From Actinoplanes sp. KI2 (lineage in GTDB: Bacteria; Actinomycetota; Actinomycetes; Mycobacteriales; Micromonosporaceae), in NCBI RefSeq assembly GCF_025630775.1, contig NZ_JAOSZE010000010.1, forward strand, positions 124,001 to 188,000: a stretch of 64,000 nucleotides of DNA, written 5' to 3'. The translations under genes and the position numbers were made by a program. Below are positions 1 through 64,000 of the stretch, piece after piece. The notes under the pieces were generated by a model. It searched no databases. It worked only from the letters and a program-made list of their open reading frames with translations, and was not told the DNA's origin. Positions within the stretch are counted from its first letter, which is position 1; every line of letters begins with the position of its first letter.

Positions 1-577
1 CAATTTCGAGTTGCCGAGCCGTGATGACGAGTGGGGCGAATTCGTCCTGGACGTCGCCGAGCCGCACGCCGGGAAGGCATGGACCGACTCCGGCAAGAAC
101 CGCGACCGGCGACAGCTCAAGCAGCGCGCTATCGGCGATGTCCGCCGGGTGCCCTGCCCGCCGATCCTGACCGCGATCATCCGGTGGCACATCGAAGCGT
201 TCGGCCTCGGACCCGGCGGCCGGCTGTTCGTGGGGGAACGCAACAAGGACGAACTGCCGATTCTCACGATCAACCGAGTCTGGCGGCAGGCCCGCCAAGC
301 GGTGTTCACGGCCGAGGTCTACGCCTCGCCGCTCGCCGAGACGCCGTACGACCTGCGGCACGCGTTCGTCTCGACGAACCTGAACGCGGGGATCTCCCCG
401 ACCGACGTCGCCGAGATGGCGGGTCAGTCACCTGAGGTGCTATGGCGCAACTACGCCAAGTGCCTCGATGGGGGAGTGGCCGAGCTGCGCCGTCGGATGG
501 AAGCGGGCTTCGGCGGGCGGCCAGCCGCGCCGCGCTCCGGTACGTCCTCGGTACGGATCACCGTAGAGGGCCGGTGA
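1..577 (+). CDS. Tyrosine recombinase (integrase), C-terminal part, 5' end outside window
   Basis: The reading frame is open from the first bases, so the gene starts left of the window; about 190 residues are visible. The C-terminal catalytic region of the tyrosine recombinase family is recognisable: PYDLRHAFVS (box II Arg and His), then AEMAGQSPEVLWRNYAKCL, in which the Tyr of RNYAK is the expected nucleophile. Such enzymes integrate and excise phages and actinobacterial integrative conjugative elements. The gene ends 100 bp before the 3' end of a tRNA-Arg gene, the usual arrangement of int beside its attachment site. A hairpin follows the stop codon. The N-terminal arm-binding and core-binding domains are not in view. 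Family assignment is firm; element type is unknown. Confidence 0.85.
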   Translation, partial: NFELPSRDDEWGEFVLDVAEPHAGKAWTDSGKNRDRRQLKQRAIGDVRRVPCPPILTAIIRWHIEAFGLGPGGRLFVGERNKDELPILTINRVWRQARQAVFTAEVYASPLAETPYDLRHAFVSTNLNAGISPTDVAEMAGQSPEVLWRNYAKCLDGGVAELRRRMEAGFGGRPAAPRSGTSSVRITVEGR

Positions 578-604
578 CGGCCGGACACAGCCGGACTGAC
601 GAGG

Positions 605-642
605 AAGGCCGCTGACCTATGTTCGTGCTGGTCAGCGGCCTT
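605..642. terminator. 13-bp perfect hairpin after the integrase
   Basis: AAGGCCGCTGACC at 605-617 is the exact reverse complement of 630-642, with a 12-base loop. It sits between the integrase stop codon and the tRNA 3' end and could end transcription from either side. No long T-run follows, as is common for high-GC actinobacterial terminators. Confidence 0.7.
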
Positions 643-676
643 GTTGGCGCAGGTAGATCATGATGTCCGAATTGAG

Positions 677-722
677 TGCCCCCGGCAGGATTCGAACCTG
701 CGCTTTCGCCTCCGGAGGGCGA
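677..722 (-). other. Probable attachment site (att) in the 3' half of tRNA-Arg
   Basis: Integrases of this type usually recombine within the 3' half of a tRNA gene and rebuild it from element DNA. The integrase ends 100 bp away on the tRNA 3' side, so the att core should lie in this part of the tRNA. The second att copy would lie left of the window and cannot be seen. Confidence 0.4.
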
Positions 723-748
723 CGCTCTATCCCCTGAGCTACGGGGGC
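677..748 (-). tRNA. tRNA-Arg(CCG)
   Basis: Read on the minus strand, 72 bases fold as a cloverleaf. The acceptor stem is GCCCCCG pairing with CGGGGGC, with discriminator A. The D-stem is GCTC/GAGC, the anticodon stem TCGCC/GGCGA with loop CTCCGGA (anticodon CCG), and the T-stem GCAGG/CCTGC with loop TTCGAAT. CCA is not encoded. It reads CGG arginine codons. The 3' end faces the integrase gene, as expected for an integration target. Confidence 0.95.
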
Positions 749-797
749 TCAGTGGTTCCAGAGCCTAGCAGGCCGGTCGGAACCACCGCCAACGGGG

Positions 798-1475
798 CTA
801 CTCGGTGCCCTGGATCTTCTTCAGGAGGTTGTCGATCACGGTGATCTCGCCCTGCTGGGAGGTGACCATCGTGCCGGCCAGCCATTTCACGTCGCTGTTG
901 TGGGAGAGCTTCTGGGCCTCCTGGGCCATGTGGATGCCGCCCAGGTGGTGCTGGCGCATCAGCGTGAGGTACTGCACGTCCAGGTCCTTGCCGGTGGCCT
1001 TGCGCAGGTCGGCCAGCTGCTCGGGGGTCGCCATGCCGGGCATCAGGCCGTTGACCACCGAGCCGGCCGAGTCGGGCATCCAGGCCATCGGCTCCTGGGT
1101 GCTGGTCGGGCTCAGGTGCCAGTCGCGCAGCCAGGCCTGCATGTAGCCGATCTGGCCGTGCTGGGTGAGGGCGATGTCGGACGCCAGGTACACGATCTCC
1201 GGGTTGTCGGACTTCTCGTGGGCGATCATCGACATCTCGACCGCCTGGGCGTGGTGGACCGCCATGTCGCGCAGGAAGCCGGCCTCCACCGAGTCGTCGC
1301 CCGGCGTGGTGAGGCGGGGCACCAGCAGGCCGACGCCGAGGCCGAGGAGGGCGCCGACGAACAGTGCCGCGATCGCCAGCAGCCAGCCGCGGCGGCCGCC
1401 GCGGCCGGCTGTGGGTGTGTCGTCGGGGGCGGCGGCCTCGGCCGCCGTCTCCGACTCGGTGGGGACCGAGGTCAC
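798..1475 (-). CDS. DUF305 family membrane-anchored protein
   Basis: The 225-residue product has a charged N-terminus, one membrane segment (about residues 30-52, WLLAIAALFVGALLGLGVGLL) and an extracytoplasmic helical domain with two His-pair motifs, MAVHHAQAVEMS and LMRQHHLGGIHMAQ. These are typical of DUF305, a four-helix ferritin-like fold often linked to metal handling; the function is not established. The GTG start overlaps the stop of the upstream DUF3105 gene by 4 bp, so the two are co-translated and probably act together at the membrane. The role is inferred from family resemblance only. Confidence 0.85.
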   Translation of the reverse strand: MTSVPTESETAAEAAAPDDTPTAGRGGRRGWLLAIAALFVGALLGLGVGLLVPRLTTPGDDSVEAGFLRDMAVHHAQAVEMSMIAHEKSDNPEIVYLASDIALTQHGQIGYMQAWLRDWHLSPTSTQEPMAWMPDSAGSVVNGLMPGMATPEQLADLRKATGKDLDVQYLTLMRQHHLGGIHMAQEAQKLSHNSDVKWLAGTMVTSQQGEITVIDNLLKKIQGTE

Positions 1476-2278
1476 TTGCCGTTGCCCATGCTCGTGCCGT
1501 TGGAGGCCGCGGTGACCGGGCCGGTCGTGGTGTTGCCGCCGGAGCAGGAGACGCCGGGCTCGAGGGCCGCCACGACCCGCGTGTCCTTGATGAACTCGTC
1601 GATCCGCGGGTCGTTCACGTCGTCGGTCTTGAGCTGGTAGCCCCAGACCTGGACGGAGACGCTCTTGTCGAGGCCGGCGTACGGCGACATGAGCGTGTAG
1701 TCCTTGCCCTGCACCTTCTTGGCCAGGACGGCGACCTGGTCGGCGGGGAGACCCTGCTTGTACGTGACCCAGACGGCGCCGTGCTCGAGGCTGTGCACCG
1801 CGTGCTCGTTGGCGATCGGCGCGTCGTACACGTCGCCGTTGCAGTTCTGCGGGGTGGGGTTGTGCGCGCCGCCGACCGGCGGGCTGGTCACGTAGGTGAG
1901 CGTGCCGTCCTTGTGGGTGCGGTCGTCGATCTTGGGGTTTTTCTGGGCGCGGTAGTCGACCACGCCCTTGATGTCGGCGACCTTGTCCTCCCAGCTGCGG
2001 GAGCCCTGGATGACGCTGTACACGCCGAAGCCGATGATGGCGATGGCGATCAGCGCGACGGCGCCGATCACCAGGATCGGGCCCATGCTGCGGCCGCCGC
2101 TGACCTTGACCGGGGTGACCGGCTTCTTGCCCTTGCCGCCGCCGGCTTTCTTGGCGGGGGTGGTCTTCTTGGCGGCGCCGGTCTTCGCCGGACCCGTGGG
2201 CGGCTTGCCCTGGCCGGTTGTCTTACCGACCTTGACGGAGGACGGGACCCGCTCGGGACCCGGCGTACTCATGCTCAT
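1472..2278 (-). CDS. DUF3105 family membrane protein
   Basis: The 268-residue product has a Lys/Pro/Ala-rich cytoplasmic N-terminus (about 60 residues), one membrane segment (MGPILVIGAVALIAIAIIGFGVYSV) and an extracellular domain with the DUF3105 signature HSLEHGAVWVTY and two Cys (QNCNGD and VSCSGG) that could form a disulfide. Start options are ATG at 2278 and ATG at 2272; GAGG lies just upstream. It is the first gene of a two-gene operon with the DUF305 protein and is divergent from argS. Proteins of this pair often sit beside argS in related genomes (recollection, not checked). No enzymatic function can be assigned. Confidence 0.85.
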   Translation of the reverse strand: MSMSTPGPERVPSSVKVGKTTGQGKPPTGPAKTGAAKKTTPAKKAGGGKGKKPVTPVKVSGGRSMGPILVIGAVALIAIAIIGFGVYSVIQGSRSWEDKVADIKGVVDYRAQKNPKIDDRTHKDGTLTYVTSPPVGGAHNPTPQNCNGDVYDAPIANEHAVHSLEHGAVWVTYKQGLPADQVAVLAKKVQGKDYTLMSPYAGLDKSVSVQVWGYQLKTDDVNDPRIDEFIKDTRVVAALEPGVSCSGGNTTTGPVTAASNGTSMGNGK

Positions 2279-2351
2279 CGTGCCTCGTCGATTCGTTATC
2301 TGCGGAAGGGCGGGGCTCGGGTGGCCGCCGAGTGCGAAAGTCTACCCCCGA

Positions 2352-2357
2352 TAGCAT
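2352..2357 (+). promoter_or_regulatory. -10 box TAGCAT of argS (leaderless)
   Basis: TAGCAT lies at exactly -12 to -7 from the GTG start of argS, and there is no Shine-Dalgarno sequence. The mRNA most likely begins at the start codon. Confidence 0.6.
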
Positions 2358-2363
2358 GGTTGG

Positions 2364-4034
2364 GTGACTCCCGCCGACCTTGCTTCCACCGTTCTCTCAG
2401 CTGCTCGTGCCCTGTTCGAAACGCGTGGGCTTGATGTCTCGATTCTGCCCGAGACGACGACCATGGAGCGACCGCGCAACCCCGAGCACGGCGACTACGC
2501 CTCGACGCTCGCCCTGCAGCTGGGCAAGAAGGCCGGGGTGGCGCCGCGTGAGCTGGCCGCGGCCCTCGCCCAGGAGCTGGAGAAGCACCCGGCGGTCCAG
2601 GAGGTCGGCATCGCCGGTCCGGGCTTCCTCAACATCCGGCTCGACCCCGCGGAGATCGCCAAGGCGGCCCGCGACATCCTCCGCGCCGGCGCGGACTACG
2701 GGCATTCCGACACGTTGGCCGGCGAGCGGATCAACCTGGAGTTCGTCTCGGCGAACCCGACCGGTCCGGTGCACATCGGCGGCGTGCGGTGGGCCGCGGT
2801 GGGCGACGCGCTGTCCCGCCTGCTCCGCGCCGCCGGCGCGGAGGTCGGCACGGAGTACTACTTCAACGACGCCGGCGCGCAGATCGACCGTTTCGCCCGT
2901 TCGCTGTACGCGAGCGCGAAGGGCGACCCGGCCCCCGAGGACGGCTACGGCGGCGCGTACATCGCTGAGATCGCGACCGCCGTCCGGGCCCAGGCCCCCG
3001 ACGTGCTGCAGCTCGGCGAGGCCGAGGCGGTCGAGACGTTCCGGCGGATCGGCGTCGAGCTGATGTTCGCGGAGATCAAGGCGTCGCTCGGCGACTTCGG
3101 CGTGCAGTTCGACACGTACTTCAACGAGAAGGACCTGCACGAGCGGGGCGAGCTGCAGGAGGCCCTCGACCGCCTGCGGGAGCAGGGACACGTCTTCGAG
3201 ACCGACGGGGCCGTCTGGCTGCGCACCACCGAGTTCGGCGACGACAAGGACCGGGTGCTGCGCAAGTCCGACGGCGACTGGACCTACTTCGCCGCCGACT
3301 GCGCCTACTACCTCGACAAGCGCAAGCGCGGCTTCGAGCGCTGCGTGTACATGCTCGGCGCCGACCACCACGGCTACGTCGGCCGGATGAAGGCGATGGC
3401 CGCCTGCTTCGGCGACGACCCGGCGAAGAACATCGAGATCCTGATCGGCCAGCTGGTCAACCTGGTCCGCGACGGCGAGCCGATGCGGATGAGCAAGCGG
3501 GCCGGCACGGTCGTCACGCTGGAGGACTTCGTCGACGCCCTCGGCGTCGACGCCACCCGGTACGCCCTGGCCCGCTATTCGAGCGACTCGCCGATCGACA
3601 TCGACATCGACCTGTGGACCAGTGCGAGCCGGGAGAACCCGGTCTACTACGTGCAGTACGTGGCGGCGCGGACGGCGAGCGTGGCGCGGCAGGCCGAGGC
3701 GGTCGGGCTGCGCCGCGGGGACGAGGGCGACTTCCGGCCCGAGCTGCTGGTCAACACCAAGGAGACCGAGCTGCTCAAGGCCCTGGAGGAATACCCGGAG
3801 ACGGTGAGCCGGGCGGCCGAGTTGCGCGAACCGCACCACGTGGCCCGCCTGCTGGAGAAGATCGCGGGGGAGTACCACCGCTTCTACGACGAGCCGGAGT
3901 GCCGGGTGCTGCCGAAGGGCGACGAGCCGATCGGCGACGGCAACCGTGCCCGGCTCTGGCTGAACGACGCCACCCGTACGGTGATCGCTAACGGGTTGGG
4001 TCTGCTCGGGGTCTCGGCCCCCGAAAGGATGTAG
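2364..4034 (+). CDS. argS: Arginyl-tRNA synthetase
   Basis: This cytoplasmic class I synthetase charges tRNA-Arg. The 556-residue product is normal length. The N-terminal additional domain covers about residues 1-110. The HIGH motif appears as HIGG at residues 137-140 ([10 protein letters not shown]) and the KMSKS loop as MRMSKR near 374. The C-terminal anticodon-binding helices end at the stop codon. The GTG start is set by the TAGCAT box 12 bases upstream and by homology of the first residues. lysA follows 3 bp later, so argS heads an argS-lysA-hom transcript. Confidence 0.97.
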
Positions 4035-4037
4035 GGC

Positions 4038-5423
4038 ATGCGAGCTCATGAGGCCGGGGCGCTGCACGGCGACCTCGGTTACCGGGGGCCTGCCTGGTTG
4101 CGTACGCCCGAGGACGTCAACGCCCTCGTGCCGCAGCTCTGGCCACGCACCGTGACTCGTACGGACGCCGGGGTCCTGCAGATCGGCGGCGTGAGCGTGG
4201 CCGACCTCGCGACCGAGCACGGCACACCCGCCTACCTGCTGGACGAGGACGACCTGCGGGCCCGGTGCCGGGAGTTCGCGGCGGCGTTCGGCGATGCGGA
4301 CGTCTACTACGCGGGCAAGTCGTTCCTGTGCAAGGCGGTGGTGCGGATCGTCGAGGAGGAGGGCCTGTTCCTCGACGTCTGCTCGGGCGGCGAGCTGGCG
4401 GTGGCCCTGGCGGCCGGCTTCCCGGCGGAAAAGATCGGCTTCCACGGCAACAACAAGTCGGTGTCCGAATTGTCCCGCGCACTGCAGGCGGGCGTGGGTC
4501 GGATAGTCGTGGACTCATTCGACGAAATAGCCCGCTTAACGGACTTGTCCGAAAGGTTCCACAAGCGGCCAAGTGTTCTCATCCGCGTCACGGTCGGTGT
4601 CGAGGCTCACACCCACGAGTTCATCGCGACCGCCCATGAGGACCAGAAGTTCGGCTTCTCCCTGGCCGGCGGGGCGGCGTTCGCGGCCGCCGTCAAGATC
4701 CTCGACGAGGGCGTTCTCGATCTCCGAGGGCTCCACTCGCACATCGGCTCGCAGATCTTCGACACGTCCGGCTTCGAGGTGGCGGCGCGCCGCGTCCTGG
4801 AGTTGCAGGCCCAGATCCGCGACGCCCGCGGCGTGGAGCTCGAGGAGCTCGACCTGGGTGGCGGCTTCGGCATCGCGTACACCACGCAGGACGACCCTTC
4901 CACCCCTGGTGACCTGGCCAAACGCATCAACAAGATCGTTGAGGGCGAGTGCGAGGCGGCGAACCTCCGCAAGCCGCGCCTGTCGGTCGAGCCGGGCCGG
5001 GCGATCGTCGGGCCGGCCGTCTTCACGCTGTACGAGGTCGGCACGGTCAAGGACGTCGACGGCATCCGCACCTACGTGAGCGTCGACGGCGGGATGAGCG
5101 ACAACATCCGCACCGCGCTCTACGACGCCTCCTACTCGGCGACGGTGGCCGGCCGGGCCAGTGCCGCCGAGCCGATGCTGGCCCGCGTCGTGGGAAAGCA
5201 TTGTGAAAGCGGGGACATCCTCGTGAAGGATGAATTCCTGCCCGCCGACGTGCAGCCCGGAGATCTTCTTGCCGTGCCGGGCACCGGCGCGTATTGCCGG
5301 AGCATGGCCAGCAACTACAACCACGTACCTCGGCCGCCGGTGGTCGCGGTGCGCGACGGCGCCTCGCGCGTGATCGTGCGCCGCGAGACCGAGGACGACC
5401 TGCTCGCATTGGATGTTGGATGA
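4038..5423 (+). CDS. lysA: Diaminopimelate decarboxylase
   Basis: This PLP-dependent fold-type III enzyme decarboxylates meso-diaminopimelate to lysine, the last step of lysine synthesis. The 461-residue product carries the PLP lysine at about K94 (YYAGKSFL), the glycine-rich phosphate loop LDLGGGFGI, and the substrate motif VSVDGGMSDNIR. The CxSGGE segment (DVCSGGELA) is also present. The ATG follows AAAGGA with suitable spacing. The gene lies between argS and hom, and its stop overlaps the hom start (ATGA), which implies translational coupling of the aspartate-family genes. Confidence 0.97.
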   Translation: MRAHEAGALHGDLGYRGPAWLRTPEDVNALVPQLWPRTVTRTDAGVLQIGGVSVADLATEHGTPAYLLDEDDLRARCREFAAAFGDADVYYAGKSFLCKAVVRIVEEEGLFLDVCSGGELAVALAAGFPAEKIGFHGNNKSVSELSRALQAGVGRIVVDSFDEIARLTDLSERFHKRPSVLIRVTVGVEAHTHEFIATAHEDQKFGFSLAGGAAFAAAVKILDEGVLDLRGLHSHIGSQIFDTSGFEVAARRVLELQAQIRDARGVELEELDLGGGFGIAYTTQDDPSTPGDLAKRINKIVEGECEAANLRKPRLSVEPGRAIVGPAVFTLYEVGTVKDVDGIRTYVSVDGGMSDNIRTALYDASYSATVAGRASAAEPMLARVVGKHCESGDILVKDEFLPADVQPGDLLAVPGTGAYCRSMASNYNHVPRPPVVAVRDGASRVIVRRETEDDLLALDVG

Positions 5424-6730
5424 GCGTGAGTAAACCGATCCGTCTGGCCCTTCTCGGCTGCGGCACCGTCGGCTCGGAGGTGGTCCGCCTGCTGCACCAC
5501 CAGGCCGACGACCTGACGGCCCGGATCGGCGCCCCGCTGGAGATCGTCGGCATCGCGGTTCGGCGCCCCGGCCGCGAGCGCGGTGATCTTCCCATCAAGG
5601 AAGACCTGTTCACCACCGACGCCCTCGGCCTGATCAAGCGGGACGACGTGGACGTGGTCGTCGAGGTCGTCGGCGGCATCGAGCCGGCCCGCACCTGGCT
5701 GGTCGAGGCGCTGCGCGGCGGGAAGAGCGTGGTCACGGCGAACAAGGCGCTGCTCGCCGAGGACGGCGCCGCGCTGCACGACGCGGCCGCGGACGGCGGC
5801 GCCGACCTCTACTACGAGGCGTCGGTGGCCGGCGCCATCCCGCTGTTGCGCCCGCTGCGCGAGTCGCTGCACGGCGACAGCGTCACCCGGGTCACCGGCA
5901 TCGTGAACGGCACCACCAACTTCATCCTGTCGTCGATGGACGCCTCCGGGGCCGGCTTCAGCGAGGCGTTGGAGGAGGCGACCGAGCTCGGGTACGCCGA
6001 GGCCGACCCCACCGCCGACGTGGAGGGCTTCGACGCCGCGGCCAAGGCGGCCATCCTCGCCTCGCTCGCGTTCCACACCCGGGTCACCGCGGCGGACGTG
6101 TTCCGTGAGGGCATGACCGGGGTGACCGCCGGCGACATGGCCAGCGCCAAGGAGATGGGCTGCACGATCAAGCTGCTCTGCATCGCCGAGCGCGGCCCGG
6201 ACGAGAACGGCGTGGAGTCGGTCAGCGTGCGGGTGCACCCCGCGATGATCCCGCGCAGCCACCCGCTGGCCAGCGTCGGCGACGCGTTCAACGCGGTCTT
6301 CGTCGAGGCGCAGGCGGCCGGCCAGCTCATGTTCTACGGCCGCGGTGCGGGCGGCACGCCGACCGCGAGCGCGGTGCTCGGCGACATCGTGGCGGCGGCC
6401 CGCAACCGGCTCTCCGGCACCCGGGCGCCGAGCGAGAGCAACTACGCCCACCTGGCGATCCGCCCGATCGGCGCGGCCGTGACCCGCTATCACGTCAACT
6501 TGGACGTGGACGACCGCCCGGGCGTGCTCGCCGCGGTCGCCGGGGTCTTCGCGAAGCATGAGGTGTCGATCGCGACGGTCCGCCAGTCGGGCCGCGAGGA
6601 GGACGCGAAGCTGGTGATCGTGACCCACGGCGCCCCGGACGCCAACCTCGCGGCTACCGTCGACGCACTGTCGCAGTTGGGCATTGTCCGGTCCATCGCC
6701 AGCGTGCTGCGCGTCGAGGGAGGGGTCTGA
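5420..6730 (+). CDS. hom: Homoserine dehydrogenase with ACT domain
   Basis: The enzyme reduces aspartate semialdehyde to homoserine with NAD(P)H, the branch point toward threonine and methionine. The 436-residue product has an N-terminal Rossmann fold (LLGCGTVGSEV), the catalytic region VTANKALLAEDG and the substrate motif GIVNGTTNFILS. A C-terminal ACT domain (about residues 355-436, YHVNLDVDDRPGVLAAVAGVF) is the usual site of threonine feedback inhibition. The ATG at 5420 overlaps the lysA stop; the same frame is open further upstream, but homology begins here. An in-frame GTG at 5426 is an alternative start. Confidence 0.96.
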   Translation: MSVSKPIRLALLGCGTVGSEVVRLLHHQADDLTARIGAPLEIVGIAVRRPGRERGDLPIKEDLFTTDALGLIKRDDVDVVVEVVGGIEPARTWLVEALRGGKSVVTANKALLAEDGAALHDAAADGGADLYYEASVAGAIPLLRPLRESLHGDSVTRVTGIVNGTTNFILSSMDASGAGFSEALEEATELGYAEADPTADVEGFDAAAKAAILASLAFHTRVTAADVFREGMTGVTAGDMASAKEMGCTIKLLCIAERGPDENGVESVSVRVHPAMIPRSHPLASVGDAFNAVFVEAQAAGQLMFYGRGAGGTPTASAVLGDIVAAARNRLSGTRAPSESNYAHLAIRPIGAAVTRYHVNLDVDDRPGVLAAVAGVFAKHEVSIATVRQSGREEDAKLVIVTHGAPDANLAATVDALSQLGIVRSIASVLRVEGGV

Positions 6731-6733
6731 GCC

Positions 6734-7105
6734 GTGCTCGACCACGTGGGGTTCCAATGTGCCGACCTGGCCGCGAGCGCGGCCTTCTACGACGCGGTGC
6801 TCGCCCCGCTGGGCGGCAGCCGGCTGATGGACTTCAAGGTCGCCATCGGCTACGGCACGGGCGGCCACGCCGACTTCTGGATCAGCGAGCTCAGCGAGGG
6901 CGACGGCTTCCGCGAGTCGCACATCGCGTTCGCGGCCGCCTCGCGCGCCCAGGTGGACGCGTTCTTCCAGGCGGCCGTGGCGAACGGCGCCGAGGTGCTG
7001 CACGAGCCGCGGATCCACGACGAATACCACGAGAACTACTACGGCGCGTTCGTTCGCGACCCGGACGGCAACAACGTCGAGGCGGTCAGCCACCGTCCCG
7101 AGTAA
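6734..7105 (+). CDS. VOC (glyoxalase/bleomycin resistance) family protein
   Basis: The 123-residue protein is a single VOC module of two beta-alpha-beta-beta-beta repeats. It opens with [22 protein letters not shown] and ends with [15 protein letters not shown], which holds the typical metal-site Glu near the C-terminus. It starts with GTG 3 bp after hom. Its stop codon overlaps a short open frame that leads to thrC, so it is probably co-transcribed with hom and thrC. VOC proteins include lyases, dioxygenases and binding proteins; the substrate cannot be told. Its place inside a threonine operon is unusual. Confidence 0.85.
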
Positions 7106-7164
7106 TGGACTTTCGGTCCCAAGATTCGGTGCCCTGGGGCACCCTGGGTGCCGCCACCCAATAA
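7105..7164 (+). promoter_or_regulatory. Possible leader ORF with competing hairpins before thrC
   Basis: An ATG overlapping the VOC stop (TAATG) opens a 19-codon frame, [19 protein letters not shown], ending 14 bp before thrC. Within it, GGTGCC (7128-7133), GGCACC (7138-7143) and GGTGCC (7147-7152) alternate, so the middle element can pair with either neighbour and gives two mutually exclusive hairpins. This resembles attenuation, but only two Thr codons are present, so amino-acid sensing is not demonstrated. Confidence 0.35.
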
Positions 7165-7178
7165 CGGAGGAGTCGACC

Positions 7179-8228
7179 ATGTATCGGGGATTGATCGAGC
7201 GCTATCGGGACCGCCTGCCGGTCACCGACGCCACCCCGGTGGTCACGCTGCACGAGGGCAACACGCCGCTGGTGCCCGCGCCGGTGCTGTCCCAGCGGGT
7301 CGGCGCCGACGTCTACCTCAAGGTCGAGGGCGCCAACCCGACCGGCTCGTTCAAGGACCGCGGCATGACCATGGCCGTGTCCAAGGCGGTCGAGGACGGC
7401 TCGAAGGCGATCATCTGCGCCTCCACCGGCAACACCAGCGCGTCCGCCGCCGCGTACGCGGCCCGGGCCGGCCTGACCTGCGCCGTGCTCGTCCCGCAGG
7501 GCAAGATCGCGCTGGGCAAGCTGGCCCAGGCGCTCGTGCACGGCGCCAAGCTGCTGCAGGTCAACGGCAACTTCGACGACTGCCTCGCGCTCGCCGCCAA
7601 GCTCTCCCAGGACTTCCCCGTCGCGCTGGTCAACTCGGTGAACATTTTCCGCCTGCACGGGCAGAAGACCGCGTCCTTCGAGATCGTCGAGGCGCTCGGC
7701 GACGCCCCCGACATCCACTGCCTCCCGGTCGGCAACGCCGGCAACATCTCGGCGTACTGGATGGGTTACCTCGAGGACAGCGCGGCCGGCAACGCCACCA
7801 AGCTGCCGAAGATGTACGGCTTCCAGGCCTCCGGCGCCGCCCCGATCGTGAACGGCCAGGTCGTCCCCGAACCGTCGACGATCGCCACCGCGATCCGGAT
7901 CGGCAACCCGGCCAGCTGGACCAAGGCGCTGGACGCCCGGGACGCGTCCGGCGGCCTGATCGAGGCGGTCACCGACCGCGAGATCCTCACGGCGTACCGG
8001 CTGCTCGCCCGCGAGGTCGGCGTCTTCGTCGAGCTGGCGAGCGCGGCCAGCGTGGCCGGCCTGCTGCAGCAGGCCGAGGCGGGCCGGGTGCCGGCCGGCG
8101 CGACCGTGGTCTGCACGGTGACCGGTCACGGCCTCAAGGACCCGGAGTGGGCCATCTCGACCGCGCCGTCCCCGACCACGATCCAGAACGACGTGCTGGT
8201 CGCGGCCCGTGAGCTAGGCCTGGCCTGA
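7179..8228 (+). CDS. thrC: Threonine synthase
   Basis: This PLP fold-type II enzyme converts O-phosphohomoserine to threonine. The 349-residue product has the PLP lysine at K59 ([11 protein letters not shown]), the phosphate-binding loop [18 protein letters not shown] and the motif [15 protein letters not shown]. It is the short, actinobacterial type. The ATG follows a strong Shine-Dalgarno (ACGGAGGAG), so translation can begin independently of the short frame upstream. The 3' end overlaps the convergent MarR gene by 15 bp. The partner kinase gene thrB lies about 5 kb downstream rather than next to it. Confidence 0.97.
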
Positions 8229-8672
8229 CTCTCCGGACTCCTCCTCGGCGGCCTTCACCAGCAGCAGCGACGCCCGGGCGACCGCGTCCAGCTCCTCGGC
8301 TGAGAGCCGGCTGAGGATCGCGCGCATTCTCGCCTCCCCGGCGTTGAAGATGCTGGCGATGAGTTCGCCGCCCTTCCTCGTGAGCCCGATCCGGCGTACC
8401 CGCCGATCGCGCTGGTCCTCGGTGCGGGTCACCAGGTCCTGCTGCACGAGTCGATCGATCATGCCGCTGAGCGCAGCCAGCCCGACACCGAGCATCCGCG
8501 CCAGCTCGCCGCCCGATACATTGCCGTGCCGGGCGAGCAGCATGAGGATCTTGAATTGCGACAACGTCAGGTGGGACGAGAACAGCGGATCGGAGCGGTC
8601 GTACCCGAAGATCTGCTGGAGCCGCTCCTGGGCGCCCATAATGTCCGCGATGAGCTGTTCGTTCCCGGTCAA
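8214..8672 (-). CDS. MarR family transcriptional regulator
   Basis: This winged-helix regulator has 152 residues if translation starts at the TTG at 8672, which is preceded by AGAAGGG. An in-frame ATG at 8735 would add 21 residues but has no ribosome binding site. Recognisable parts are the HTH region ([47 protein letters not shown]), the wing ([19 protein letters not shown]) and C-terminal dimerisation helices. It is divergent from the RND exporter gene and is the likely local repressor of it. A candidate operator lies between them. Confidence 0.88.
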
Positions 8673-8734
8673 CGCCAACCCTTCTGCTGTAACGCGCTGA
8701 TGGCCGGACGCTACCGCACCCCGGTGGAAAACCA

Positions 8735-8753
8735 TTTGTTCGCGTCAGGCAAA
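8735..8753. promoter_or_regulatory. Candidate MarR operator between marR-like gene and RND gene
   Basis: TTTG-N11-CAAA spans 19 bp in the divergent intergenic region, about the size of MarR-family operators. Only the four outer bases of each half-site are symmetric, so the support is modest. Confidence 0.3.
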
Positions 8754-8791
8754 CTATTCACACAGGCCGAACTTTTACCGGGGGAGTGCCC

Positions 8792-11700
8792 ATGTCATAC
8801 CTGACCCGGCTCAGTCTCGCCAACCGGGGACTCGTAGCCCTGATCGCGCTGGTGATCTCCGGCTTCGGGATCTTCGCCATCCCTTCGCTCAAGCAGCAGC
8901 TGTTCCCGTCGATCGAGTTCCCCGCCGCGTTCGTCGGCGCGACTCTGCCCGGCGCCAGTCCCGAGCTCATCCAGGACCAGGTCACCGAGCCGATCGAGAA
9001 CGCGGTCAAGGGCGTCGACGGCATCGAGAGCGTCAGCTCGACCACGTCCGAGGGGTCGGCCACGGTCACCGTGACGTTCGACTACGGCACCGACCTCGAC
9101 CAGGCGGTCAACCAGTTGACCACCGCGATCAACCGGATCCAGCCGACCCTGCCGCAGAACGTCGAGCCGCAAATCATCGCGGGCAGCACCGACGACATCC
9201 CGGCGATCGTGCTGGCCGCGTCCGGTGGCGCCGACGAGAGTGACCTGCTCGCGAAGCTCAACCAGACCGTGGTGCCCGAGCTCAACGCGATCGAGGGAGT
9301 CCGGGACACCCAGGTGACCGGCGCCCGCGCCAAGCAGGTCGTCATCACGCCCGACTTCGCGAAGCTCGCCGCGGCCGGGGTCAAACCCCAGTCGATCGCC
9401 ACGGTGCTGCAGGCCAACGGCGTCTCGGTGCCGGCCGGCGCGGTCACCGAGGGGGACAAGTCGCTGAACGTCCAGGTCGGCAACCCGATCACCTCGGTGG
9501 ACGACCTCAAGGGCCTGTACCTCACCGGCAGCAAGGGTCCGGTCAAGCTCGGCGACGTCGCCGCGGTGGAGAGCAAGCTGCCGGCGGCGACCTCGTACAC
9601 CCGGACCGACGGGGTCGACAGCCTCGGCATCCAGGTCACCGCGAAGCCGACCGGGAACCCCGTGCAGATCTCCAAGGAGGTCCGCAGCAAGCTCGACAAG
9701 CTCGAGCAGGACACCGGCGCCAAGCTCACCGTGGTCACCGACCAGGCGCCCTACGTCGAGCGGTCGATCAAGAACCTGACCACCGAGGGCCTGCTCGGCC
9801 TCCTGATGGCCGTCATCGTCATCCTGGTCTTCCTGATGTCGGTGCGCTCGACGCTGGTCACCGCCGTCTCCATCCCGCTGTCCGTGCTGATCGCGCTGAT
9901 CGCGTTGTGGATCGGCGACTACACCCTCAACCTGCTCACCCTGGGCGCGCTGACGATCGCCATCGGCCGTGTCGTCGACGACTCGATCGTCGTGCTGGAA
10001 AACATCAAGAGACATTTGGAGTACGGCGAGGAAAAGGGCCACGCGATCATCACGGCCGTCCGGGAGGTGGCCGGCGCGGTCACCGCCTCGACCCTGACCA
10101 CGGTCGCGGTGTTCCTGCCGATCGCCCTGGTCGGCGGCCTGATCGGGCAGATCTTCTCGTCGTTCGCGATCACCGTCACGGTCGCCCTGCTGGCGTCGCT
10201 GTTCGTGGCGCTCACGGTGATCCCGGTGCTCGCGTACTGGTTCCTCAAGCCACCTCCGCCCGGCTCCGACACCGAGGCCGTCCGCCAGGCTGCCGAGGAG
10301 AAGGAGCGGCGCAACCCGCTGCAGCGCGCCTACCTCCCGGTGATCCGGTTCGCCACCACGCGGCGCTGGATCACGGTAGCCATCGGCGTGGCCGTCCTGA
10401 TCGGCACCCTCTCCCTGGCCCCGTTCCTGAAGACCAACTTCCTCGACCAGTCGGGGCAGGACGCGATCAGGTTCACCCAGGAGCTGCCGGTCGGCACCAG
10501 CCTCGCCGCCACCAATGACGCGGCCAAGCAGGTCGAGGCGGTGCTCGCCGGCGACAAGGACGTGCGGACCTATCAGGTCACCGTCGGCAACGGCACCTTC
10601 AACCCGTTCGTCGGCAGCTCCGGCGCCAGCCAGGCGAGCTACCAGGTCGGGCTCGCCGAGGACGCCGACGCCGAGGTGGTCACCGACAAGCTGCGCGCCA
10701 AGCTCGACTCGATGAGCGGCATCGGCGAGGTGACCTTCGGCGACGCCAACTCCGGCCTGGGCGGCAGCGGGCTCTCGGTCGACGTGCGGGCCGCCGACCA
10801 GGACGTGCTGCAGCAGGCCACCCAGCAGGTGCAGCAGGCGATGGCGTCGACCAAGGGCGTCGCCGACGTGACCACCACGCTGGCGGCCAGCGTCCCGCGC
10901 CTGGACGTCAAGGTGAAGCGCGACGTCGCCGCCCAGTACGGGATCACCGAGGCGCAGATCGCGCAGACCGTGGCCGGCGTCTTCCGGTCGGCCCCGGCCG
11001 GGCAGATCACGGTCGACGGCGCCAGCCAGAACGTGGTCGTGTCCTACGGCACCGCCCCGGCCGACCCGGCCGCGCTGAAGGCCATGCCGGTCGTCACCCC
11101 GCGCGGCGTGGTCCGGCTCGACCAGGTGGCCGACATCAACCAGGTGGCCGGCCCGGAGAAGGTCACCCGGATCGACGGCAACCGCAGCGCCACGGTCAAC
11201 GGCACCGCCACCGGTTCGGACGTCGGCGCCGCCACGAAGGAGCTGAAGAAGAACCTGTCGGCGCTCACCCTGCCGGCCGGCGCCTCGTACACGGTCGGCG
11301 GCGTGAGCCAGGACCAAGCGGACGCCTTCAAGCAGCTGGGTCTCGCCGTGCTGGCGGCCATCGCGATCGTCTTCATCATCATGGTGGCGACGTTCCGCAG
11401 CCTGATCCAGCCGATCATCCTGCTGGTCTCGATCCCGTTCGCGGCGACCGGCGCGATCGTGCTGCTGCTGCTCACCGGCACCGCGCTCGGCGTGCCCTCG
11501 CTGATCGGCGTGCTGATGCTCGTCGGCATCGTGGTCACCAACGCGATCGTGCTGATGGATCTGATCAACCACTACCGGGCGCAGGGCATGGGCGTGCAGG
11601 AGGCGGTGATCGAGGGTGGCCGGCACCGGCTGCGGCCGATCCTGATGACCGCGATCGCGACCATCTTCGCGCTGCTGCCGATGGCGCTCGGCCTCACCGG

Positions 11701-12046
11701 CGAGGGCGGCTTCATCTCCCAGCCGCTGGCCATTGTGGTCATCGGCGGACTGGTCAGCTCGACGCTGCTGACCCTGGTGCTGGTGCCGACCCTCTACACC
11801 ATGGTGGAGAACCGGAAGGAGAAGCGGCGGGCCAAGCGGGCCGCGCGGCGGGCGGCCAAGGGCCTTCCGGTCGAGATGCCCAAGCACGCGGCCGACGACC
11901 CGGGCGCGGACATCCCGGTCGCCGTGGCGCCCGACTCCAGCGGCGGCGCGCACGAGGCGCCGGCCCAGCCCAACGCCGCGCTGCGCGGCTATACCGACCA
12001 GTTCGAGGTGCTGAAGGTCTCGAAGCGCCCGAACCAGGCGGAGTGA
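8792..12046 (+). CDS. RND efflux transporter permease (HAE1/AcrB-like)
   Basis: This is a proton-driven inner-membrane exporter. The 1084-residue product has the duplicated RND layout: a first membrane helix near residue 20, a large porter loop, a block of helices around 330-500, and then a repeat of the pattern. The TM4 proton-relay acidic pair is visible in IGRVVDDSIVVLENI. The C-terminal tail is basic then acidic and cytoplasmic. ATG at 8792 is preferred over GTG at 8786 because GGGGGAG gives proper spacing. No membrane-fusion or outer-membrane partner is adjacent, as usual in Gram-positives. A MarR gene is divergent. The substrate is unknown. Confidence 0.93.
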   Translation: MSYLTRLSLANRGLVALIALVISGFGIFAIPSLKQQLFPSIEFPAAFVGATLPGASPELIQDQVTEPIENAVKGVDGIESVSSTTSEGSATVTVTFDYGTDLDQAVNQLTTAINRIQPTLPQNVEPQIIAGSTDDIPAIVLAASGGADESDLLAKLNQTVVPELNAIEGVRDTQVTGARAKQVVITPDFAKLAAAGVKPQSIATVLQANGVSVPAGAVTEGDKSLNVQVGNPITSVDDLKGLYLTGSKGPVKLGDVAAVESKLPAATSYTRTDGVDSLGIQVTAKPTGNPVQISKEVRSKLDKLEQDTGAKLTVVTDQAPYVERSIKNLTTEGLLGLLMAVIVILVFLMSVRSTLVTAVSIPLSVLIALIALWIGDYTLNLLTLGALTIAIGRVVDDSIVVLENIKRHLEYGEEKGHAIITAVREVAGAVTASTLTTVAVFLPIALVGGLIGQIFSSFAITVTVALLASLFVALTVIPVLAYWFLKPPPPGSDTEAVRQAAEEKERRNPLQRAYLPVIRFATTRRWITVAIGVAVLIGTLSLAPFLKTNFLDQSGQDAIRFTQELPVGTSLAATNDAAKQVEAVLAGDKDVRTYQVTVGNGTFNPFVGSSGASQASYQVGLAEDADAEVVTDKLRAKLDSMSGIGEVTFGDANSGLGGSGLSVDVRAADQDVLQQATQQVQQAMASTKGVADVTTTLAASVPRLDVKVKRDVAAQYGITEAQIAQTVAGVFRSAPAGQITVDGASQNVVVSYGTAPADPAALKAMPVVTPRGVVRLDQVADINQVAGPEKVTRIDGNRSATVNGTATGSDVGAATKELKKNLSALTLPAGASYTVGGVSQDQADAFKQLGLAVLAAIAIVFIIMVATFRSLIQPIILLVSIPFAATGAIVLLLLTGTALGVPSLIGVLMLVGIVVTNAIVLMDLINHYRAQGMGVQEAVIEGGRHRLRPILMTAIATIFALLPMALGLTGEGGFISQPLAIVVIGGLVSSTLLTLVLVPTLYTMVENRKEKRRAKRAARRAAKGLPVEMPKHAADDPGADIPVAVAPDSSGGAHEAPAQPNAALRGYTDQFEVLKVSKRPNQAE

Positions 12047-12051
12047 TCGAC

Positions 12052-12083
12052 GGCGAGGCCGGCCCAGCCGGGCCGGCCTCGCC
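12052..12083. terminator. 14-bp perfect GC-rich hairpin after the RND gene
   Basis: GGCGAGGCCGGCCC (12052-12065) and its exact complement (12070-12083) are separated by AGCC. The hairpin begins 5 bp after the stop codon. No T-run follows, which is common for actinobacterial terminators. Confidence 0.8.
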
Positions 12084-12103
12084 CGTTGGTAAGATTTCCT
12101 CAC

Positions 12104-13342
12104 GTGCCAGCAACATTCGCGGTCGTCGGCCGTAACCGGGACTTCCGTCGCCTGCTCGGGGCCGAACTGGTCGTCTTCGGGGCCGACTGGTTCGTCATGG
12201 TGCCGTTGCTCGTCCTGCTGCCGAAGCTGACCGGCAGCGGCGTCTGGGGCGGGCTGGTGCTCGCCGCCGACACCGGGATCAGCGCGTTGCTGCTGCCGTT
12301 CACCGGCACGATCGCCGACCGGTTCGACCGCCGCAAGATTCTGGTAACCGCCAACGTCTGCGCGTTCCTGGCGGCGCTGCTGCTGTTCGCCGTTCGCTCC
12401 GCGGCCACCGCTCCGCTGGCCCTGGTCGCCATCGGCGCGATGTCGGTGGCGAAGGCCTTCTACACGCCGGCCGCCTCGGCCGCGCTGCCCAACGTCGTCG
12501 ACCCGGCCGACCTGCCGGCCGCCAACGCGATCTCCGGCTCGGCCTGGGGCACCATGACCATCGTCGGCGCGTCGCTGGGCGGCGTGATGGGCGAGGCCGC
12601 CGGCCCGTACTGGAGCTTCGCGGTCACCGCCGCCCTGCTGCTGACCGCCGCGGCGCTGAACGCCTCGGTCCGCCGCCCGTTGCAGGCCGCCCGGGCCGAC
12701 GGTGAGGTGGCCGCGCAGACCTGGCACGCGCTGCTCGAGGCGCTGTGCTACATCGGCGCCCGGCCGCGGATCCGGGCGTTGGTCACGGTCAAGTCGGCGG
12801 CCGGCCTCGGCAACGGCGTGCTGATCGTCTTTCCGCTCATCGCCCAGTCGTACGGCGTCGGCGCGCTCGGCGCCGGCCTGCTGTTCGCGGTGCGCGGCCT
12901 GGGCGCGCTGGTCGGTCCGTTCGCGCTGCGTCCGGTGCTGAACCACCGCGGCTGGCTGCTGCCGAGCCTGGCGCTGTCGATGGCGCTGTACGGCGCGGGC
13001 TACCTGGCGATCTCGGTGACGCCGTGGTTCGCTCTGGTGCTCGTGCTGGTCTTCGCCGCGCACTTCGCCGGTGGCACCAACTGGACCCTCTCCAACTACG
13101 CCCTGCAGGGCGAGGTGCCCGACCAGCTGCGCGGCCGGGTCTTCGCCACCGACCTGATGCTGGCCACCCTGGCCATCACGGTCAGTCAGCTCGTCGCTAC
13201 CGCGTTCGTCGACCGGGTGGACCCCCGGGTGATCCTGGCCGGCTGCGGGCTGGTCACCCTCACGTACGCGATCGGCTGGCGCATCGCCACCCGCAAGCTG
13301 ACCCTGACCGAGGAGCCCGTCGACGCGGCGGGCCGGGACTGA
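12104..13342 (+). CDS. MFS transporter
   Basis: The 412-residue product has about 12 membrane helices and the MFS loop motif GTIADRFDRRKILV between helices 2 and 3. The architecture is like the MFS_3/enterobactin-exporter-like group (NreB/Bcr type), with motif KAFYTPAASAALPNVV. The GTG at 12104 has TAAGAT about 9 bases upstream and no Shine-Dalgarno, so it is probably leaderless; an in-frame TTG at 12086 is less likely. It is isolated between a terminator and the thrB promoter. It is an efflux candidate with unknown substrate. Confidence 0.88.
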   Translation: MPATFAVVGRNRDFRRLLGAELVVFGADWFVMVPLLVLLPKLTGSGVWGGLVLAADTGISALLLPFTGTIADRFDRRKILVTANVCAFLAALLLFAVRSAATAPLALVAIGAMSVAKAFYTPAASAALPNVVDPADLPAANAISGSAWGTMTIVGASLGGVMGEAAGPYWSFAVTAALLLTAAALNASVRRPLQAARADGEVAAQTWHALLEALCYIGARPRIRALVTVKSAAGLGNGVLIVFPLIAQSYGVGALGAGLLFAVRGLGALVGPFALRPVLNHRGWLLPSLALSMALYGAGYLAISVTPWFALVLVLVFAAHFAGGTNWTLSNYALQGEVPDQLRGRVFATDLMLATLAITVSQLVATAFVDRVDPRVILAGCGLVTLTYAIGWRIATRKLTLTEEPVDAAGRD

Positions 13343-13367
13343 GCCCGGCGCCCGAATGATCAACGCT

Positions 13368-13373
13368 TAGCAT
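13368..13373 (+). promoter_or_regulatory. -10 box TAGCAT of thrB (leaderless)
   Basis: TAGCAT sits at exactly -12 to -7 from the ATG at 13380, the same sequence and spacing as at argS. This favours that ATG over the GTG at 13374, which lies directly against the box. Confidence 0.6.
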
Positions 13374-13379
13374 GTGCCG

Positions 13380-14291
13380 ATGGGCCTGACCTTCGCGACC
13401 GACCCGGTCACCGTGCGCACGCCGGCCACCAGCGCCAACCTCGGCCCCGGATTCGACGCCCTGGGCCTCGCGCTGAGCCTCTACGACGATCTCGAGGCCG
13501 CGGTCACCGACGGTGGCTGCACCGTCACGGTGACCGGCGAGGGTGCGGGTGAGCTGCCCGGGGACGAGGAGCACCTGGTTGTCCGGGCCATGCTGGCGAC
13601 CTTCGACGAGCTCGGCGAGCGCCCGCCCGGCCTGGCCGTGACCTGCGTGAACCGGATTCCGCAGGCGCGCGGGCTGGGCTCCTCGTCGGCGGCCATCGTC
13701 GGCGGCGTCCAGCTGGCCCGCGGGCTGGTCAAGGACGGCATGCGGCTGATCGGCGACCAGGACGCGCTGCGCATCGCCGCACGGCTCGAGGGCCACCCGG
13801 ACAATGTCGCGCCCTGCCTGCTCGGCGGGTTCACCATCGCCTGGACCGAGGGGGCGGGCGCGCGGGCCGTGCGGCTGGGGGTGCACGAACGCGTACACCC
13901 CAAGGTTTTTGTGCCCGCGGAGCGTGGGTTCACCGCCTCGGCGCGCGCTGCGCTCCCGCACGCGGTGCCGCACCGCGATGCATCCTTCAACGCCGGGCGC
14001 GCCGCGCTGCTGACCCATGCGATCACCGCCGACCCGGCGCTGCTCTTTCCGGCCACCGCGGATCGGCTGCATCAGGGCTACCGCGCGGAGGCGATGCCGG
14101 GCACCGCGTCGCTCGTCGCCTCGCTGCGATCGGTGGGCGTCGCCGCCGTGGTGAGCGGCGCAGGACCGACCGTCCTGGCATTGTCCGAGGTCCCGGCCGA
14201 CTTCTACCCCGGCGCGGAATGGCACGCCGAGACGTTGCGCGTGGATGCGCGCGGTGCACTTGTCAAAGGGAGTATGGTGGTACTCGCCTAG
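13380..14291 (+). CDS. thrB: Homoserine kinase
   Basis: This GHMP-family kinase phosphorylates homoserine for threonine synthase. The 303-residue product has the N-terminal PATSANLGPGFDALGLAL motif, the ATP-binding GHMP loop PQARGLGSSSAAIVGG and the C-terminal glycine motif VVSGAGPTVLAL. The start is fixed by the TAGCAT box. In related genomes thrB usually follows thrC; here MarR, RND and MFS genes intervene and thrB has its own promoter. rho lies downstream after a 335-bp leader. Confidence 0.95.
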   Translation: MGLTFATDPVTVRTPATSANLGPGFDALGLALSLYDDLEAAVTDGGCTVTVTGEGAGELPGDEEHLVVRAMLATFDELGERPPGLAVTCVNRIPQARGLGSSSAAIVGGVQLARGLVKDGMRLIGDQDALRIAARLEGHPDNVAPCLLGGFTIAWTEGAGARAVRLGVHERVHPKVFVPAERGFTASARAALPHAVPHRDASFNAGRAALLTHAITADPALLFPATADRLHQGYRAEAMPGTASLVASLRSVGVAAVVSGAGPTVLALSEVPADFYPGAEWHAETLRVDARGALVKGSMVVLA

Positions 14292-14626
14292 CGGGGCCCT
14301 GTTGCCGCAGGTCGCATGAGTTGACTACGCTCAAGACCAAGCACAGCCGCGAAGCAAGCGATCTTTTGCGGTTCGGCGCGCACCCCCACGAGACTTTAAG
14401 ACCTCAGCAGGTCGTCTCAATTCTCAGCAAGGCACACGCCGAGCAGCAGTCTCCCAGATCGCTGCACTCGCCGAGACCTACCCGTCAATGTGAGACGGGC
14501 AGGGAAACCGTCGAGCTGCCGTGCTGCAACAACCACCCGCGTCGCTTCGGCGAAGCGGGATCCGAGTCACCCGGCCACCAGGCTGCAGACCGGGCGCCTC
14601 GGGCTTTTTCCGACGGAAGGAATCCA
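14292..14626 (+). promoter_or_regulatory. 335-bp leader of rho, probable autoregulatory region
   Basis: No gene is seen between thrB and rho. The stretch is less GC-rich than its surroundings, with C-rich, G-poor parts (about 14380-14500) of the kind Rho binds. It contains small hairpins at 14400-14413 (GACCT/AGGTC) and 14543-14557 (CGCTTC/GAAGCG), and a T5 run at 14605-14609. rho genes elsewhere are known to be autoregulated through long leaders. The promoter was not located; TTGACT occurs at 14321 without a clear -10. Confidence 0.45.
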
Positions 14627-16570
14627 TTGAGCGACACCACCGACGTGACGTCGGGTGTTTCTGACGTCGCTGACGGCGCCGGCACCACCGCGACCGCCGC
14701 GAAGCGCCGCCGAGGCGGCACCGGGCTGTCCGCGATGCTGCTGCCCGAGCTGCAGAGCCTCGCCGCTTCTCTCGGCATTTCGGGCACCGCCCGGATGCGC
14801 AAGGGCGAACTGATCACCGCGATTACCGAGCGGCAGAGCGGTGGCGCGTCGGCGGCCGAGGCCGCGCCGCGCCCGCGCGCCAGCGAGGTCGCGACGGCCG
14901 CGCCGATCGCCGAGAAGGCGGCGGCCTCCGCCGCCGCGCCGGTCGTCACCGCGCCGACCGCCGTGCAGCCGGAGTCCGCGCCGGTCGCCGAGGGTGGCAG
15001 CCGTCGCAACCGCGAGCGGGTCCGCCGCGACGCGGCGCCGACCGAGGGCGCGCCCGTCGCCGAGCAGCCGGTGGCTCAGCCCGCCGCGCAGCCGGAGGCC
15101 GGCGAGCGCACCGAGCGCCCGGAGCGGGGCGACCGCAACCGCGACCGGCAGCGCAACCAGGGCCAGCGGGACGGCGGTCAGCGCGACGACCGTAACCAGC
15201 GGGACGACCGTAACCAGCGGGACGATCGCGGCCAGCGGGACGACCGCGGTCCGCGCAACAGTGACCAGAGTCACGACGACGACGACAACGACTCGGGCGA
15301 TGGCGGCCGGCGCAGCCGCCGCAGCCGCTTCCGGGACCGGCGTCGGGGCCGCGACCGGGACGGCGACGGCGGCGGCCAGCGGGACGGTCAGCGCGAGGGC
15401 GGCGGCCGCGAGCCGCACGTCAGCGAGGACGACGTGCTGGTCCCGGTGGCCGGCATCCTCGACGTGCTGGACAACTACGCGTTCGTGCGCACCACCGGCT
15501 ACCTCTCCGGGCCGAACGACGTCTACGTCTCGATGTCCCAGGTCAAGAAGTACGGCCTGCGCCGCGGCGACGCGGTGACCGGTGCCGTGCGGGCCACCCC
15601 GCGCGACGGCGGCAGCGACAACCGGCGGGACAAGTACAACCCGCTGGTCCGGCTGGACACCATCAACGGGATGGAGCCCGAGGAGGCCCGGCGCCGCCCC
15701 GAGTTCTACAAGCTCACCCCGCTCTACCCGCAGGAGCGCCTGCGGCTGGAGACCGAGCCGCACATCCTGACCACCCGGGTCATCGACCTGGTCATGCCGA
15801 TCGGCAAGGGTCAGCGCGCGCTGATCGTCTCGCCGCCGAAGGCCGGTAAGACGATGGTGCTGCAGGCGATCGCCAACGCGATCACCCACAACAACCCCGA
15901 GTGCCACCTGATGGTCGTGCTGGTCGACGAGCGGCCCGAAGAGGTCACCGACATGCAGCGCTCGGTCAAGGGCGAGGTCGTCGCGGCCACGTTCGACCGT
16001 CCGCCGCAGGACCACACCACGGTCGCCGAGCTCGCCATCGAGCGGGCCAAGCGGCTGGTCGAGCTGGGCCACGACGTGGTTGTGCTGCTCGACTCGGTGA
16101 CCCGTCTCGGCCGGTCGTACAACCTGGCCGCGCCGGCCTCCGGCCGGATCATGTCGGGTGGTATCGACTCGACCGCTCTCTACCCACCCAAGCGGTTCCT
16201 GGGCGCGGCGCGCAACATCGAGAACGGTGGCTCGCTCACCATTCTCGCGACCGCGCTGGTCGAGACCGGCTCGATGATGGACACGGTGATCTTCGAGGAG
16301 TTCAAGGGCACGGGTAACGCCGAGCTCAAGCTCGACCGGAAGATCGCGGACAAGCGGGTGTTCCCGGCGATCGACATCGACCCGTCCGGCACGCGCAAGG
16401 AGGAGATCCTGCTCGGCAAGGAGGAGCTGGCGATCATCCACAAGCTGCGCAAGGTGCTGCACTCGCTGGACTCGTCGGCGGCGCTCGACCTGCTGCTCGA
16501 CCGGCTCAAGCAGACCCGCACGAACGTCGAGTTCCTGATGCAGATCGCGAAGTCGACGCCGGGCGAGTAA
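14627..16570 (+). CDS. rho: Transcription termination factor Rho
   Basis: This hexameric RNA-dependent ATPase helicase ends transcripts at C-rich sites. The 647-residue product starts at TTG, preceded by GGAAGGA with 5-base spacing. Domains in order are an N-terminal Rho_N helix bundle (SAMLLPELQSLAASLGISG), an Ala/Pro then Arg/Asp/Gln-rich insert of about 190 residues, the RNA-binding CSD (EDDVLVPVAGILDVLDNYAFVRT), and the RecA-like ATPase with Walker A SPPKAGKT near residue 402 and MVVLVDERPEEVTDM. The large insert is typical of actinobacterial Rho and adds RNA affinity. A strong intrinsic terminator follows. Confidence 0.97.
   Translation: MSDTTDVTSGVSDVADGAGTTATAAKRRRGGTGLSAMLLPELQSLAASLGISGTARMRKGELITAITERQSGGASAAEAAPRPRASEVATAAPIAEKAAASAAAPVVTAPTAVQPESAPVAEGGSRRNRERVRRDAAPTEGAPVAEQPVAQPAAQPEAGERTERPERGDRNRDRQRNQGQRDGGQRDDRNQRDDRNQRDDRGQRDDRGPRNSDQSHDDDDNDSGDGGRRSRRSRFRDRRRGRDRDGDGGGQRDGQREGGGREPHVSEDDVLVPVAGILDVLDNYAFVRTTGYLSGPNDVYVSMSQVKKYGLRRGDAVTGAVRATPRDGGSDNRRDKYNPLVRLDTINGMEPEEARRRPEFYKLTPLYPQERLRLETEPHILTTRVIDLVMPIGKGQRALIVSPPKAGKTMVLQAIANAITHNNPECHLMVVLVDERPEEVTDMQRSVKGEVVAATFDRPPQDHTTVAELAIERAKRLVELGHDVVVLLDSVTRLGRSYNLAAPASGRIMSGGIDSTALYPPKRFLGAARNIENGGSLTILATALVETGSMMDTVIFEEFKGTGNAELKLDRKIADKRVFPAIDIDPSGTRKEEILLGKEELAIIHKLRKVLHSLDSSAALDLLLDRLKQTRTNVEFLMQIAKSTPGE
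15179..15250 (+). repeat. Four 18-bp tandem repeats within rho
   Basis: Units beginning CAGCGSGACGA start at 15179, 15197, 15215 and 15233 and encode QRDDRN or QRDDRG. They form part of the disordered RNA-binding insert of Rho and may vary in number between strains. Confidence 0.85.
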
Positions 16571-16591
16571 CCGCGGCAAACCGGCTTTTCC

Positions 16592-16630
16592 GGACGCAGC
16601 CCCGTTCAGCGACGGGGCTGCGTCCTTTTT
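16592..16630 (+). terminator. Intrinsic terminator of rho
   Basis: GGACGCAGCCCCGT (16592-16605) pairs perfectly with 16612-16625 around a 6-base loop and is followed by TTTTT. It is the clearest canonical intrinsic terminator in the window. Confidence 0.95.
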
Positions 16631-16710
16631 GTCGCACACGGTGTGTGGTCGATGAGCCCGGGGGGTGCCAACCTCCGAGGACACGTCGGTCGACCGTGGG
16701 AGGCGCTTCG

Positions 16711-17880
16711 ATGATCGTGCCCGGGTACCGGGATCAACCGACCGAGCAGTGGGATCCGGTAGCGCCGGTCGATCCCGGCGAGGCCGAGGATTTCCTGCGC
16801 CGCTGTTACCTGGAGAACCCGCGGCTCGGGCCGGTTGAGCCCCGCCTGGCGATCGTCCGCGCGCAGATCGCGGCCACCGGCAGCTACGTGCACACCACCG
16901 AGGAACTCTCGCACGGCGCGAAGATGGCGTGGCGCAACGCGGGCCGCTGCATCGGGCGCCTGTACTGGAAGAGCCTGCTCGTTCTCGACCGGCGCCGGGC
17001 ACGTACCGCCGACGAGATCTTCTCGCTGCTCGTGCGCCACCTGCAGACGGCCGGCGACGGTCAGCTGCGGCCGGTGATCAGCATCTTCGCCGCCGCGCAG
17101 CCGGGCCAGCCGCACGCCCGGGTGTGGAACGAGCAGCTGATCCGCTACGCCGGATATCGCGACGAGGACGGCCGCACGGTCGGCGACGCCCGGCAGATCG
17201 GGTTCACGTCGGCGATGCGCGGGTTCGGCTGGCGGGGCAAGGGCGAGCACTTCGACGTGCTCCCGCTGGCGATCGAGACCCCGGCCGAGGGCGTACGCCT
17301 CTACGACCTCCCCGAGCGGGCGATCCGCGAAGTGCCGATCACCCACCCCGACTACGGCTGGTTCACCGAGCTCGGCCTGCGCTGGCACGCCGTCCCCGCG
17401 ATCTCCAACATGCGGCTCACCATCGGCGGCGTGCACTATCCGCTGGCGCCGTTCAACGGCTGGTACATGGGCACCGAGGTGGGCGCCCGCAACTTCGCCG
17501 ACGCCGACCGGTACGACCTGCTGCCCACGGTCGCCGCCCGGCTGGGCCTGGACACCAGCCGCGAGTCGACGCTGTGGCGCGACCGGGCGCTGGTCGAGCT
17601 GAACCGCGCGGTGCTGTTCAGCTTCGAGCGGGCCGGCGTCAAGATGACCGACCACCACACCGAGTCGGAGCGCTTCCTGACCCACCTGCGCAACGAGGAG
17701 AAGGCCGGCCGCTCGGTCCCGGCCGACTGGACCTGGATCGTCCCGCCGATGTCCGGCTCGCTCACCGGCGTCTTTCACCGCTACTACGAGGAGATGGATC
17801 TCCGCCCCGCGTTCTACCTCGACGACGAGGCGATCTCCCTGGCCCGCGACGGTTCGAGGTGTCCGTATCCCCACCCTTGA
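16711..17880 (+). CDS. nos: Bacterial nitric oxide synthase, oxygenase domain only
   Basis: The protein oxidises L-arginine to citrulline and nitric oxide at a thiolate-bound haem with tetrahydropterin or folate cofactor. The 389-residue product is oxygenase-only, as in other bacteria. The haem ligand is C80 in KMAWRNAGRCIGRLYW; the substrate motif GWYMGTEVGARNF carries W251 and E256. The C-terminal part WTWIVPPMSGSLTGVFH contains cofactor-site tryptophan residues. ATG at 16711 follows GGGAGG. No reductase is encoded nearby, so it would borrow cellular flavodoxin or ferredoxin reductases. Possible roles are oxidative-stress protection or secondary-metabolite nitration; no nitration partner gene is in the window. 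Confidence 0.95.
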   Translation: MIVPGYRDQPTEQWDPVAPVDPGEAEDFLRRCYLENPRLGPVEPRLAIVRAQIAATGSYVHTTEELSHGAKMAWRNAGRCIGRLYWKSLLVLDRRRARTADEIFSLLVRHLQTAGDGQLRPVISIFAAAQPGQPHARVWNEQLIRYAGYRDEDGRTVGDARQIGFTSAMRGFGWRGKGEHFDVLPLAIETPAEGVRLYDLPERAIREVPITHPDYGWFTELGLRWHAVPAISNMRLTIGGVHYPLAPFNGWYMGTEVGARNFADADRYDLLPTVAARLGLDTSRESTLWRDRALVELNRAVLFSFERAGVKMTDHHTESERFLTHLRNEEKAGRSVPADWTWIVPPMSGSLTGVFHRYYEEMDLRPAFYLDDEAISLARDGSRCPYPHP

Positions 17881-18007
17881 AGAAGATCAAATTCATGTCG
17901 TGCCTGGTTGCAAGGTGCGGACCGTCGCTCACGCCGAGGCCGGGCCTGGGGCCCAGCTGCGCCGGCCCGAGGCCCTTCATTCTGCGTGAGCCACGAACCC
18001 CATTTGA

Positions 18008-18013
18008 GATCAT
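18008..18013 (+). promoter_or_regulatory. -10-like box GATCAT of the VOC gene
   Basis: GATCAT at exactly -12 to -7 from the ATG at 18020 fits the leaderless spacing seen at several genes of this window. Confidence 0.45.
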
Positions 18014-18019
18014 GCTGTG

Positions 18020-18409
18020 ATGACTTCGTTCATCTCGCACACGACCGTCGACTGCGCCGACGCGTACACGCTCTCGCGGTGGTGGCAGGGCGTGCTGGAC
18101 TACGTCGAGGATGCCGACGACCCGAACCTGCCGGGGCACGAGGAATGCCTGATCATGTCGCGGGACGGATCGCACAAGGTGCTCTTCATCGACGTGCCGG
18201 ACATCAAACAGGGCAAGAATCGGATCCACTTCGACCTGCGCCCGGCCGAGGGCACCCGGGACGAGGAGTTGGCCCGCCTGATCGACCACGGCGCCAAGCC
18301 GATCGACGACCTCCGGCGCCCGGACGGCACCGGCTGGGTGGTGCTGACCGACCCCGAGGGCAACGAGTTCTGCATCCTCCGCAGCCAGGCCGAAGTTGAG
18401 GCGTCCTAG
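18020..18409 (+). CDS. VOC family protein (glyoxalase-like)
   Basis: The 129-residue product has the glyoxalase-like fold: an opening strand ISHTTVDCADAYTLSRWWQGVLDY, the central motif GKNRIHFDLRP and the C-terminal VVLTDPEGNEFCILR. These resemble the actinobacterial Glyoxalase_6 group. The start is placed at the ATG with the GATCAT box upstream; GTG at 18017 is in frame. It lies alone between nos and the convergent RNA-ligase operon and overlaps the latter's stop codon. The substrate is unknown. Confidence 0.85.
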   Translation: MTSFISHTTVDCADAYTLSRWWQGVLDYVEDADDPNLPGHEECLIMSRDGSHKVLFIDVPDIKQGKNRIHFDLRPAEGTRDEELARLIDHGAKPIDDLRRPDGTGWVVLTDPEGNEFCILRSQAEVEAS

Positions 18410-19023
18410 GCGAACTCGTTGACGGCGAAGTCGTCGCGGTGGCGCCAGGCGTCGTCGGTGCGGACGTGGTCGGCGCGTACCCACTTGAGGAGCTTGTACG
18501 GGAACTCGGCGGCGGGGATGCGGCCGGCCGCGCGCACCACGAAGCCCTCGGAGTTTTCCGTCGTGCGCTGAGCCGCCCAGGCGGCGCGGGCCTCGGAGAG
18601 GCTGCCGCCGCGGTACAGCACCGGCACCACCGGCAGTTCCAGGCGGCGCGCCCAGTCGACCGTGTCGTCCCAGCCCAGCAGCGTGTCGGTCTCGTCCCAG
18701 ATGCCGAAGACGATGAACACGCCGGGGAGGTCGGAGTAGGCGATGCTGCGCCGCGCCCACATCGACTCGCCGCACACCCGCCAGTCGTCCGGGATCCGGT
18801 ATGCGGTCATCGCCCACAGCGCCTTCGCTGGCCGGTCCCACGGCTGCGTGCCGGAGTCGGGGGAGCGGCCGTACATCGCGTCGCGGGTGTAGGTCAGGTT
18901 GCCGCCGTCGAGTTTCTCGGTCACCACCAGCTCGCCGTCCAACCAGGACAGATCGCGCTGAATCTTGTCATCGGCGGATGCGCCGGGCGAGTCGGGCAGG
19001 TGGTGGGTGCGGGGGTACTTCAA
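18406..19023 (-). CDS. Small RNA ligase-like nucleotidyltransferase
   Basis: The 205-residue product contains the core motifs of the ATP-dependent ligase superfamily: motif I KLDGG (K37, AMP-accepting lysine), motif III VCGE (E86), IIIa FIVFGIWDE, motif IV NSEGFVVR and motif V YKLLKWV. There is no C-terminal accessory domain, so it is a minimal adenylyltransferase of the RNA_ligase type rather than a replicative DNA ligase. The TTG start lies 2 bp after the kinase-phosphatase stop, with GGAGGGAGA upstream. It is the third gene of the RNA-repair operon. It could seal nicks that the Rnl1-like enzyme does not; its specificity is unknown. Confidence 0.85.
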   Translation of the reverse strand: MKYPRTHHLPDSPGASADDKIQRDLSWLDGELVVTEKLDGGNLTYTRDAMYGRSPDSGTQPWDRPAKALWAMTAYRIPDDWRVCGESMWARRSIAYSDLPGVFIVFGIWDETDTLLGWDDTVDWARRLELPVVPVLYRGGSLSEARAAWAAQRTTENSEGFVVRAAGRIPAAEFPYKLLKWVRADHVRTDDAWRHRDDFAVNEFA

Positions 19024-19025
19024 GG

Positions 19026-19919
19026 TCAGAAGTCTCCCTCCGCAACCTGGAACACGGTGAGGCCGAGCGCCCGCCACATGCGTACCACCTGCTGGCGGTC
19101 GTCGAAAACCCCGACGATCAGCCAGTTCTCGCGGATCTCCCGGTCGAAGATCTCGCGCTTGACCACGGCGTCCTTGCGGCCGTCGCCCTCGGGCCGCATG
19201 AACAACGCCTGGTACGGGACGCCGACGTACAGATCGAGCCACGCCTCGGTCTCCGGCCGGCACACCGCGTCCCGCCCGGAGCAGAAGATGATCGCGTTTC
19301 CGGCCGCGTGCATGGCCTGAACCGCGGTGATCACCGCCGGGTTGGGCAGGTCCGAGCCGACCCGGTGCCAGTCGTACGGCGACCGGTCGCCCATCAGCGC
19401 CACCGTCCCGTCGATGTCCACGAGAACGGCCGCCGGCAGCGACGGGTCCGGCTCGTAGACATTGGCCGAGATCTCGGAGACGTACGGGACGGGCAGCGGC
19501 AGATTGCGGCCCGCCAGGTAGCGAGCATGCATCCGCCGGATCGCCTCCTCGCCGACCCGGTCCGACTCCGGCCGCGACACGTCCCGCCGGATGCACTCCT
19601 CCAGCGGCACGTCGGTGAAGTCGTGCACCTCGAACTGCGCGCCGTGCCGGGCGGCCAGCTCGGCCCACTCCCGGACGGTCTTGTTGCGCAGGTTGGTGTC
19701 GTCCACGATCACGTCGGCGTGCGCCCGCAGCAGCGCCTCGACGGTGGCCCGCTGGGCGTGCGTGACCTGCCCCTCGGCCCACTGCGTGTAGAGCCGCTCG
19801 CCGTGCAGCATCCGCCGCAGGTCGTCCCGGTTGACCCGGACCACCCGGGGTTGCAGCTTCCGGGCGAACGTCGTCTTCCCGGACGCCGGCAGCCCGCGGG
19901 TGATCAGCAGTCTCGTCAT
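19026..19919 (-). CDS. pnkp: T4 Pnkp-like polynucleotide kinase / 3'-phosphatase
   Basis: This end-healing enzyme is predicted to phosphorylate 5'-OH RNA ends and remove 3'- or 2',3'-cyclic phosphates. The 297-residue product (phage T4 Pnkp: 301) has an N-terminal kinase with P-loop GLPASGKTT (residues 9-17), NRDD (30-33) and DDTNLR (73-78). The C-terminal HAD phosphatase has DIDGT (D168, D170), SGRD and KREIF. The ending FDDRQQVVRMWRALGL...QVAEGDF is strikingly like the T4 enzyme's C-terminus. ATG overlaps the stop of the upstream ligase by 4 bp (ATGA). It prepares ends for the ligases on either side. Confidence 0.93.
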   Translation of the reverse strand: MTRLLITRGLPASGKTTFARKLQPRVVRVNRDDLRRMLHGERLYTQWAEGQVTHAQRATVEALLRAHADVIVDDTNLRNKTVREWAELAARHGAQFEVHDFTDVPLEECIRRDVSRPESDRVGEEAIRRMHARYLAGRNLPLPVPYVSEISANVYEPDPSLPAAVLVDIDGTVALMGDRSPYDWHRVGSDLPNPAVITAVQAMHAAGNAIIFCSGRDAVCRPETEAWLDLYVGVPYQALFMRPEGDGRKDAVVKREIFDREIRENWLIVGVFDDRQQVVRMWRALGLTVFQVAEGDF

Positions 19920-20992
19920 TCCTCGGTCACCTTGGTCCCGTGCATGGTCTGGTCGGCCGCCGGGCGGGCGTGCTGCCACAGGACCGGACGGTAGTCCTTG
20001 CCGTCGAGCCGCAGGAACAGCGCGAACTTGTGCTCGCTGCGCACCGCCCGGGCGGCGAACTCCTTGCGGCCCCAGCCCTCGGGCAGACCGGCGACGATCG
20101 CCGCGTAGGCCGCCTCGATCGCGGCGGCGCGCGCGTCGACCGTCGCGGTGAGCTCGGCGGCGATCGCGCGCACCCAGACGTGGAACTCGTCGGGCAGCGG
20201 CGCGATGAGCGTGTCCAGGTCGCCGCCGTTGGCCAGGACCTCCCATACCGTACGCGCGGTGAGCCCCGTGACGAGCCGGTGGAGCCGTACGTAGTCGGCG
20301 TACTTGATCTTCACCCGCGCGTCCGCCCCGGTGAAGTGGACGACCAGGCCCTCCCGGCCGTCCCGGGGCGGCGCGGCGAGCGCTTCGGCGAACGTCGCGT
20401 ACCCGAAGGTCTCCACCACCGGCCCGGGCCAGTCCGGCACCGCCTCCGGCCCGTACGTGCGGCCGGTCGCGATGTCCACGGCGCCGAGCAGCACGAGGTC
20501 GTCCAGGCCCTGGTAGTCGACCACGATCCGGTTCCCCGGGTAGATGATCTCGACCAGCACGGTGAGCCCGGCCGGCGGGGCGAACCCGGCATATCGGGCA
20601 CGCAGCAGGGCGGTGGCGTGCAGCGCCTGGTCGGAGGCGAACGAGCCCCGGGTGGCCACCGCGAGGCCGTCGCCGTCGTGGTAGATGATCCCGAGCGACC
20701 CGTCCGACTTGTCCGTCACGGTGACCGCGGCGGCCGGGTCGAAGCTCGGCGCGTGCGACTCCGAGTGGTTGAAGAACTTGGTGAACGGCCGCGCGACGAT
20801 CTTGCCGCCGGCGTCGACGACCAGGCCGCGGCAGGCGAGCGTCACCGGGGTCCAGGCCCCGGCGTACTGGCACGCCTCGGTGTAGTTGTAGATCACGAAG
20901 GGCCGCGAGGGGTGACGCTGCGTGCGCACCAGGCCTTTTTCGACCGCGGAAGCCAGTTCGGCCGGATCGAGGACGTCGGCGAGCAGCGTCAT
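19916..20992 (-). CDS. rnl: T4 Rnl1-like RNA ligase
   Basis: This ATP-dependent ligase joins 3'-OH to 5'-phosphate RNA ends. The 358-residue product has RPFTKFFNHSE before motif I, as in T4 Rnl1, then KSDGSLG with nucleophile K95, motif Ia TRGSF, motif III VLVEII (E148), motif IV EGLVVHF and motif V VKIKYADYV. A helical C-terminal domain of about 110 residues follows; in T4 this part recognises tRNA. It is the first gene of a three-gene operon with the Pnkp-like enzyme, the pair phage T4 uses to repair cut tRNA. The ribosome binding site AGGAAAGG lies inside one arm of an 11-bp inverted repeat. Confidence 0.93.
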   Translation of the reverse strand: MTLLADVLDPAELASAVEKGLVRTQRHPSRPFVIYNYTEACQYAGAWTPVTLACRGLVVDAGGKIVARPFTKFFNHSESHAPSFDPAAAVTVTDKSDGSLGIIYHDGDGLAVATRGSFASDQALHATALLRARYAGFAPPAGLTVLVEIIYPGNRIVVDYQGLDDLVLLGAVDIATGRTYGPEAVPDWPGPVVETFGYATFAEALAAPPRDGREGLVVHFTGADARVKIKYADYVRLHRLVTGLTARTVWEVLANGGDLDTLIAPLPDEFHVWVRAIAAELTATVDARAAAIEAAYAAIVAGLPEGWGRKEFAARAVRSEHKFALFLRLDGKDYRPVLWQHARPAADQTMHGTKVTEE

Positions 20993-21001
20993 GACACGTT
21001 C

Positions 21002-21062
21002 CTTTCCTGATCGAGGGAATGCCGCGAGGGGTGCTCACGTTATCGACCGTGGATCAGGAAAG
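21002..21062. promoter_or_regulatory. 11-bp inverted repeat over the start region of the RNA-repair operon
   Basis: CTTTCCTGATC (21002-21012) and its exact complement (21052-21062) are 39 bp apart. The proximal arm contains the Shine-Dalgarno of the Rnl1-like gene, so in a long transcript the arms would pair and hide the ribosome binding site. On the minus strand TAACGT (21042-21037) between the arms fits a -10 box, in which case the arms could instead be operator half-sites around the promoter. Confidence 0.6.
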
Positions 21063-21214
21063 TCGCGTCGATTTCTCGCGCGGCCGTGTCACATGGCAGA
21101 CTGGTCCATCGGCCAGTAAAAGGTTCCGGTTCACGCCCGAGCCCACCGCCCTGGCGGGGCGGCGCGGTGCTGACAGCGACCCGGCGACCAGATCATCGAA
21201 AGGGACCGAGAGAC

Positions 21215-21439
21215 ATGAAGTCCGGCATCCACCCGGAGTACACGACCACCGAGGTCATCTGCTCCTGCGGCAGCACCTTCACCACCCGCAGCACCGCCAA
21301 GGGCGGCGAGATCCGCGTCGAGACCTGCAGCGCCTGCCACCCGTTCTACACCGGCAAGCAGCGCGTTCTGGACACCGCCGGCCGGGTCGCGAAGTTCCAG
21401 GCCAAGTACGCCAAGGTGAACGCGGCCAAGAAGAAGTAA
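21215..21439 (+). CDS. rpmE: 50S ribosomal protein L31 (zinc-binding form)
   Basis: The 74-residue ribosomal protein holds a zinc ion through C16-x-C18 (VICSCG) and C38-x2-C41 (CSACHPF), so it is the C+ paralog rather than the zinc-free YkgM type. The C-terminal part is Lys-rich (AKVNAAKKK). ATG at 21215 is preceded by a purine-rich stretch (GAAAGGGACCGAGAG). The gene is divergent from the RNA-repair operon and lies upstream of prfA, the conserved rho-rpmE-prfA order interrupted here by the accessory genes. Confidence 0.97.
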
Positions 21440-21451
21440 CTGCTTCGACGG

Positions 21452-21481
21452 CGCCCGCACCCGGTCGATCGGGGGCGGGCG
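21452..21481 (+). terminator. Hairpin between rpmE and prfA
   Basis: CGCCCGC (21452-21458) pairs with GCGGGCG (21475-21481), and flanking CGA/TCG can extend the stem past a bulge. It may be a partial terminator that lowers read-through into prfA. Confidence 0.5.
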
Positions 21482-21505
21482 TCGTTCGCGTGGGGAGACA
21501 TTACT

Positions 21506-22597
21506 GTGAGTAACGACCGGCTGACCACGCTTCTCGAGGAGTACGCGGAACTGGAGAAGCGGATGGAGGACCCCTCCATCCACGCCGACCAGGCCCTCGT
21601 ACGCCGGGTCGGCCGTCGCTTCGCCGAGCTGGCCCCGATCTACGCGGCCAACGCCGAGCTGGAGGCCGCGCGCGCCGACCTGGTCGCCGCCAAGGAGCTG
21701 GCCGCCGAGGACCCGGCGTTCGGCGCCGAGGTGGAGGCCGTGGCCGCCACGCTGCCGCCGCTCGAGGAGAGACTCGGCGAGATGCTGATCCCGCGCGACC
21801 CGAACGACGCCAAGGACGTGATCATCGAGATCAAGGCGGGCGAGGGCGGCCAGGAGTCGGCCCTGTTCGCCGGCGATCTGCTGCGCATGTACACCCGGTA
21901 CGCGGAGCGCCGCGGCTGGGTGGTCGAGGTGATCGACTCGCAGGAGTCGGACCTCGGCGGCGTCAAGGACATCTCGGTGGCGGTCAAGACCAAGGGCGTG
22001 CCCGAGGGCGGCCACGGCGTCTGGTCGCGGCTCAAGTGGGAGGGTGGCGTGCACCGGGTGCAGCGCGTCCCGGTCACCGAGTCGCAGGGCCGGATCCACA
22101 CCTCGGCGGCGGGCGTGCTGGTGCTGCCCGAGGCCGAGGACGTCGACGTGCAGATCGACCCGAACGACCTGCGGATCGACGTGTTTCGCTCGTCCGGCCC
22201 GGGCGGCCAGTCGGTCAACACCACCGACTCGGCGGTGCGGATCACCCACCTGCCCACCGGCACCGTGGTGAGCTGCCAGAACGAGAAGAGCCAGCTGCAG
22301 AACAAGGAATCGGCGCTGCGCATCCTGCGGTCCCGGCTGCTGGCCATCGCGCAGGAGGAGGCGGCCGCCGCGGCCGCCGACTCGCGCAAGGCGCAGGTGC
22401 GGACGGTGGACCGCTCGGAGCGGATCCGGACGTACAACTTCCCGCAGAACCGGATCACGGACCACCGGATCGGCTACACCGCCTACAACCTCGACCTGGC
22501 GCTCGGCGGCGAGCTGGACGGGGTGCTGGACGCGCTGGCCGAGGCCGACCGGCAGGCCCGCCTGTCCGGCGAGACGGAGCTGAGCCGCCGGGCCTAA
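21506..22597 (+). CDS. prfA: Peptide chain release factor 1
   Basis: RF1 releases finished peptides at UAA and UAG codons. The 363-residue product contains the codon-reading PVT tripeptide ([10 protein letters not shown]) and the catalytic GGQ ([17 protein letters not shown]), whose Gln is methylated by PrmC, encoded at 26775. The GTG start follows GGGGAGA. The C-terminus overlaps the stop of the convergent beta-propeller gene by 3 bp. Length and motifs are normal. Confidence 0.97.
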
Positions 22598-23895
22598 GGG
22601 CCGACGGCCATGACGTGCAGGCCGTCCACCCGGGGACAGGCCAGGTAGCCGCGCGTCGCCACGCAGAACGACCGGTCGCTCCCGTTCGTGCCGAACACGC
22701 CGAGCGGGGTCTGCGTGCCGTCGGCGAGGTCGAGCCGGGTGACCACGAGCCGGCCCGGCGCGCTGACGCTCGGGCGAACGAAATAGAGGCGGTCGCCCGG
22801 ATCCTCGGTGTAGGCCTGTGCCCCGGTGATCGTCGGCCCGAGGGCCCGCCCGGTGCGACTGTCGGCGAGCCGTAGCCGGGTCGCCATGAGATTTTCCCCG
22901 AGAAGGATGCGATCGGGGCCGACCGGGAACATGATCCGCGCGTCCGGCACCGTCCACACCTCGCGGCCGGTGGCCGGGTCACGGCCGGAGACCCCGTCGA
23001 TCCCCACCGAGCAGAGCAGCTCGCCGCACGGGCTGAGATCCCTCGCCGACCACAGCGGCTCGAGGTCGTCGGCCGAATACACCGTCGTGGCGGTCTGCCG
23101 GGACGGGTCGTCGCGCACCACCGCGAGGTTCCGGCCGGCCGGGATCAGCGTGGCCGAGCGGGTCCTGGTCTCCCACGGCACCCTGCTGGTCGCGCGCAGC
23201 TTCCCGTCGGCGTACCCGAAAACGCTCAGCAGGCCGTCCTGGTCGGCCGTGGCGATCGCCACGGGGTGCTGATAGTCGGGCAGCGGCGTCCAGCCGGCCA
23301 GCGGTGGCATCGCCCGGCGCCAGATCTCGCCGCCGTCGCGCAGCCGGACCACCCGCAGCACGCCGCCGCCGACGACCAGCGCGGTGCCGGTGCCGGCCGA
23401 CGGCATGGCGTTGCCCACGGTGCGCCAGAGCTCCCGGCCGGTCGCCGCGTCCAGCGCGACCGTGTTCTGCGGGCCCTCGTACACGTATCCGCCGCCATCG
23501 GGCAGCACGACCTTGGCCAGCATCGGGTCGGTCGGGGCGAGCACCGTGTCGCCGGCCGGCCGGGGCGGCTGGGTAGTGATCTGCACGCCGGTCACCGTGG
23601 TCCACCGCAGCCGTCCGTCGGACAGGTCGTACGCGGCGACCCGCGGCCGGCCGTCGAAGGGCCGGGAGACGTACGCGGTCCGCCCGGCGAGCACCACCGA
23701 GTCGTCGCCGCGGAAGTCGTCGATGGTCCACAGCGAACGGACGCCGGCCGCGTCACCGGGCGCCGACCCCGCGATCACCAGCAGCCCGGCGATCGACAGC
23801 ACGCCCAGCGCCGCCCGCAGCAGCCGACGATGGTCGAGCGGGACCGCGGGCGCGTCCTCCTCGGCGGTCACCTCGCCGAGGTCGATGACCGCCAT
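22594..23895 (-). CDS. PQQ-like beta-propeller membrane-anchored protein (paralog 2)
   Basis: The 433-residue product starts [14 protein letters not shown], has one membrane segment (about residues 27-43) and then an extracytoplasmic domain of repeated blades ending in motifs such as [11 protein letters not shown] and [11 protein letters not shown], typical of PQQ-binding-like propellers (BamB fold). The catalytic residues of PQQ dehydrogenases are not evident, so a scaffold or sensor role is likelier. The ATG overlaps the stop of its paralog by 1 bp (TGATG). The two share the N-terminal DLGEV/ELGEI motif and layout, so they arose by duplication. It is the last gene of the cyclase operon. Confidence 0.82.
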
Positions 23896-25190
23896 CAGCC
23901 CACCGCCGTGATGGTGTACGCGGCGTTCTGGTAGCAACCGAGGTACCGCGCGACGGCCTGGCACCGGTTCACCACGATCCGGTCGATCGCGCCGAGCAGG
24001 TCGCGCTGCCCGGTGGCCAGGTCCCACCGGGTGATCGAGGTGCGCTGCGGCGTCGACACGGTCGGCTCGAGGACCAGCAGCGCCTCGTCCGGTTCGGTGG
24101 TCCAGACCGTCTCGCCGGGGCTGTCCACGCCGACCCGGGCGCCGGTCTCCGCGTCGATCAGGTACTGCTCGCCGACCTCGCCCGGCTTGTCGACCACCAC
24201 CCGGCCGGCGGTGGCCGACCAGCCGCTCCCGGCGCCCGGCACCCGCCACCGCACCCGGCCGGTGTCCGGGTCGTACGAGGTCAGGCCCAGCCCGTTGCTG
24301 AAGCAGATGCCGCTGCCGCAGGGAAAGGCGAACCCGTCGGTGCCGTCGGTCCGCCACAGCGGGGCCAGCGTGTCCAGCCGGTACACGGTCAGCTCGGCGT
24401 GGCCCTGTTCGTTGCGGTTCACCATCAGGTGATCGCCGCTGGCGGCAACGTCGTTGAACTGCCCCTGGTCGGGTGCCTGCCGGGCCCAGTCGATCCGGGC
24501 GCTCGCGGTCACCGAGCCGTCGGCGAATCGCAGCACCTCGGCCTGCCCCGCGTCGGTCACCGTGATGACCTCGGTGGGGGTGCCACCGGCCATGGCGAAC
24601 GAGAGGCTGAGAACCCCGGGCGTGTCCCGCTGCCAGACCGTGCGCTGATCGTCGAGCCGGATCAACCGCAGCCGGGCGTACGAGGCGGTGTCGGTGTAGT
24701 CGGCCATCAGCACCGTGCCGCCGGCCACGATCATCGGCTCGCCCGGCGCGCTCCACAGCCGGGCGCCGGTGTCCGCGGCGAGCGCCACGGTGGAGCGGCT
24801 GAACTGGGTGTAGACGTCGCCCAGGTGGCCGGTCTGCGGGTCGGCCGGCAGCAGCAGGAGGCCGCCGGCGAGCTGGGCGTAGCCGACGATGTCCGCGATC
24901 GTCGTCTGCCACCGGATCGCGCCGGTGGCCAGGTCGTACGCGGTGAGCGCCGGCCCGTGGTGCAGATAGAGCGTGTCCGGGCCGAGCGTCGTGCCGTCGG
25001 CATCGGTGGCCGGCACACTCCACAGTGGGCGGACGCCGGGCGGCGCCGGCCGGGCCGAACCGGTCGCCCCGATCAGGCAGAGCAGCAGCGCGAAGGCGAG
25101 CGCGAGCTCGCGCAGCAACCGGAGGTCGAACTCGGCGGACGGCTCGGCGTCGGGAGCCGAGGAGATCTCACCGAGCTCGATCGTGCTCAT
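23895..25190 (-). CDS. PQQ-like beta-propeller membrane-anchored protein (paralog 1)
   Basis: The 431-residue product begins MSTIELGEISSAPD and has one membrane segment (about residues 28-46, ELALAFALLLCLIGATGSA). It then has an extracytoplasmic propeller with blade motifs DLATGAIRWQT, AADTGARLWSA, DPDTGRVRWRV and DAETGARV. Four Cys near the end and middle (CGSGIC, NRCQAVARYLGCY) may form disulfides. The start overlaps the diguanylate cyclase stop by 4 bp. With its downstream paralog it may form a cell-surface unit whose expression is tied to the cyclase. Function is unknown. Confidence 0.82.
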   Translation of the reverse strand: MSTIELGEISSAPDAEPSAEFDLRLLRELALAFALLLCLIGATGSARPAPPGVRPLWSVPATDADGTTLGPDTLYLHHGPALTAYDLATGAIRWQTTIADIVGYAQLAGGLLLLPADPQTGHLGDVYTQFSRSTVALAADTGARLWSAPGEPMIVAGGTVLMADYTDTASYARLRLIRLDDQRTVWQRDTPGVLSLSFAMAGGTPTEVITVTDAGQAEVLRFADGSVTASARIDWARQAPDQGQFNDVAASGDHLMVNRNEQGHAELTVYRLDTLAPLWRTDGTDGFAFPCGSGICFSNGLGLTSYDPDTGRVRWRVPGAGSGWSATAGRVVVDKPGEVGEQYLIDAETGARVGVDSPGETVWTTEPDEALLVLEPTVSTPQRTSITRWDLATGQRDLLGAIDRIVVNRCQAVARYLGCYQNAAYTITAVG

Positions 25191-26692
25191 CTGGTGGGGG
25201 CACGGTTGGCGGCGGCGGCCGCCAGGGCGGCGCTGAGCGTACGCCCGTTGGCGCCCACCTCGGACCAGCCCGCCGCCAGGCTGATCGGCGTGCCCGGCAC
25301 CAGCACCTGCCAGTTCTCCGCGTTGGTCGCGGCGGTGATCCGCCGGGACACCTCGGCGGCCTGGGCGGTGCCGGCGCCCGGCAGCACCACCACGAACTCG
25401 TCACCGGCGAACCGGGCCACGAAGTCGCCGCGGCGCATCACCCGGTTGAGCACGCCGGCGATCCGCTGCAGCACCAGGTCGCCGCAGTGCCGGCCGTGCC
25501 GCACGTTGACCGCGGTGAAGCCGATCAGGTCGCAGACGCCGATCGCGGCCCGTTCGCCGCGGTCCAGCATCGAGCCCACGTACCGCTCCAGCTGGCGGCG
25601 GTTGGGCAGGCCGGTGAGCGGATCGGTGAGCGTCTCGTCGCCGTACCGGCCGGCGTCCCGCTGGGTCTCCTGGGCGTCCAGCCGGGCCGCGACCCCGTCC
25701 AGGTAGCCGTCCCGGAGGCGGTCGATGCGCTGGGCGGCGAGGCGGAACGCGTACCGGTCGGCGGCGTGCGCGGCGGCGTGGTCGCCGGCCGCGGCGTAGC
25801 AGATGCTGCGCAACCGGGCCGGCTCGGCCGCGCCGAGGATCTCCGGCGAGACCGGCACGGCGTCCAGCATGGTCAGTGCGTGCTCGGGTTTGCCGGCCGC
25901 GATCGACAGGCAGACGTGGCCGAGGTGGTTGAGGTCGCGGGTGCGCACGCTGTCGCCGCCGCCGGTCAGCCACTCGGCCGCAACCGCCTCGGTCTCCTCG
26001 CCGAGCGCCGCGCGGCGGGCCAGCGCATAGCCGTACGCGGCGCGGCTGCCCGGGCGCATCTGGTCGGCGCCGATCGCTACGTACCGGGTCAGCTCGGCGT
26101 CGATGTCGCGCAGCACCCGCAGGCAGCCGTCGGTGTCGCCCTGGTGATCGAGGGAGACCGCGTTGCGCAGCCGGATGCCCGGCGCCGCGAAGATCTCCGG
26201 AGCCAGCCCGACCGCGGCGCCGACCTGCCGGGCCTGCTCGATCGCGGTCAGCGCGTGGCCGTGAAAGCCCAGGTACGAATACGCCATCGCCAGGTCGTGC
26301 CAGCCCCAGGCGGTCTCCGAGTCGTTCTCCTGCACCGCGGCCAGCGCCCGGGACGCCTGCACGAGGTGGGTGACACTGCGGTCGATGTTGCCCTGCAGAT
26401 GCGAGCCGAGCGCCGCGAACGCGTGCATCTGACCACGCAGGTAGGGGTCCGGGATCTCGCGTACGGCGTTGGCCGTGGCCGTCATCGCGGTCGACAACTC
26501 GGCGACGCGGCCCAGGTTGATCAGCGAGCCGGAGCGCAGGACCAACGCGTACGCCCTGGTGGTGGGGTCGGTGGCGGAGGTGAGCACACGGTCGAGAATC
26601 GGCAGAGCCTCGGCGGAGCGGCCGTTCTGCTGCAGCCGCCCGGCCCGCTTCAGCTCCTCGACGTTTTCAGGGAGCTGGTCCAACCAACTCAC
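25187..26692 (-). CDS. TPR-GGDEF diguanylate cyclase
   Basis: The protein is predicted to make cyclic di-GMP from GTP. The 501-residue product has about 330 residues of TPR-like helical repeats with no membrane helix, then a GGDEF domain opening with DPLTGLPNRRQLERYV. The signature is AGDEF at 429-433; Ala in the first position is tolerated in some active cyclases. The inhibitory I-site RxxD (RRGD) lies exactly five residues before it. In actinomycetes c-di-GMP controls development through BldD. It heads an operon with two propeller proteins (4-bp overlap) and is divergent from prmC. Confidence 0.9.
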   Translation of the reverse strand: MSWLDQLPENVEELKRAGRLQQNGRSAEALPILDRVLTSATDPTTRAYALVLRSGSLINLGRVAELSTAMTATANAVREIPDPYLRGQMHAFAALGSHLQGNIDRSVTHLVQASRALAAVQENDSETAWGWHDLAMAYSYLGFHGHALTAIEQARQVGAAVGLAPEIFAAPGIRLRNAVSLDHQGDTDGCLRVLRDIDAELTRYVAIGADQMRPGSRAAYGYALARRAALGEETEAVAAEWLTGGGDSVRTRDLNHLGHVCLSIAAGKPEHALTMLDAVPVSPEILGAAEPARLRSICYAAAGDHAAAHAADRYAFRLAAQRIDRLRDGYLDGVAARLDAQETQRDAGRYGDETLTDPLTGLPNRRQLERYVGSMLDRGERAAIGVCDLIGFTAVNVRHGRHCGDLVLQRIAGVLNRVMRRGDFVARFAGDEFVVVLPGAGTAQAAEVSRRITAATNAENWQVLVPGTPISLAAGWSEVGANGRTLSAALAAAAANRAPTR

Positions 26693-26774
26693 CGGGCGCC
26701 TCCCACCGCGTGTCCCCGCGTCGATCCGCCGACCCGGCCGGCCGGCGTCGCACGTGACGTTTGATGATTATGCC

Positions 26775-27650
26775 GTGGACCCGGACGACGAACACCCCTG
26801 GAGAGCATCGGTACGGACGCGCCTGGCTCCGGCGCTGGCCGAGGCGGTCGCCGAACTGTCCGCGGCGGGCGTCGAGTCGCCCCGGGTGGACGCCGAACTG
26901 CTGGCCGCGCACGTGCTGGAGATCCCGCGCGGCCGGCTGATGCTGGTGGACTCGATCCGCGAGGACGAGCTACGCCGCTTCCGGGTGCTGGTGGCTTCGC
27001 GCGCCCGGCGAATTCCGTTGCAGCATCTGCTCGGCACGGCCGCGTTCCGCCATCTCGAACTGTCGGTCGGCGACGGCGTATTCGTCCCCCGCCCGGAGAC
27101 CGAGCTGCTCGCCGGTTGGGGCATCGAGCATGCCCGATCGGGCGACATCGTGGTCGATCTGTGCAGCGGCACCGGCGCGATCGCGCTGTCGGTCGCTCAG
27201 GAGCTCAAAACCGTTTCCGTGTACGCCGTGGAAAAGTCGCCGGAGGCCCTGTCGTACTTGCGGCGCAACGCTTTTGAGTACCCGGCTGTCCAGGTCGTCG
27301 AGGGCGACGTCACCGACCCGGATCTTCTGTCGGATTTGTCCCACCGGGTCGCCGTGGTGCTCTGCAACCCGCCCTACGTCCCCGACGGCACCCCGGTTCC
27401 GCCCGAGGTGGCCGACCACGACCCATTTTCGGCCGTCTTCGGCGGCGCCGACGGGCTCGACGTGATCCGTCCGGTGATCGCCCTGGCCGCCCGGCTGCTG
27501 AAGCCCGGCGGGCACCTCGGCATCGAGCACGACGACGTGCACGGCGACGTCGTGCCCCTGCTGCTTCGCAAGGACGGCCGATTCACCGAGGTGACCGCCC
27601 ACCAGGATCTGGCCGGCCGGCCACGGTTCGCGACCGCCCGGCGCACCTGA
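26775..27650 (+). CDS. prmC: Peptide chain release factor N5-glutamine methyltransferase
   Basis: The enzyme methylates the Gln of the GGQ motif of release factors, including the RF1 encoded at 21506. The 291-residue product has an N-terminal helical domain, the SAM-binding loop VVDLCSGTGAIALSVA and the catalytic NPPY (LCNPPYVPDGT). The GTG at 26775 has GATGAT at -12 to -7 and no Shine-Dalgarno, so it is probably leaderless; the frame is open upstream, but homology starts here. It precedes a Sua5-family gene, the standard actinobacterial order. Confidence 0.94.
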   Translation: MDPDDEHPWRASVRTRLAPALAEAVAELSAAGVESPRVDAELLAAHVLEIPRGRLMLVDSIREDELRRFRVLVASRARRIPLQHLLGTAAFRHLELSVGDGVFVPRPETELLAGWGIEHARSGDIVVDLCSGTGAIALSVAQELKTVSVYAVEKSPEALSYLRRNAFEYPAVQVVEGDVTDPDLLSDLSHRVAVVLCNPPYVPDGTPVPPEVADHDPFSAVFGGADGLDVIRPVIALAARLLKPGGHLGIEHDDVHGDVVPLLLRKDGRFTEVTAHQDLAGRPRFATARRT

Positions 27651-27684
27651 TCGCGGCGCGCCGCCACGTGGCAGACTGCACGGT

Positions 27685-28332
27685 GTGATGCTCTACGACT
27701 GCCGTACCACCGCGGACCGCGATCGCGGCATCGCTGCCGCCGTCGAGGCGGTCAAGAGCGGTGAGCTGGCCGTGCTGCCCACCGACACGGTGTACGGCAT
27801 CGGCGCGGACGCGTTCACCCCGCACGCGATCACCGCGCTGCACCACGCCCGCAGCGTGACCAACCGGGTGCCCCCGCCGGTGCTGATCGGCTCTCGGCAC
27901 ACCCTCGACGGCCTGACCTACTCGCTGACCAAGGCGGCGCGCGAGCTCGCCGACGCGTTCTGGCCGGGCGCGCTCACCCTGTATGTCGAGCACACCCCCA
28001 GCCTGCAGTGGGATCTCGGCGAGACCGGCGGCAACGTCGCGGTCCGCATGCCGCTGCACCCGGTCGCCCTCGAGGTGCTGCGCGAGGTCGGCCCGATGGC
28101 GGTCACCACGGCCAACAAGGTCGGCCGGCCGGCCCCCACCACCGCCGAGGAGGCCCGCGACCAGTTGGAGTACGCGGTCCGCGTCTACCTCGAGGCCGGC
28201 CCGGCGCTCGACCCCGCGCCCAGCACGATCATCGACGTGACCGGCGAGGTGCCGCGGGTGCTGCGGGCCGGCGCGATCCCCTTCGAAAAGCTCCGCGACG
28301 TGGCGCCCGATATCGTGGCGGCTGAGGCGTGA
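27685..28332 (+). CDS. Sua5/YrdC-family protein with altered active-site residues
   Basis: The 215-residue product occupies the conserved sua5 position after prmC and keeps the fold motifs VLPTDTVYGIGADAF and DAFWPGALTL. The K-R-S-N set used for threonylcarbamoyl-AMP synthesis is changed: the usual AKGR...MP segment reads ARSVTNRVPPP (Lys to Arg, Arg to Val), and the usual SxN reads TAN. Activity may be lost or altered. GTG at 27685 has CAGACT 13 bases upstream; ATG at 27688 is alternative. The end overlaps the phosphatase gene (GTGA). A second, canonical Sua5 lies two genes on. Confidence 0.85.
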   Translation: MMLYDCRTTADRDRGIAAAVEAVKSGELAVLPTDTVYGIGADAFTPHAITALHHARSVTNRVPPPVLIGSRHTLDGLTYSLTKAARELADAFWPGALTLYVEHTPSLQWDLGETGGNVAVRMPLHPVALEVLREVGPMAVTTANKVGRPAPTTAEEARDQLEYAVRVYLEAGPALDPAPSTIIDVTGEVPRVLRAGAIPFEKLRDVAPDIVAAEA

Positions 28333-28922
28333 GTGCGGTGACTCCCTTCACCGTTCTGCACGTCTGCATGGGCAACATCTGCCGGTCGCCGATGGCCGAG
28401 CGACTGCTCGCCCGCGCCGTGCGCGACCGCGGCGGTGACGGTCTGATCCGCAGCGTCAGCGCCGGCACCGGCGGCTGGCACGAGGGCGAGGAGATGAACC
28501 CCCCGGCCGCCCGCCTGGTCCGCGCCCGCGGCGGCGAGACCTCCGGCTTCGAGGCCCGCAAGCTGCGCGGCGACTTCATCGACGAGGCCGACCTGATCCT
28601 CACCGCCACCGCCGACCAGTACGACTACGTGGTGGCCCTGCGCCCCGACGCGGCCGACCACACCTTCGTGATGGGCGAGTTCGGTCGCCTGCTCGGCGCC
28701 GTCGACACCGCGACCCTGCCGCCGGCCGGCGACGACGCCGAGACGGTGCACGCCCGCGGCGTCGCCATCACCGAGGCGGTCAACCACCTGCGCGGCTCCG
28801 AGTCCCCGCTGCCCGGCGACGACCTCGACGACCCGTGGGGCCGCGGCGACCAGACGTTCCAGCGCATCGGCGACGAGATCGAGGACACCACCGTCCCGTT
28901 CGCCAAGCTCCTGCTCTCGTGA
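28329..28922 (+). CDS. Low molecular weight protein-tyrosine phosphatase family protein
   Basis: The 197-residue product has the phosphate loop CMGNICRS (C13 and R19, CX5R) at its N-terminus and the late DDPWGRGDQTF segment that supplies the general-acid Asp. This fold covers tyrosine phosphatases and arsenate reductases; without the extra Cys pair of thioredoxin-type ArsC, a phosphatase role is favoured. It is translationally coupled on both sides (GTGA overlaps at 28329 and 28919) with two Sua5-family genes. The substrate is unknown. Confidence 0.88.
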   Translation: MSAVTPFTVLHVCMGNICRSPMAERLLARAVRDRGGDGLIRSVSAGTGGWHEGEEMNPPAARLVRARGGETSGFEARKLRGDFIDEADLILTATADQYDYVVALRPDAADHTFVMGEFGRLLGAVDTATLPPAGDDAETVHARGVAITEAVNHLRGSESPLPGDDLDDPWGRGDQTFQRIGDEIEDTTVPFAKLLLS

Positions 28923-29884
28923 CCGGCTCGTCCGTACCGGGCCGCATCGCCCGGCCCGACGAATCCGGCATCGCCGCCGCCGTCGACCTGCTGCGCGCCG
29001 AGTCGGTGGTCGCCTTCCCCACCGAGACGGTGTACGGCCTGGGCGCCGATGCGTTCTCGGCCAAGGCGATCGGCGAGGTCTACCGCCTGAAGAACCGACC
29101 GTCCTGGAACCCGCTGATCGTCCACGTGGCGGACGTGGCCGCGGCCCGAGCCCTTGCGGCGGAGTGGCCCGGGACGGCCGACCGCCTGGCCGACGCGTTC
29201 TGGCCCGGCCCGCTGACCATGGTGGTCCGCCGTGCGCCGCACCTGACCGGCGTGGGCGCCGACAACGACACGATCGCCATCCGCATCCCCGCCCACGAGG
29301 TGGCGCTCCGCCTGCTGGCGGCGGTCGGCCTGCCGCTCGCCGCGCCCAGCGCCAACCGCTCGGAGAGCATCTCGCCGACGACCGCCGAGCACGTGCTGCG
29401 CAGTCTCCCCGAGGTGCCCCTGGTCCTCGACGGCGGCCCGAGCTCGTGGGGCATCGAGTCGACGGTCCTCGACCTGACCACGCCGGTGCCGACCCTGCTG
29501 CGCCCCGGTGCGCTGGCGTTGCGCGCCCTGCGCGACGTGACCGGGGCGATCGCCCTGCGCGACGCCGAGACGGCCGACGGCACGGCCCGCCCGTCACCCG
29601 GCATGAGCCGCCGCCACTACGCGCCGCGGGCCGCGCTGGTGCTGGTTCCCGACGTGCGTGCGCTCGACGTTCCGGAGAAGACCGGCATCCTCACGTACGA
29701 GGGAGCCGCCGTCCCCGACGCCGAGGTGCTCTCGGCCGATCCGCGCGAGTACGCCGCCGACCTGTACGCGGCCCTGCACCGCCTGGACGACGCCGGCGTG
29801 GACACGATCCTGGTCCAGCAGCCCCCGGACGCCGAGGACTGGCTGGCCATCCGCGACCGCCTGACCCGAGCCGCCGCGCCCTAG
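28919..29884 (+). CDS. L-threonylcarbamoyladenylate synthase (Sua5 with C-terminal domain)
   Basis: The enzyme makes threonylcarbamoyl-AMP for the t6A37 modification of ANN-decoding tRNAs. The 321-residue product has an N-terminal YrdC domain with VVAFPTETVYGLGADAF, the intact motif KNR (YRLKNRPSWNPLIVH) and SAN (APSANRSESISPTT). A Sua5 C-terminal domain begins around residue 215 after the linker RPSPGMSRRHYAP. GTG overlaps the phosphatase stop. Because its catalytic set is complete while the prmC-linked paralog's is not, this gene probably carries the essential activity. Confidence 0.9.
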   Translation: MTGSSVPGRIARPDESGIAAAVDLLRAESVVAFPTETVYGLGADAFSAKAIGEVYRLKNRPSWNPLIVHVADVAAARALAAEWPGTADRLADAFWPGPLTMVVRRAPHLTGVGADNDTIAIRIPAHEVALRLLAAVGLPLAAPSANRSESISPTTAEHVLRSLPEVPLVLDGGPSSWGIESTVLDLTTPVPTLLRPGALALRALRDVTGAIALRDAETADGTARPSPGMSRRHYAPRAALVLVPDVRALDVPEKTGILTYEGAAVPDAEVLSADPREYAADLYAALHRLDDAGVDTILVQQPPDAEDWLAIRDRLTRAAAP

Positions 29885-29885
29885 C

Positions 29886-29906
29886 ATATGACGCTTGGCG
29901 TTATAT
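29886..29906. promoter_or_regulatory. 21-bp palindrome, probable PadR operator
   Basis: ATATGACGC-N3-GCGTTATAT is symmetric except for one base pair. It overlaps the -35 element of the promoter directly upstream of a PadR-family gene, which suggests autorepression. Confidence 0.7.
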
Positions 29907-29923
29907 ATCGGCTGAGGTAGCAT
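29895..29923 (+). promoter_or_regulatory. Promoter of the padR-like operon
   Basis: TTGGCG (29895-29900) and TAGCAT (29918-29923) are separated by exactly 17 bp. The ATG of the PadR gene lies 9 bp after the -10 box, so the transcript has little or no leader. Confidence 0.7.
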
Positions 29924-29931
29924 CGGCCGCC

Positions 29932-30252
29932 ATGCAGGAGCCGACGTTTCTCATTCTCACCGCCCTCGCGGCCGAGCCGACCCACGGGTATGGCGTGATC
30001 CGTGCCGTCGACCAGCTGTCCCAGGGCGAGGTCGTGCTGCGGCCCGGCACCCTGTATGGCGCGCTCGACCGGCTCACCGACCAGGGCCTCGTCGAGATCG
30101 ACCGGGAGGAGGCCGTCGACGGCAGGCTCCGCCGCTACTACCGGCTCACCGAGTCCGGGGCCGCCGCCCTGACCGCCCAGGTCGAGCGGCTGCGGCGCAA
30201 CGCCGACGCGGCCGCCGCCCGGCTGCGGCCCGCGTTCGGGGGTGCGCTGTGA
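29932..30252 (+). CDS. PadR family transcriptional regulator
   Basis: The 106-residue product is a short PadR protein: a winged helix (FLILTALAAEPTHGYGVIRAV...LRPGTLYGALDRLTDQGLVE) with wing DGRLRRYYRLTESG and one C-terminal dimerisation helix. Such repressors usually control the neighbouring membrane gene. The stop overlaps the start of the next gene (GTGA), so they form an operon. The operator-like palindrome at 29886-29906 suggests negative autoregulation. Confidence 0.92.
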   Translation: MQEPTFLILTALAAEPTHGYGVIRAVDQLSQGEVVLRPGTLYGALDRLTDQGLVEIDREEAVDGRLRRYYRLTESGAAALTAQVERLRRNADAAAARLRPAFGGAL

Positions 30253-31217
30253 CCACCCGCACCGAACGGCACTATCGGCGATTGCTCTGGGCCTACCCCC
30301 GGTCCTACCGCGACCATCGCGGCACCGAGATCCTCACCACCCTGCTGGAGATGGCCGAGGACGGCCGCCGGCCCGGCCTCCACCTGCTCCTCTCCGGCCT
30401 GCGGCAGCGCTTCAAACTGCCCGCCCGGCGTCCCCTCGCCTGGGTGGCCGCCCTGCTCGCCGCCGCCGTGCTGGGTGGCGTCGGCGCCGCGGCCGGCACC
30501 TGGATCGCCTGGCGGACCGCCTCCGCCGTCCCGTCGGACCGGGAGGTGCAGGCCCTCAACGCCACCCTGACCGGCATACCTGCCGACGCCCCGCTCTACC
30601 GCGAAACATCGGCGCAGCGGGGACCGATCGTCGAGATCCTCGCCGACGGAACCACGGACTGGTCGGCCTCCCGAATCCGCGACGCGCTGACCGGCGCCGG
30701 GTGGCGGATCACGTCGTTCCGGGAGATCGACGGGACCAGCGCCGGGCCCGAAGACCAGGACTTCACCATCCCGACCAAGTTCGGCATCTGGACAGCGACC
30801 AGCGACGGGCTGGAGATGTACGCCGACGGCTCGGTCATCACCGGCTCCCTCAACACCGGCGAAGCCCACTTCACCATCAAGATGTGGTCGGTCGAGCCCG
30901 CCGTGCTGCGGCCGCTTACCGTCGCCGGGACCGTCGTCGGCCTGCTCGCCGGCTGGCTCCTGATAGCCGCGATCGCCCGCCGCCGACTCGCGACGGCCCT
31001 GGCCACAGCCGGCCTCGCCGCCGCCGCGCTGCCCGCCTACCGGTTCTACCGCCAGGCATACGAGGTGATGGCCTACCCGCACGGCTCGCCGGACCCGACC
31101 ATGGCGGACGGCTCGCACGGTGGGACGCTCACGCTGATCTGGGCGGTCGCCGGCCTGCTCACCGTCGCCGCCGCCGTGATCATGGCGTGGCCTCGGCCGG
31201 CGGTCCGGGCCGGGTAG
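30249..31217 (+). CDS. Membrane protein of a PadR-linked operon
   Basis: The 322-residue product has a basic N-terminal cytoplasmic segment (RLLWAYPRSYRDHRGTEIL, a motif common in actinobacterial proteins encoded after PadR genes). A membrane helix lies around residues 63-88, followed by an extracytoplasmic stretch of about 130 residues. Three further helices occupy about 224-315. No catalytic motif is visible. GTG overlaps the PadR stop, so its expression follows the repressor. It may sense or respond to envelope stress, but this is inference from arrangement only. Confidence 0.8.
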   Translation: MTTRTERHYRRLLWAYPRSYRDHRGTEILTTLLEMAEDGRRPGLHLLLSGLRQRFKLPARRPLAWVAALLAAAVLGGVGAAAGTWIAWRTASAVPSDREVQALNATLTGIPADAPLYRETSAQRGPIVEILADGTTDWSASRIRDALTGAGWRITSFREIDGTSAGPEDQDFTIPTKFGIWTATSDGLEMYADGSVITGSLNTGEAHFTIKMWSVEPAVLRPLTVAGTVVGLLAGWLLIAAIARRRLATALATAGLAAAALPAYRFYRQAYEVMAYPHGSPDPTMADGSHGGTLTLIWAVAGLLTVAAAVIMAWPRPAVRAG

Positions 31218-31258
31218 TCCCGGCCGATGTTCTCGCCGCGCCAGGGCCGGCGCCGGCC

Positions 31259-32743
31259 CTACGCGACAACGTCCGGCGGCTCCTCGGCTACCGCCTCGGC
31301 GGCGATTCCCTCGGCCCGCGACGCGATGTTCCGCGCCATCCCGCTGAAGACGACCCCGTGGAACGGGGCCACCGACGCCCAATACGCGTGCCCCGCCAGC
31401 CCGCGCGGCAGGAACACCGCCCGCTGCCGATAGACGCTGCGGCCGGCGCCGTCGGACGACGCCGACATGTCCAGCCAGGCTCGTCCCGGCACCCGCATCT
31501 CGGCCCGCAACCGCAGCAACGACCCCGGCACGATCTCTTCCACCCGCCACCAGTCGAGCGCCTCGCCGACCCGCAGGCGATGCCGATCGCGCCGCCCCCG
31601 CCGCAGCCCCACCCCGCCGACCAGCCGATCCAGCCATCCCCGCACCGACCAGGCCAGCGGGAACGAGTACCACCCGTTCTCCCCGCCGACACCCTCGATC
31701 ACCCGCCACAGGGCGGAGACCGGCGCGTCCACGGTGCGGCTGCGCTCGTCGACGTAGACGCTTCCGCCGGACCAGTCCGGGTCGCTGGGCAGCGGCTCGG
31801 CGGCGGCGTCCCGGCCGGCCGCGCTCGACCAGCGGGTCTCCACGTCGGCGTTGCGGATCTTGCAGAGGGCCAGGCGGACCGCCTCGTCGAAGCCGATCGG
31901 CCGGATCGAGGGCACCAGCGAACGGATCGACGCGTCGGTGGCCACCGCCTCGTGCACGACGCTGGCGACCAGCGGCCGGGCGATGCTGTTCGGCACCGGT
32001 GTGATCAGTCCGACCCAGTGCGCGGACAGCCACGGGCTGAGCACCCGGGTCGGCACGATCACCCGGCGGCGGAGGCCGGCCACCCGGGCGTACCGCTGCA
32101 TCATGTCGGCGTAGCTGAGCACGTCGGCGCCGCCGATGTCGTACCCGCCGGGCGGCAGGGTCATGGCCGCGATCAGGTAGGAGAGCACGTCGCGGACCGC
32201 GATGGGCTGGATCCGGTTGCCCACCCAGCGCGGGGTGACCATGATCGGCAGTCGCTCGGTGAGGTAGCGCAGCATCTCGAACGAGGCCGAGCCGGAGCCG
32301 ATGATCACCGGGGCGCGCAGCACCACGGCCGGGATGCCGCTGTCCTGGAGGATTCGGGCCACCTCGGCGCGGGAGCGCAGGTGGGCCGAGGCGCGCTCGC
32401 CGGCCGGTGGCTCGGGGCCGCCGAGGTAGATGATGCGCCGGACGCCCGCATCGCGGCAGGCGGCCGAGAAGCAGTCGGCCGCGCAGCGGTCGATCCGCTC
32501 GAAGTCGCGCCGGCCCAGCGAGTGGACCAGGAAGTACGCCACCTCGATGCCCTCGAGCGCGGCGCGCAGCGACGCCCGGTCGGTCAGGTCGCCCTCGGCC
32601 ACCTCGACCCGGGCGTGCCAGGGTACGTCGCGGAGCCGGGCCGCGCTGCGGGACAGGCAGCGCACCTCGTGGCCGGCGGCGAGCAGCCGGGGCGCGAGCC
32701 GGCCGCCGATGTATCCCGTCGCACCGGTCACCAAGCACCGCAT
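31259..32743 (-). CDS. Atypical SDR (NmrA-like) fused to DUF2867
   Basis: The 494-residue product has an N-terminal Rossmann domain with MRCLVTGATGYIGGRLAPRL and SDR-like motifs to about residue 290, then a DUF2867 SRPBCC-like domain (EGVGGENGWYSFPLAWSVRGWLDRL). The fused layout is known in actinobacteria and related to YbjT-type proteins; the substrate is unknown. ATG at 32743 has CACTCT at -12 to -7 on the minus strand and no Shine-Dalgarno, so it looks leaderless. It is divergent from glyA. Confidence 0.88.
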   Translation of the reverse strand: MRCLVTGATGYIGGRLAPRLLAAGHEVRCLSRSAARLRDVPWHARVEVAEGDLTDRASLRAALEGIEVAYFLVHSLGRRDFERIDRCAADCFSAACRDAGVRRIIYLGGPEPPAGERASAHLRSRAEVARILQDSGIPAVVLRAPVIIGSGSASFEMLRYLTERLPIMVTPRWVGNRIQPIAVRDVLSYLIAAMTLPPGGYDIGGADVLSYADMMQRYARVAGLRRRVIVPTRVLSPWLSAHWVGLITPVPNSIARPLVASVVHEAVATDASIRSLVPSIRPIGFDEAVRLALCKIRNADVETRWSSAAGRDAAAEPLPSDPDWSGGSVYVDERSRTVDAPVSALWRVIEGVGGENGWYSFPLAWSVRGWLDRLVGGVGLRRGRRDRHRLRVGEALDWWRVEEIVPGSLLRLRAEMRVPGRAWLDMSASSDGAGRSVYRQRAVFLPRGLAGHAYWASVAPFHGVVFSGMARNIASRAEGIAAEAVAEEPPDVVA

Positions 32744-32781
32744 AACCGCAGAGTGTGCCCTTTGGCGAGCCTTTGAAGCCA

Positions 32782-32787
32782 TATGCT
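32782..32787 (+). promoter_or_regulatory. Possible -10 box of glyA
   Basis: TATGCT precedes a T-rich patch and lies about 37 bp before the glyA GTG, with the strong GGGGGAGGG ribosome binding site in between. No convincing -35 is seen. Confidence 0.35.
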
Positions 32788-32823
32788 TCTTTTTTGGCGG
32801 CGTTGCCTAGCGGGGGAGGGCAC

Positions 32824-34113
32824 GTGGACACCTTCTGGGGCCCGGATTTCGCGTATCTCGAGCGCGAGGATCCGGAGATCGCCCATGTCCTCCGTGATGA
32901 ACTGGCCCGGCAGCGCGGCGGCCTGCAGCTGATCGCGAGCGAGAACTTCACCTCGCCGGCCGTGCTGGCCGCGCTCGGCTCGACCCTCAACGACAAGTAC
33001 GCCGAGGGCTACCCGGGCGCGCGCTACTACGGCGGCTGCGGCGAGGTGGACCGGGCCGAGCTTCTCGCCATCGATCGGGCGAGGGACCTGTTCGGGGCCG
33101 AGCACGCCAACGTGCAGCCGCACTCGGGGGCCTCGGCGAACCTGGCGGCGTTCGCGGCGCTGGCCGAGCCCGGCGACGTCGTGCTGGCCATGGAGCTGCC
33201 GCACGGCGGGCACCTGACCCACGGCAGCCGGGTCAACTTCTCCGGGAAGTGGTTCCACCCGATCGGCTACCGGGTGTCCCCGCACACCGAGGAGATCGAC
33301 TACGACGAGGTACGCGACCTGGCGCTCGCGCATCGGCCCAAGCTGATCATCTGTGGCGCCACGACGTACCCGCGGCTGATCGACTTCGCCCGGTTCCGGG
33401 AGATCGCCGACGAGGTGGGCGCCTACCTGATGGTCGATGCCGCGCACTTCATCGGCCTGGTGGCCGGGCGGGCGATCCCGTCGCCGGTGCCGCACGCGGA
33501 CGTGGTCACCTGCACCACTCACAAGGTGCTGCGCGGTCCCCGCGGTGGCATGATCCTGTCTCGCGCCGGCCTCGCCCAGCGCGTCGACAAGGCGGTCTTC
33601 CCGTTCTGCCAGGGCGGTCCGATGATGCATGCGATCGCGGCCAAGGCGGTCGCCCTGCGGGAGGCGTCCGGCCCGTCCTTCCAGGCGTACGCCCAGCAGG
33701 TCGTCGACAACGCGCGGGCGCTGTCGGTGGCGCTGGCCACCGAGGGCATGCGCCCGGTCGCCGGGGGCACCGACACCCACCTCGTGCTCGCCGACCTGCG
33801 CGACCTGGGTGTCACCGGGCGCGACGCGGAGACGCGGTGTGACCTGGCCCGGATCACGCTGAACAAGAACGCGATACCGTTCGACCCGCAGCCGCCCGCG
33901 GTGGCGTCCGGCATCCGGGTGGGCTCGCCGAGCGTGACCACGCAGGGGATGCGCGAGGATGAGATGCGGCTGGTCGGGCGGCTGATCGGGGCCGCGGTAC
34001 GCAGTGATCCGGACACGTCGGCGGGGGCGACCCGCCTGGCCGACGTCGCGGACGAGGTAGCGGCGCTGACCGAGAGGTTCCCGGCGTACGCACGGCAGGA
34101 AGTGATGGCATGA
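32824..34113 (+). CDS. glyA: Serine hydroxymethyltransferase
   Basis: This PLP enzyme interconverts serine and glycine with tetrahydrofolate, feeding one-carbon units. The 429-residue product has NLAAFAALAEPGD, the PLP Schiff-base lysine at K234 (CTTHKVLRGPRGG) and the N-terminal LIASENF signature. The GTG start follows GGGGGAGGG with suitable spacing; an earlier in-frame start at 32755 has no homology support. The last bases overlap the next gene (ATGA), which ties it to the ATP synthase region. Confidence 0.95.
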   Translation: MDTFWGPDFAYLEREDPEIAHVLRDELARQRGGLQLIASENFTSPAVLAALGSTLNDKYAEGYPGARYYGGCGEVDRAELLAIDRARDLFGAEHANVQPHSGASANLAAFAALAEPGDVVLAMELPHGGHLTHGSRVNFSGKWFHPIGYRVSPHTEEIDYDEVRDLALAHRPKLIICGATTYPRLIDFARFREIADEVGAYLMVDAAHFIGLVAGRAIPSPVPHADVVTCTTHKVLRGPRGGMILSRAGLAQRVDKAVFPFCQGGPMMHAIAAKAVALREASGPSFQAYAQQVVDNARALSVALATEGMRPVAGGTDTHLVLADLRDLGVTGRDAETRCDLARITLNKNAIPFDPQPPAVASGIRVGSPSVTTQGMREDEMRLVGRLIGAAVRSDPDTSAGATRLADVADEVAALTERFPAYARQEVMA

Positions 34114-34610
34114 CTGAGCGGTCTAACGGCACCGAGCCGGCGGTGACGCTGCCGGGCGTACCCAGGCAAGGTTTTGATCTGGGGGATGACGACACGCCGC
34201 TGCCCGATCTGCCGCCGTTGCCCGCCGATCCACGGTGGCGGGTGGCGCACCTGCCGTTCCTGAGCGCCGTCTCGGTGGCCCTGCTGCTCTGTGCCGCCTC
34301 GGTCGGATTTCTCGCCGGCGGGGCCGCGTCCGCGGTCGGCGCTGGGCTCGGTGTGTTGATCGTGACCATCAGCTACACGATGTCCACCCTGGTCATCGCG
34401 TGGGCGGACACCGTGCGCCCGGCCCTGCTGATGCCGCTGGCGATGCTTACGTACGTGCTGAAATGCGTGGTTCTGGGGGTGGCGCTGGCCTACGGGGTGA
34501 ACACCGCGTGGACCGGGAAGACCGCACTCGGCTGGGGGATCGTGGCCGGGGTGATCGCCTGGACGGGTGTGCAGGCCTGGTGGTTCACCGCGATCCGTCC
34601 CCCAAAGTGA
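34110..34610 (+). CDS. AtpI-like membrane protein
   Basis: The 166-residue product has an acidic, Pro-rich N-terminus of about 45 residues and four membrane segments (about 48-68, 73-93, 103-125 and 137-157). Position before the ATP synthase genes and hydropathy match the ATP synthase protein I group, which assists c-ring assembly. ATG overlaps glyA by 4 bp. A further AtpI/AtpZ gene follows at 34821, so the cluster has two such proteins. Assignment is by context more than motif. Confidence 0.7.
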   Translation: MTERSNGTEPAVTLPGVPRQGFDLGDDDTPLPDLPPLPADPRWRVAHLPFLSAVSVALLLCAASVGFLAGGAASAVGAGLGVLIVTISYTMSTLVIAWADTVRPALLMPLAMLTYVLKCVVLGVALAYGVNTAWTGKTALGWGIVAGVIAWTGVQAWWFTAIRPPK

Positions 34611-34820
34611 TCTTCTACATACCGTTTAACCTCGGTAAACGCCTCATTCGTGGTTTGTTGACCACGAAACGGTGACGTGAAACGACGTGGCGTGTCCGGT
34701 TCTCGCGAAGGGGGAGTACCGTGTCCATCCAGTTGCGAGACCCCTGACGCCTGGACAACTGCGGTTGTGCGGGGGGTCCCGCTTAGCCTCGTCTCCCCTG
34801 CTGATATCGTTCGGGCCGTC
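34611..34820 (+). promoter_or_regulatory. ATP synthase upstream region with three small inverted repeats
   Basis: No gene is supported here. Inverted repeats are CGTTTA...TAAACG (34622-34640 area), TCGTGG...CCACGA (34650-34669 area) and ACAAC...GTTGT (near 34756-34770). TATCGT at 34805-34810 could be the -10 of the atp operon. The stretch is more AT-rich than its flanks, as expected of a control region. Confidence 0.4.
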
Positions 34821-35054
34821 ATGACCGGTCAGGAACCTCCCAAGAATCCCCATGGGGACGACGGTCCTAAGCCACCCGATACGGGTATGGGCATGACGGC
34901 CGTCGCTTACCTCATCTCGGGCATGTTGGTGTGGGGCGGGATCGGTTGGCTGGTCGACCACTGGGTGGGGACCAGGGGCATCTTCGCCGGCATCGGCGCG
35001 GTCGTTGGCATGGCCGGTGGTGTCTACCTCATCGTGCGCCGTCTGGGCGCCTGA
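34821..35054 (+). CDS. AtpZ/AtpI family protein
   Basis: The 77-residue protein has two membrane helices: TAVAYLISGMLVWGGIGWLVDHW and FAGIGAVVGMAGGVYLIVRRL. The sequence fits AtpZ/AtpI, small proteins that help c-ring assembly or magnesium supply for ATP synthase. The N-terminus is Pro/Asp-rich. ATG at 34821 is chosen because homology and TATCGT upstream fit; the same frame is open upstream without family similarity. atpB follows 15 bp downstream. Confidence 0.85.
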   Translation: MTGQEPPKNPHGDDGPKPPDTGMGMTAVAYLISGMLVWGGIGWLVDHWVGTRGIFAGIGAVVGMAGGVYLIVRRLGA

Positions 35055-35069
35055 CAGGAAAGGGCTACG

Positions 35070-35861
35070 GTGGCCGTTCAATCGATGGTCCTCGCAGACG
35101 TTCCGTTCCCGCCGAGCGTCGAGGACTTCTACCTGCCGAGCATCCTGCCGTGGGGCGAGCACGACAATCCCTGGTTCACCAAGATCACCGCGCTGGTCTG
35201 GCTCACGACCGCGCTGATCATCATTTTCTTCCTGGTGACCTACCGGAAGCCGCAGCTGGTCCCGACCAAGAGGCAGTGGCTCGCCGAGAGCGTCTACGGT
35301 TTCGTGCGGAACAACATCGCGATCGAGATGATCGGCCCCGCCGGCGTGCGCTTCGCGCCGTACCTGGCGACGTTGTTCTCCTTCATTCTGCTGAACAACT
35401 TCTGGGGCATCGTCCCGTTCGTTCAGATTTCACCGAACTCGCACATCGCCTTCCCGGCGGTTCTCGCGGTGATCAGCTATGTGTTGTTCATCTGGGTCGG
35501 CATCCGGCACCACGGTTTTGTGAAGTACTTCAAGACCGCGCTCATTCCGCCGGCGCCGTGGTTCATCCTGCCGTTGCTGATCCCGATCGAGTTCTTCTCG
35601 AACTTCCTGGTCCGGCCGTTCTCGCTGGCTGTCCGACTTTTCGCCAACATGTTCGCCGGCCACATGCTGCTGCTGGTGTTCACGCTCGGCGGCTTCGCGA
35701 TGCTGAACGCCAACATCTGGTTCCTCCCCTTCTCGCTGGTGTCGTGGGTGATGACCATCGCCCTGACCTTCCTCGAGTTCCTGGTGATCTGTCTCCAGGC
35801 CTACGTCTTCACGGTGCTGACGGCGAGCTACGTCCAGGGCGCGCTCGCCGACGAGCACTGA
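35070..35861 (+). CDS. atpB: ATP synthase Fo subunit a
   Basis: Subunit a forms the proton half-channels next to the c-ring. The 263-residue product has about six membrane helices. The essential Arg is in SNFLVRPFSLAVRLFANMFAGH (VRLFANM), facing the c-ring Glu. GTG follows AGGAAAGGG. The C-terminus ends LTASYVQGALADEH. An 84-bp gap with a hairpin separates it from atpE. Confidence 0.96.
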   Translation: MAVQSMVLADVPFPPSVEDFYLPSILPWGEHDNPWFTKITALVWLTTALIIIFFLVTYRKPQLVPTKRQWLAESVYGFVRNNIAIEMIGPAGVRFAPYLATLFSFILLNNFWGIVPFVQISPNSHIAFPAVLAVISYVLFIWVGIRHHGFVKYFKTALIPPAPWFILPLLIPIEFFSNFLVRPFSLAVRLFANMFAGHMLLLVFTLGGFAMLNANIWFLPFSLVSWVMTIALTFLEFLVICLQAYVFTVLTASYVQGALADEH

Positions 35862-35903
35862 GCACCACCCCCTTGCACCACCAGTAACACCCCGTTGTCG
35901 TCC

Positions 35904-35924
35904 CGCGTGAAACCGATTCACGCG
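35904..35924 (+). promoter_or_regulatory. Hairpin between atpB and atpE
   Basis: CGCGTGAA (35904-35911) and TTCACGCG (35917-35924) form a perfect 8-bp stem with a 5-base loop, 8 bp before the atpE ribosome binding site. It may protect the 3'-side mRNA or aid high atpE translation, since subunit c is needed in many copies. Confidence 0.6.
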
Positions 35925-35945
35925 AGATACCTGGAGGAACTGAAA

Positions 35946-36173
35946 ATGATGGATATCGCTGCTGTCACCGGTAGCACCGCCGCCATCGGCTACGGTCTCG
36001 CCGCCATCGGCCCCGGCATCGGCGTCGGCCTGGTCTTCTCGGCCTACATCCAGTCGACCGCGCGTCAGCCCGAGTCCTCGCGCCTGACCCTGCCGTACGT
36101 CTGGATCGGCTTCGCCGTGGTCGAGGCGCTCGCGCTCCTCGGCATCGCCTTCGGCTTCATCTGGGCTGGCTGA
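35946..36173 (+). CDS. atpE: ATP synthase Fo subunit c
   Basis: The 75-residue hairpin protein forms the rotor ring. It has two helices, the GPGIGVGLVFSAYIQSTARQPE loop, and proton-carrying E60 in GFAVVEALALLG. ATG at 35946 follows GGAGGA with 7-base spacing; ATG at 35949 is adjacent. The frame is open upstream, but those residues are not family-like. Confidence 0.97.
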   Translation: MMDIAAVTGSTAAIGYGLAAIGPGIGVGLVFSAYIQSTARQPESSRLTLPYVWIGFAVVEALALLGIAFGFIWAG

Positions 36174-36207
36174 GCAACACTCCTCCGCCTCGAAGGAGGT
36201 TCTGTAA

Positions 36208-36762
36208 ATGATTACGACTCTGCTTGCAGAGGCCGCCACCACCGAGAAGCACAACCCGATCTCTCCGATCTGGCAGGAAGTCCTGCTCGGGACCATCGCG
36301 TTCGGCGTGCTCTGCTTCGTGCTGATGAAGTTCGTCTTCCCGCAGATGGAGAAGACGTTCGCGGCGCGGGTGGACGCGATCGAGGGCGGCATCAAGCGCG
36401 CCGAGGCCGCTCAGGCCGAGGCCAACCAGCTGCTCGAGCAGTACCGGGCGCAGCTGTCCGAGGCCCGGACCGAGGCCGCTCGCATCCGCGACGAGGCCCG
36501 GGCCGACGCCGAGGGCATCCGCCAGGACGTGCTGGCGAAGGCTCGCGAGGAGTCCGACCGGATCATCACGGCCGGCCGTGAGCAGCTCGCCGCGCAGCGC
36601 GAGAGCATCGTGCGTGACCTGCGGTCCGAGGTCGGCGAGCTGGCCGTCGAACTGGCCGGCCGGATCGTCGGTGAGTCGCTCGCCGACGAGGCGCGCAGCC
36701 GCGGCACGGTCGAGCGCTTCATCGCCGAGCTCGACTCGGCCGGCTCGACGGGCGGACGCTGA
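36208..36762 (+). CDS. atpF: ATP synthase Fo subunit b
   Basis: The 184-residue stator subunit has one N-terminal membrane helix (about residues 20-42, WQEVLLGTIAFGVLCFVLMKFVF) and a long charged coiled coil rich in Ala, Glu and Arg that reaches up to the delta subunit. A strong Shine-Dalgarno (GAAGGAGG) precedes the ATG. The stop overlaps the atpH start by 1 bp (TGATG). Confidence 0.96.
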   Translation: MITTLLAEAATTEKHNPISPIWQEVLLGTIAFGVLCFVLMKFVFPQMEKTFAARVDAIEGGIKRAEAAQAEANQLLEQYRAQLSEARTEAARIRDEARADAEGIRQDVLAKAREESDRIITAGREQLAAQRESIVRDLRSEVGELAVELAGRIVGESLADEARSRGTVERFIAELDSAGSTGGR

Positions 36763-37583
36763 TGGCGTCGAGCGTCAGCCAGCAGGCCTACCTCTCGGCG
36801 GTGGACAAGCTCACCGCCGGGACCGGCTCGGCCACGGCCGCGCAGCTGGCCACGGTCGCTGACGAGATCCTGTCGGTGGCCGGTCTGCTGCGGGCCCAGC
36901 CCGCGCTGCGCCGGGCGCTGACCGACCCGGCGCGGCCCGGTGCCGATCGGGCCGAGCTGCTGCGCTCGCTGCTGGCCGGCAAGCTGTCCGAGGCGGCCGT
37001 CGACACGCTGACCACGCTGGTCTCCGGCCGGTTCTCCCGGCCGGCCGACCTGCTGGACGCCACCGAGCGTCTCGGCGTCGAGGCCGTGCTGCGGTCGGCG
37101 GAGAAGGCGGGCACGCTCGCCGACGTCGAGGACGAGCTGTTCCGCTTCGGGCAGATCGTCGATGGCAACGCCGAGCTTGCCGTCACGCTGAGTGACCCGG
37201 GTGCGCCGACGGCGAGCCGGGTTAAGCTGGTGGAGGACTTGCTCAGGGGCAAGACCCAGCCGGCGACGCTCCGGCTCGTCGAGGTGGCACTCGAGGGTTT
37301 CCTCGGTCGCCGCTTCGACTCCTCGCTGACCAGGCTGGTCGAGCTGACGGCCGCGAAACGCGATCGCGAGGTCGCGTACGTGACGGTGGCCCGCCCGCTG
37401 GGCGACGCCGACGAGCAGGCGCTGGCTGCCAAGCTCGCGCAGCTCTACGACCGGCCGGTCTCGCTGAAGGTGGACGTCGACCCCTCGATCCTCGGGGGTG
37501 TCAGCGTCCGGGTCGGCTCCGACCTCTACGACGGCACGATCCTGTCGCGGCTCAACGCGGCACGGCAGGCGTTCGCTAAATAG
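36762..37583 (+). CDS. atpH: ATP synthase F1 subunit delta
   Basis: The 273-residue subunit links the stator b to the F1 head. It is longer than the E. coli protein because of an N-terminal extension usual in actinobacteria. The C-terminal motif VSLKVDVDPSILGGVSVRVG is typical. The start is coupled to atpF by TGATG. A 90-bp gap without a strong hairpin precedes atpA. Confidence 0.95.
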   Translation: MASSVSQQAYLSAVDKLTAGTGSATAAQLATVADEILSVAGLLRAQPALRRALTDPARPGADRAELLRSLLAGKLSEAAVDTLTTLVSGRFSRPADLLDATERLGVEAVLRSAEKAGTLADVEDELFRFGQIVDGNAELAVTLSDPGAPTASRVKLVEDLLRGKTQPATLRLVEVALEGFLGRRFDSSLTRLVELTAAKRDREVAYVTVARPLGDADEQALAAKLAQLYDRPVSLKVDVDPSILGGVSVRVGSDLYDGTILSRLNAARQAFAK

Positions 37584-37673
37584 TGTTTCTTCCCCTCGGT
37601 CCGCGGCGTAGCTGCTGATCGAGCAGGCCCCTCGGCGGCGGCGACGTCCCGAGCTAGACAGAGAAGGCAGAGG

Positions 37674-39320
<1,647 letters not shown>

Positions 39321-39322
39321 TC

Positions 39323-41694
<2,372 letters not shown>

Positions 41695-41720
41695 GCTAGC
41701 TGGCTCCGCTTCGCTCGCGC

Positions 41721-41758
41721 GATGAGCCGTATCCGCCGGAAGGTGGGTGCGGCTCATC
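41721..41758 (+). terminator. Hairpin terminator after atpD
   Basis: GATGAGCCG (41721-41729) and CGGCTCATC (41750-41758) pair perfectly, with partial pairing inside the loop. It separates atpD from the LCP gene. No T-run follows. Confidence 0.75.
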
Positions 41759-41797
41759 CGTTTCCCGGGGTACCCGGCGGCCGTTGGGCACCCTGTG

Positions 41798-42904
41798 ATG
41801 GCCAAGCCTGGCAAGCGTCGCGCGCCGCTGTGGGCCCGGCTCTGCGCGATCGTCGGCTGCGTCCTGATGTTCCTCAGCGGCGGCGCGCTGGTCGCCAGCC
41901 AGTTGGTGCTCGCCCGGTACGCCGGCGCCGTGCAGACCAAGGACCTGTTCGACGAGCCCGAGAAGGTCTCCGACATCAAGGGCCCGCTGAACATCCTGCT
42001 GGCCGGCATCGACCCGCGGAACGACGAGCAGACCCCGCTCTCCGACTCGATCATCGTGGTGCACGTCCCGGCCGGGATGGACCAGGCGTACCTGTTCTCG
42101 ATCCCGCGCGACCTGGTGGTGGACATCCCGCCCTTCGCGAAGACCGGGTTCCGGGGCGACCGCTCGAAGATCAACGCCGCGATGGGGTACGGCAGCGCGG
42201 TCGGCGACGGCAAGCACGACCCGGCGCAGGGCTTCGACCTGCTGGCCAAGACCGTGCAGCGGCTCACCGGCATCCAGCGGTTCGACGCCGGCGCGATCGT
42301 CAACTTCGGCGGCTTCAAGCGGATCGTGGACGCCATGGGCGGCGTCACCCTGACGGTCGACCAGAACGTGAAGTCCGAGCACCTGCAGCCGAACGGCAAA
42401 CCCCGCCCGAGGTACGCCCGGTGCGCCGGTGACACCTGCGCCCACCCGTACTACGGGCCGCAGGCCGAGTACAAGGTCGGCACCTACCACTTCGCCGGCT
42501 GGCAGGCGCTCGACTACGTCCGGCAGCGCTACGGCCTGCCCAACGGCGACTACGACCGGCAGCGGCACCAGCAGCAGTTCGTCAAGGCGATGGCGCAGCA
42601 GGCCCTGAGCAGGGACGTGGTCACCAACCCGGTCACCCTGGACCGGGTGCTGAAGGCGGCCGGCAGCGCGCTGATCTTCGACGGCAAGGGCCACGACGTG
42701 GTCGACTGGGGTTTCGCGCTCAAGAACATCCGGGCCGGCACCATGACGTTGATCAAGCTGCCCGGAAAGTCGCTTTACGAGGGCGGGGCCTACCTCGGGG
42801 AGGGGCTGGACCCGAGCGCCACCGACTTTTTCACCGCCGTCACCGAGGACCGCCTGCCGAACTTCCTGTTCGAACACCCGGAGTACTTCAGCACCAACGC
42901 GTAG
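41798..42904 (+). CDS. LCP family (LytR-CpsA-Psr) glycopolymer transferase
   Basis: LCP enzymes attach teichoic-acid-like or arabinogalactan polymers to peptidoglycan outside the membrane. The 368-residue product has a short basic N-terminus, one membrane helix (about 12-35), then the LCP domain with LAGIDPR, DSIIVVHVP, the key SIPRDLVVDIP and KINAAMGYG. A four-Cys-containing insert (RCAGDTCAHPYYG shows two) and DYVRQRYGLPNGDYDRQRHQQQFV complete the family pattern. ATG at 41798 or GTG at 41795. It stands between atpD and atpC, where no gene is normally found. Confidence 0.9.
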   Translation: MAKPGKRRAPLWARLCAIVGCVLMFLSGGALVASQLVLARYAGAVQTKDLFDEPEKVSDIKGPLNILLAGIDPRNDEQTPLSDSIIVVHVPAGMDQAYLFSIPRDLVVDIPPFAKTGFRGDRSKINAAMGYGSAVGDGKHDPAQGFDLLAKTVQRLTGIQRFDAGAIVNFGGFKRIVDAMGGVTLTVDQNVKSEHLQPNGKPRPRYARCAGDTCAHPYYGPQAEYKVGTYHFAGWQALDYVRQRYGLPNGDYDRQRHQQQFVKAMAQQALSRDVVTNPVTLDRVLKAAGSALIFDGKGHDVVDWGFALKNIRAGTMTLIKLPGKSLYEGGAYLGEGLDPSATDFFTAVTEDRLPNFLFEHPEYFSTNA

Positions 42905-42954
42905 TGCGAGTGTGGTGGTCGCCACCCCCCACCTCGGCCGACCACCTCGCCGTT

Positions 42955-42960
42955 TAGACT
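42955..42960 (+). promoter_or_regulatory. Possible -10 box of atpC
   Basis: TAGACT, a consensus-like actinobacterial -10, lies 39 bp before the atpC GTG in the 94-bp gap after the LCP gene. It suggests that atpC has its own promoter. Confidence 0.5.
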
Positions 42961-42998
42961 TCACCCATTCGGTAACACCGGCTGAACAGGGAGACAGC

Positions 42999-43280
42999 GT
43001 GGCCAACCAGCTGCCCGTCAAGGTTGTCGCCGTCGAGGAGCGAATCTGGTCCGGCGAGGCCGAGATGCTAGTCGCACGGACCACCGAGGGTGAGATCGGT
43101 GTGCTGCCCGGTCACGCGCCGCTTCTGGGCCTGCTCAAGGAGCCGTCCCAGGTGCGGGTCAAGCTCGCCGGCGGCGAGCAGTTGACCTACGACGTGAGCG
43201 GCGGCTTCCTCTCGATCGATGCCGACGGCGTGACCGTCCTCGCCGAGAGCGCCGTACCCGCCACCCCCGAGTCGCGCTGA
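42999..43280 (+). CDS. atpC: ATP synthase F1 subunit epsilon, lacking the C-terminal helices
   Basis: The 93-residue product consists of the beta-sandwich domain only: VKVVAVEERIWSGEAEMLVARTTEGEIGVLPGHAPLL...DVSGGFLSIDADGVTVLAESA. Family members usually have 120-140 residues and end in a two-helix domain that inhibits ATP hydrolysis; here only a short tail (VPATPESR) follows. The next gene starts 9 bp later, so there is no frameshifted remnant. GTG follows AGGGAGA. It is separated from atpD by the LCP gene. Confidence 0.93.
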   Translation: MANQLPVKVVAVEERIWSGEAEMLVARTTEGEIGVLPGHAPLLGLLKEPSQVRVKLAGGEQLTYDVSGGFLSIDADGVTVLAESAVPATPESR

Positions 43281-43289
43281 CCTCCGGCG

Positions 43290-43760
43290 ATGCGGATTCT
43301 GGAAGTCTTCGGGATCTGCATCGCCGCGCTGCTCGCGCTGCTCTTTGTGATCTTCTTCCGCCAGCGCCTGCTCATGCTCGGCGGTGGCACCATCCGCCTG
43401 CAGGCCCGGGTCAGCACGCTGGTACCGGGCCGCGGCTGGTCCACCGGCATCGGCCAGTTCGTCGGCGACGAGTTCCGTTTCCACCGGATGTTCAGCCTCG
43501 CGTTCCGCCCTAAACGGGTGCTCGACCGCACCGTCCTGGTGGTCGAGCAGCGCCGAGCGCCGGATGGTCCCGAGCGCCTCACCATGCCGGCCCACTGGGC
43601 GGTCCTGCGATGTCGCAACGGCGACGCCGGCGAGATCGAGATCGCCATGGCCGAGTCGACCGCCACCGGCTTTCTCTCCTGGCTCGAGGCCGCCCCGCCC
43701 GGGCAGCCCGGCAGCCTCAGCCCTCGCCCGACCGTCCGGCCCCGCCCGGCCGACCACTGA
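43290..43760 (+). CDS. DUF2550 family membrane protein
   Basis: The 156-residue product has one N-terminal membrane helix (about 6-24, VFGICIAALLALLFVIFF) and a soluble domain with GGGTIRLQARV, RGWSTGIGQFVGDEFRFHRMFSLAFRPKRVL and CRNGDAGEIEIAM. It matches DUF2550, found after atpC across actinobacteria, with no known function. It starts 9 bp after atpC, so the two are co-expressed. The C-terminus is Pro/Arg-rich. Confidence 0.88.
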   Translation: MRILEVFGICIAALLALLFVIFFRQRLLMLGGGTIRLQARVSTLVPGRGWSTGIGQFVGDEFRFHRMFSLAFRPKRVLDRTVLVVEQRRAPDGPERLTMPAHWAVLRCRNGDAGEIEIAMAESTATGFLSWLEAAPPGQPGSLSPRPTVRPRPADH

Positions 43761-43838
43761 TCTCCGGCCGGTCGCCGAGGGCCGCTCGTTGCATATTGGC
43801 CGCTGAACTCCGGTGGCGCCCGGTCCTAGGGTCGAGGC

Positions 43839-44633
43839 ATGCGGATCCAGATCGTCGACGCGTTCACTGCTCAGCCCTTCGCGGGTAACCCCGCCGGTGT
43901 CGTGGTGCTCTCCGCCTTTCCCGAAACCGAGTGGATGCAGCGGGTCGCCGCCGAGGTCAACCTCTCCGAGACCGCCTTCCTGCACCCCCTGCCGCCCGGC
44001 GCCGAGGCCGATTTCGCCCTCCGCTGGTTCACCCCGGCGGTCGAGGTCGCGCTCTGCGGGCACGCCACCCTGGCCACCGCGCACGTCCTGGGCCGCGACA
44101 AGACCAGCTTCGCCACGCTCAGCGGGGTGCTGACCGCCACCGCGACCGACGACGGGTGGATCACGCTCGACTTCCCGACCGCGCCGCTGAGCCCGGTCGA
44201 AGCGCCGTCGTGGCTGGCCGGCGTGCTCGGCGCCGAGATCGTCTCGGTCCGGCACACCGGGCCGAACACCGACGACCTGCTGGTCGAGCTGGCCGACGAG
44301 GCCACCGTGCGCGGCCTGCGCCCCGATCTGGGCACGCTCGCCACCAAGGAGAACCGCGGCGTCATCGTCACTGCCCAGGCCGCCGACCCGTCCGCCGGCT
44401 ACGATTTCGTGTCCCGCTTCTTCGGCGCGGCCGCGGGCGTGGAGGAGGACCCGGTGACCGGCAGCGCGCACACCGCGCTGACGCCGTTCTGGTCGGCGCG
44501 CCTGGGGCGCACCGAGCTGACCGGGTACCAGGCCTCCCCGCGCGGCGGCTACGTGCGCGTCACCCTGGCCGGCGACCGCACCCTGCTCACCGGCCAGGCC
44601 GTCACGGTGATCGACGGCGAGCTGCTCGTCTAG
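43839..44633 (+). CDS. PhzF family isomerase-like protein
   Basis: The 264-residue product has the PhzF/DAP-epimerase-like fold. The N-terminus is IVDAFTAQPFAGNPAGVVVL. NLSETAFLHP holds the catalytic Glu (E in SET), and the segment ALCGHATLATAHVL and the late EEDPVTGSAHTAL are hallmark motifs. PhzF itself isomerises a phenazine precursor; most relatives have unknown substrates. No phenazine genes are nearby. It converges on the cobalamin adenosyltransferase gene with a 4-bp overlap. Confidence 0.9.
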   Translation: MRIQIVDAFTAQPFAGNPAGVVVLSAFPETEWMQRVAAEVNLSETAFLHPLPPGAEADFALRWFTPAVEVALCGHATLATAHVLGRDKTSFATLSGVLTATATDDGWITLDFPTAPLSPVEAPSWLAGVLGAEIVSVRHTGPNTDDLLVELADEATVRGLRPDLGTLATKENRGVIVTAQAADPSAGYDFVSRFFGAAAGVEEDPVTGSAHTALTPFWSARLGRTELTGYQASPRGGYVRVTLAGDRTLLTGQAVTVIDGELLV

Positions 44634-45202
44634 CGTGACCCGCCCGGCACCCACTTCACGTCGCCCGCCGGGTTGGCCACCCGGGACAGGATGAAGAGCA
44701 GGTCGGAGAGGCGGTTCAGGTATTTCGCCGGCAGGTCGCTGGTCCGCTCGGCGTCGTCCCGCAGCAGCGCCCAGGCCGCACGCTCGGCACGTCGCGCCAC
44801 GGTGCGCGACACGTGCAGCAGGGCCGCGCCCGGGGTTCCGCCCGGCAGGATGAAGCTGTCGAGCGGTGCCAGCCGATCGTTGAACTCGTCGCACCAGCCC
44901 TCCAGCCGGGTCACGTAGTCCTCGGTGACCCGCAGCGGCGGGTAGGCCGGGTTCTCGGCGATCGGATTGCACAGGTCCGCGCCGAGATCGAAAAGATCGT
45001 TCTGTACGGCGGTGAGCACGGCGCACACGTCCTCGGGCAGGTTGCCCAGCGCCAGCGCCACGCCCAGCGAGGCGTTGCACTCGTCGGTGTCGGCGTAGGC
45101 GGCCAGGCGGGGATCGGTCTTCGCGACGACCTCGTTGTTGCCCAGCCTGGTCTCGCCGGCGTCGCCGGTTCGGGTGTAGATGCGGGTGAGGTGAACGGCC
45201 AT
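44630..45202 (-). CDS. Cob(I)alamin adenosyltransferase (PduO/MMAB type)
   Basis: The enzyme transfers adenosyl from ATP to cob(I)alamin to give coenzyme B12. The 190-residue product has the ATP motif [24 protein letters not shown] and the active-site stretch [18 protein letters not shown]. The monofunctional size and all-helical pattern fit the PduO family rather than CobA. ATG at 45202. It is divergent from murA by about 50 bp. The same linkage to the atp-murA region occurs in other actinobacteria (recollection). Confidence 0.94.
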
Positions 45203-45253
45203 GCACCCACCCTACGGAGGCGCGGAACCGCCGCGGCCCATACCATGGCCCGC

Positions 45254-46531
45254 GTGGATGTGATCAGGGTCAAGGGCGGCGCTCAGCTCGCCGGCGAGGT
45301 CAGCGTCGGCGGCGCCAAGAACTCGGCGCTCAAGCTGATGGCGGTCGCGTTGCTCGCGCAGGGCCGCAGCGTGGTGGAGAACGTTCCCCGGATCACCGAC
45401 ATCGCGATCATGGCCGAGGTGCTGCGCCGGCTGGGCTGCCAGGCGACGCTCGAGGGCGGCCACGCCACCATCGACGTGCCCGCCGAGCCCGGCAGCGAGG
45501 CCGACTACGACCTGGTACGCCGACTGCGCGCGTCGATCTGCGTGCTGGGCCCACTGCTGGCCCGGCGCGGCTACGTGCGGGTCGCCCTCCCGGGTGGCGA
45601 CATGATCGGCTCCCGAGGGCTGGACATGCACTTCTCCGGCCTGACCCGGATGGGCGCGGAGATCTCCGGCGAGCACGGCTTCGTGATCGCCGCGGCACCG
45701 CGCGGCCTGCGCGGCAGCAAGATCTGGCTGGACTTCCCGAGCGTCGGCGCCACCGAGAACCTGCTGATGGCGGCGGTGCTGGCCAAGGGCGTCACCGAGA
45801 TCGACAACGCCGCCCGGGAACCCGAGATCGTCGACATCTGCGAGATGCTCACCGAGATGGGCGCCCGGATCGACGGCGCCGGCAGCTCGACACTGACCAT
45901 CGAGGGCGTGGAGTCGCTCAACCCGGTCACCCACCGTACGGTCGGCGACCGCATCGTGGGCGGCACCTGGGCCTTCGCCACCGCGATGACCCGCGGCGAC
46001 GTGATCGTCCACGGGGTCCGCCCGGAGTTCCTGGACGTCGCGCTGGACAAGTTGGTGACGGCGGGTGCGCAGATCACGCCGGGTGACAACCAGTTCCGGG
46101 TACGGATGGAGGACCGTCCCCGCGCGGTGGACATCGTGACGCTGCCGTACCCGGGTTTCGCCACCGACCTGCTGCCGATGGCGATCGGCTTGGCCGCCGT
46201 GGCCGAGGGCGCGTCGCTGATCACCGAGAACATCTTCGACGGCCGGTTCATGTTCGTGAACGAGATGGTCCGCCTGGGCGCCGACATCCGCACCGACGGA
46301 CATCACGCGGTGGTCAACGGCCGGGAACGACTCTCCGGCGCGCCGGTGCGGGCCACCGACATCCGGGCGGGGGCCGGGCTGGTGATCGCGGGGCTGTGCG
46401 CGGAGGGCGTGACCGAGGTGGGCGAGGTCCACCACATCGACCGTGGCTACCCGGACTTCGTGACCGACCTGGCCAAGCTGGGTGTCGAGGTGGAGCGGGC
46501 CGACGTGCCCGAGCCCACCTTCGACTTCTGA
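45254..46531 (+). CDS. murA: UDP-N-acetylglucosamine 1-carboxyvinyltransferase (MurA, Cys-to-Asp form)
   Basis: MurA makes the first committed peptidoglycan precursor from PEP and UDP-GlcNAc. The 425-residue product has [16 protein letters not shown] (Lys22 loop) and [16 protein letters not shown]. The residue equivalent to the catalytic Cys115 of E. coli is Asp (D116), which keeps activity and gives natural fosfomycin resistance, as in mycobacteria. The GTG at 45254 has TACCAT 13 bases upstream; ATG at 45245 would add three residues. No Shine-Dalgarno is present, so it is probably leaderless. Confidence 0.95.
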
Positions 46532-46578
46532 CCGCTGCCTTCCGGTTTCCGGGCCGCTTTTCGGAGGGTCGCCGGGTT

Positions 46579-46935
46579 TCAGAGGGCCGCCGAGCCGCCG
46601 ACCAGGCGGCGGGCCACCTCGGCCTCCTCGGCGAAGACCAGCACCGCCGTCCGGCCGTCGCGGTCGACGGCCCGGGTGGCGCGGATGCCGGCGTCGCCGA
46701 GCAGCCGCCGGATGTCGTCGGCCACGTCCGGATCGTCGGTGACCGCGACCGGGCAGAGCAGGCCGTAGTCGTCGGGCTCGCCGAAGATGGCGAGGCCGTC
46801 GGCGCAGCGATCGCCGCCGTCCTCGTGGATCAGCGTCCCGTCCAGTCCCATCCGCCAGAAGATCGCGCCGAGCAGGCAGACCAGGCCGATGGCAATCATT
46901 GGCCCGATGAGGTACCAGCCGATGCCTGAGGCCAT
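46579..46935 (-). CDS. Small membrane protein with DUF2007-like domain
   Basis: The 118-residue product has one N-terminal membrane helix (about 4-27, GIGWYLIGPMIAIGLVCLLGAIF), a Gly/Asp-rich link and a small alpha/beta domain (VAVTDDPDVADDIRRLLGDAGIRATRAVDRDGRTAVLVF), similar to DUF2007 signal-transducing-like domains. ATG at 46935 has CAGACT at -12 to -7 on the minus strand and no Shine-Dalgarno. It stands alone between murA and the dehydrogenase gene. Function is unknown; the domain call is tentative. Confidence 0.75.
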   Translation of the reverse strand: MASGIGWYLIGPMIAIGLVCLLGAIFWRMGLDGTLIHEDGGDRCADGLAIFGEPDDYGLLCPVAVTDDPDVADDIRRLLGDAGIRATRAVDRDGRTAVLVFAEEAEVARRLVGGSAAL

Positions 46936-47088
46936 ACGCACAGTCTGGCACCGTCGCGCGGGCGATTCCCCGGATTTGCCCCGATCGGGAAGGTCCACCA
47001 CCCCTGAGTCTCCGTTAAGTACCCCCGGTAGGGTGGGCGCGAGGCACCTGCCCGTCCGGGGACGGGCATCGGCGGAAGGGGAACGCAC

Positions 47089-47937
47089 ATGGCGGGTCGA
47101 CTCGCGGTCATCGGCTCCGGTTTGATGGGCTCGGGCATCGCGCAGGTCTCGGCATTGGCCGGCTGGCAGGTCACCATGCGGGACGTCGACGACGCCGCGA
47201 CCAACCGCGGCATGGCCGCGATCCGGGATTCCCTGGGTCGCTTCCTGTCGAAGGGCAAGATCACCCAGGAGGAGGCGGACGCCACACTCGCCCGGATCAC
47301 CCCCACCACCGACCTGGACGCGGCCGCCGACGCGGACGTCGTGGTCGAGGCGATCTACGAGAAGGTCGAGGCCAAGCACGAGGTCTTCCGGGCTCTCGAC
47401 AAGATCTGCAAGGCCGGCGCGGTGCTCGGCACGAACACCTCGGCCATCCCGATCACGCAGATCGCCACGGTCACCGAGCGGCCCGAGTCGGTGGTCGGCA
47501 TCCACTTCTTCTCGCCGGTGCCGATGATGAAGCTGGTCGAGCTGGTCCGCGGGTACCAGACCTCGGACGACACGCTGGCCGCCGCGCGCAACTTCGCCGA
47601 GGAGGTCGGCAAGACCTGCGTCGAGGTGAAGCGGGACGTGGCCGGCTTCGTGTCGAACCGGCTCTTCTCGGCGCTCCTGGTCGAGGCGATCAAGCTGGTC
47701 GAGTCGGGCGTGGTCTCGCCGGCCGACCTCGACACGGTGATGAAGCTGGGCTTCGGGCACGCGATGGGCCCGCTGGCCACGGTGGACCTGACCGGGCTGG
47801 ACGTCATGCTCAACGCGGCCGGCAACATCTACCGGGACACCGCGGACGAGAAGTTCTTCCCGCCGGAGCTGCTGCAGCGCATGGTCACCGCGGGCGACCT
47901 GGGCCGCAAGACCGGCAAGGGCTTCTACACCTACTGA
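47089..47937 (+). CDS. 3-hydroxybutyryl-CoA dehydrogenase
   Basis: The NAD(P)-dependent enzyme interconverts 3-hydroxybutyryl-CoA and acetoacetyl-CoA. The 282-residue product has the Rossmann loop VIGSGLMGSGIAQ, the catalytic His/Glu segment VVGIHFFSPVPMMKLVELV (H in GIHFF), and the C-terminal dimer domain with GFVSNRLFSALLVEAIKLVE and LGRKTGKGFYTY. ATG follows GGAAGGGGAAC. It is a monocistronic gene closed by a large hairpin. It could serve polyhydroxybutyrate or the ethylmalonyl-CoA/butyrate routes; the stereospecificity is not visible. Confidence 0.93.
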   Translation: MAGRLAVIGSGLMGSGIAQVSALAGWQVTMRDVDDAATNRGMAAIRDSLGRFLSKGKITQEEADATLARITPTTDLDAAADADVVVEAIYEKVEAKHEVFRALDKICKAGAVLGTNTSAIPITQIATVTERPESVVGIHFFSPVPMMKLVELVRGYQTSDDTLAAARNFAEEVGKTCVEVKRDVAGFVSNRLFSALLVEAIKLVESGVVSPADLDTVMKLGFGHAMGPLATVDLTGLDVMLNAAGNIYRDTADEKFFPPELLQRMVTAGDLGRKTGKGFYTY

Positions 47938-47945
47938 GCCGTACG

Positions 47946-48005
47946 CCCGAGGCTGAGCTGCCGCCGGCGGGTCCCGCCGGGCCAGTTCTGGCGTTCAGCC
48001 TCGGG
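47946..48005. terminator. Nested hairpin after the hydroxyacyl-CoA dehydrogenase gene
   Basis: CCCGAGGCTGA (47946-47956) pairs exactly with 47995-48005. Inside lies a second hairpin, CCGGCGGG/CCCGCCGG (47964-47980). The outer 11-bp stem begins 8 bp after the stop codon. Confidence 0.75.
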
Positions 48006-48072
48006 GTTGGCCGTCTCCCTTCTACGATTTTCCGCAGTTTCTCCGGCGAATCGGTCGGTGGGAGGCGACGGC

Positions 48073-48402
48073 ATGACGCGCACGACGATGTCTCCGTCTT
48101 CGGAGGAGATGCAGTGGGCGATGGCCCAGGCGAGCAGCGAGGCGCTCTCGGTGGCGCCCGGCTGGTTCCGGGCCTGGCCCACGGCCAGCCAGAAGTTCTC
48201 GGCGGTGAACGTCCGCTCGTCCACCCAGCTGATCGTCAACCACAGCCGGGAGGACGACCGGCATCCGAACAGCTGGACGGTCCGCGTCCTGTTCGGCTCG
48301 CACGCCGTCGAACTGCACTGCGGCCCGTACGAGACGAAGGAGCAGGCCACCCTCGTCGCGCACGCGATCCTCACGCTCGCCTACCGGGACGTGCCGCACT
48401 GA
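48073..48402 (+). CDS. Hypothetical protein
   Basis: The 109-residue product starts at ATG after GGGAGGC; the same frame is open upstream without a ribosome binding site. The visible composition is mixed alpha/beta, with a Ser/Trp-rich first half (EEMQWAMAQASSEAL, GWFRAWPTASQKFSA) and strands such as QLIVNH and WTVRVLFGSHAVELHCGPYETKEQATLVAHAIL. No signal peptide, membrane helix or catalytic motif is seen. It precedes an ABC-2 exporter but has a separate promoter region. Function is not recognised. Confidence 0.7.
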   Translation: MTRTTMSPSSEEMQWAMAQASSEALSVAPGWFRAWPTASQKFSAVNVRSSTQLIVNHSREDDRHPNSWTVRVLFGSHAVELHCGPYETKEQATLVAHAILTLAYRDVPH

Positions 48403-48450
48403 CCCGCCCGGGACGGCGGATTGTCGTACCCAAGCTCTAGGGTTTTCGGC

Positions 48451-49335
48451 ATGGACGTCGACGAGCCCGCCATCCGGGTGCGCGGGCTGCGCAAGGCCTA
48501 TGGGGACAACGTCGCGGTCGGCGGGGTCGACCTCGAGGTTTCCCACGGTGAGGTCTTTGCGCTGCTCGGGCCCAACGGCGCCGGCAAGACGACCACTGTG
48601 GAGATCCTCGAGGGCTATCGGCGGCGCGACGACGGCGAGGTCCGCGTGCTCGGCGTCGACCCGGCGGTGGCACAGGGCCGGCGCGGCACCGGCGACCCGG
48701 TGGCCAAGCGGTGGCGCGAGCGGGTCGGCATCGTGCTGCAGGGCACCGGGGAGTTCGACGAGCTGACCGTCGGCGAGGTGGTGCGGCACTTCGCGCGCTT
48801 CTACCCCCGGCCCGACGATCCGGCGACGGTGGTCGAGCGGGTCGGCCTGGCGGAAAAGGCCGCGGCCCGCACACACACGCTCTCCGGCGGGCAGAAACGC
48901 CGGCTCGACGTGGCGCTCGGCATCATCGGGCGGCCCGAGCTGCTGTTCCTCGACGAGCCGACCACCGGGTTCGACCCCGAGGCGCGGCGCGAGTTCTGGC
49001 AGCTGATCCGCGACCTGCAGGCGGGCGGCACCACGATCCTGCTGACCACGCACTACCTGGAGGAGGCGGAGGCGCTGGCCGACCGGGTCGGGGTGATCGC
49101 CAAGGGCCGGCTGATCGCGGTCGACACCCCGCGCTCGCTGGGCCGGCGCGACTCGGCACTGGCGACGGTTTCCTGGCGTACGCCCGACGGAGGTTGGGAA
49201 CGCACCCGCAGCGCGACGCCGACGGCCGTGGTGGCCGACCTGGCCGCGCGCTTCTCCGGCGAGGTGCCCGGCCTGACCGTGACCCGGCCGACCCTGGAGG
49301 ACGTCTACCTGGAGATGATCGGGGGCGCGGCGTGA
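48451..49335 (+). CDS. ABC-2 type exporter, ATP-binding protein
   Basis: The 294-residue product has Walker A LLGPNGAGKTTTVE, Q-loop VLQGTGEFDEL, signature LSGGQKRRLD, Walker B LLFLDEPTTGFD and H-loop TTHYLEEAE. The C-terminal extension is the drug-resistance (DrrA/CcmA) type. ATG at 48451 has TAGGGT 13 bases upstream and no Shine-Dalgarno, so it may be leaderless. The permease start overlaps its stop (GTGA). It exports an unknown drug or lipid. Confidence 0.94.
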   Translation: MDVDEPAIRVRGLRKAYGDNVAVGGVDLEVSHGEVFALLGPNGAGKTTTVEILEGYRRRDDGEVRVLGVDPAVAQGRRGTGDPVAKRWRERVGIVLQGTGEFDELTVGEVVRHFARFYPRPDDPATVVERVGLAEKAAARTHTLSGGQKRRLDVALGIIGRPELLFLDEPTTGFDPEARREFWQLIRDLQAGGTTILLTTHYLEEAEALADRVGVIAKGRLIAVDTPRSLGRRDSALATVSWRTPDGGWERTRSATPTAVVADLAARFSGEVPGLTVTRPTLEDVYLEMIGGAA

Positions 49336-50153
49336 CGACCACTTCGAAACCCGCGGGCCGGGCCGGCTCGCTCGAGCTGGGGTTTGCGCAGGGCGGCCTC
49401 GAGGTCCGCCAATTCCTGCGCAGCCGCGAGCAGGTCATGTTCACGCTGGCCTTTCCGGCCATCATGATCTTGGTATTCGGCTCGATCTTCAAGGGCGAGA
49501 TCGGCGGCGGCGTCAAGTTCACCCAATACTTCGTGACCGGCATGATCGGCGCCGGCCTGATGACGGCTGGCTTCCAGGCGCTGGCCATCCAGATCCCGAT
49601 GGAACGCGACCGCGGGGTGCTGAAACGCTTCCTCGGCACGCCGATGCCGAAATGGGTCTACTTCGCGGGCAAGGTGCTGATGGTCGCCGTCATCGCGCTG
49701 CTCGAGACGGTCCTCCTGCTCACCGTGTCGTCCCTGCTGTTCGGCCTGAAGCTGCCGGACACACCGGCGAAATGGCTGACCTTCCTGTGGGTGTCGCTGC
49801 TCGGCATCACGGCGTGCACCCTGTGCGGGGTGGCGTTCTCGTCGGTTGCCCGCACGGGTCGCAGCGCGCCGGCGGTGGTCACCCCGGTGGCGCTGATCCT
49901 GCAGTTCATCTCCGGGGTGTTCTTCGTCTTCACCAGCCTGCCGGTGTGGATGCAGAACGTGGCGTCGCTGTTCCCGCTGAAGTGGCTCTGCCAAGGGCTG
50001 CGCTCGGTGTTCCTGCCGGCGGCGTTCGGGGCGCACGAGCCGGGCGGCTCCTTCAACCTGCCGATGGTCGGCCTGGTGCTCGGGTTGTGGTGCGTGCTGG
50101 CCCTGGCCCTGTGCCTGACCACGTTCAAGTGGACGACGAAGCGCGACGGCTGA
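49332..50153 (+). CDS. ABC-2 type exporter, permease
   Basis: The 273-residue product has six membrane helices, starting with MFTLAFPAIMILVFGSIF. The ABC-2 signature region lies around residues 140-200 (LGITACTLCGVAFSSVARTGRSAPAVVTPVALILQFISGVFFVF). The gene is coupled to the ATPase gene by a GTGA overlap, and together they form one exporter. The C-terminal helix ends LALALCLTTFKW. A GC-rich tandem repeat array starts directly after its stop codon. Confidence 0.92.
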   Translation: MTTTSKPAGRAGSLELGFAQGGLEVRQFLRSREQVMFTLAFPAIMILVFGSIFKGEIGGGVKFTQYFVTGMIGAGLMTAGFQALAIQIPMERDRGVLKRFLGTPMPKWVYFAGKVLMVAVIALLETVLLLTVSSLLFGLKLPDTPAKWLTFLWVSLLGITACTLCGVAFSSVARTGRSAPAVVTPVALILQFISGVFFVFTSLPVWMQNVASLFPLKWLCQGLRSVFLPAAFGAHEPGGSFNLPMVGLVLGLWCVLALALCLTTFKWTTKRDG

Positions 50154-50365
50154 CCGCGCCGGTGGGCGGGGCGAATCCGCTCGGCCGACCGCGCCGGTGG
50201 GCGGGCGGCGAATCCGCTGGGCTGGCCGCGCTGGTGGGCGGGCGGCGAATCGGCTCGGCTGGCCGCGCTGGTGGGCGGCCGGCGAATCGGCTCGGCTGGC
50301 CGCGCCGGTGGGCGGGCGGCGAATCCGCTTGGCGGACCGCGTCGGTGGGCGGGCGGCGAGGCGAG
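50154..50365. repeat. 37-bp tandem repeat array
   Basis: Units start at 50154, 50189, 50226, 50263, 50300 and 50337. The first is 35 bp, the next four are 37 bp, and the sixth decays after about 25 bp. The common core is CCGCGCYGGTGGGCGGGCGG followed by CGAATCSGCT. Differences between units are a few substitutions. Each unit holds G-runs and could promote slippage or G-rich structures. No spacers separate the units. Confidence 0.9.
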
Positions 50366-50565
50366 GCGACCGGCCGGATTCGGGCGGCCGGCGACGCATG
50401 TCGGCGGGCCGGTCGGTGGGCCGGTCGGTGGGCGACGGCGAGGCGTGACGGGCGACGGGATCCGGGCGGCCGGCGACGCGTGTCGGCTGACCGGTCAGTC
50501 GGTGGCGGCGAGGCGTGACGGCCGGCTGGATTCGGGCGGTCGGCGACGCGTGACGGCCGGCCGGG
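50366..50565. repeat. Degenerate second repeat region
   Basis: About 200 bp with repeated elements such as CGGGCGGCCGGCGACGC and GGCGAGGCGTGACG at roughly 75-bp intervals. It holds no supported gene and lies between the converging exporter permease and the minus-strand membrane protein gene. Confidence 0.6.
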
Positions 50566-51435
50566 TCAGTGGGTGGCGGCGAAGGCCAGCGACATCAGGG
50601 TCGCCGCGATCATGCCGCCCAGCAGGGTCAGGCCGATGCCGCCGATGTCCAGTTTGGCCTCGAGCCAGCGGTGGGCTGCCGCGGCCGCGACCGGTACGCC
50701 GGCCGAGGGCGCCACCACGAAGGCGAGCCAGCCGAGGCCGCGCAGGACCGGGCCGCCCCAGATGCTCGTGCCGCCGATGGTGACCAGGCCGGAGGCCAGC
50801 AGGCCGGTCAGGGCCGCGACCAGCGCGCCCAGCAGCGGCAGCAGCGGCAGCGCCCAGCGGGGCATCGCCCGCCGCCCGGCCGGACGCACCGTCACGTCGA
50901 TCCGGGCCGCCGCCCGGGCCAGGAGCATCCGGGGCGACTCTGCGGGCTCGGCTTCTTCCGAGGCCGACGCCGAGGCCGAGGCCGCCGCCGCCGAGGCCGA
51001 CGTCGAGGACGCCGCCGACGCCGAGGCCGACATCGAGGACGCCGCCGAGGACGAGGACGAAGCCGAGGACGAGCGCGAGGACGACGACGGCATGCGCGGC
51101 AGCGCCACCCGGGGCAGCGCGTCGACCGGCGCCGGCTCCGGCACCTCGCCCAGCGAGCGCATCCGCAGGCCGCGGGCTCGGCGCAGCTGCTCCCACAGCC
51201 GGGCGGCCTCCCGGTCGATGTCGATCACCTGCGCCGCCGCGGCGCCGGCCCACCGGTCGGCGGAGAGGGCGTCCCCCTCGGCGCGGGTCAGCTCGCCGGC
51301 CGCCTGCGCGGCACTGTCCTGATAGGCCCGTTCGGCGCCGCCCAGCTCGGCGTCGCGCCGCCGGGTCGCCTCGGCGAGAGCGCTGACCATCACCTGGTAG
51401 TCGCGGCCGATGGGCTGCCGGTCACGTGTGGTCAC
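50566..51435 (-). CDS. Membrane protein with Ser/Ala low-complexity linker, partner of FtsK-like ATPase
   Basis: The 289-residue product has an N-terminal helical, coiled-coil-like part (about 1-95), a Ser/Ala-only linker (about 112-160), then a cytoplasmic link and four membrane helices (about 188-288, LPLLPLLGALVAALTGLLAS onward). GTG at 51435 overlaps the end of the FtsK-like gene by 14 bp, so the two are translated together and probably work as one complex, this protein giving the membrane anchor the ATPase lacks. The family is not recognised. Confidence 0.75.
   Translation of the reverse strand: MTTRDRQPIGRDYQVMVSALAEATRRRDAELGGAERAYQDSAAQAAGELTRAEGDALSADRWAGAAAAQVIDIDREAARLWEQLRRARGLRMRSLGEVPEPAPVDALPRVALPRMPSSSSRSSSASSSSSAASSMSASASAASSTSASAAAASASASASEEAEPAESPRMLLARAAARIDVTVRPAGRRAMPRWALPLLPLLGALVAALTGLLASGLVTIGGTSIWGGPVLRGLGWLAFVVAPSAGVPVAAAAAHRWLEAKLDIGGIGLTLLGGMIAATLMSLAFAATH
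50945..51092. repeat. GCC/GAG-rich low-complexity tract in the membrane protein gene
   Basis: The plus strand is almost entirely GAG, GAC and GCC triplets in GCCGAGGCCGAC-like repeats, read on the minus strand as Ser and Ala codons. It is prone to length change by slippage. Confidence 0.8.
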
Positions 51436-53965
51436 TGTTCACCTCGTACGGGATGATCACCTCGGGGGTGCGGTGGACCGAGCGGTCGAAGAACAGCGCC
51501 CGGCGGGCGCGCGGATACCAGGCCGGACCGCCCGGCTGTGGATAGAGCGGCGCGAGGTCGGCGCCCTGCACGTCGAGCGCCACCCATGCACCGATCGGGT
51601 CGAGCCGGCTCGCCGGGCCGCCGAGGCTGTCGCGGAGCCGGGCGACCGAGCGCCACCAGCCGAGCACGTGCGTACGCCGCTCCGGCCCGTCGGTGAGCAG
51701 CCGGCGCAGCCTCTCCTGGTCGGCGCCCGCGTCCAGCGCGTAGCCGAGCACGTAGTGCGGGATCTCCAGCGGCTCCAGGGGCGGCAGATCGTCGTACCAG
51801 TCGGCCGAGGGCAACTCGGCCATCAGCCGGGCCGCCGCCCCGCCCGCATCGGGATCGAGGCAGACCACGCTGAAGTGCGCCGGGCCCTGCGCCGCCAGCG
51901 ACAGCGCCGCCGACGCGAGCACGTCGCACGCCTCGTCGGTGCGGGTGCCCAGAACCGCCAGGTTGCGGCCCGGCATGCGACCCAGGCGTAGCCGGGCCGG
52001 GCGGGCGGCCACGTCGATCCGCTCGCCGAGCACCGCGCCGGGGGAGGAGCCGACCGGCCCGTCGGCGGTCGGCACCGGACCGGCCGGCCGGCATTGCGCG
52101 GGCAGGATCGGGACCGCGTCGCCGTCGAAGACCCGGGGCTCCTCGCAGCCGTCGGGGCGCAGCCGCCAGAGCCGGCGCTGGAGCGTACGCCAGACGAGCC
52201 GGTCCCCGGCGTCCGGAAGCCGGACGATGAGATTGGCCCCCGCGGTGCCGGATTCGGTGTTGACCACCGCGTGATGGCGGGGGATGACCGCGGCGGCCAG
52301 GTTGTTGTCGGCCAGGATGCGCCTTGCCTTGGGCAGGGCGATCCGGAGCGTGAACTGGCCGATCAGGCCGGAGCGGCCCCACAGCGCCTCGATGCCGGAG
52401 ACGTCCTGGGAGGCGAGGATCAGGTGGATGCCCTGCGAGCGGCCCCGCCGGGCGAGGTCCTCGAGCAGGGTGACCGCCTCGTCGGCGACCGCGTCCCGGC
52501 CGCCGAGCAGCACCTGGAACTCGTCGATCACGGCGACCAGGCGCGGCCAGCGACCGTCGGGGTCCTCGGCCCGCAGTTCGGCGAGCTTGCTGGCGTCGTG
52601 CCGCTTGGCCGCCTGGGCCCGGGTGCGCAGTTCCTCGCCGAGGTGGCGCAGCATGGCGAGGCCGAACTCGCGGTCGCCGTTGACGTTGATGCCGGCCAGC
52701 CGCACCTGCGGGAGCCAGCTGGGGTCGCGTGGCCCGGGCACGAACCGGGAGAACGACACGCCCTCCTTGAAGTCCAGCAGGTAGAGGGCCAGCTCGGTGG
52801 GGCCGTACCGGGTGGCGAGCGCGGCCAGCCAGGCGTAGACCAGGTTGGTCTTGCCGGAGCCGGAGGGGCCGCCGATCAGCGCGTGCGGCGGGTCGTCGCC
52901 GAGCGGCACGTCGATCAGGGCGCCGTCGGTGCTGTCACCGATCGGCGCGCTCAGCCCGTGCGCCGACGACTCGGCCCAGAAGGTGGCGGGGGAGAGGTCG
53001 GCCAGCTGGGCGGGCGGCGCCCCGGCCCGCATCCGCTCGGCGGTGGCCTTGCAGAAGGCGACCACCCGGTCGGCCGGCGGCGGCGGGTCGAGGGAGATGT
53101 CCAGCTCGCCGGTGACGTCGCATCGTTTCGCGTCGACATCGATGCGCACCACGGACGGGTGGTCGCACAACGACACCCCGCGGGCGACGAGGTGCACCCC
53201 GCAGGCCACCCCGGTCCGGGTGATCCGGTCGAGCTGGGCCCGCTGCTCGGCCGGCAGCTCGGGCGTGTCGGCGAGCAGCACGACGACCCGCCACGGCTCG
53301 GTCAGCGAGCTGCCGGCCAGCACCGTCTCGTTGACCCGGCAGATGTGTTCGACCAGGTCGTCGACCATGGCCCCGAGCCCGCCCGGCCCGACGAAGCTGA
53401 TCCCGAGCGGGGCGAAGGCGGCGAGCGTCCCGCCGAGGTGCTCGGGGTCGTACACGGTGAGCTGGATGTCCCCGGGACGGGTGCTGCCCAGCGCTCGCAG
53501 CAGCAGCCCGGTGATCACCCCGTCCGCCACGGCCGGCGAGCCGGTGAGGTCGAGGTGCGCCGCGTCGAGCAGGGGGACCAGCGCGGGCAGCGGCGCCGCG
53601 TCGTCGAGCGCGAGCGTGCCGATCCGCAGCAGGCTGGCGCGTCCGCCGCGCTCGGGCTCGCTCGGGGCCCAGAGCCGCCAGGGCGCGCTGGCCGCGCCGG
53701 TGGCGCTGAGCGCGGCGGCCCGGCGGACGTTGCCGGCCAGCTTGGTGGTCTCGTACTGGTAGCGGCGCTGGATGTCGCGGCGGGCGCTGTCGCGCGCCTC
53801 GGTGAGTTGGTTCAGGCAGGTGGCGTACGCGTCGCGGACCAGCCGCCGATGGTTCTGCGCCTCACCCCGGGCGGTTTCGGCCGCGGCCAGGACCGCCCGG
53901 GCGGCGCCGCGAGCCACGGCGAGCTCCTGCCGGACGGCATCGACAAGCGCGTTGCTGCTACCCAT
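51422..53965 (-). CDS. FtsK/SpoIIIE-type ATPase without membrane domain
   Basis: The 847-residue product has an N-terminal coiled-coil region (about 1-75), a linker, then an FtsK-type motor with Walker A GGPSGSGKTNLVYAWLAAL near residue 365, LLDFKEGVSFSRFVP and Walker B RLVAVIDEFQVLLGG. A further degenerate ATPase-like module lies near the C-terminus. No membrane helix or gamma DNA-reading domain is seen, so it differs from chromosome-segregation FtsK. ATG at 53965 has TAAAAT upstream. The downstream gene supplies membrane helices. It may be a DNA or protein translocase; EccC-like or HerA-like roles are open. Confidence 0.85.
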   Translation of the reverse strand: MGSSNALVDAVRQELAVARGAARAVLAAAETARGEAQNHRRLVRDAYATCLNQLTEARDSARRDIQRRYQYETTKLAGNVRRAAALSATGAASAPWRLWAPSEPERGGRASLLRIGTLALDDAAPLPALVPLLDAAHLDLTGSPAVADGVITGLLLRALGSTRPGDIQLTVYDPEHLGGTLAAFAPLGISFVGPGGLGAMVDDLVEHICRVNETVLAGSSLTEPWRVVVLLADTPELPAEQRAQLDRITRTGVACGVHLVARGVSLCDHPSVVRIDVDAKRCDVTGELDISLDPPPPADRVVAFCKATAERMRAGAPPAQLADLSPATFWAESSAHGLSAPIGDSTDGALIDVPLGDDPPHALIGGPSGSGKTNLVYAWLAALATRYGPTELALYLLDFKEGVSFSRFVPGPRDPSWLPQVRLAGINVNGDREFGLAMLRHLGEELRTRAQAAKRHDASKLAELRAEDPDGRWPRLVAVIDEFQVLLGGRDAVADEAVTLLEDLARRGRSQGIHLILASQDVSGIEALWGRSGLIGQFTLRIALPKARRILADNNLAAAVIPRHHAVVNTESGTAGANLIVRLPDAGDRLVWRTLQRRLWRLRPDGCEEPRVFDGDAVPILPAQCRPAGPVPTADGPVGSSPGAVLGERIDVAARPARLRLGRMPGRNLAVLGTRTDEACDVLASAALSLAAQGPAHFSVVCLDPDAGGAAARLMAELPSADWYDDLPPLEPLEIPHYVLGYALDAGADQERLRRLLTDGPERRTHVLGWWRSVARLRDSLGGPASRLDPIGAWVALDVQGADLAPLYPQPGGPAWYPRARRALFFDRSVHRTPEVIIPYEVNSDHT

Positions 53966-53973
53966 GATGGGCG

Positions 53974-53979
53974 ATTTTA
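53974..53979 (-). promoter_or_regulatory. -10 box TAAAAT of the FtsK-like gene
   Basis: On the minus strand TAAAAT ends 8 bases before the ATG at 53965. It is AT-rich against a GC-rich background and there is no Shine-Dalgarno. Confidence 0.5.
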
Positions 53980-53986
53980 CCCATTT

Positions 53987-54001
53987 CGCCCCGAAGGGGC
54001 G
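53987..54001 (-). terminator. Hairpin between the membrane protein and FtsK-like genes
   Basis: CGCCCC (53987-53992) and GGGGCG (53996-54001) pair around GAA. The hairpin lies between the stop codon of the upstream minus-strand gene and the FtsK-like promoter. Confidence 0.5.
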
Positions 54002-54003
54002 GA

Positions 54004-55341
54004 TTATGTGCTGCGTGTCGTGACCCGGGTCAGCCAGCGTGGATCCGTGTGCGCCAACTCGACCCACAGCCGGCGTGCCACGATCGCGGCGCCCTCGTCC
54101 TTCCAGCGCCGCAGCGTCTGCCGGGGGACGTTGCGGCGCATCCAGTCCAGCGCCAGACGCGCCTCCCGGTCCAGGCCGTCGGTGCTGCGCTTGCGGGCGT
54201 ACGGATCGAGCCCGAGCACCACGCCGAAGTACAGCGCGTTGTAGTGCCGCCACTCGTCCGTGGTGGCGAACCGCCCGGCCGGTCGCAGCCGGTCCACGCC
54301 CTCCGCCAGCACCGCGCGCAGCTCCATCGCCCGGGCCAGCGGCTGCTCGATGGTCAGTCCGGACAGCCGCCGGTCGACCGCCGGCAGATCGGTGAGCGGG
54401 CTGCGCATCAGCCGTCCGAGCCGTCCGTAGTTGTCCAGCGCCTGCCGGGTGAAGCGCAGGAAGTCCTGCTGGTCGGTGGCGATCAGCCGATGCCGCTGCC
54501 GGTGCCGGGGCAGCGCCTCGGCCAGCATCAGCAGCGCCCCGCGGTCCTCGCGCAGCCGGTCGTCGTGCCGGTAGGCGATCCTGTCCAGCGCGCGGCGCAG
54601 CTGTCCGATCAGCCCGATTCCGGTCATCACGGCCGCCAGCAGCCCGAACTGCAGGACCCGCACGGTGGTGCTGGTGTCGCCCAGCATGGTCAGCGTGATC
54701 GGCACGTCGACCACGGCCACGCCGAGCAGCGCCCCGATCAGCGAGCGGATCAGATCGGGCCGCAGCCGCTCGCCCACGTCCAGCGCCTCGGCGATCACGA
54801 CCAGGAAGGCGAGCATCATCAGGTCGACCCCGATCGCCAGGATCACCAGGACGGGCGCGCCCAGGTCGACGATCAGCAGCATCGCGAGCCCGGCCGCGTA
54901 AAGCGCGGACATCACCGCGAGCGCGGCCGGCAGGATGTTCGGCTGCACCTGGTCGCGGAACCGCCAGAGCAGCACCACCCCGCCGACCAGCGGCGCGAGC
55001 ACCACGAGCCGGCCGGCCGCCGGCAGCGCGACCGCCATCAGCAGGAACGGCGCCACCAGGATCAGCCAGCCGAGGTCGATCTGGCGCCGCTCGGGCACCA
55101 GCCGCGGCAGCAGTGCGACCGCGGCGCCCGCCCAGAACAGCGCCGGCACGCAGAAGAAGATCTCGGCGGCGGCCGAACCGGGCGCGATCGTCCAGAGCAG
55201 GACCCCGATGGCGTACGCCGCCAGGGCCGCCGCCGCCCGGACCGAGGGACCGCGCGTCGGATCACGGCCGATCAGGTAACAGGCCGCCCACCAGGCGAGG
55301 GCGAAGGCGGGTACGGCGACGGCGGGCACCGGTGCAGTCAA
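54004..55341 (-). CDS. Polytopic membrane protein with cytoplasmic helical domain
   Basis: The 445-residue product has about nine membrane helices in its first 240 residues, then a cytoplasmic Arg-rich domain of about 200 residues ([38 protein letters not shown] ... [23 protein letters not shown]). The TTG start at 55341 overlaps the DUF4126 stop (TTGA); GTG at 55329 is the alternative. The arrangement recalls actinobacterial putative sensors, but no known output domain is recognised. Function is unknown. Confidence 0.7.
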
Positions 55342-55952
55342 CCAAACAGTCGGGCGGTGTCGGAAGACGGGCTTTCCCGCTTCCGTCGCCGCCGGCGTAC
55401 CACCACGACCGCCAGCCAGACGAACAGAACGATCCCGGCCAGCACCAATATCGGCATCAGGATCGCCAGGACGGACAGGAACGCGCTGCCGAAGTCCTCG
55501 ATCGTGCTCACCACCGGCGCCCCGAATCCGCCCGTGCTGACGTTCACCACCGGCCGGGCGGTGGCCTTCGCGCCGTGCACGCCGAGCGCGATCAGCACAC
55601 CCGCCACGATCGGCACCCACTGATGCGAGCCGAAGAACGAGCCCGGGTTGCTCACCGTCACAGTCTGCGCCCCCGATCCGGCGCCGAAGGCGAGCCCGCC
55701 CGCGGTCGGCCGCACCACGGTCTGCACCACGTCGTTCGCGTGGTCGACGATCGGCACCTTGTCGGCCACCACCTCGACGGCCAGCAGAATGCCGAGGATG
55801 ACCAGCGCCCAGCCGTTGGTCAGCCAGGACCAGCCCTGCGGCAGGTCGATCACGTCGGTGTACCGGGCCAGCAGGCCCATCACCAGGAGGGGGATGTAGG
55901 CATTCAGGCCTGCCGATGCGGCGAGCCCGGTGCCGGTCAATGCTGCGAGCAC
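55338..55952 (-). CDS. DUF4126 family membrane protein
   Basis: The 204-residue product has about five membrane helices and the DUF4126 features [21 protein letters not shown] and [19 protein letters not shown]. The C-terminal cytoplasmic tail is Arg-rich. The GTG at 55952 has CATGCT at -12 to -7 on the minus strand, so it is probably leaderless; the frame is open upstream but antisense to nucS. It is the first gene of a possible two-gene operon with the polytopic protein. Function is unknown. Confidence 0.85.
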
Positions 55953-55994
55953 GAACCCAGCATGGCACCCGCGTGCGAGCCGGTTCGAGTCCGC

Positions 55995-56000
55995 TACTGT
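55995..56000 (+). promoter_or_regulatory. -10 box TACTGT of nucS (leaderless)
   Basis: TACTGT lies at exactly -12 to -7 from the GTG start of nucS, and no Shine-Dalgarno is present. Confidence 0.6.
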
Positions 56001-56006
56001 CGTGCG

Positions 56007-56666
56007 GTGCGCCTGGTCATCGCGAAGTGTTCCGTCGACTACGTCGGCAAGCTGTCCGCCCACCTGCCCCCGGCCACCCGCCTGCTGATGGTCAAGGCCG
56101 ACGGCTCGGTCTCGATCCACGCCGACGACCGCGCCTACAAGCCGCTGAACTGGATGAGCCCGCCCTGCAAGCTGCAGGAGGCGCCGGGCGTCTGGAAGGT
56201 GGTGAACAAGGCCGGCGAGGAGCTGCGGATCACCATCGAAGAGATCCTGCACGACACCGCGCACGACCTCGGCATCGACCCCGGCCTGGTCAAGGACGGG
56301 GTGGAGGCGCATCTGCAGGAGCTGCTGGCCGCCCACCCGGAGACCTTCGGCGACGGCTGGACCCTGGTGCGCCGCGAGTTCATGACCGCGATCGGCCCGG
56401 TCGACCTGCTCTGCAAGGACGCCTCGGGCGCCTCGGTGGCGGTGGAGATCAAACGCCGAGGCGAGATCGACGGCGTCGAGCAGCTCACCCGATACCTCGA
56501 ACTGATGAACCGCGACCCGCTGCTGGCCCCGGTCCAGGGCGTCTTCGCCGCCCAGGAGATCAAGCCGCAGGCCCGGGTGCTGGCCACCGACCGGGGAATC
56601 CGCTGCGTGGTCGTCGACTACGACAGGCTGCGCGGCATGACCCGCGACGAGCTGACCCTCTTCTGA
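56007..56666 (+). CDS. nucS: Mismatch-specific endonuclease NucS/EndoMS
   Basis: NucS cuts both strands at mismatches and provides the non-canonical mismatch repair of actinobacteria that lack MutS/MutL. The 219-residue product has the N-terminal DNA-binding/dimer domain ([16 protein letters not shown]) and a C-terminal RecB-like nuclease with D133 (GPVDLLC), E147 and K149 (VEIKRRG) and a following Gln (VEQLTRYLE). Activity depends on the sliding clamp in known members. GTG at 56007 is set by the TACTGT box. It is a single gene, divergent from DUF4126. Confidence 0.96.
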
Positions 56667-58172
56667 TCAGCGGCCGCTGAGCTCGACGCGGTCGGTGGCG
56701 GTGCTGCCGGCGACGTAGGCGCGGGCGCCGATGCCGCCGACGACCGCCTGCACCAGGACGGTGGTCCAGGTGAGCGGGTGGCCCTGGGCGATCTGGACCA
56801 GGGCCGGCAGGCCGAGCAGCAGCGCGTCCGGGCCGATCACCGCGTTGACCAGCGGGCCGGTCGAGACCGTCCCCATCGGGGTGTCCAGCGGCAGCAGTTC
56901 GTTGCGGACGAAGCCGACCCGGGCGCGGCGGACCGCGGCGACCGCGCCGACCGGGCCGAGGGTGAGGCCGAGCGCCCACCACGGGCCGGACGGCATCGTG
57001 CCCAGCGCGGCGAGCAGGCCGAGGGCCAGCGCCGACCAGACGGCCGCCAGCACGCCGGGGACGGCCATCCGCTGCAGCACGGCCTGCCGGGAGCTGAGGC
57101 CGAGCAGGCGCAGCAGCACCGGGTTGCCGGCGTCGGTCTTCACGTTGCCGGTCGAGGTGGCGGCGGCCAGCAGGGCGCCGATCAGGATCGCGACGCCGGT
57201 CAGCGCGGCCGGGGCGTCGGCGAGCAGCACCGGGAGTGCGGCGGCGAGCGCCAGCCACAGCAGGCGGCGGCGACGGCGGGCCACGAGCAGCAGGTCCTGA
57301 GTGACCAGGATCGGGAGCCGGGCCGGGAAGCGCACCGAGCGGAGGTGCCGCCGGGCCCAGTAGCGCCGCTCGATCATGTCGGTGAGGAAGGACGGCTCGA
57401 CCCCGAAGGCCGAGTCGAACAGCGTGCCGGCGGTCTTCGCGGCCTCCAGGATCCGCTCGTTCGGGGTGCGGGCCAAACCCCGTACGGCCAGGGCGAAGAG
57501 CAGGCCGACGATCAGCGCAAGCGTTCCGACCAGCGGAAACAGCGTCGTGGCGGAGGGCCACCCGGCCGGCGCGACCGGGCCGGTCGAGGCCGCGTCGAGC
57601 ACGAGGCCGGCCAGGCCGGCCGCCAGCAGCAGCGAGATCACCGCGTCGAGCCGGTCCCCCCACCGGCCGCCGGCCTGCGCGGCCAGCGCGACCAGCAGCA
57701 GAACGATGCCGAAGAGGGCGGCGCCGACGCCGAGCAGGGCCACCGCGGAGCCGCCCAGCGTGCGCGGCGCGGCATGCCCGACGATGGCCAGACCGAAAAG
57801 GGCGCCCACGGTGGCCGCCACGATCGCGGCGAGTCGCAGCGACGGCAGTAACAGGCGGCGACGACTCACCGGCGCGGGCAGCAGCCAGGACGCCGCCGGA
57901 CGGCTCAGCGCGAGCGGGCCGAATCGGCGCAGCGCCAAGTAGAGCAGGCCGAACAGGACCGGGACCAGCGATGCGGCGACGAGCCGGGAGGCGTTCGGCG
58001 CGGACGGCCAGAAGACCACGGCGAGTTGCTTGTGCACCATGCCGCCGACGATCGCCACGAACAGCAACGCGAAGTAGATGTTGCCGGCGGTGGCGCCGCG
58101 TTCCCGGTGCGCCGACTGACGGCGGCCGATCCATCGGCGGATCGGCGCGAGCGGGACGGTGGCCGTGCTCAT
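56667..58172 (-). CDS. ABC transporter permease-like membrane protein (DUF6297-like)
   Basis: The 501-residue product has roughly 12 hydrophobic segments and a central cytoplasmic part with Arg-rich loops (IERRYWARRHLRSVRFPARLPIL). It shows no ABC signature itself but is coupled by a 4-bp overlap to an ATP-binding gene, so it is the likely membrane half of an exporter. From memory it resembles actinobacterial DUF6297. It converges on nucS with no space between stop codons. The substrate is unknown. Confidence 0.8.
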   Translation of the reverse strand: MSTATVPLAPIRRWIGRRQSAHRERGATAGNIYFALLFVAIVGGMVHKQLAVVFWPSAPNASRLVAASLVPVLFGLLYLALRRFGPLALSRPAASWLLPAPVSRRRLLLPSLRLAAIVAATVGALFGLAIVGHAAPRTLGGSAVALLGVGAALFGIVLLLVALAAQAGGRWGDRLDAVISLLLAAGLAGLVLDAASTGPVAPAGWPSATTLFPLVGTLALIVGLLFALAVRGLARTPNERILEAAKTAGTLFDSAFGVEPSFLTDMIERRYWARRHLRSVRFPARLPILVTQDLLLVARRRRRLLWLALAAALPVLLADAPAALTGVAILIGALLAAATSTGNVKTDAGNPVLLRLLGLSSRQAVLQRMAVPGVLAAVWSALALGLLAALGTMPSGPWWALGLTLGPVGAVAAVRRARVGFVRNELLPLDTPMGTVSTGPLVNAVIGPDALLLGLPALVQIAQGHPLTWTTVLVQAVVGGIGARAYVAGSTATDRVELSGR

Positions 58173-58816
58173 GTGGGGTCCGCGCTCAGCGACTCCATTG
58201 TGGTGACCTGCGCCCCGGACGCCGCCGCGAACGACTCGTCATGGCTGGCCATCAGCAGCGAGCCGCCGTCCTCGAGGTACTGCGCGAGCAGCGCCGCCAC
58301 CTCCTTGCGGCCGTCCGGGTCGAGCCGCTGCTCGGGCTCGTCGAGGATCAGCAGCGAGCTGGGCCGCAGCAGCGCGCACGCCAGGGTGAGCCGCTGCTTC
58401 TGCCCGGAGGAGAGCGACGGCGGGATCGCGTCGGCGTGCCCGGCCAGGCCTAGTCGCTCGAGCGCCTCGTCGATGCCGGCCTCCTGCGGGTCCTGCCCGT
58501 GCGCGCGGCAGACCAGCTCGGCGTGCTCGTGCACGGTGAGGCCCGGGTACCAGGTCGGTGGCTCAACGGTGGTGACCACGGCCCGCCAGAACTCGGGCCC
58601 GGCGCCGGGCGGCGCGCCGAAGACCCGGATGGTGCCGGAGTCGGGCTCCTGGAGGCTGCTCACGCAGCGCAGCAGCGTCGACTTGCCGATACCGTTCTCG
58701 CCGGTCACGCAGACGCCGGAGTTGGCCGGGACGGTGAGCGCGACGCCGACCAGCACCGGTGTGGAGCCGTAACTGACGTGCAGGTCCTCGACCTCGACGG
58801 CGGGATGATCGACCAC
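58169..58816 (-). CDS. ABC transporter ATP-binding protein
   Basis: The 215-residue product is a compact nucleotide-binding domain: Walker A VTGENGIGKSTLLR, Q-loop VTTVEPPTWYPGL, signature LSSGQKQRLT, Walker B LLILDEPEQRLD and H-loop MASHDES. The start is at 58816, and the stop overlaps the permease gene start (ATGA). Size and motif spelling (GENGIGKST) match cytochrome-biogenesis or bacteriocin-type exporters more than drug exporters. The substrate is unknown. Confidence 0.92.
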   Translation of the reverse strand: MVDHPAVEVEDLHVSYGSTPVLVGVALTVPANSGVCVTGENGIGKSTLLRCVSSLQEPDSGTIRVFGAPPGAGPEFWRAVVTTVEPPTWYPGLTVHEHAELVCRAHGQDPQEAGIDEALERLGLAGHADAIPPSLSSGQKQRLTLACALLRPSSLLILDEPEQRLDPDGRKEVAALLAQYLEDGGSLLMASHDESFAAASGAQVTTMESLSADPT

Positions 58817-58835
58817 CCCGACAGCTTACGAGCAC

Positions 58836-60329
58836 CTAGCTCTTGCGCCCGTACAGCATCCGTACCACCTTGACGATCTGCTTGATCTGGGCCGGGGTGC
58901 GCTCGAAGGTCGTCGACGGCAGCATCGACTTGGCGCGGCGCACCGTGATCGCCTTGGGCCGGGCGAACTCGCGCAGGCCGTCCTCGCCGTGGATGCGGCC
59001 GAAGCCGGAGTCGCCGACGCCGCCGAACGGCAGGTTGCCCATGCCGACGAAGGTCAGCGTGGAGTTGACCGCGACCATGCCGGAGCGCAGCCGGCGGGCG
59101 ATGCGGACCGCGTTCTTCTTGCCGAAGACCGCACCACCGAGACCGTACGGGCTGTCGTTGGCCAGTCGCACCGCCTCGTCGGCATCGGCGACCTTGGTGA
59201 TCGTCAGGGTCGGCCCGAACGTCTCCTCGCGGATCTCCGACGAGTCGGCCGGGACGTCGACCAGCACGGTCGGCGCCACGTACGGCGGCTGCACCGCGTC
59301 GGCACCGCCGAGGACCGCCTTGCCGCCCTTGGCCAGCGCGTCGTCGATGTGGTCGCGGATGATGTCGATCTGCCGGGGCATGGTGATCGGGCCGATCTCC
59401 TCGCCGGTGCGCAGCTTGCCGGCCCGGGCCACGATCTCCTGCACCAGCCGGTCGTAGACCGGGGCCACCGCGTACACCCGCTCGATGCCGATGCAGGTCT
59501 GGCCGGCGTTGGTCATGCCGCCCCAGACGGCCGCCTCGGCGGCGGCCGGGATGTCCGCGTCGGCGTCGACGATCAACGCGTCCTTGCCGCCCGCCTCGAT
59601 CACGACCGGGACCAGGTTTTCCGCACAGGCGGCCATCACCTTCTTGCCGGTGGCGGTGGAGCCGGTGAACGCCACCTTGCCGACCCCCGAGCGGCACAGC
59701 GCGCCGCCGACGTCACCCAGGCCGTGCACCGCCTGCAGCACCGGGTGCTCGGGCACCACCTCGGCGAACGTGTCGACCAGCCACTGGCCGACGATCGGGG
59801 TGTACTCACTCGGCTTGAAGACCACCGCGTTGCCGGCCGCGAGCGCGCCGCTGATCGGGCCGATCGGCGTGACGATCGGGTAGTTCCACGGGCCGATCAC
59901 GCCGACCACGCCGTACGGCTGGTACTCCAGGTGGCCGGCGTGCTCGGCCAGCAGGAGCCGGGTGCGGGTACGCCGCGGGCCGAGCACCCGCTTCGCGTGA
60001 TGGGCCGCCCAGTCGAGGTGCTCGATCGCGGCGACCGTCTCCATGACCGCGTCGTCGTGCGGCTTGCCCGCCTCCAAGGAGGTGAGCTGGGCCAGCTCCT
60101 CGATCCGCTGGACGATCAGCGAGCGCCAGCGCAGCAGCCGCTCCTTGCGGCCGTCGAAGCCGAGTCGCAGCCACCAGGACGCGGCCTCCCGAGCGCGCTC
60201 GACGGCGGCGCCGACCGCCGCGGCGTCGGCGACCGGGACGCGGCCGGCCTCGTCGCCGCTGGCCGGGTTGGTGGAGATGAGCACGCCGTCTTCGATCACC
60301 GGCACGCCGGGAACGCGAGTAGCCGTCAT
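58836..60329 (-). CDS. Aldehyde dehydrogenase (succinate-semialdehyde dehydrogenase-like)
   Basis: The 497-residue NAD(P)-dependent enzyme has the cofactor region GVIGPWNYPIVTPIGPI and FTGSTATGKKV, the general-base E245 (VIEAGGKDA) and the nucleophile C279 (NAGQTCIGIERVY). Sequence style is that of actinobacterial succinic semialdehyde dehydrogenase (GabD2-like), which feeds succinate to the TCA cycle, but other aldehydes are possible. The C-terminus ends with a basic tail (RMLYGRKS). ATG at 60329. It is monocistronic. Confidence 0.9.
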   Translation of the reverse strand: MTATRVPGVPVIEDGVLISTNPASGDEAGRVPVADAAAVGAAVERAREAASWWLRLGFDGRKERLLRWRSLIVQRIEELAQLTSLEAGKPHDDAVMETVAAIEHLDWAAHHAKRVLGPRRTRTRLLLAEHAGHLEYQPYGVVGVIGPWNYPIVTPIGPISGALAAGNAVVFKPSEYTPIVGQWLVDTFAEVVPEHPVLQAVHGLGDVGGALCRSGVGKVAFTGSTATGKKVMAACAENLVPVVIEAGGKDALIVDADADIPAAAEAAVWGGMTNAGQTCIGIERVYAVAPVYDRLVQEIVARAGKLRTGEEIGPITMPRQIDIIRDHIDDALAKGGKAVLGGADAVQPPYVAPTVLVDVPADSSEIREETFGPTLTITKVADADEAVRLANDSPYGLGGAVFGKKNAVRIARRLRSGMVAVNSTLTFVGMGNLPFGGVGDSGFGRIHGEDGLREFARPKAITVRRAKSMLPSTTFERTPAQIKQIVKVVRMLYGRKS

Positions 60330-60369
60330 GGGCGGAGTCTACGGCCGTTGTTACCCGTCAGTCACTACG

Positions 60370-60375
60370 TACTCT
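60370..60375 (+). promoter_or_regulatory. -10 box TACTCT of the zinc-ribbon-like gene
   Basis: TACTCT lies at exactly -12 to -7 from the GTG at 60382, the leaderless spacing repeated across this window. Confidence 0.55.
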
Positions 60376-60381
60376 TGACTG

Positions 60382-60714
60382 GTGCCGCGCCGAAATCACC
60401 CCCGCCGTCGTTCCGCCTCGGAGTCCCCTGAGTTGACGGACGAACGCGTGCGCAAGGGCGTCGATGGCGTCCAGCAGTGGCAGGACGGGGAGTGGATGGT
60501 GCGGTCCATCTTCGGCGGGTCGGCGACGAAGGCGTACCGCTGCCCGGGGTGCATGCAGGAGATCCGGCCCGGCGTGGCGCACGTGGTGGCCTGGCCGGCC
60601 GACGAGCGCGGCGACCTCACCGACCGCCGGCACTGGCACACCGGCTGCTGGAAGGCCCGGGACCGGCGCGCCCCCGGGGTGGAACGCTCGCGCAACGCTC
60701 CGCACTATGGGTGA
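60382..60714 (+). CDS. Small zinc-ribbon-like protein
   Basis: The 110-residue product has a basic N-terminus and a likely zinc site made of CPGC (residues 54-57) and HWHTGC (about 84-89), giving a treble-clef-like pattern. Related actinobacterial proteins are often labelled ATP/GTP-binding without support; no P-loop is present here. The GTG start is leaderless by the TACTCT box. It precedes an alpha/beta-hydrolase gene whose start lies 10 bp after its stop, with its own GATGAT box. Confidence 0.8.
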   Translation: MPRRNHPRRRSASESPELTDERVRKGVDGVQQWQDGEWMVRSIFGGSATKAYRCPGCMQEIRPGVAHVVAWPADERGDLTDRRHWHTGCWKARDRRAPGVERSRNAPHYG

Positions 60715-60724
60715 TGATCATCAG

Positions 60725-61549
60725 ATGACGAACCAGATCCGTGCGAACTCGATACTGCCCGCGCATCGCGAGGACATCGAGCTGCACACCGCCGACGGCC
60801 TCACCCTGGTCGGTGAGCTGGCCCGCCCGCTCGACCGCGACCCGGTCGCCACGCTGGTGTGCCTGCACCCGCTGCCCACGCACGGCGGCATGATGGACAG
60901 TCACGTCTTCCGCAAGGCGGCCTGGCGGCTGCCGGCGCTGGCCGGACTCGCGGTGCTGCGCTTCAACACCCGGGGGACCAGCAGCGTGCGAGGGACGTCG
61001 GAGGGCGCGTTCGAGGGCGCCCTCGGCGAGAAGTACGACGTGGCCGCCGCCATAGAATTTGCCGATTTTTCGGAATTGCCGAACATCTGGCTGCTGGGCT
61101 GGTCCTTCGGCACCGACCTGACCCTCATGCACGGCCTCGACCCGGCGGTGGTCGGCGCGATCCTGCTCTCGCCGCCGCTGCGGTACTCCCGGCAAGACCA
61201 CCTTGACGCGTGGAAGAGCAGCGGCAAACCGCTCACCGCCCTGATTCCCGAGTTCGACGACTACCTGCGACCGGCCGAGGCCGCTGACCGATTTGCCGGG
61301 GTGGCGGAGGTTGTCCCGGTGGACGGCGCGAAGCACCTCTGGGTCGGCGACGCCGAGCGCGTGCTGGACGAGATCGTCAAGCGGGTCGCGCCCGACGTCC
61401 CCGTCCCGCTGCCGCGGACCTGGGACGGCCCGATGGAGAGCGGCGACATGAACGCCTACGCCGACCGCACCGTGGCCGCCTTCGCCGACGTGCCCGTCCC
61501 CGGACCGCTCAGTGGCTCTCCTGACTCGGCACCACGACCTCGCGAATGA
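60725..61549 (+). CDS. Alpha/beta-hydrolase family protein
   Basis: The 274-residue product has the oxyanion-hole region LHPLPTHGGMMDSHV and the nucleophile elbow GWSFGTD (Ser); a late His (GAKHLWVGD) completes a possible triad. The N-terminal strands (IELHTADGLTLVGELARP) suggest the serine-aminopeptidase-like or YqiA-type group. ATG at 60725 has GATGAT at -12 to -7; ATG at 60707 is in frame. The 3' end overlaps the convergent AI-2E transporter gene by 41 bp. The substrate is unknown. Confidence 0.88.
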   Translation: MTNQIRANSILPAHREDIELHTADGLTLVGELARPLDRDPVATLVCLHPLPTHGGMMDSHVFRKAAWRLPALAGLAVLRFNTRGTSSVRGTSEGAFEGALGEKYDVAAAIEFADFSELPNIWLLGWSFGTDLTLMHGLDPAVVGAILLSPPLRYSRQDHLDAWKSSGKPLTALIPEFDDYLRPAEAADRFAGVAEVVPVDGAKHLWVGDAERVLDEIVKRVAPDVPVPLPRTWDGPMESGDMNAYADRTVAAFADVPVPGPLSGSPDSAPRPRE

Positions 61550-62633
61550 TCAGCTGAACGGCGGCCACCATCGGGATCGCCACCAGCGCGCCCACCACGC
61601 CGAACAGCGCCACCCCGAGCAGCGCCGCGACCACCGCCGCCACGTCGCTCACCTTCACCGACCGGCGCATCACGCTCGGATAGATCAGGTAGTTCTCCAC
61701 CTGCTGGTAGATGATGAAGAAGACGACGCAGACCAGCCCGGCGGTGAGCGACGAGGCGAAGCCCACCAGGCTCACGATGATCGCGCCGAGGGTGGCGCCG
61801 ATCTGCGGGATCAGGTCGCAGACGGCGACCACCACGGCCAGCGCGAACGGGTAGGCCAGCCCGAGGATCATGGCGAGCACGAACGAGCTGAAGCCGGCCA
61901 GCACCGCGATCGCGAGCGCACCCACCATGTACGCGCCGACCTTGGTCAGGATCTCGTCGGTGAGCAGCCGCACCCGGGCTCGCCGGGAGGCCGGCGCCAG
62001 CGAGTAGGCCGACTCGCGCAGCCGGTCGAAGGCGGCCATGAAGTAGATCGTCAGGACCAGCACGGTGAGCGTGTTGAAGATCGTTCCGAAGATCAGCTTG
62101 GCCCCGCCCACGACGCCGCCGACCGCGTTGCCGACCGTGCCCGCGTTGACCGCGCTGGTGACCTTCTCCATGATGTCGTAGCGCACGATCAGCTCTTTGA
62201 TCGTCTGGTTGCGCTGCAGCTGCGACACGTAGTCGGGCACGTTTTTGATCAGCTCGTTGGTCTGCGTGACCAGCGGCGGAATCAGCGCGATGATGCCGCC
62301 GATCAGCAGCGCCAGCACCACCAGCGCCACGATCGCGACCGCGCCGCCGCGCGGGACGCCGCGCCGGCGCAGCCAGCTCACCGCCGGGTTGAGGCCGATG
62401 GCCAGGAACGCCGCGATGAAGATCAGGACCAGGATCGACGCGGCGTTGCGAATCCCCAGGAAGATGGTGTACGCGAGGAGCAGGCCGAGCCCGCCCAGCA
62501 GGCCGATGATGAACGGGTTGCGCCGGTCGATCGGCGGTCCGGGGCGGCCGAAGCGGCCCTCAAGCTCCGCCTCGGTGGTCGCGTCGTCCACGTCGTCCGC
62601 CGGAGCGGTCTCGATCTCTTCGTCTGCGGCCAC
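61509..62633 (-). CDS. AI-2E family (PerM/TqsA-like) transporter
   Basis: The 374-residue product has an acidic N-terminus and about eight membrane helices, with a large extracytoplasmic loop between helices 3 and 4 (TNELIKNVPDYVSQLQRNQTI). The conserved end of the family is QQVENYLIYPSVMRRSVKVSDVAAVVAALLG. Members move small molecules or act as Na+/H+ antiporters; the AI-2 name does not prove the substrate. GTG follows GGGAGGA. The 3' end overlaps the hydrolase gene. Confidence 0.9.
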   Translation of the reverse strand: MAADEEIETAPADDVDDATTEAELEGRFGRPGPPIDRRNPFIIGLLGGLGLLLAYTIFLGIRNAASILVLIFIAAFLAIGLNPAVSWLRRRGVPRGGAVAIVALVVLALLIGGIIALIPPLVTQTNELIKNVPDYVSQLQRNQTIKELIVRYDIMEKVTSAVNAGTVGNAVGGVVGGAKLIFGTIFNTLTVLVLTIYFMAAFDRLRESAYSLAPASRRARVRLLTDEILTKVGAYMVGALAIAVLAGFSSFVLAMILGLAYPFALAVVVAVCDLIPQIGATLGAIIVSLVGFASSLTAGLVCVVFFIIYQQVENYLIYPSVMRRSVKVSDVAAVVAALLGVALFGVVGALVAIPMVAAVQLIIREVVVPSQESH

Positions 62634-62643
62634 CGGGCCAAGT

Positions 62644-62669
62644 CCTCCCGCCGATCTTTTCGGCGGAGG
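62644..62669 (-). terminator. Hairpin between the FilP/Scy-like and AI-2E genes
   Basis: CCTCC-C-GCCGA (62644-62654) and TCGGCGGAGG (62660-62669) pair with one bulged base around a T-rich loop. It follows the stop codon of the upstream minus-strand gene. Confidence 0.6.
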
Positions 62670-62680
62670 CTATCACCCGA

Positions 62681-64000
62681 CTACTCCGCGTCGGCACCTA
62701 CCCGAGAGGCGGGCGGCACGGTGACCTTGGCCGATGCGGTGACCTTGCCCGGCCCGGCCGCGTGCTGGCCGACCGATTCCTCCGCGGCGTGCTGGCCGAC
62801 CGCGTGCTGGCCGACCGACTCCTCCGCGGCGTGCGCGCCGACCGAGCCACCGGCGACGGCCTTCTCGGCCGGCTCGTCGTTCTTTTCGCGGTCGATGTCG
62901 TCGCGGTCGTCCTCGTCGTCCCCGTCAGGGGAGGCGGCGGCGGCGAGCACCGCGGCGGCGGCCAGCTCGGCGACCCGCTTCGCTTCCTTCTGCACCTGGC
63001 GGCGGATGTCGGCGGCGTGCCGCTCGGCGGCCTCGGCGCCCCGCTGCGCCTCGACGACCCGCACGGTCTCGGCCTCCAGTTGCTTGCGCATCTCGGCGAT
63101 CTGCTCATCGACCTGCTCGGCCTCCTGCCGGCCGGCACGGGCGCGCTCCTGCGCCTCCGCGAGCTGCCGCTCCGCCTCGGCGGTCGCGGCCTGGGCGGCC
63201 TCGAGGTCGGCGGCGGCCTGCGCGATCTTCTCCTGCTGAGACTCGATTTCCCGGCGTACGGCGGTGGCCTGGTCGTCCGAGCGGCGGAGCACCTCCTCGG
63301 CGTACTTGTCGGCCTCGCTGCGCAGGTCGGCGCACTGCTTCTCGACGGCCGCGCGCTGCTGGGCGAGCTCCTGGGCGAGGGACTGGCGGAGCTGCCCGAG
63401 CTCCTGCTCCGCGGTGGCCTTCAGCTCGTTGTGCGTGCGGTCGGCGTCCGCCCGCTGCGCGTCGATCTCCTGCTGGCTCTTCTCCCGGATGGCCTTGATC
63501 TCCTGGTCGGCCTGCATCCGGGCGGACTGGGCGTAGCCGTCGGCCTCGGCGCGCACCCGGTGCGCGTCTCGCGCGGCCTGCTCGGTGAGCTGCTGGGCGT
63601 CGGTTCGGGCGCGGGCCAGCATGCCCTCGGCCTCGGCGCGCATCTGCTCGGCGGACTGGCGGGCGGCGGACAACGCCTTTTCCTGCGCGGCGCGCTTGAC
63701 GACGTCGGCCCGCTCCTCCTCGGCGCGCCGGGCGGCCAGGGCGATCTCGAAATCGCGGACGCCGTCGCGGGCGTGCTTTTCCGCCTCGGCCCGGATGCGC
63801 TCGGCCTCGGCGAGCCGGGCGGCGATGTCGTCGGTGGCCGATGCCTTGATCGCCTCGGCCTGCTCCTCGGCCAGCTCGAGTATCCGCCCGATCCGCGGGC
63901 CCAGGTGGTGGAAGGTGACCTCGGGCCCGATCCCGCCGTCCCGGCGGGCTTGGGTGATCTCCTGCTGGAGGCGCTCGATCTGCGCGGCCATGCCCTGGAT
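62681..64000 (-). CDS. FilP/Scy-like coiled-coil protein, 5' end outside window
   Basis: At least 439 residues are visible. The segment LGPRIGRILELAEEQAEAIKASA matches the region after the short N-terminal coil in FilP/Scy-type (cellulose-binding-like) proteins, which organise the tip and cytoskeleton of filamentous actinobacteria. A long heptad-rich coiled coil follows (about residues 50-360), rich in Ala, Glu, Gln and Arg. The C-terminus is Ala/acidic with repeats of VGQHAAEES. The frame stays open to the window edge, so ATG at 63991 is probably internal and the DivIVA-like start lies outside. Confidence 0.85.
   Translation of the reverse strand: MQGMAAQIERLQQEITQARRDGGIGPEVTFHHLGPRIGRILELAEEQAEAIKASATDDIAARLAEAERIRAEAEKHARDGVRDFEIALAARRAEEERADVVKRAAQEKALSAARQSAEQMRAEAEGMLARARTDAQQLTEQAARDAHRVRAEADGYAQSARMQADQEIKAIREKSQQEIDAQRADADRTHNELKATAEQELGQLRQSLAQELAQQRAAVEKQCADLRSEADKYAEEVLRRSDDQATAVRREIESQQEKIAQAAADLEAAQAATAEAERQLAEAQERARAGRQEAEQVDEQIAEMRKQLEAETVRVVEAQRGAEAAERHAADIRRQVQKEAKRVAELAAAAVLAAAASPDGDDEDDRDDIDREKNDEPAEKAVAGGSVGAHAAEESVGQHAVGQHAAEESVGQHAAGPGKVTASAKVTVPPASRVGADAE
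62752..62840 (-). repeat. Short tandem repeats in the C-terminal tail of the coiled-coil gene
   Basis: The elements GCGTGCTGGCCGACC and GACTCCTCCGCGGC recur about every 27-36 bp and encode repeated VGQHA and AEESVG in the protein tail. Copy number may vary between strains. Confidence 0.75.

Follow-up and report, generated by a model that had tools for sequence, protein, structure and literature searches.

The window analysed here, a 64,000-nucleotide stretch of the Actinoplanes sp. KI2 genome, carries three genes lying head to tail on the minus strand (20992-18406), rnl1, pnkp and lig2, which encode a T4 Rnl1-type RNA ligase, a T4 Pnkp-type end-healing enzyme and a predicted minimal Rnl2-type ligase. 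There is good support for a role of this cassette in repairing cleaved RNA, and we regard it as likely, taking the explanation as a whole, that the three genes form a chromosomal RNA-repair operon. Its Rnl1-Pnkp core is an old, vertically inherited pair of the Micromonosporaceae and not a recent phage capture, while lig2 is a lineage-specific addition to this older pair and the longest-kept gene of the cassette in the Actinoplanes group.

The cassette and its chromosomal setting

As the sequence-only reading had described, the three genes are co-oriented and tightly packed (Table 1): the ATG of pnkp overlaps the rnl1 stop by 4 bases, the start of lig2 lies 2 bases past the pnkp stop, and the three are presumably co-transcribed. 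With rho, a gene for a NO-synthase oxygenase, rpmE and prfA as neighbours, the surroundings are ordinary core chromosome, and the source genome groups with Actinoplanes.

Table 1. Genes of the cassette and features bordering its chromosomal slot.
Feature	Position in window	Strand	Description
rho	14627..16570	+	Rho_RNA_bind 7.7e-26; neighbour outside the cassette, left border of slot
lig2	18406..19023	-	predicted minimal Rnl2-type RNA ligase domain, 205 aa, TTG start
pnkp	19026..19919	-	T4 Pnkp-type 5'-kinase/3'-phosphatase, 297 aa
rnl1	19916..20992	-	T4 Rnl1-type ATP-dependent RNA ligase, 358 aa
L31 leader RF03158	21120-21189		upstream of rpmE
rpmE (ribosomal protein L31)	21215..21439	+	Ribosomal_L31 6.9e-32; right border of slot, divergent from cassette
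prfA (release factor 1 type)	21506..22597	+	PCRF 3.6e-62, RF-1 1.1e-43; right border of slot

Three predicted RNA-repair enzymes

Profile searches place rnl1, pnkp and lig2 each in the family that had been claimed for it, and these assignments are not due to chance. The description of the first protein as a T4 Rnl1-like ligase with RPFTKFFN (from residue 68), KSDGSLG and K95 is borne out by matches to PF09511 (1.5e-10; 41.7 bits against a Pfam cut-off of 28.3), to phrog_562 (2.2e-69, the profile spanning residues 16-342) and to the T4 Rnl1 structure 2c5u (7.1e-13). The predicted nucleotidyl lysine K95 lies in motif I (KSDG, within DKSDGSLG), and motifs IV (EGLVV) and V (KIK) are present as well, which together with the score above the cut-off makes the protein a member of PF09511. 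Against TIGR02308, the NCBIfam equivalog of T4 RnlA, it reaches 61.4 bits, below the cut-off of 242.25; it is of the T4 Rnl1 superfamily and fold, though outside the T4 equivalog. Only residues 3-236 were superposed on T4 Rnl1 by VIA-align, and a putative C-terminal domain, which in Rnl1-type enzymes provides tRNA specificity, would lie outside the superposition.

The claim of a T4 Pnkp-like 5'-kinase/3'-phosphatase with both active sites is upheld by an end-to-end alignment with T4 Pnkp (1ltq, 2.3e-40; residues 1-297 on 1-301) and by the P-loop, VNRDD, DIDGT, SGRD and DDR motifs, which by the 1ltq alignment are those of the T4 active sites. The protein has an N-terminal P-loop kinase and a C-terminal HAD phosphatase domain, with matches to HAD_PNKP (2.8e-55), AAA_33 (4.4e-25) and phrog_505 (8.7e-99), and its best PDB match is Pnkp1 of Capnocytophaga gingivalis (4xrp, 2.1e-44).

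The proposed second ligase of 205 residues likewise holds up, since it matches PF09414 (2.5e-25); this nucleotidyltransferase domain and the predicted fold make it Rnl2-type, and it carries motifs I (K37xDG), III (G85E86), IV (E159G) and V (K180). Residues 1-186 of its model align with residues 3-231 of the 319-residue T4 Rnl2 (2hvr_A) at 17-18% identity across the superposition, the C-terminal part being unmatched. With its 205 residues and no C-terminal domain, lig2 departs from the full-length T4 Rnl2 architecture and is predicted to be a minimal Rnl2-type catalytic domain, stopping where the catalytic domain of T4 Rnl2 stops; T4 Rnl2 and its truncated form are among the closest known enzymes. 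The motif V lysines of T4 Rnl2 are presumably K225 and K227, and K180 may match either. The PDB searches found no solved structure related to lig2 by sequence: the sequence search returned carboxysome proteins only, none credible (E 0.65 or worse), and the profile search 28 sequences, 27 of them of fatty-acid-binding type (E 0.009 or worse), which we take as chance.

Distribution and inheritance of the Rnl1-Pnkp pair

Rnl1 was found in 55 genomes of a 150-genome Micromonosporaceae sample, and a same-strand Pnkp lies no more than 2 kb downstream at all 56 Rnl1 places in these genomes (57 rows, less a second fragment row of G201 that belongs to the same gene). Pnkp of full-length type, which was searched within the Micromonosporaceae only, occurs in 81 genomes of the family, 26 of them without Rnl1. 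At the 12 pair loci examined, from 10 genera, prfA always stands at the Rnl1 side and rho at the other side in 11, and the L214 pair is likewise placed between prfA and rho. Pnkp without Rnl1 occupies the slot between rho and rpmE-prfA at L096, L109-L111, L205 and L207-L212 (the genes of L110 and L111, missed by a simple gene caller, were placed by tblastn), while L203, L204 and the Pnkp of L206 lie outside it. PF09414 matches, mostly weak, were obtained in 22 of 24 Pnkp-only genomes and, in the same search, in 3/3 genomes of the Actinoplanes group.

The Rnl1 sequences of the family form one group (82/98, not starred) that branches close to the species tree; the deep branches of the Rnl1 tree and most of the Pnkp tree lack resolution. 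Outside the family, Rnl1 was detected in just two of 346 sampled genomes of the phylum, and it adjoins Pnkp in one genome of the same order (G069) and two of the same class (G610, G445), in order and phylum searches that scored at most 8 and at most 5 candidates per genome and may miss weak relatives. RlaP, an RNA-repair nucleotidyltransferase, stands between Rnl1 and Pnkp at L107 and L214 (two genomes, one genus) and beside further Rnl1-Pnkp copies at L203, L204 and L213.

Proposed function

In the proposed operon, Pnkp would heal RNA ends produced by transesterifying RNases: the phosphatase would clear a 3'-phosphate or 2',3'-cyclic phosphate, and the kinase would add a phosphate to the 5'-OH. 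The Rnl1-type ligase would then join the healed break via a ligase-AMP and, after it, an AppRNA intermediate. As a second sealer, lig2 would be supplied by the same Pnkp, probably acting on a differently structured break. The enzymatic activity of the cassette, its origin and its physiological trigger are inferred, with tRNA, most likely broken in the anticodon loop, as the putative substrate and defence as a putative purpose.

The end-healing and sealing chemistry of T4 Pnkp and Rnl1 is set out in PMC4411300. The T4 enzymes belong to a phage, whereas the genes here are chromosomal, widespread in one family, adjacent or overlapping, and joined by a third, a ligase, in one lineage; moreover, the T4 system meets PrrC, whereas an AAA_13 (PrrC/RloC-type) gene was found in none of the 12 genomes searched, Actinoplanes sp. 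KI2 included, a result on which a link to such a nuclease was rejected. In the suggested search for anticodon nucleases or toxins, Colicin_D was detected in one of 14 genomes, which was not KI2, and the cassette locus has no linked nuclease or toxin gene. An EndoU-type RNase domain, present in 3/14 genomes including KI2 and unlinked to the cassette, is a possible source of toxin within the genome. RtcB, another RNA ligase, occurs in all 14 genomes searched and may meet part of the need for RNA repair outside the cassette.

That the genes amount to an RNA-repair cassette, as first proposed, stands, with end healing plus two sealers, a conserved order and RlaP accompanying homologous pairs. The dedicated defence proposed along with it is not supported, because PADLOC models gave no family at E 0.01 for Rnl1, Pnkp or lig2, AAA_13 was missing from the 12 genomes, the core slot is fixed and the Rnl1 tree resembles that of the species. 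The same enzymology could instead serve housekeeping or developmental RNA upkeep, for example by rejoining tRNA halves that arise under stress or in sporulation or germination. Developmental tRNA cleavage occurs in Streptomyces, and the core-chromosome site, the vertical inheritance and the lack of a PADLOC match agree with such a purpose, to which we give an appreciable chance, if one somewhat short of even; recurrent loss and erosion in many species, however, are unusual for essential housekeeping and more like a conditional trait.

Among bacterial systems, C. gingivalis encodes a T4 Pnkp-like Pnkp1 and a distinct ligase within a single operon (PMC4411300). This Pnkp1-Rnl-Hen1 complex resembles the cassette in its T4-type bacterial Pnkp with a ligase in the same operon, but Hen1 is none of the three cassette genes, and the ligase of that complex is missing from the Rnl1 and lig2 match lists. 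RlaP-containing RNA-repair systems were reportedly treated by Burroughs and Aravind in 2016, a work cited in PMC7824862. RlaP, according to PMC7824862 an enzyme acting alongside RNA ligases, accompanies homologous Rnl1-Pnkp pairs of other genera, whereas the window cassette is without it. The accessible parts of PMC4411300, PMC7824862, PMC5513430, PMC6514570, PMC4052509 and PMC3388297 contain no description of the cassette, and an earlier mention is possible, for example by the same two authors in 2016.

Recruitment of lig2 and erosion of the cassette

Among the sampled genera, lig2 lies within the cassette only in Actinoplanes in the broad sense and in one other, and it would have been recruited in the Actinoplanes lineage. 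It was found in 60/60 genomes of the genus searched (split in two pieces in G013 and G031), and the order of the trio is kept in relatives, a check that the sequence-only reading had proposed. All 47 named lig2 loci have lig2 in the slot together with rpmE and prfA, and 45 have rho on the left side; since these loci were gathered by a lig2 search, which did not cover every species of the genus, species lacking lig2 cannot be among them. Losses are mostly nested, with Rnl1 going first, then the Pnkp phosphatase, then K180, the motif V lysine of lig2.

At 43 of the 47 named loci, lig2 is preceded by a same-strand Pnkp, or a piece of one, that usually abuts it. Of the 55 distinct lig2 sequences that accompany a full Pnkp, 54 keep K180, against 2 of the 11 that do not (another tally, of 75 rows, includes 4 rows added because they lack K180), and Pnkp loss is accompanied by loss of lig2 motif V and by higher dN/dS (10 of 30 loci with all three genes, all 8 with Pnkp and lig2, 4 kinase-only, 4 remnant-or-alone). 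These patterns suggest that lig2 functions together with Pnkp. After correction for kinship, three independent pairs of Pnkp state and K180 are left on supported branches and five on all branches, none contrary but too few for significance, for which the sign test needs at least 6, and we therefore call the association suggestive. Were lig2 an independent gene merely sharing the slot and not working with Pnkp, this shortage of pairs would be no surprise, nor would the two retentions and the single loss that break the K180 pattern, the persistence of lig2 without any Pnkp at L155, L160, L161 and L228, or the occurrence in genera g38 and g64 (L101, L103) of a 67-69% identical lig2 that stands apart from the pair. 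Against the recurrent neighbourhood at 43 of the 47 loci, the tracking of Pnkp loss by motif V loss and dN/dS, and the lack of any independent pair in the opposite direction, we consider this unlikely.

A more daring version of the Pnkp-coupled reading, which we think quite improbable, would have lig2 as a Pnkp-dependent, catalytic-domain-only second sealer sharing labour with Rnl1, either on breaks refractory to Rnl1 or on ends adenylated by it. Truncated T4 Rnl2 joins pre-adenylated donors (PMC3388297), and T4 Rnl2tr K227Q is a laboratory motif V mutant. If labour is so divided, species without Pnkp and K180 would be natural counterparts of such mutants, and their lig2 would be turning into either a pseudo-ligase or a sealer of AppRNA only.

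Relation to phage pairs

In the Arthrobacter phages Bauer and Seahorse, a Rnl1-Pnkp pair shows the identical order and the identical 4-base overlap (54.1% and 52.6% identity to the cassette in Rnl1, 47.0% in Pnkp). These pairs are phage-borne, unlike the chromosomal Actinoplanes cassette with its lig2; among the 32 phage records matched, those of Bauer and Seahorse held no lig2 match, and none was found in viral contigs by exact back-translated peptides, which detect close relatives only. The viral contigs gave one relative of Rnl1 (L169, 41%). Going by similarity and gene order, the pair probably derives from an actinophage-like pair that would have been acquired by an ancestral lineage, either inside the family or at its base, become fixed between rho and rpmE-prfA, and passed on vertically with many losses.

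Actinophages carry the same pair, and the cassette might instead consist of phage counter-defence genes that were captured recently from a prophage or mobile element and have yet to settle into a host role; the extra copies of relatives at L203 and L204 do sit among many small mobile-type genes, with a phage integrase at L204. However, the slot is constant across many genera, with lig2 in it at every named locus, Rnl1 branching resembles the species tree, and the GC of the cassette (0.71-0.72) equals that of its neighbours NOS, prfA and rho (0.71-0.72); recent horizontal capture is largely refuted by the fixed slot and the Rnl1 tree, and we rate it highly improbable. Still slimmer is the chance of DNA end repair, although Pnkp-type enzymes also act on DNA, the ligases could seal DNA nicks, and the lig2 fold resembles DNA ligases too, mostly more weakly.

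Significance

The textbook case of paired RNA-repair enzymes is T4 Pnkp with Rnl1, known as the reply of a phage to host tRNA cleavage. As an old, vertically inherited, fixed-slot feature of a bacterial family, the pair has a cellular role that is testable by deletion in culturable species, and the graded series found in nature, from all three genes down to a single one, in which K180 is lost with Pnkp, offers a ready comparison for why two RNA sealers are kept.

Distribution and Chromosomal Setting

The pair of Rnl1, a T4-type RNA ligase, and Pnkp, a T4-type 5'-kinase/3'-phosphatase, is a trait of the Micromonosporaceae with a fixed place on the chromosome and is rare elsewhere in the samples, as follows from gene adjacency, from a reading of the slot between rho and rpmE-prfA, and from counts in the order and phylum samples. 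Rnl1 was found in 55 of 150 family-sample genomes (15 of 44 genera), and comparison of coordinates placed Pnkp at most 2 kb downstream on the same strand at all 56 Rnl1 places (57 rows minus the second Rnl1 fragment of genome G201). The slot was read in 20 selected stretches of 17-19 kb each; the pair occurs in 12 of them (10 genera), with prfA on the Rnl1 side in 12/12 and rho opposite in 11/12. Pnkp without Rnl1 holds the slot in stretches L096, L109-L111, L205 and L207-L212, and Rnl1 is absent from 26 of the 81 genomes with full-length-type Pnkp. Beyond the family, the order sample (249 genomes) held a single clear Rnl1 match, in G069, besides two marginal matches, and the phylum sample (346 genomes) gave G610 and G445, both of one other genus; Pnkp adjoins Rnl1 in all three clear matches. 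A LAGLIDADG-type gene lies between rpmE and Rnl1 in one stretch of genus g56.

The third gene, lig2, encodes a PF09414 ligase of 205 residues with an Rnl2-type catalytic domain only, and is present in 60/60 genomes of the genus sample. In the 47 named loci, which were collected by means of lig2 itself, it always adjoins rpmE and prfA, with rho opposite in 45 and the NO-synthase-oxygenase gene at the slot in 43. The window cassette is flanked by rho, NO-synthase-oxygenase and glyoxalase-like genes on one side and by divergent rpmE-prfA on the other. All three genes sit at the slot in one other family-sample genus (G127), and genera g38 and g64 carry a lig2 of 67-69% identity sited elsewhere. 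Genus g59 has a relative at 47% identity that forms one protein with an AAA_33 kinase; the 982-aa protein encoded next combines MJ1316, endonuclease/exonuclease/phosphatase, 2'-5' RNA ligase and poly(A) polymerase domains. Relatives or pieces of lig2 (28-47%) occur in 32 phage records, all >200 kb except Halogranum virus.

Features at the slot and in related loci
Feature	Stretch	Position	Remarks
Nitric-oxide-synthase-oxygenase gene	window	16711-17880	PF02898 2.5e-147; borders cassette
L31-Actinobacteria ribosomal protein leader	window	21120-21189	5' of rpmE, in intergenic region common to rnl1
LAGLIDADG-type gene	L099	10724-11467	genus g56
lig2 relative-AAA_33 fusion with the following 982-aa protein	L105	8311-13109	genus g59
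IS605/TnpB-type gene	L149	6820-7890	
Extra Rnl1-Pnkp copy with RlaP (PF10127)	L203	7493-10443	mobile-looking surroundings, many small genes
Extra Rnl1-Pnkp copy with RlaP (PF10127)	L204	8068-11043	mobile-looking surroundings, many small genes and phage integrase
Rnl1-Pnkp copy adjoined by RlaP (PF10127)	L213	376-3127	short contig
Rnl1-type ligase locus	L198	2950-6783	Rhizobium plasmid
EndoU-type RNase domain	window genome, contig C136	73812-74201	

Stepwise Loss and Proposed Coupling of lig2 to Pnkp

The cassette can be read as one functional unit, probably eroding in the order Rnl1, phosphatase, lig2 active site, because Pnkp and the predicted motif V lysine of lig2 (K180) are mostly lost together, Rnl1 is restricted to full Pnkp, and dN/dS shifts. 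Rnl1 is present in 30 of the 47 named loci; the 17 others retain full Pnkp (8), an internally deleted Pnkp (1), a kinase-sized reading frame alone (4, all with the P-loop and VNRDD motifs), or a 51-residue remnant or no Pnkp (4). In the enlarged genome set, Rnl1 was found only with full Pnkp adjoining (47/47). At locus L149, Rnl1 is shortened and an IS605/TnpB-type gene splits Pnkp from lig2.

K180 is kept in 65 of 75 aligned lig2 rows; the 10 rows lacking it, four of them put in because they miss it, each share 70-83% identity with the window lig2, and relatives at 40-50% retain it. In the tree set of 49 loci, K180 occurs in 39/40 with full Pnkp versus 1/9 without; in the enlarged set (116 loci reduced to 66 distinct lig2 sequences) the counts are 54/55 versus 2/11. 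The counter-examples are L126 and L228 (K180 without full Pnkp) and L156 (full Pnkp, K180 lost). Median lig2 dN/dS is 0.146 with all three genes, 0.182 with Pnkp and lig2, 0.353 in kinase-only loci and 0.32 where lig2 is alone or beside a remnant; the kinase segment gave 0.191, 0.337 and 0.409. The tree holds three independent pairs on supported branches and five on all, none opposite in direction, numbers so small that significance is beyond the reach of any test.

Origin of the Pair

In the Rnl1 tree the family sequences form one group (support 82/98, not starred) with inner branching like that of the prfA-rho tree; the deep branches on which the position of phage, plasmid and other bacterial Rnl1 depends lack resolution, as does most of the Pnkp tree. 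The phage proteins closest to Rnl1 are those of Arthrobacter phages Bauer (54.1%) and Seahorse (52.6%), whose pair has gene order and a 4-base overlap identical to the window pair. On this similarity, order and overlap, the source of the pair was likely phage-like. On a Rhizobium plasmid, an Rnl1-type ligase has as neighbours rtcR and a gene whose annotation is RNA-binding protein.

Proposed Function

The enzyme families and the Rnl1-Pnkp pair are already known. In the literature searched, whose reach stopped short of the key comparative review, we found no description of the family-wide fixed slot, of a lineage-specific minimal Rnl2-type partner, or of lig2 co-erosion with Pnkp.

We infer the cassette's substrate and trigger. 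RtcB matches were present in 14/14 genomes searched. The window genome holds one EndoU-type RNase domain, unlinked to the cassette and a possible source of RNA damage; a search of the same genome for an AAA_13 (PrrC-type) gene found none. The best independent hint of RNA as the pair's substrate is the association with RlaP, a nucleotidyltransferase described as acting alongside RNA ligases (PMC7824862); in the two tested genomes of genus g66 (L107, L214), where the pair occupies the standard slot, RlaP separates Rnl1 from Pnkp.

By the well-established T4 chemistry, in which Pnkp treats both break ends and Rnl1 seals (PMC4411300), Pnkp would prepare both RNA ends and the ligase would then seal them. 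A relay from Rnl1 to lig2 is conceivable, since truncated T4 Rnl2 requires pre-adenylated donors (PMC3388297). One healer feeding two sealers suggests that the cassette serves two kinds of break, as has been argued for phages with several ligases (PMC7824862).
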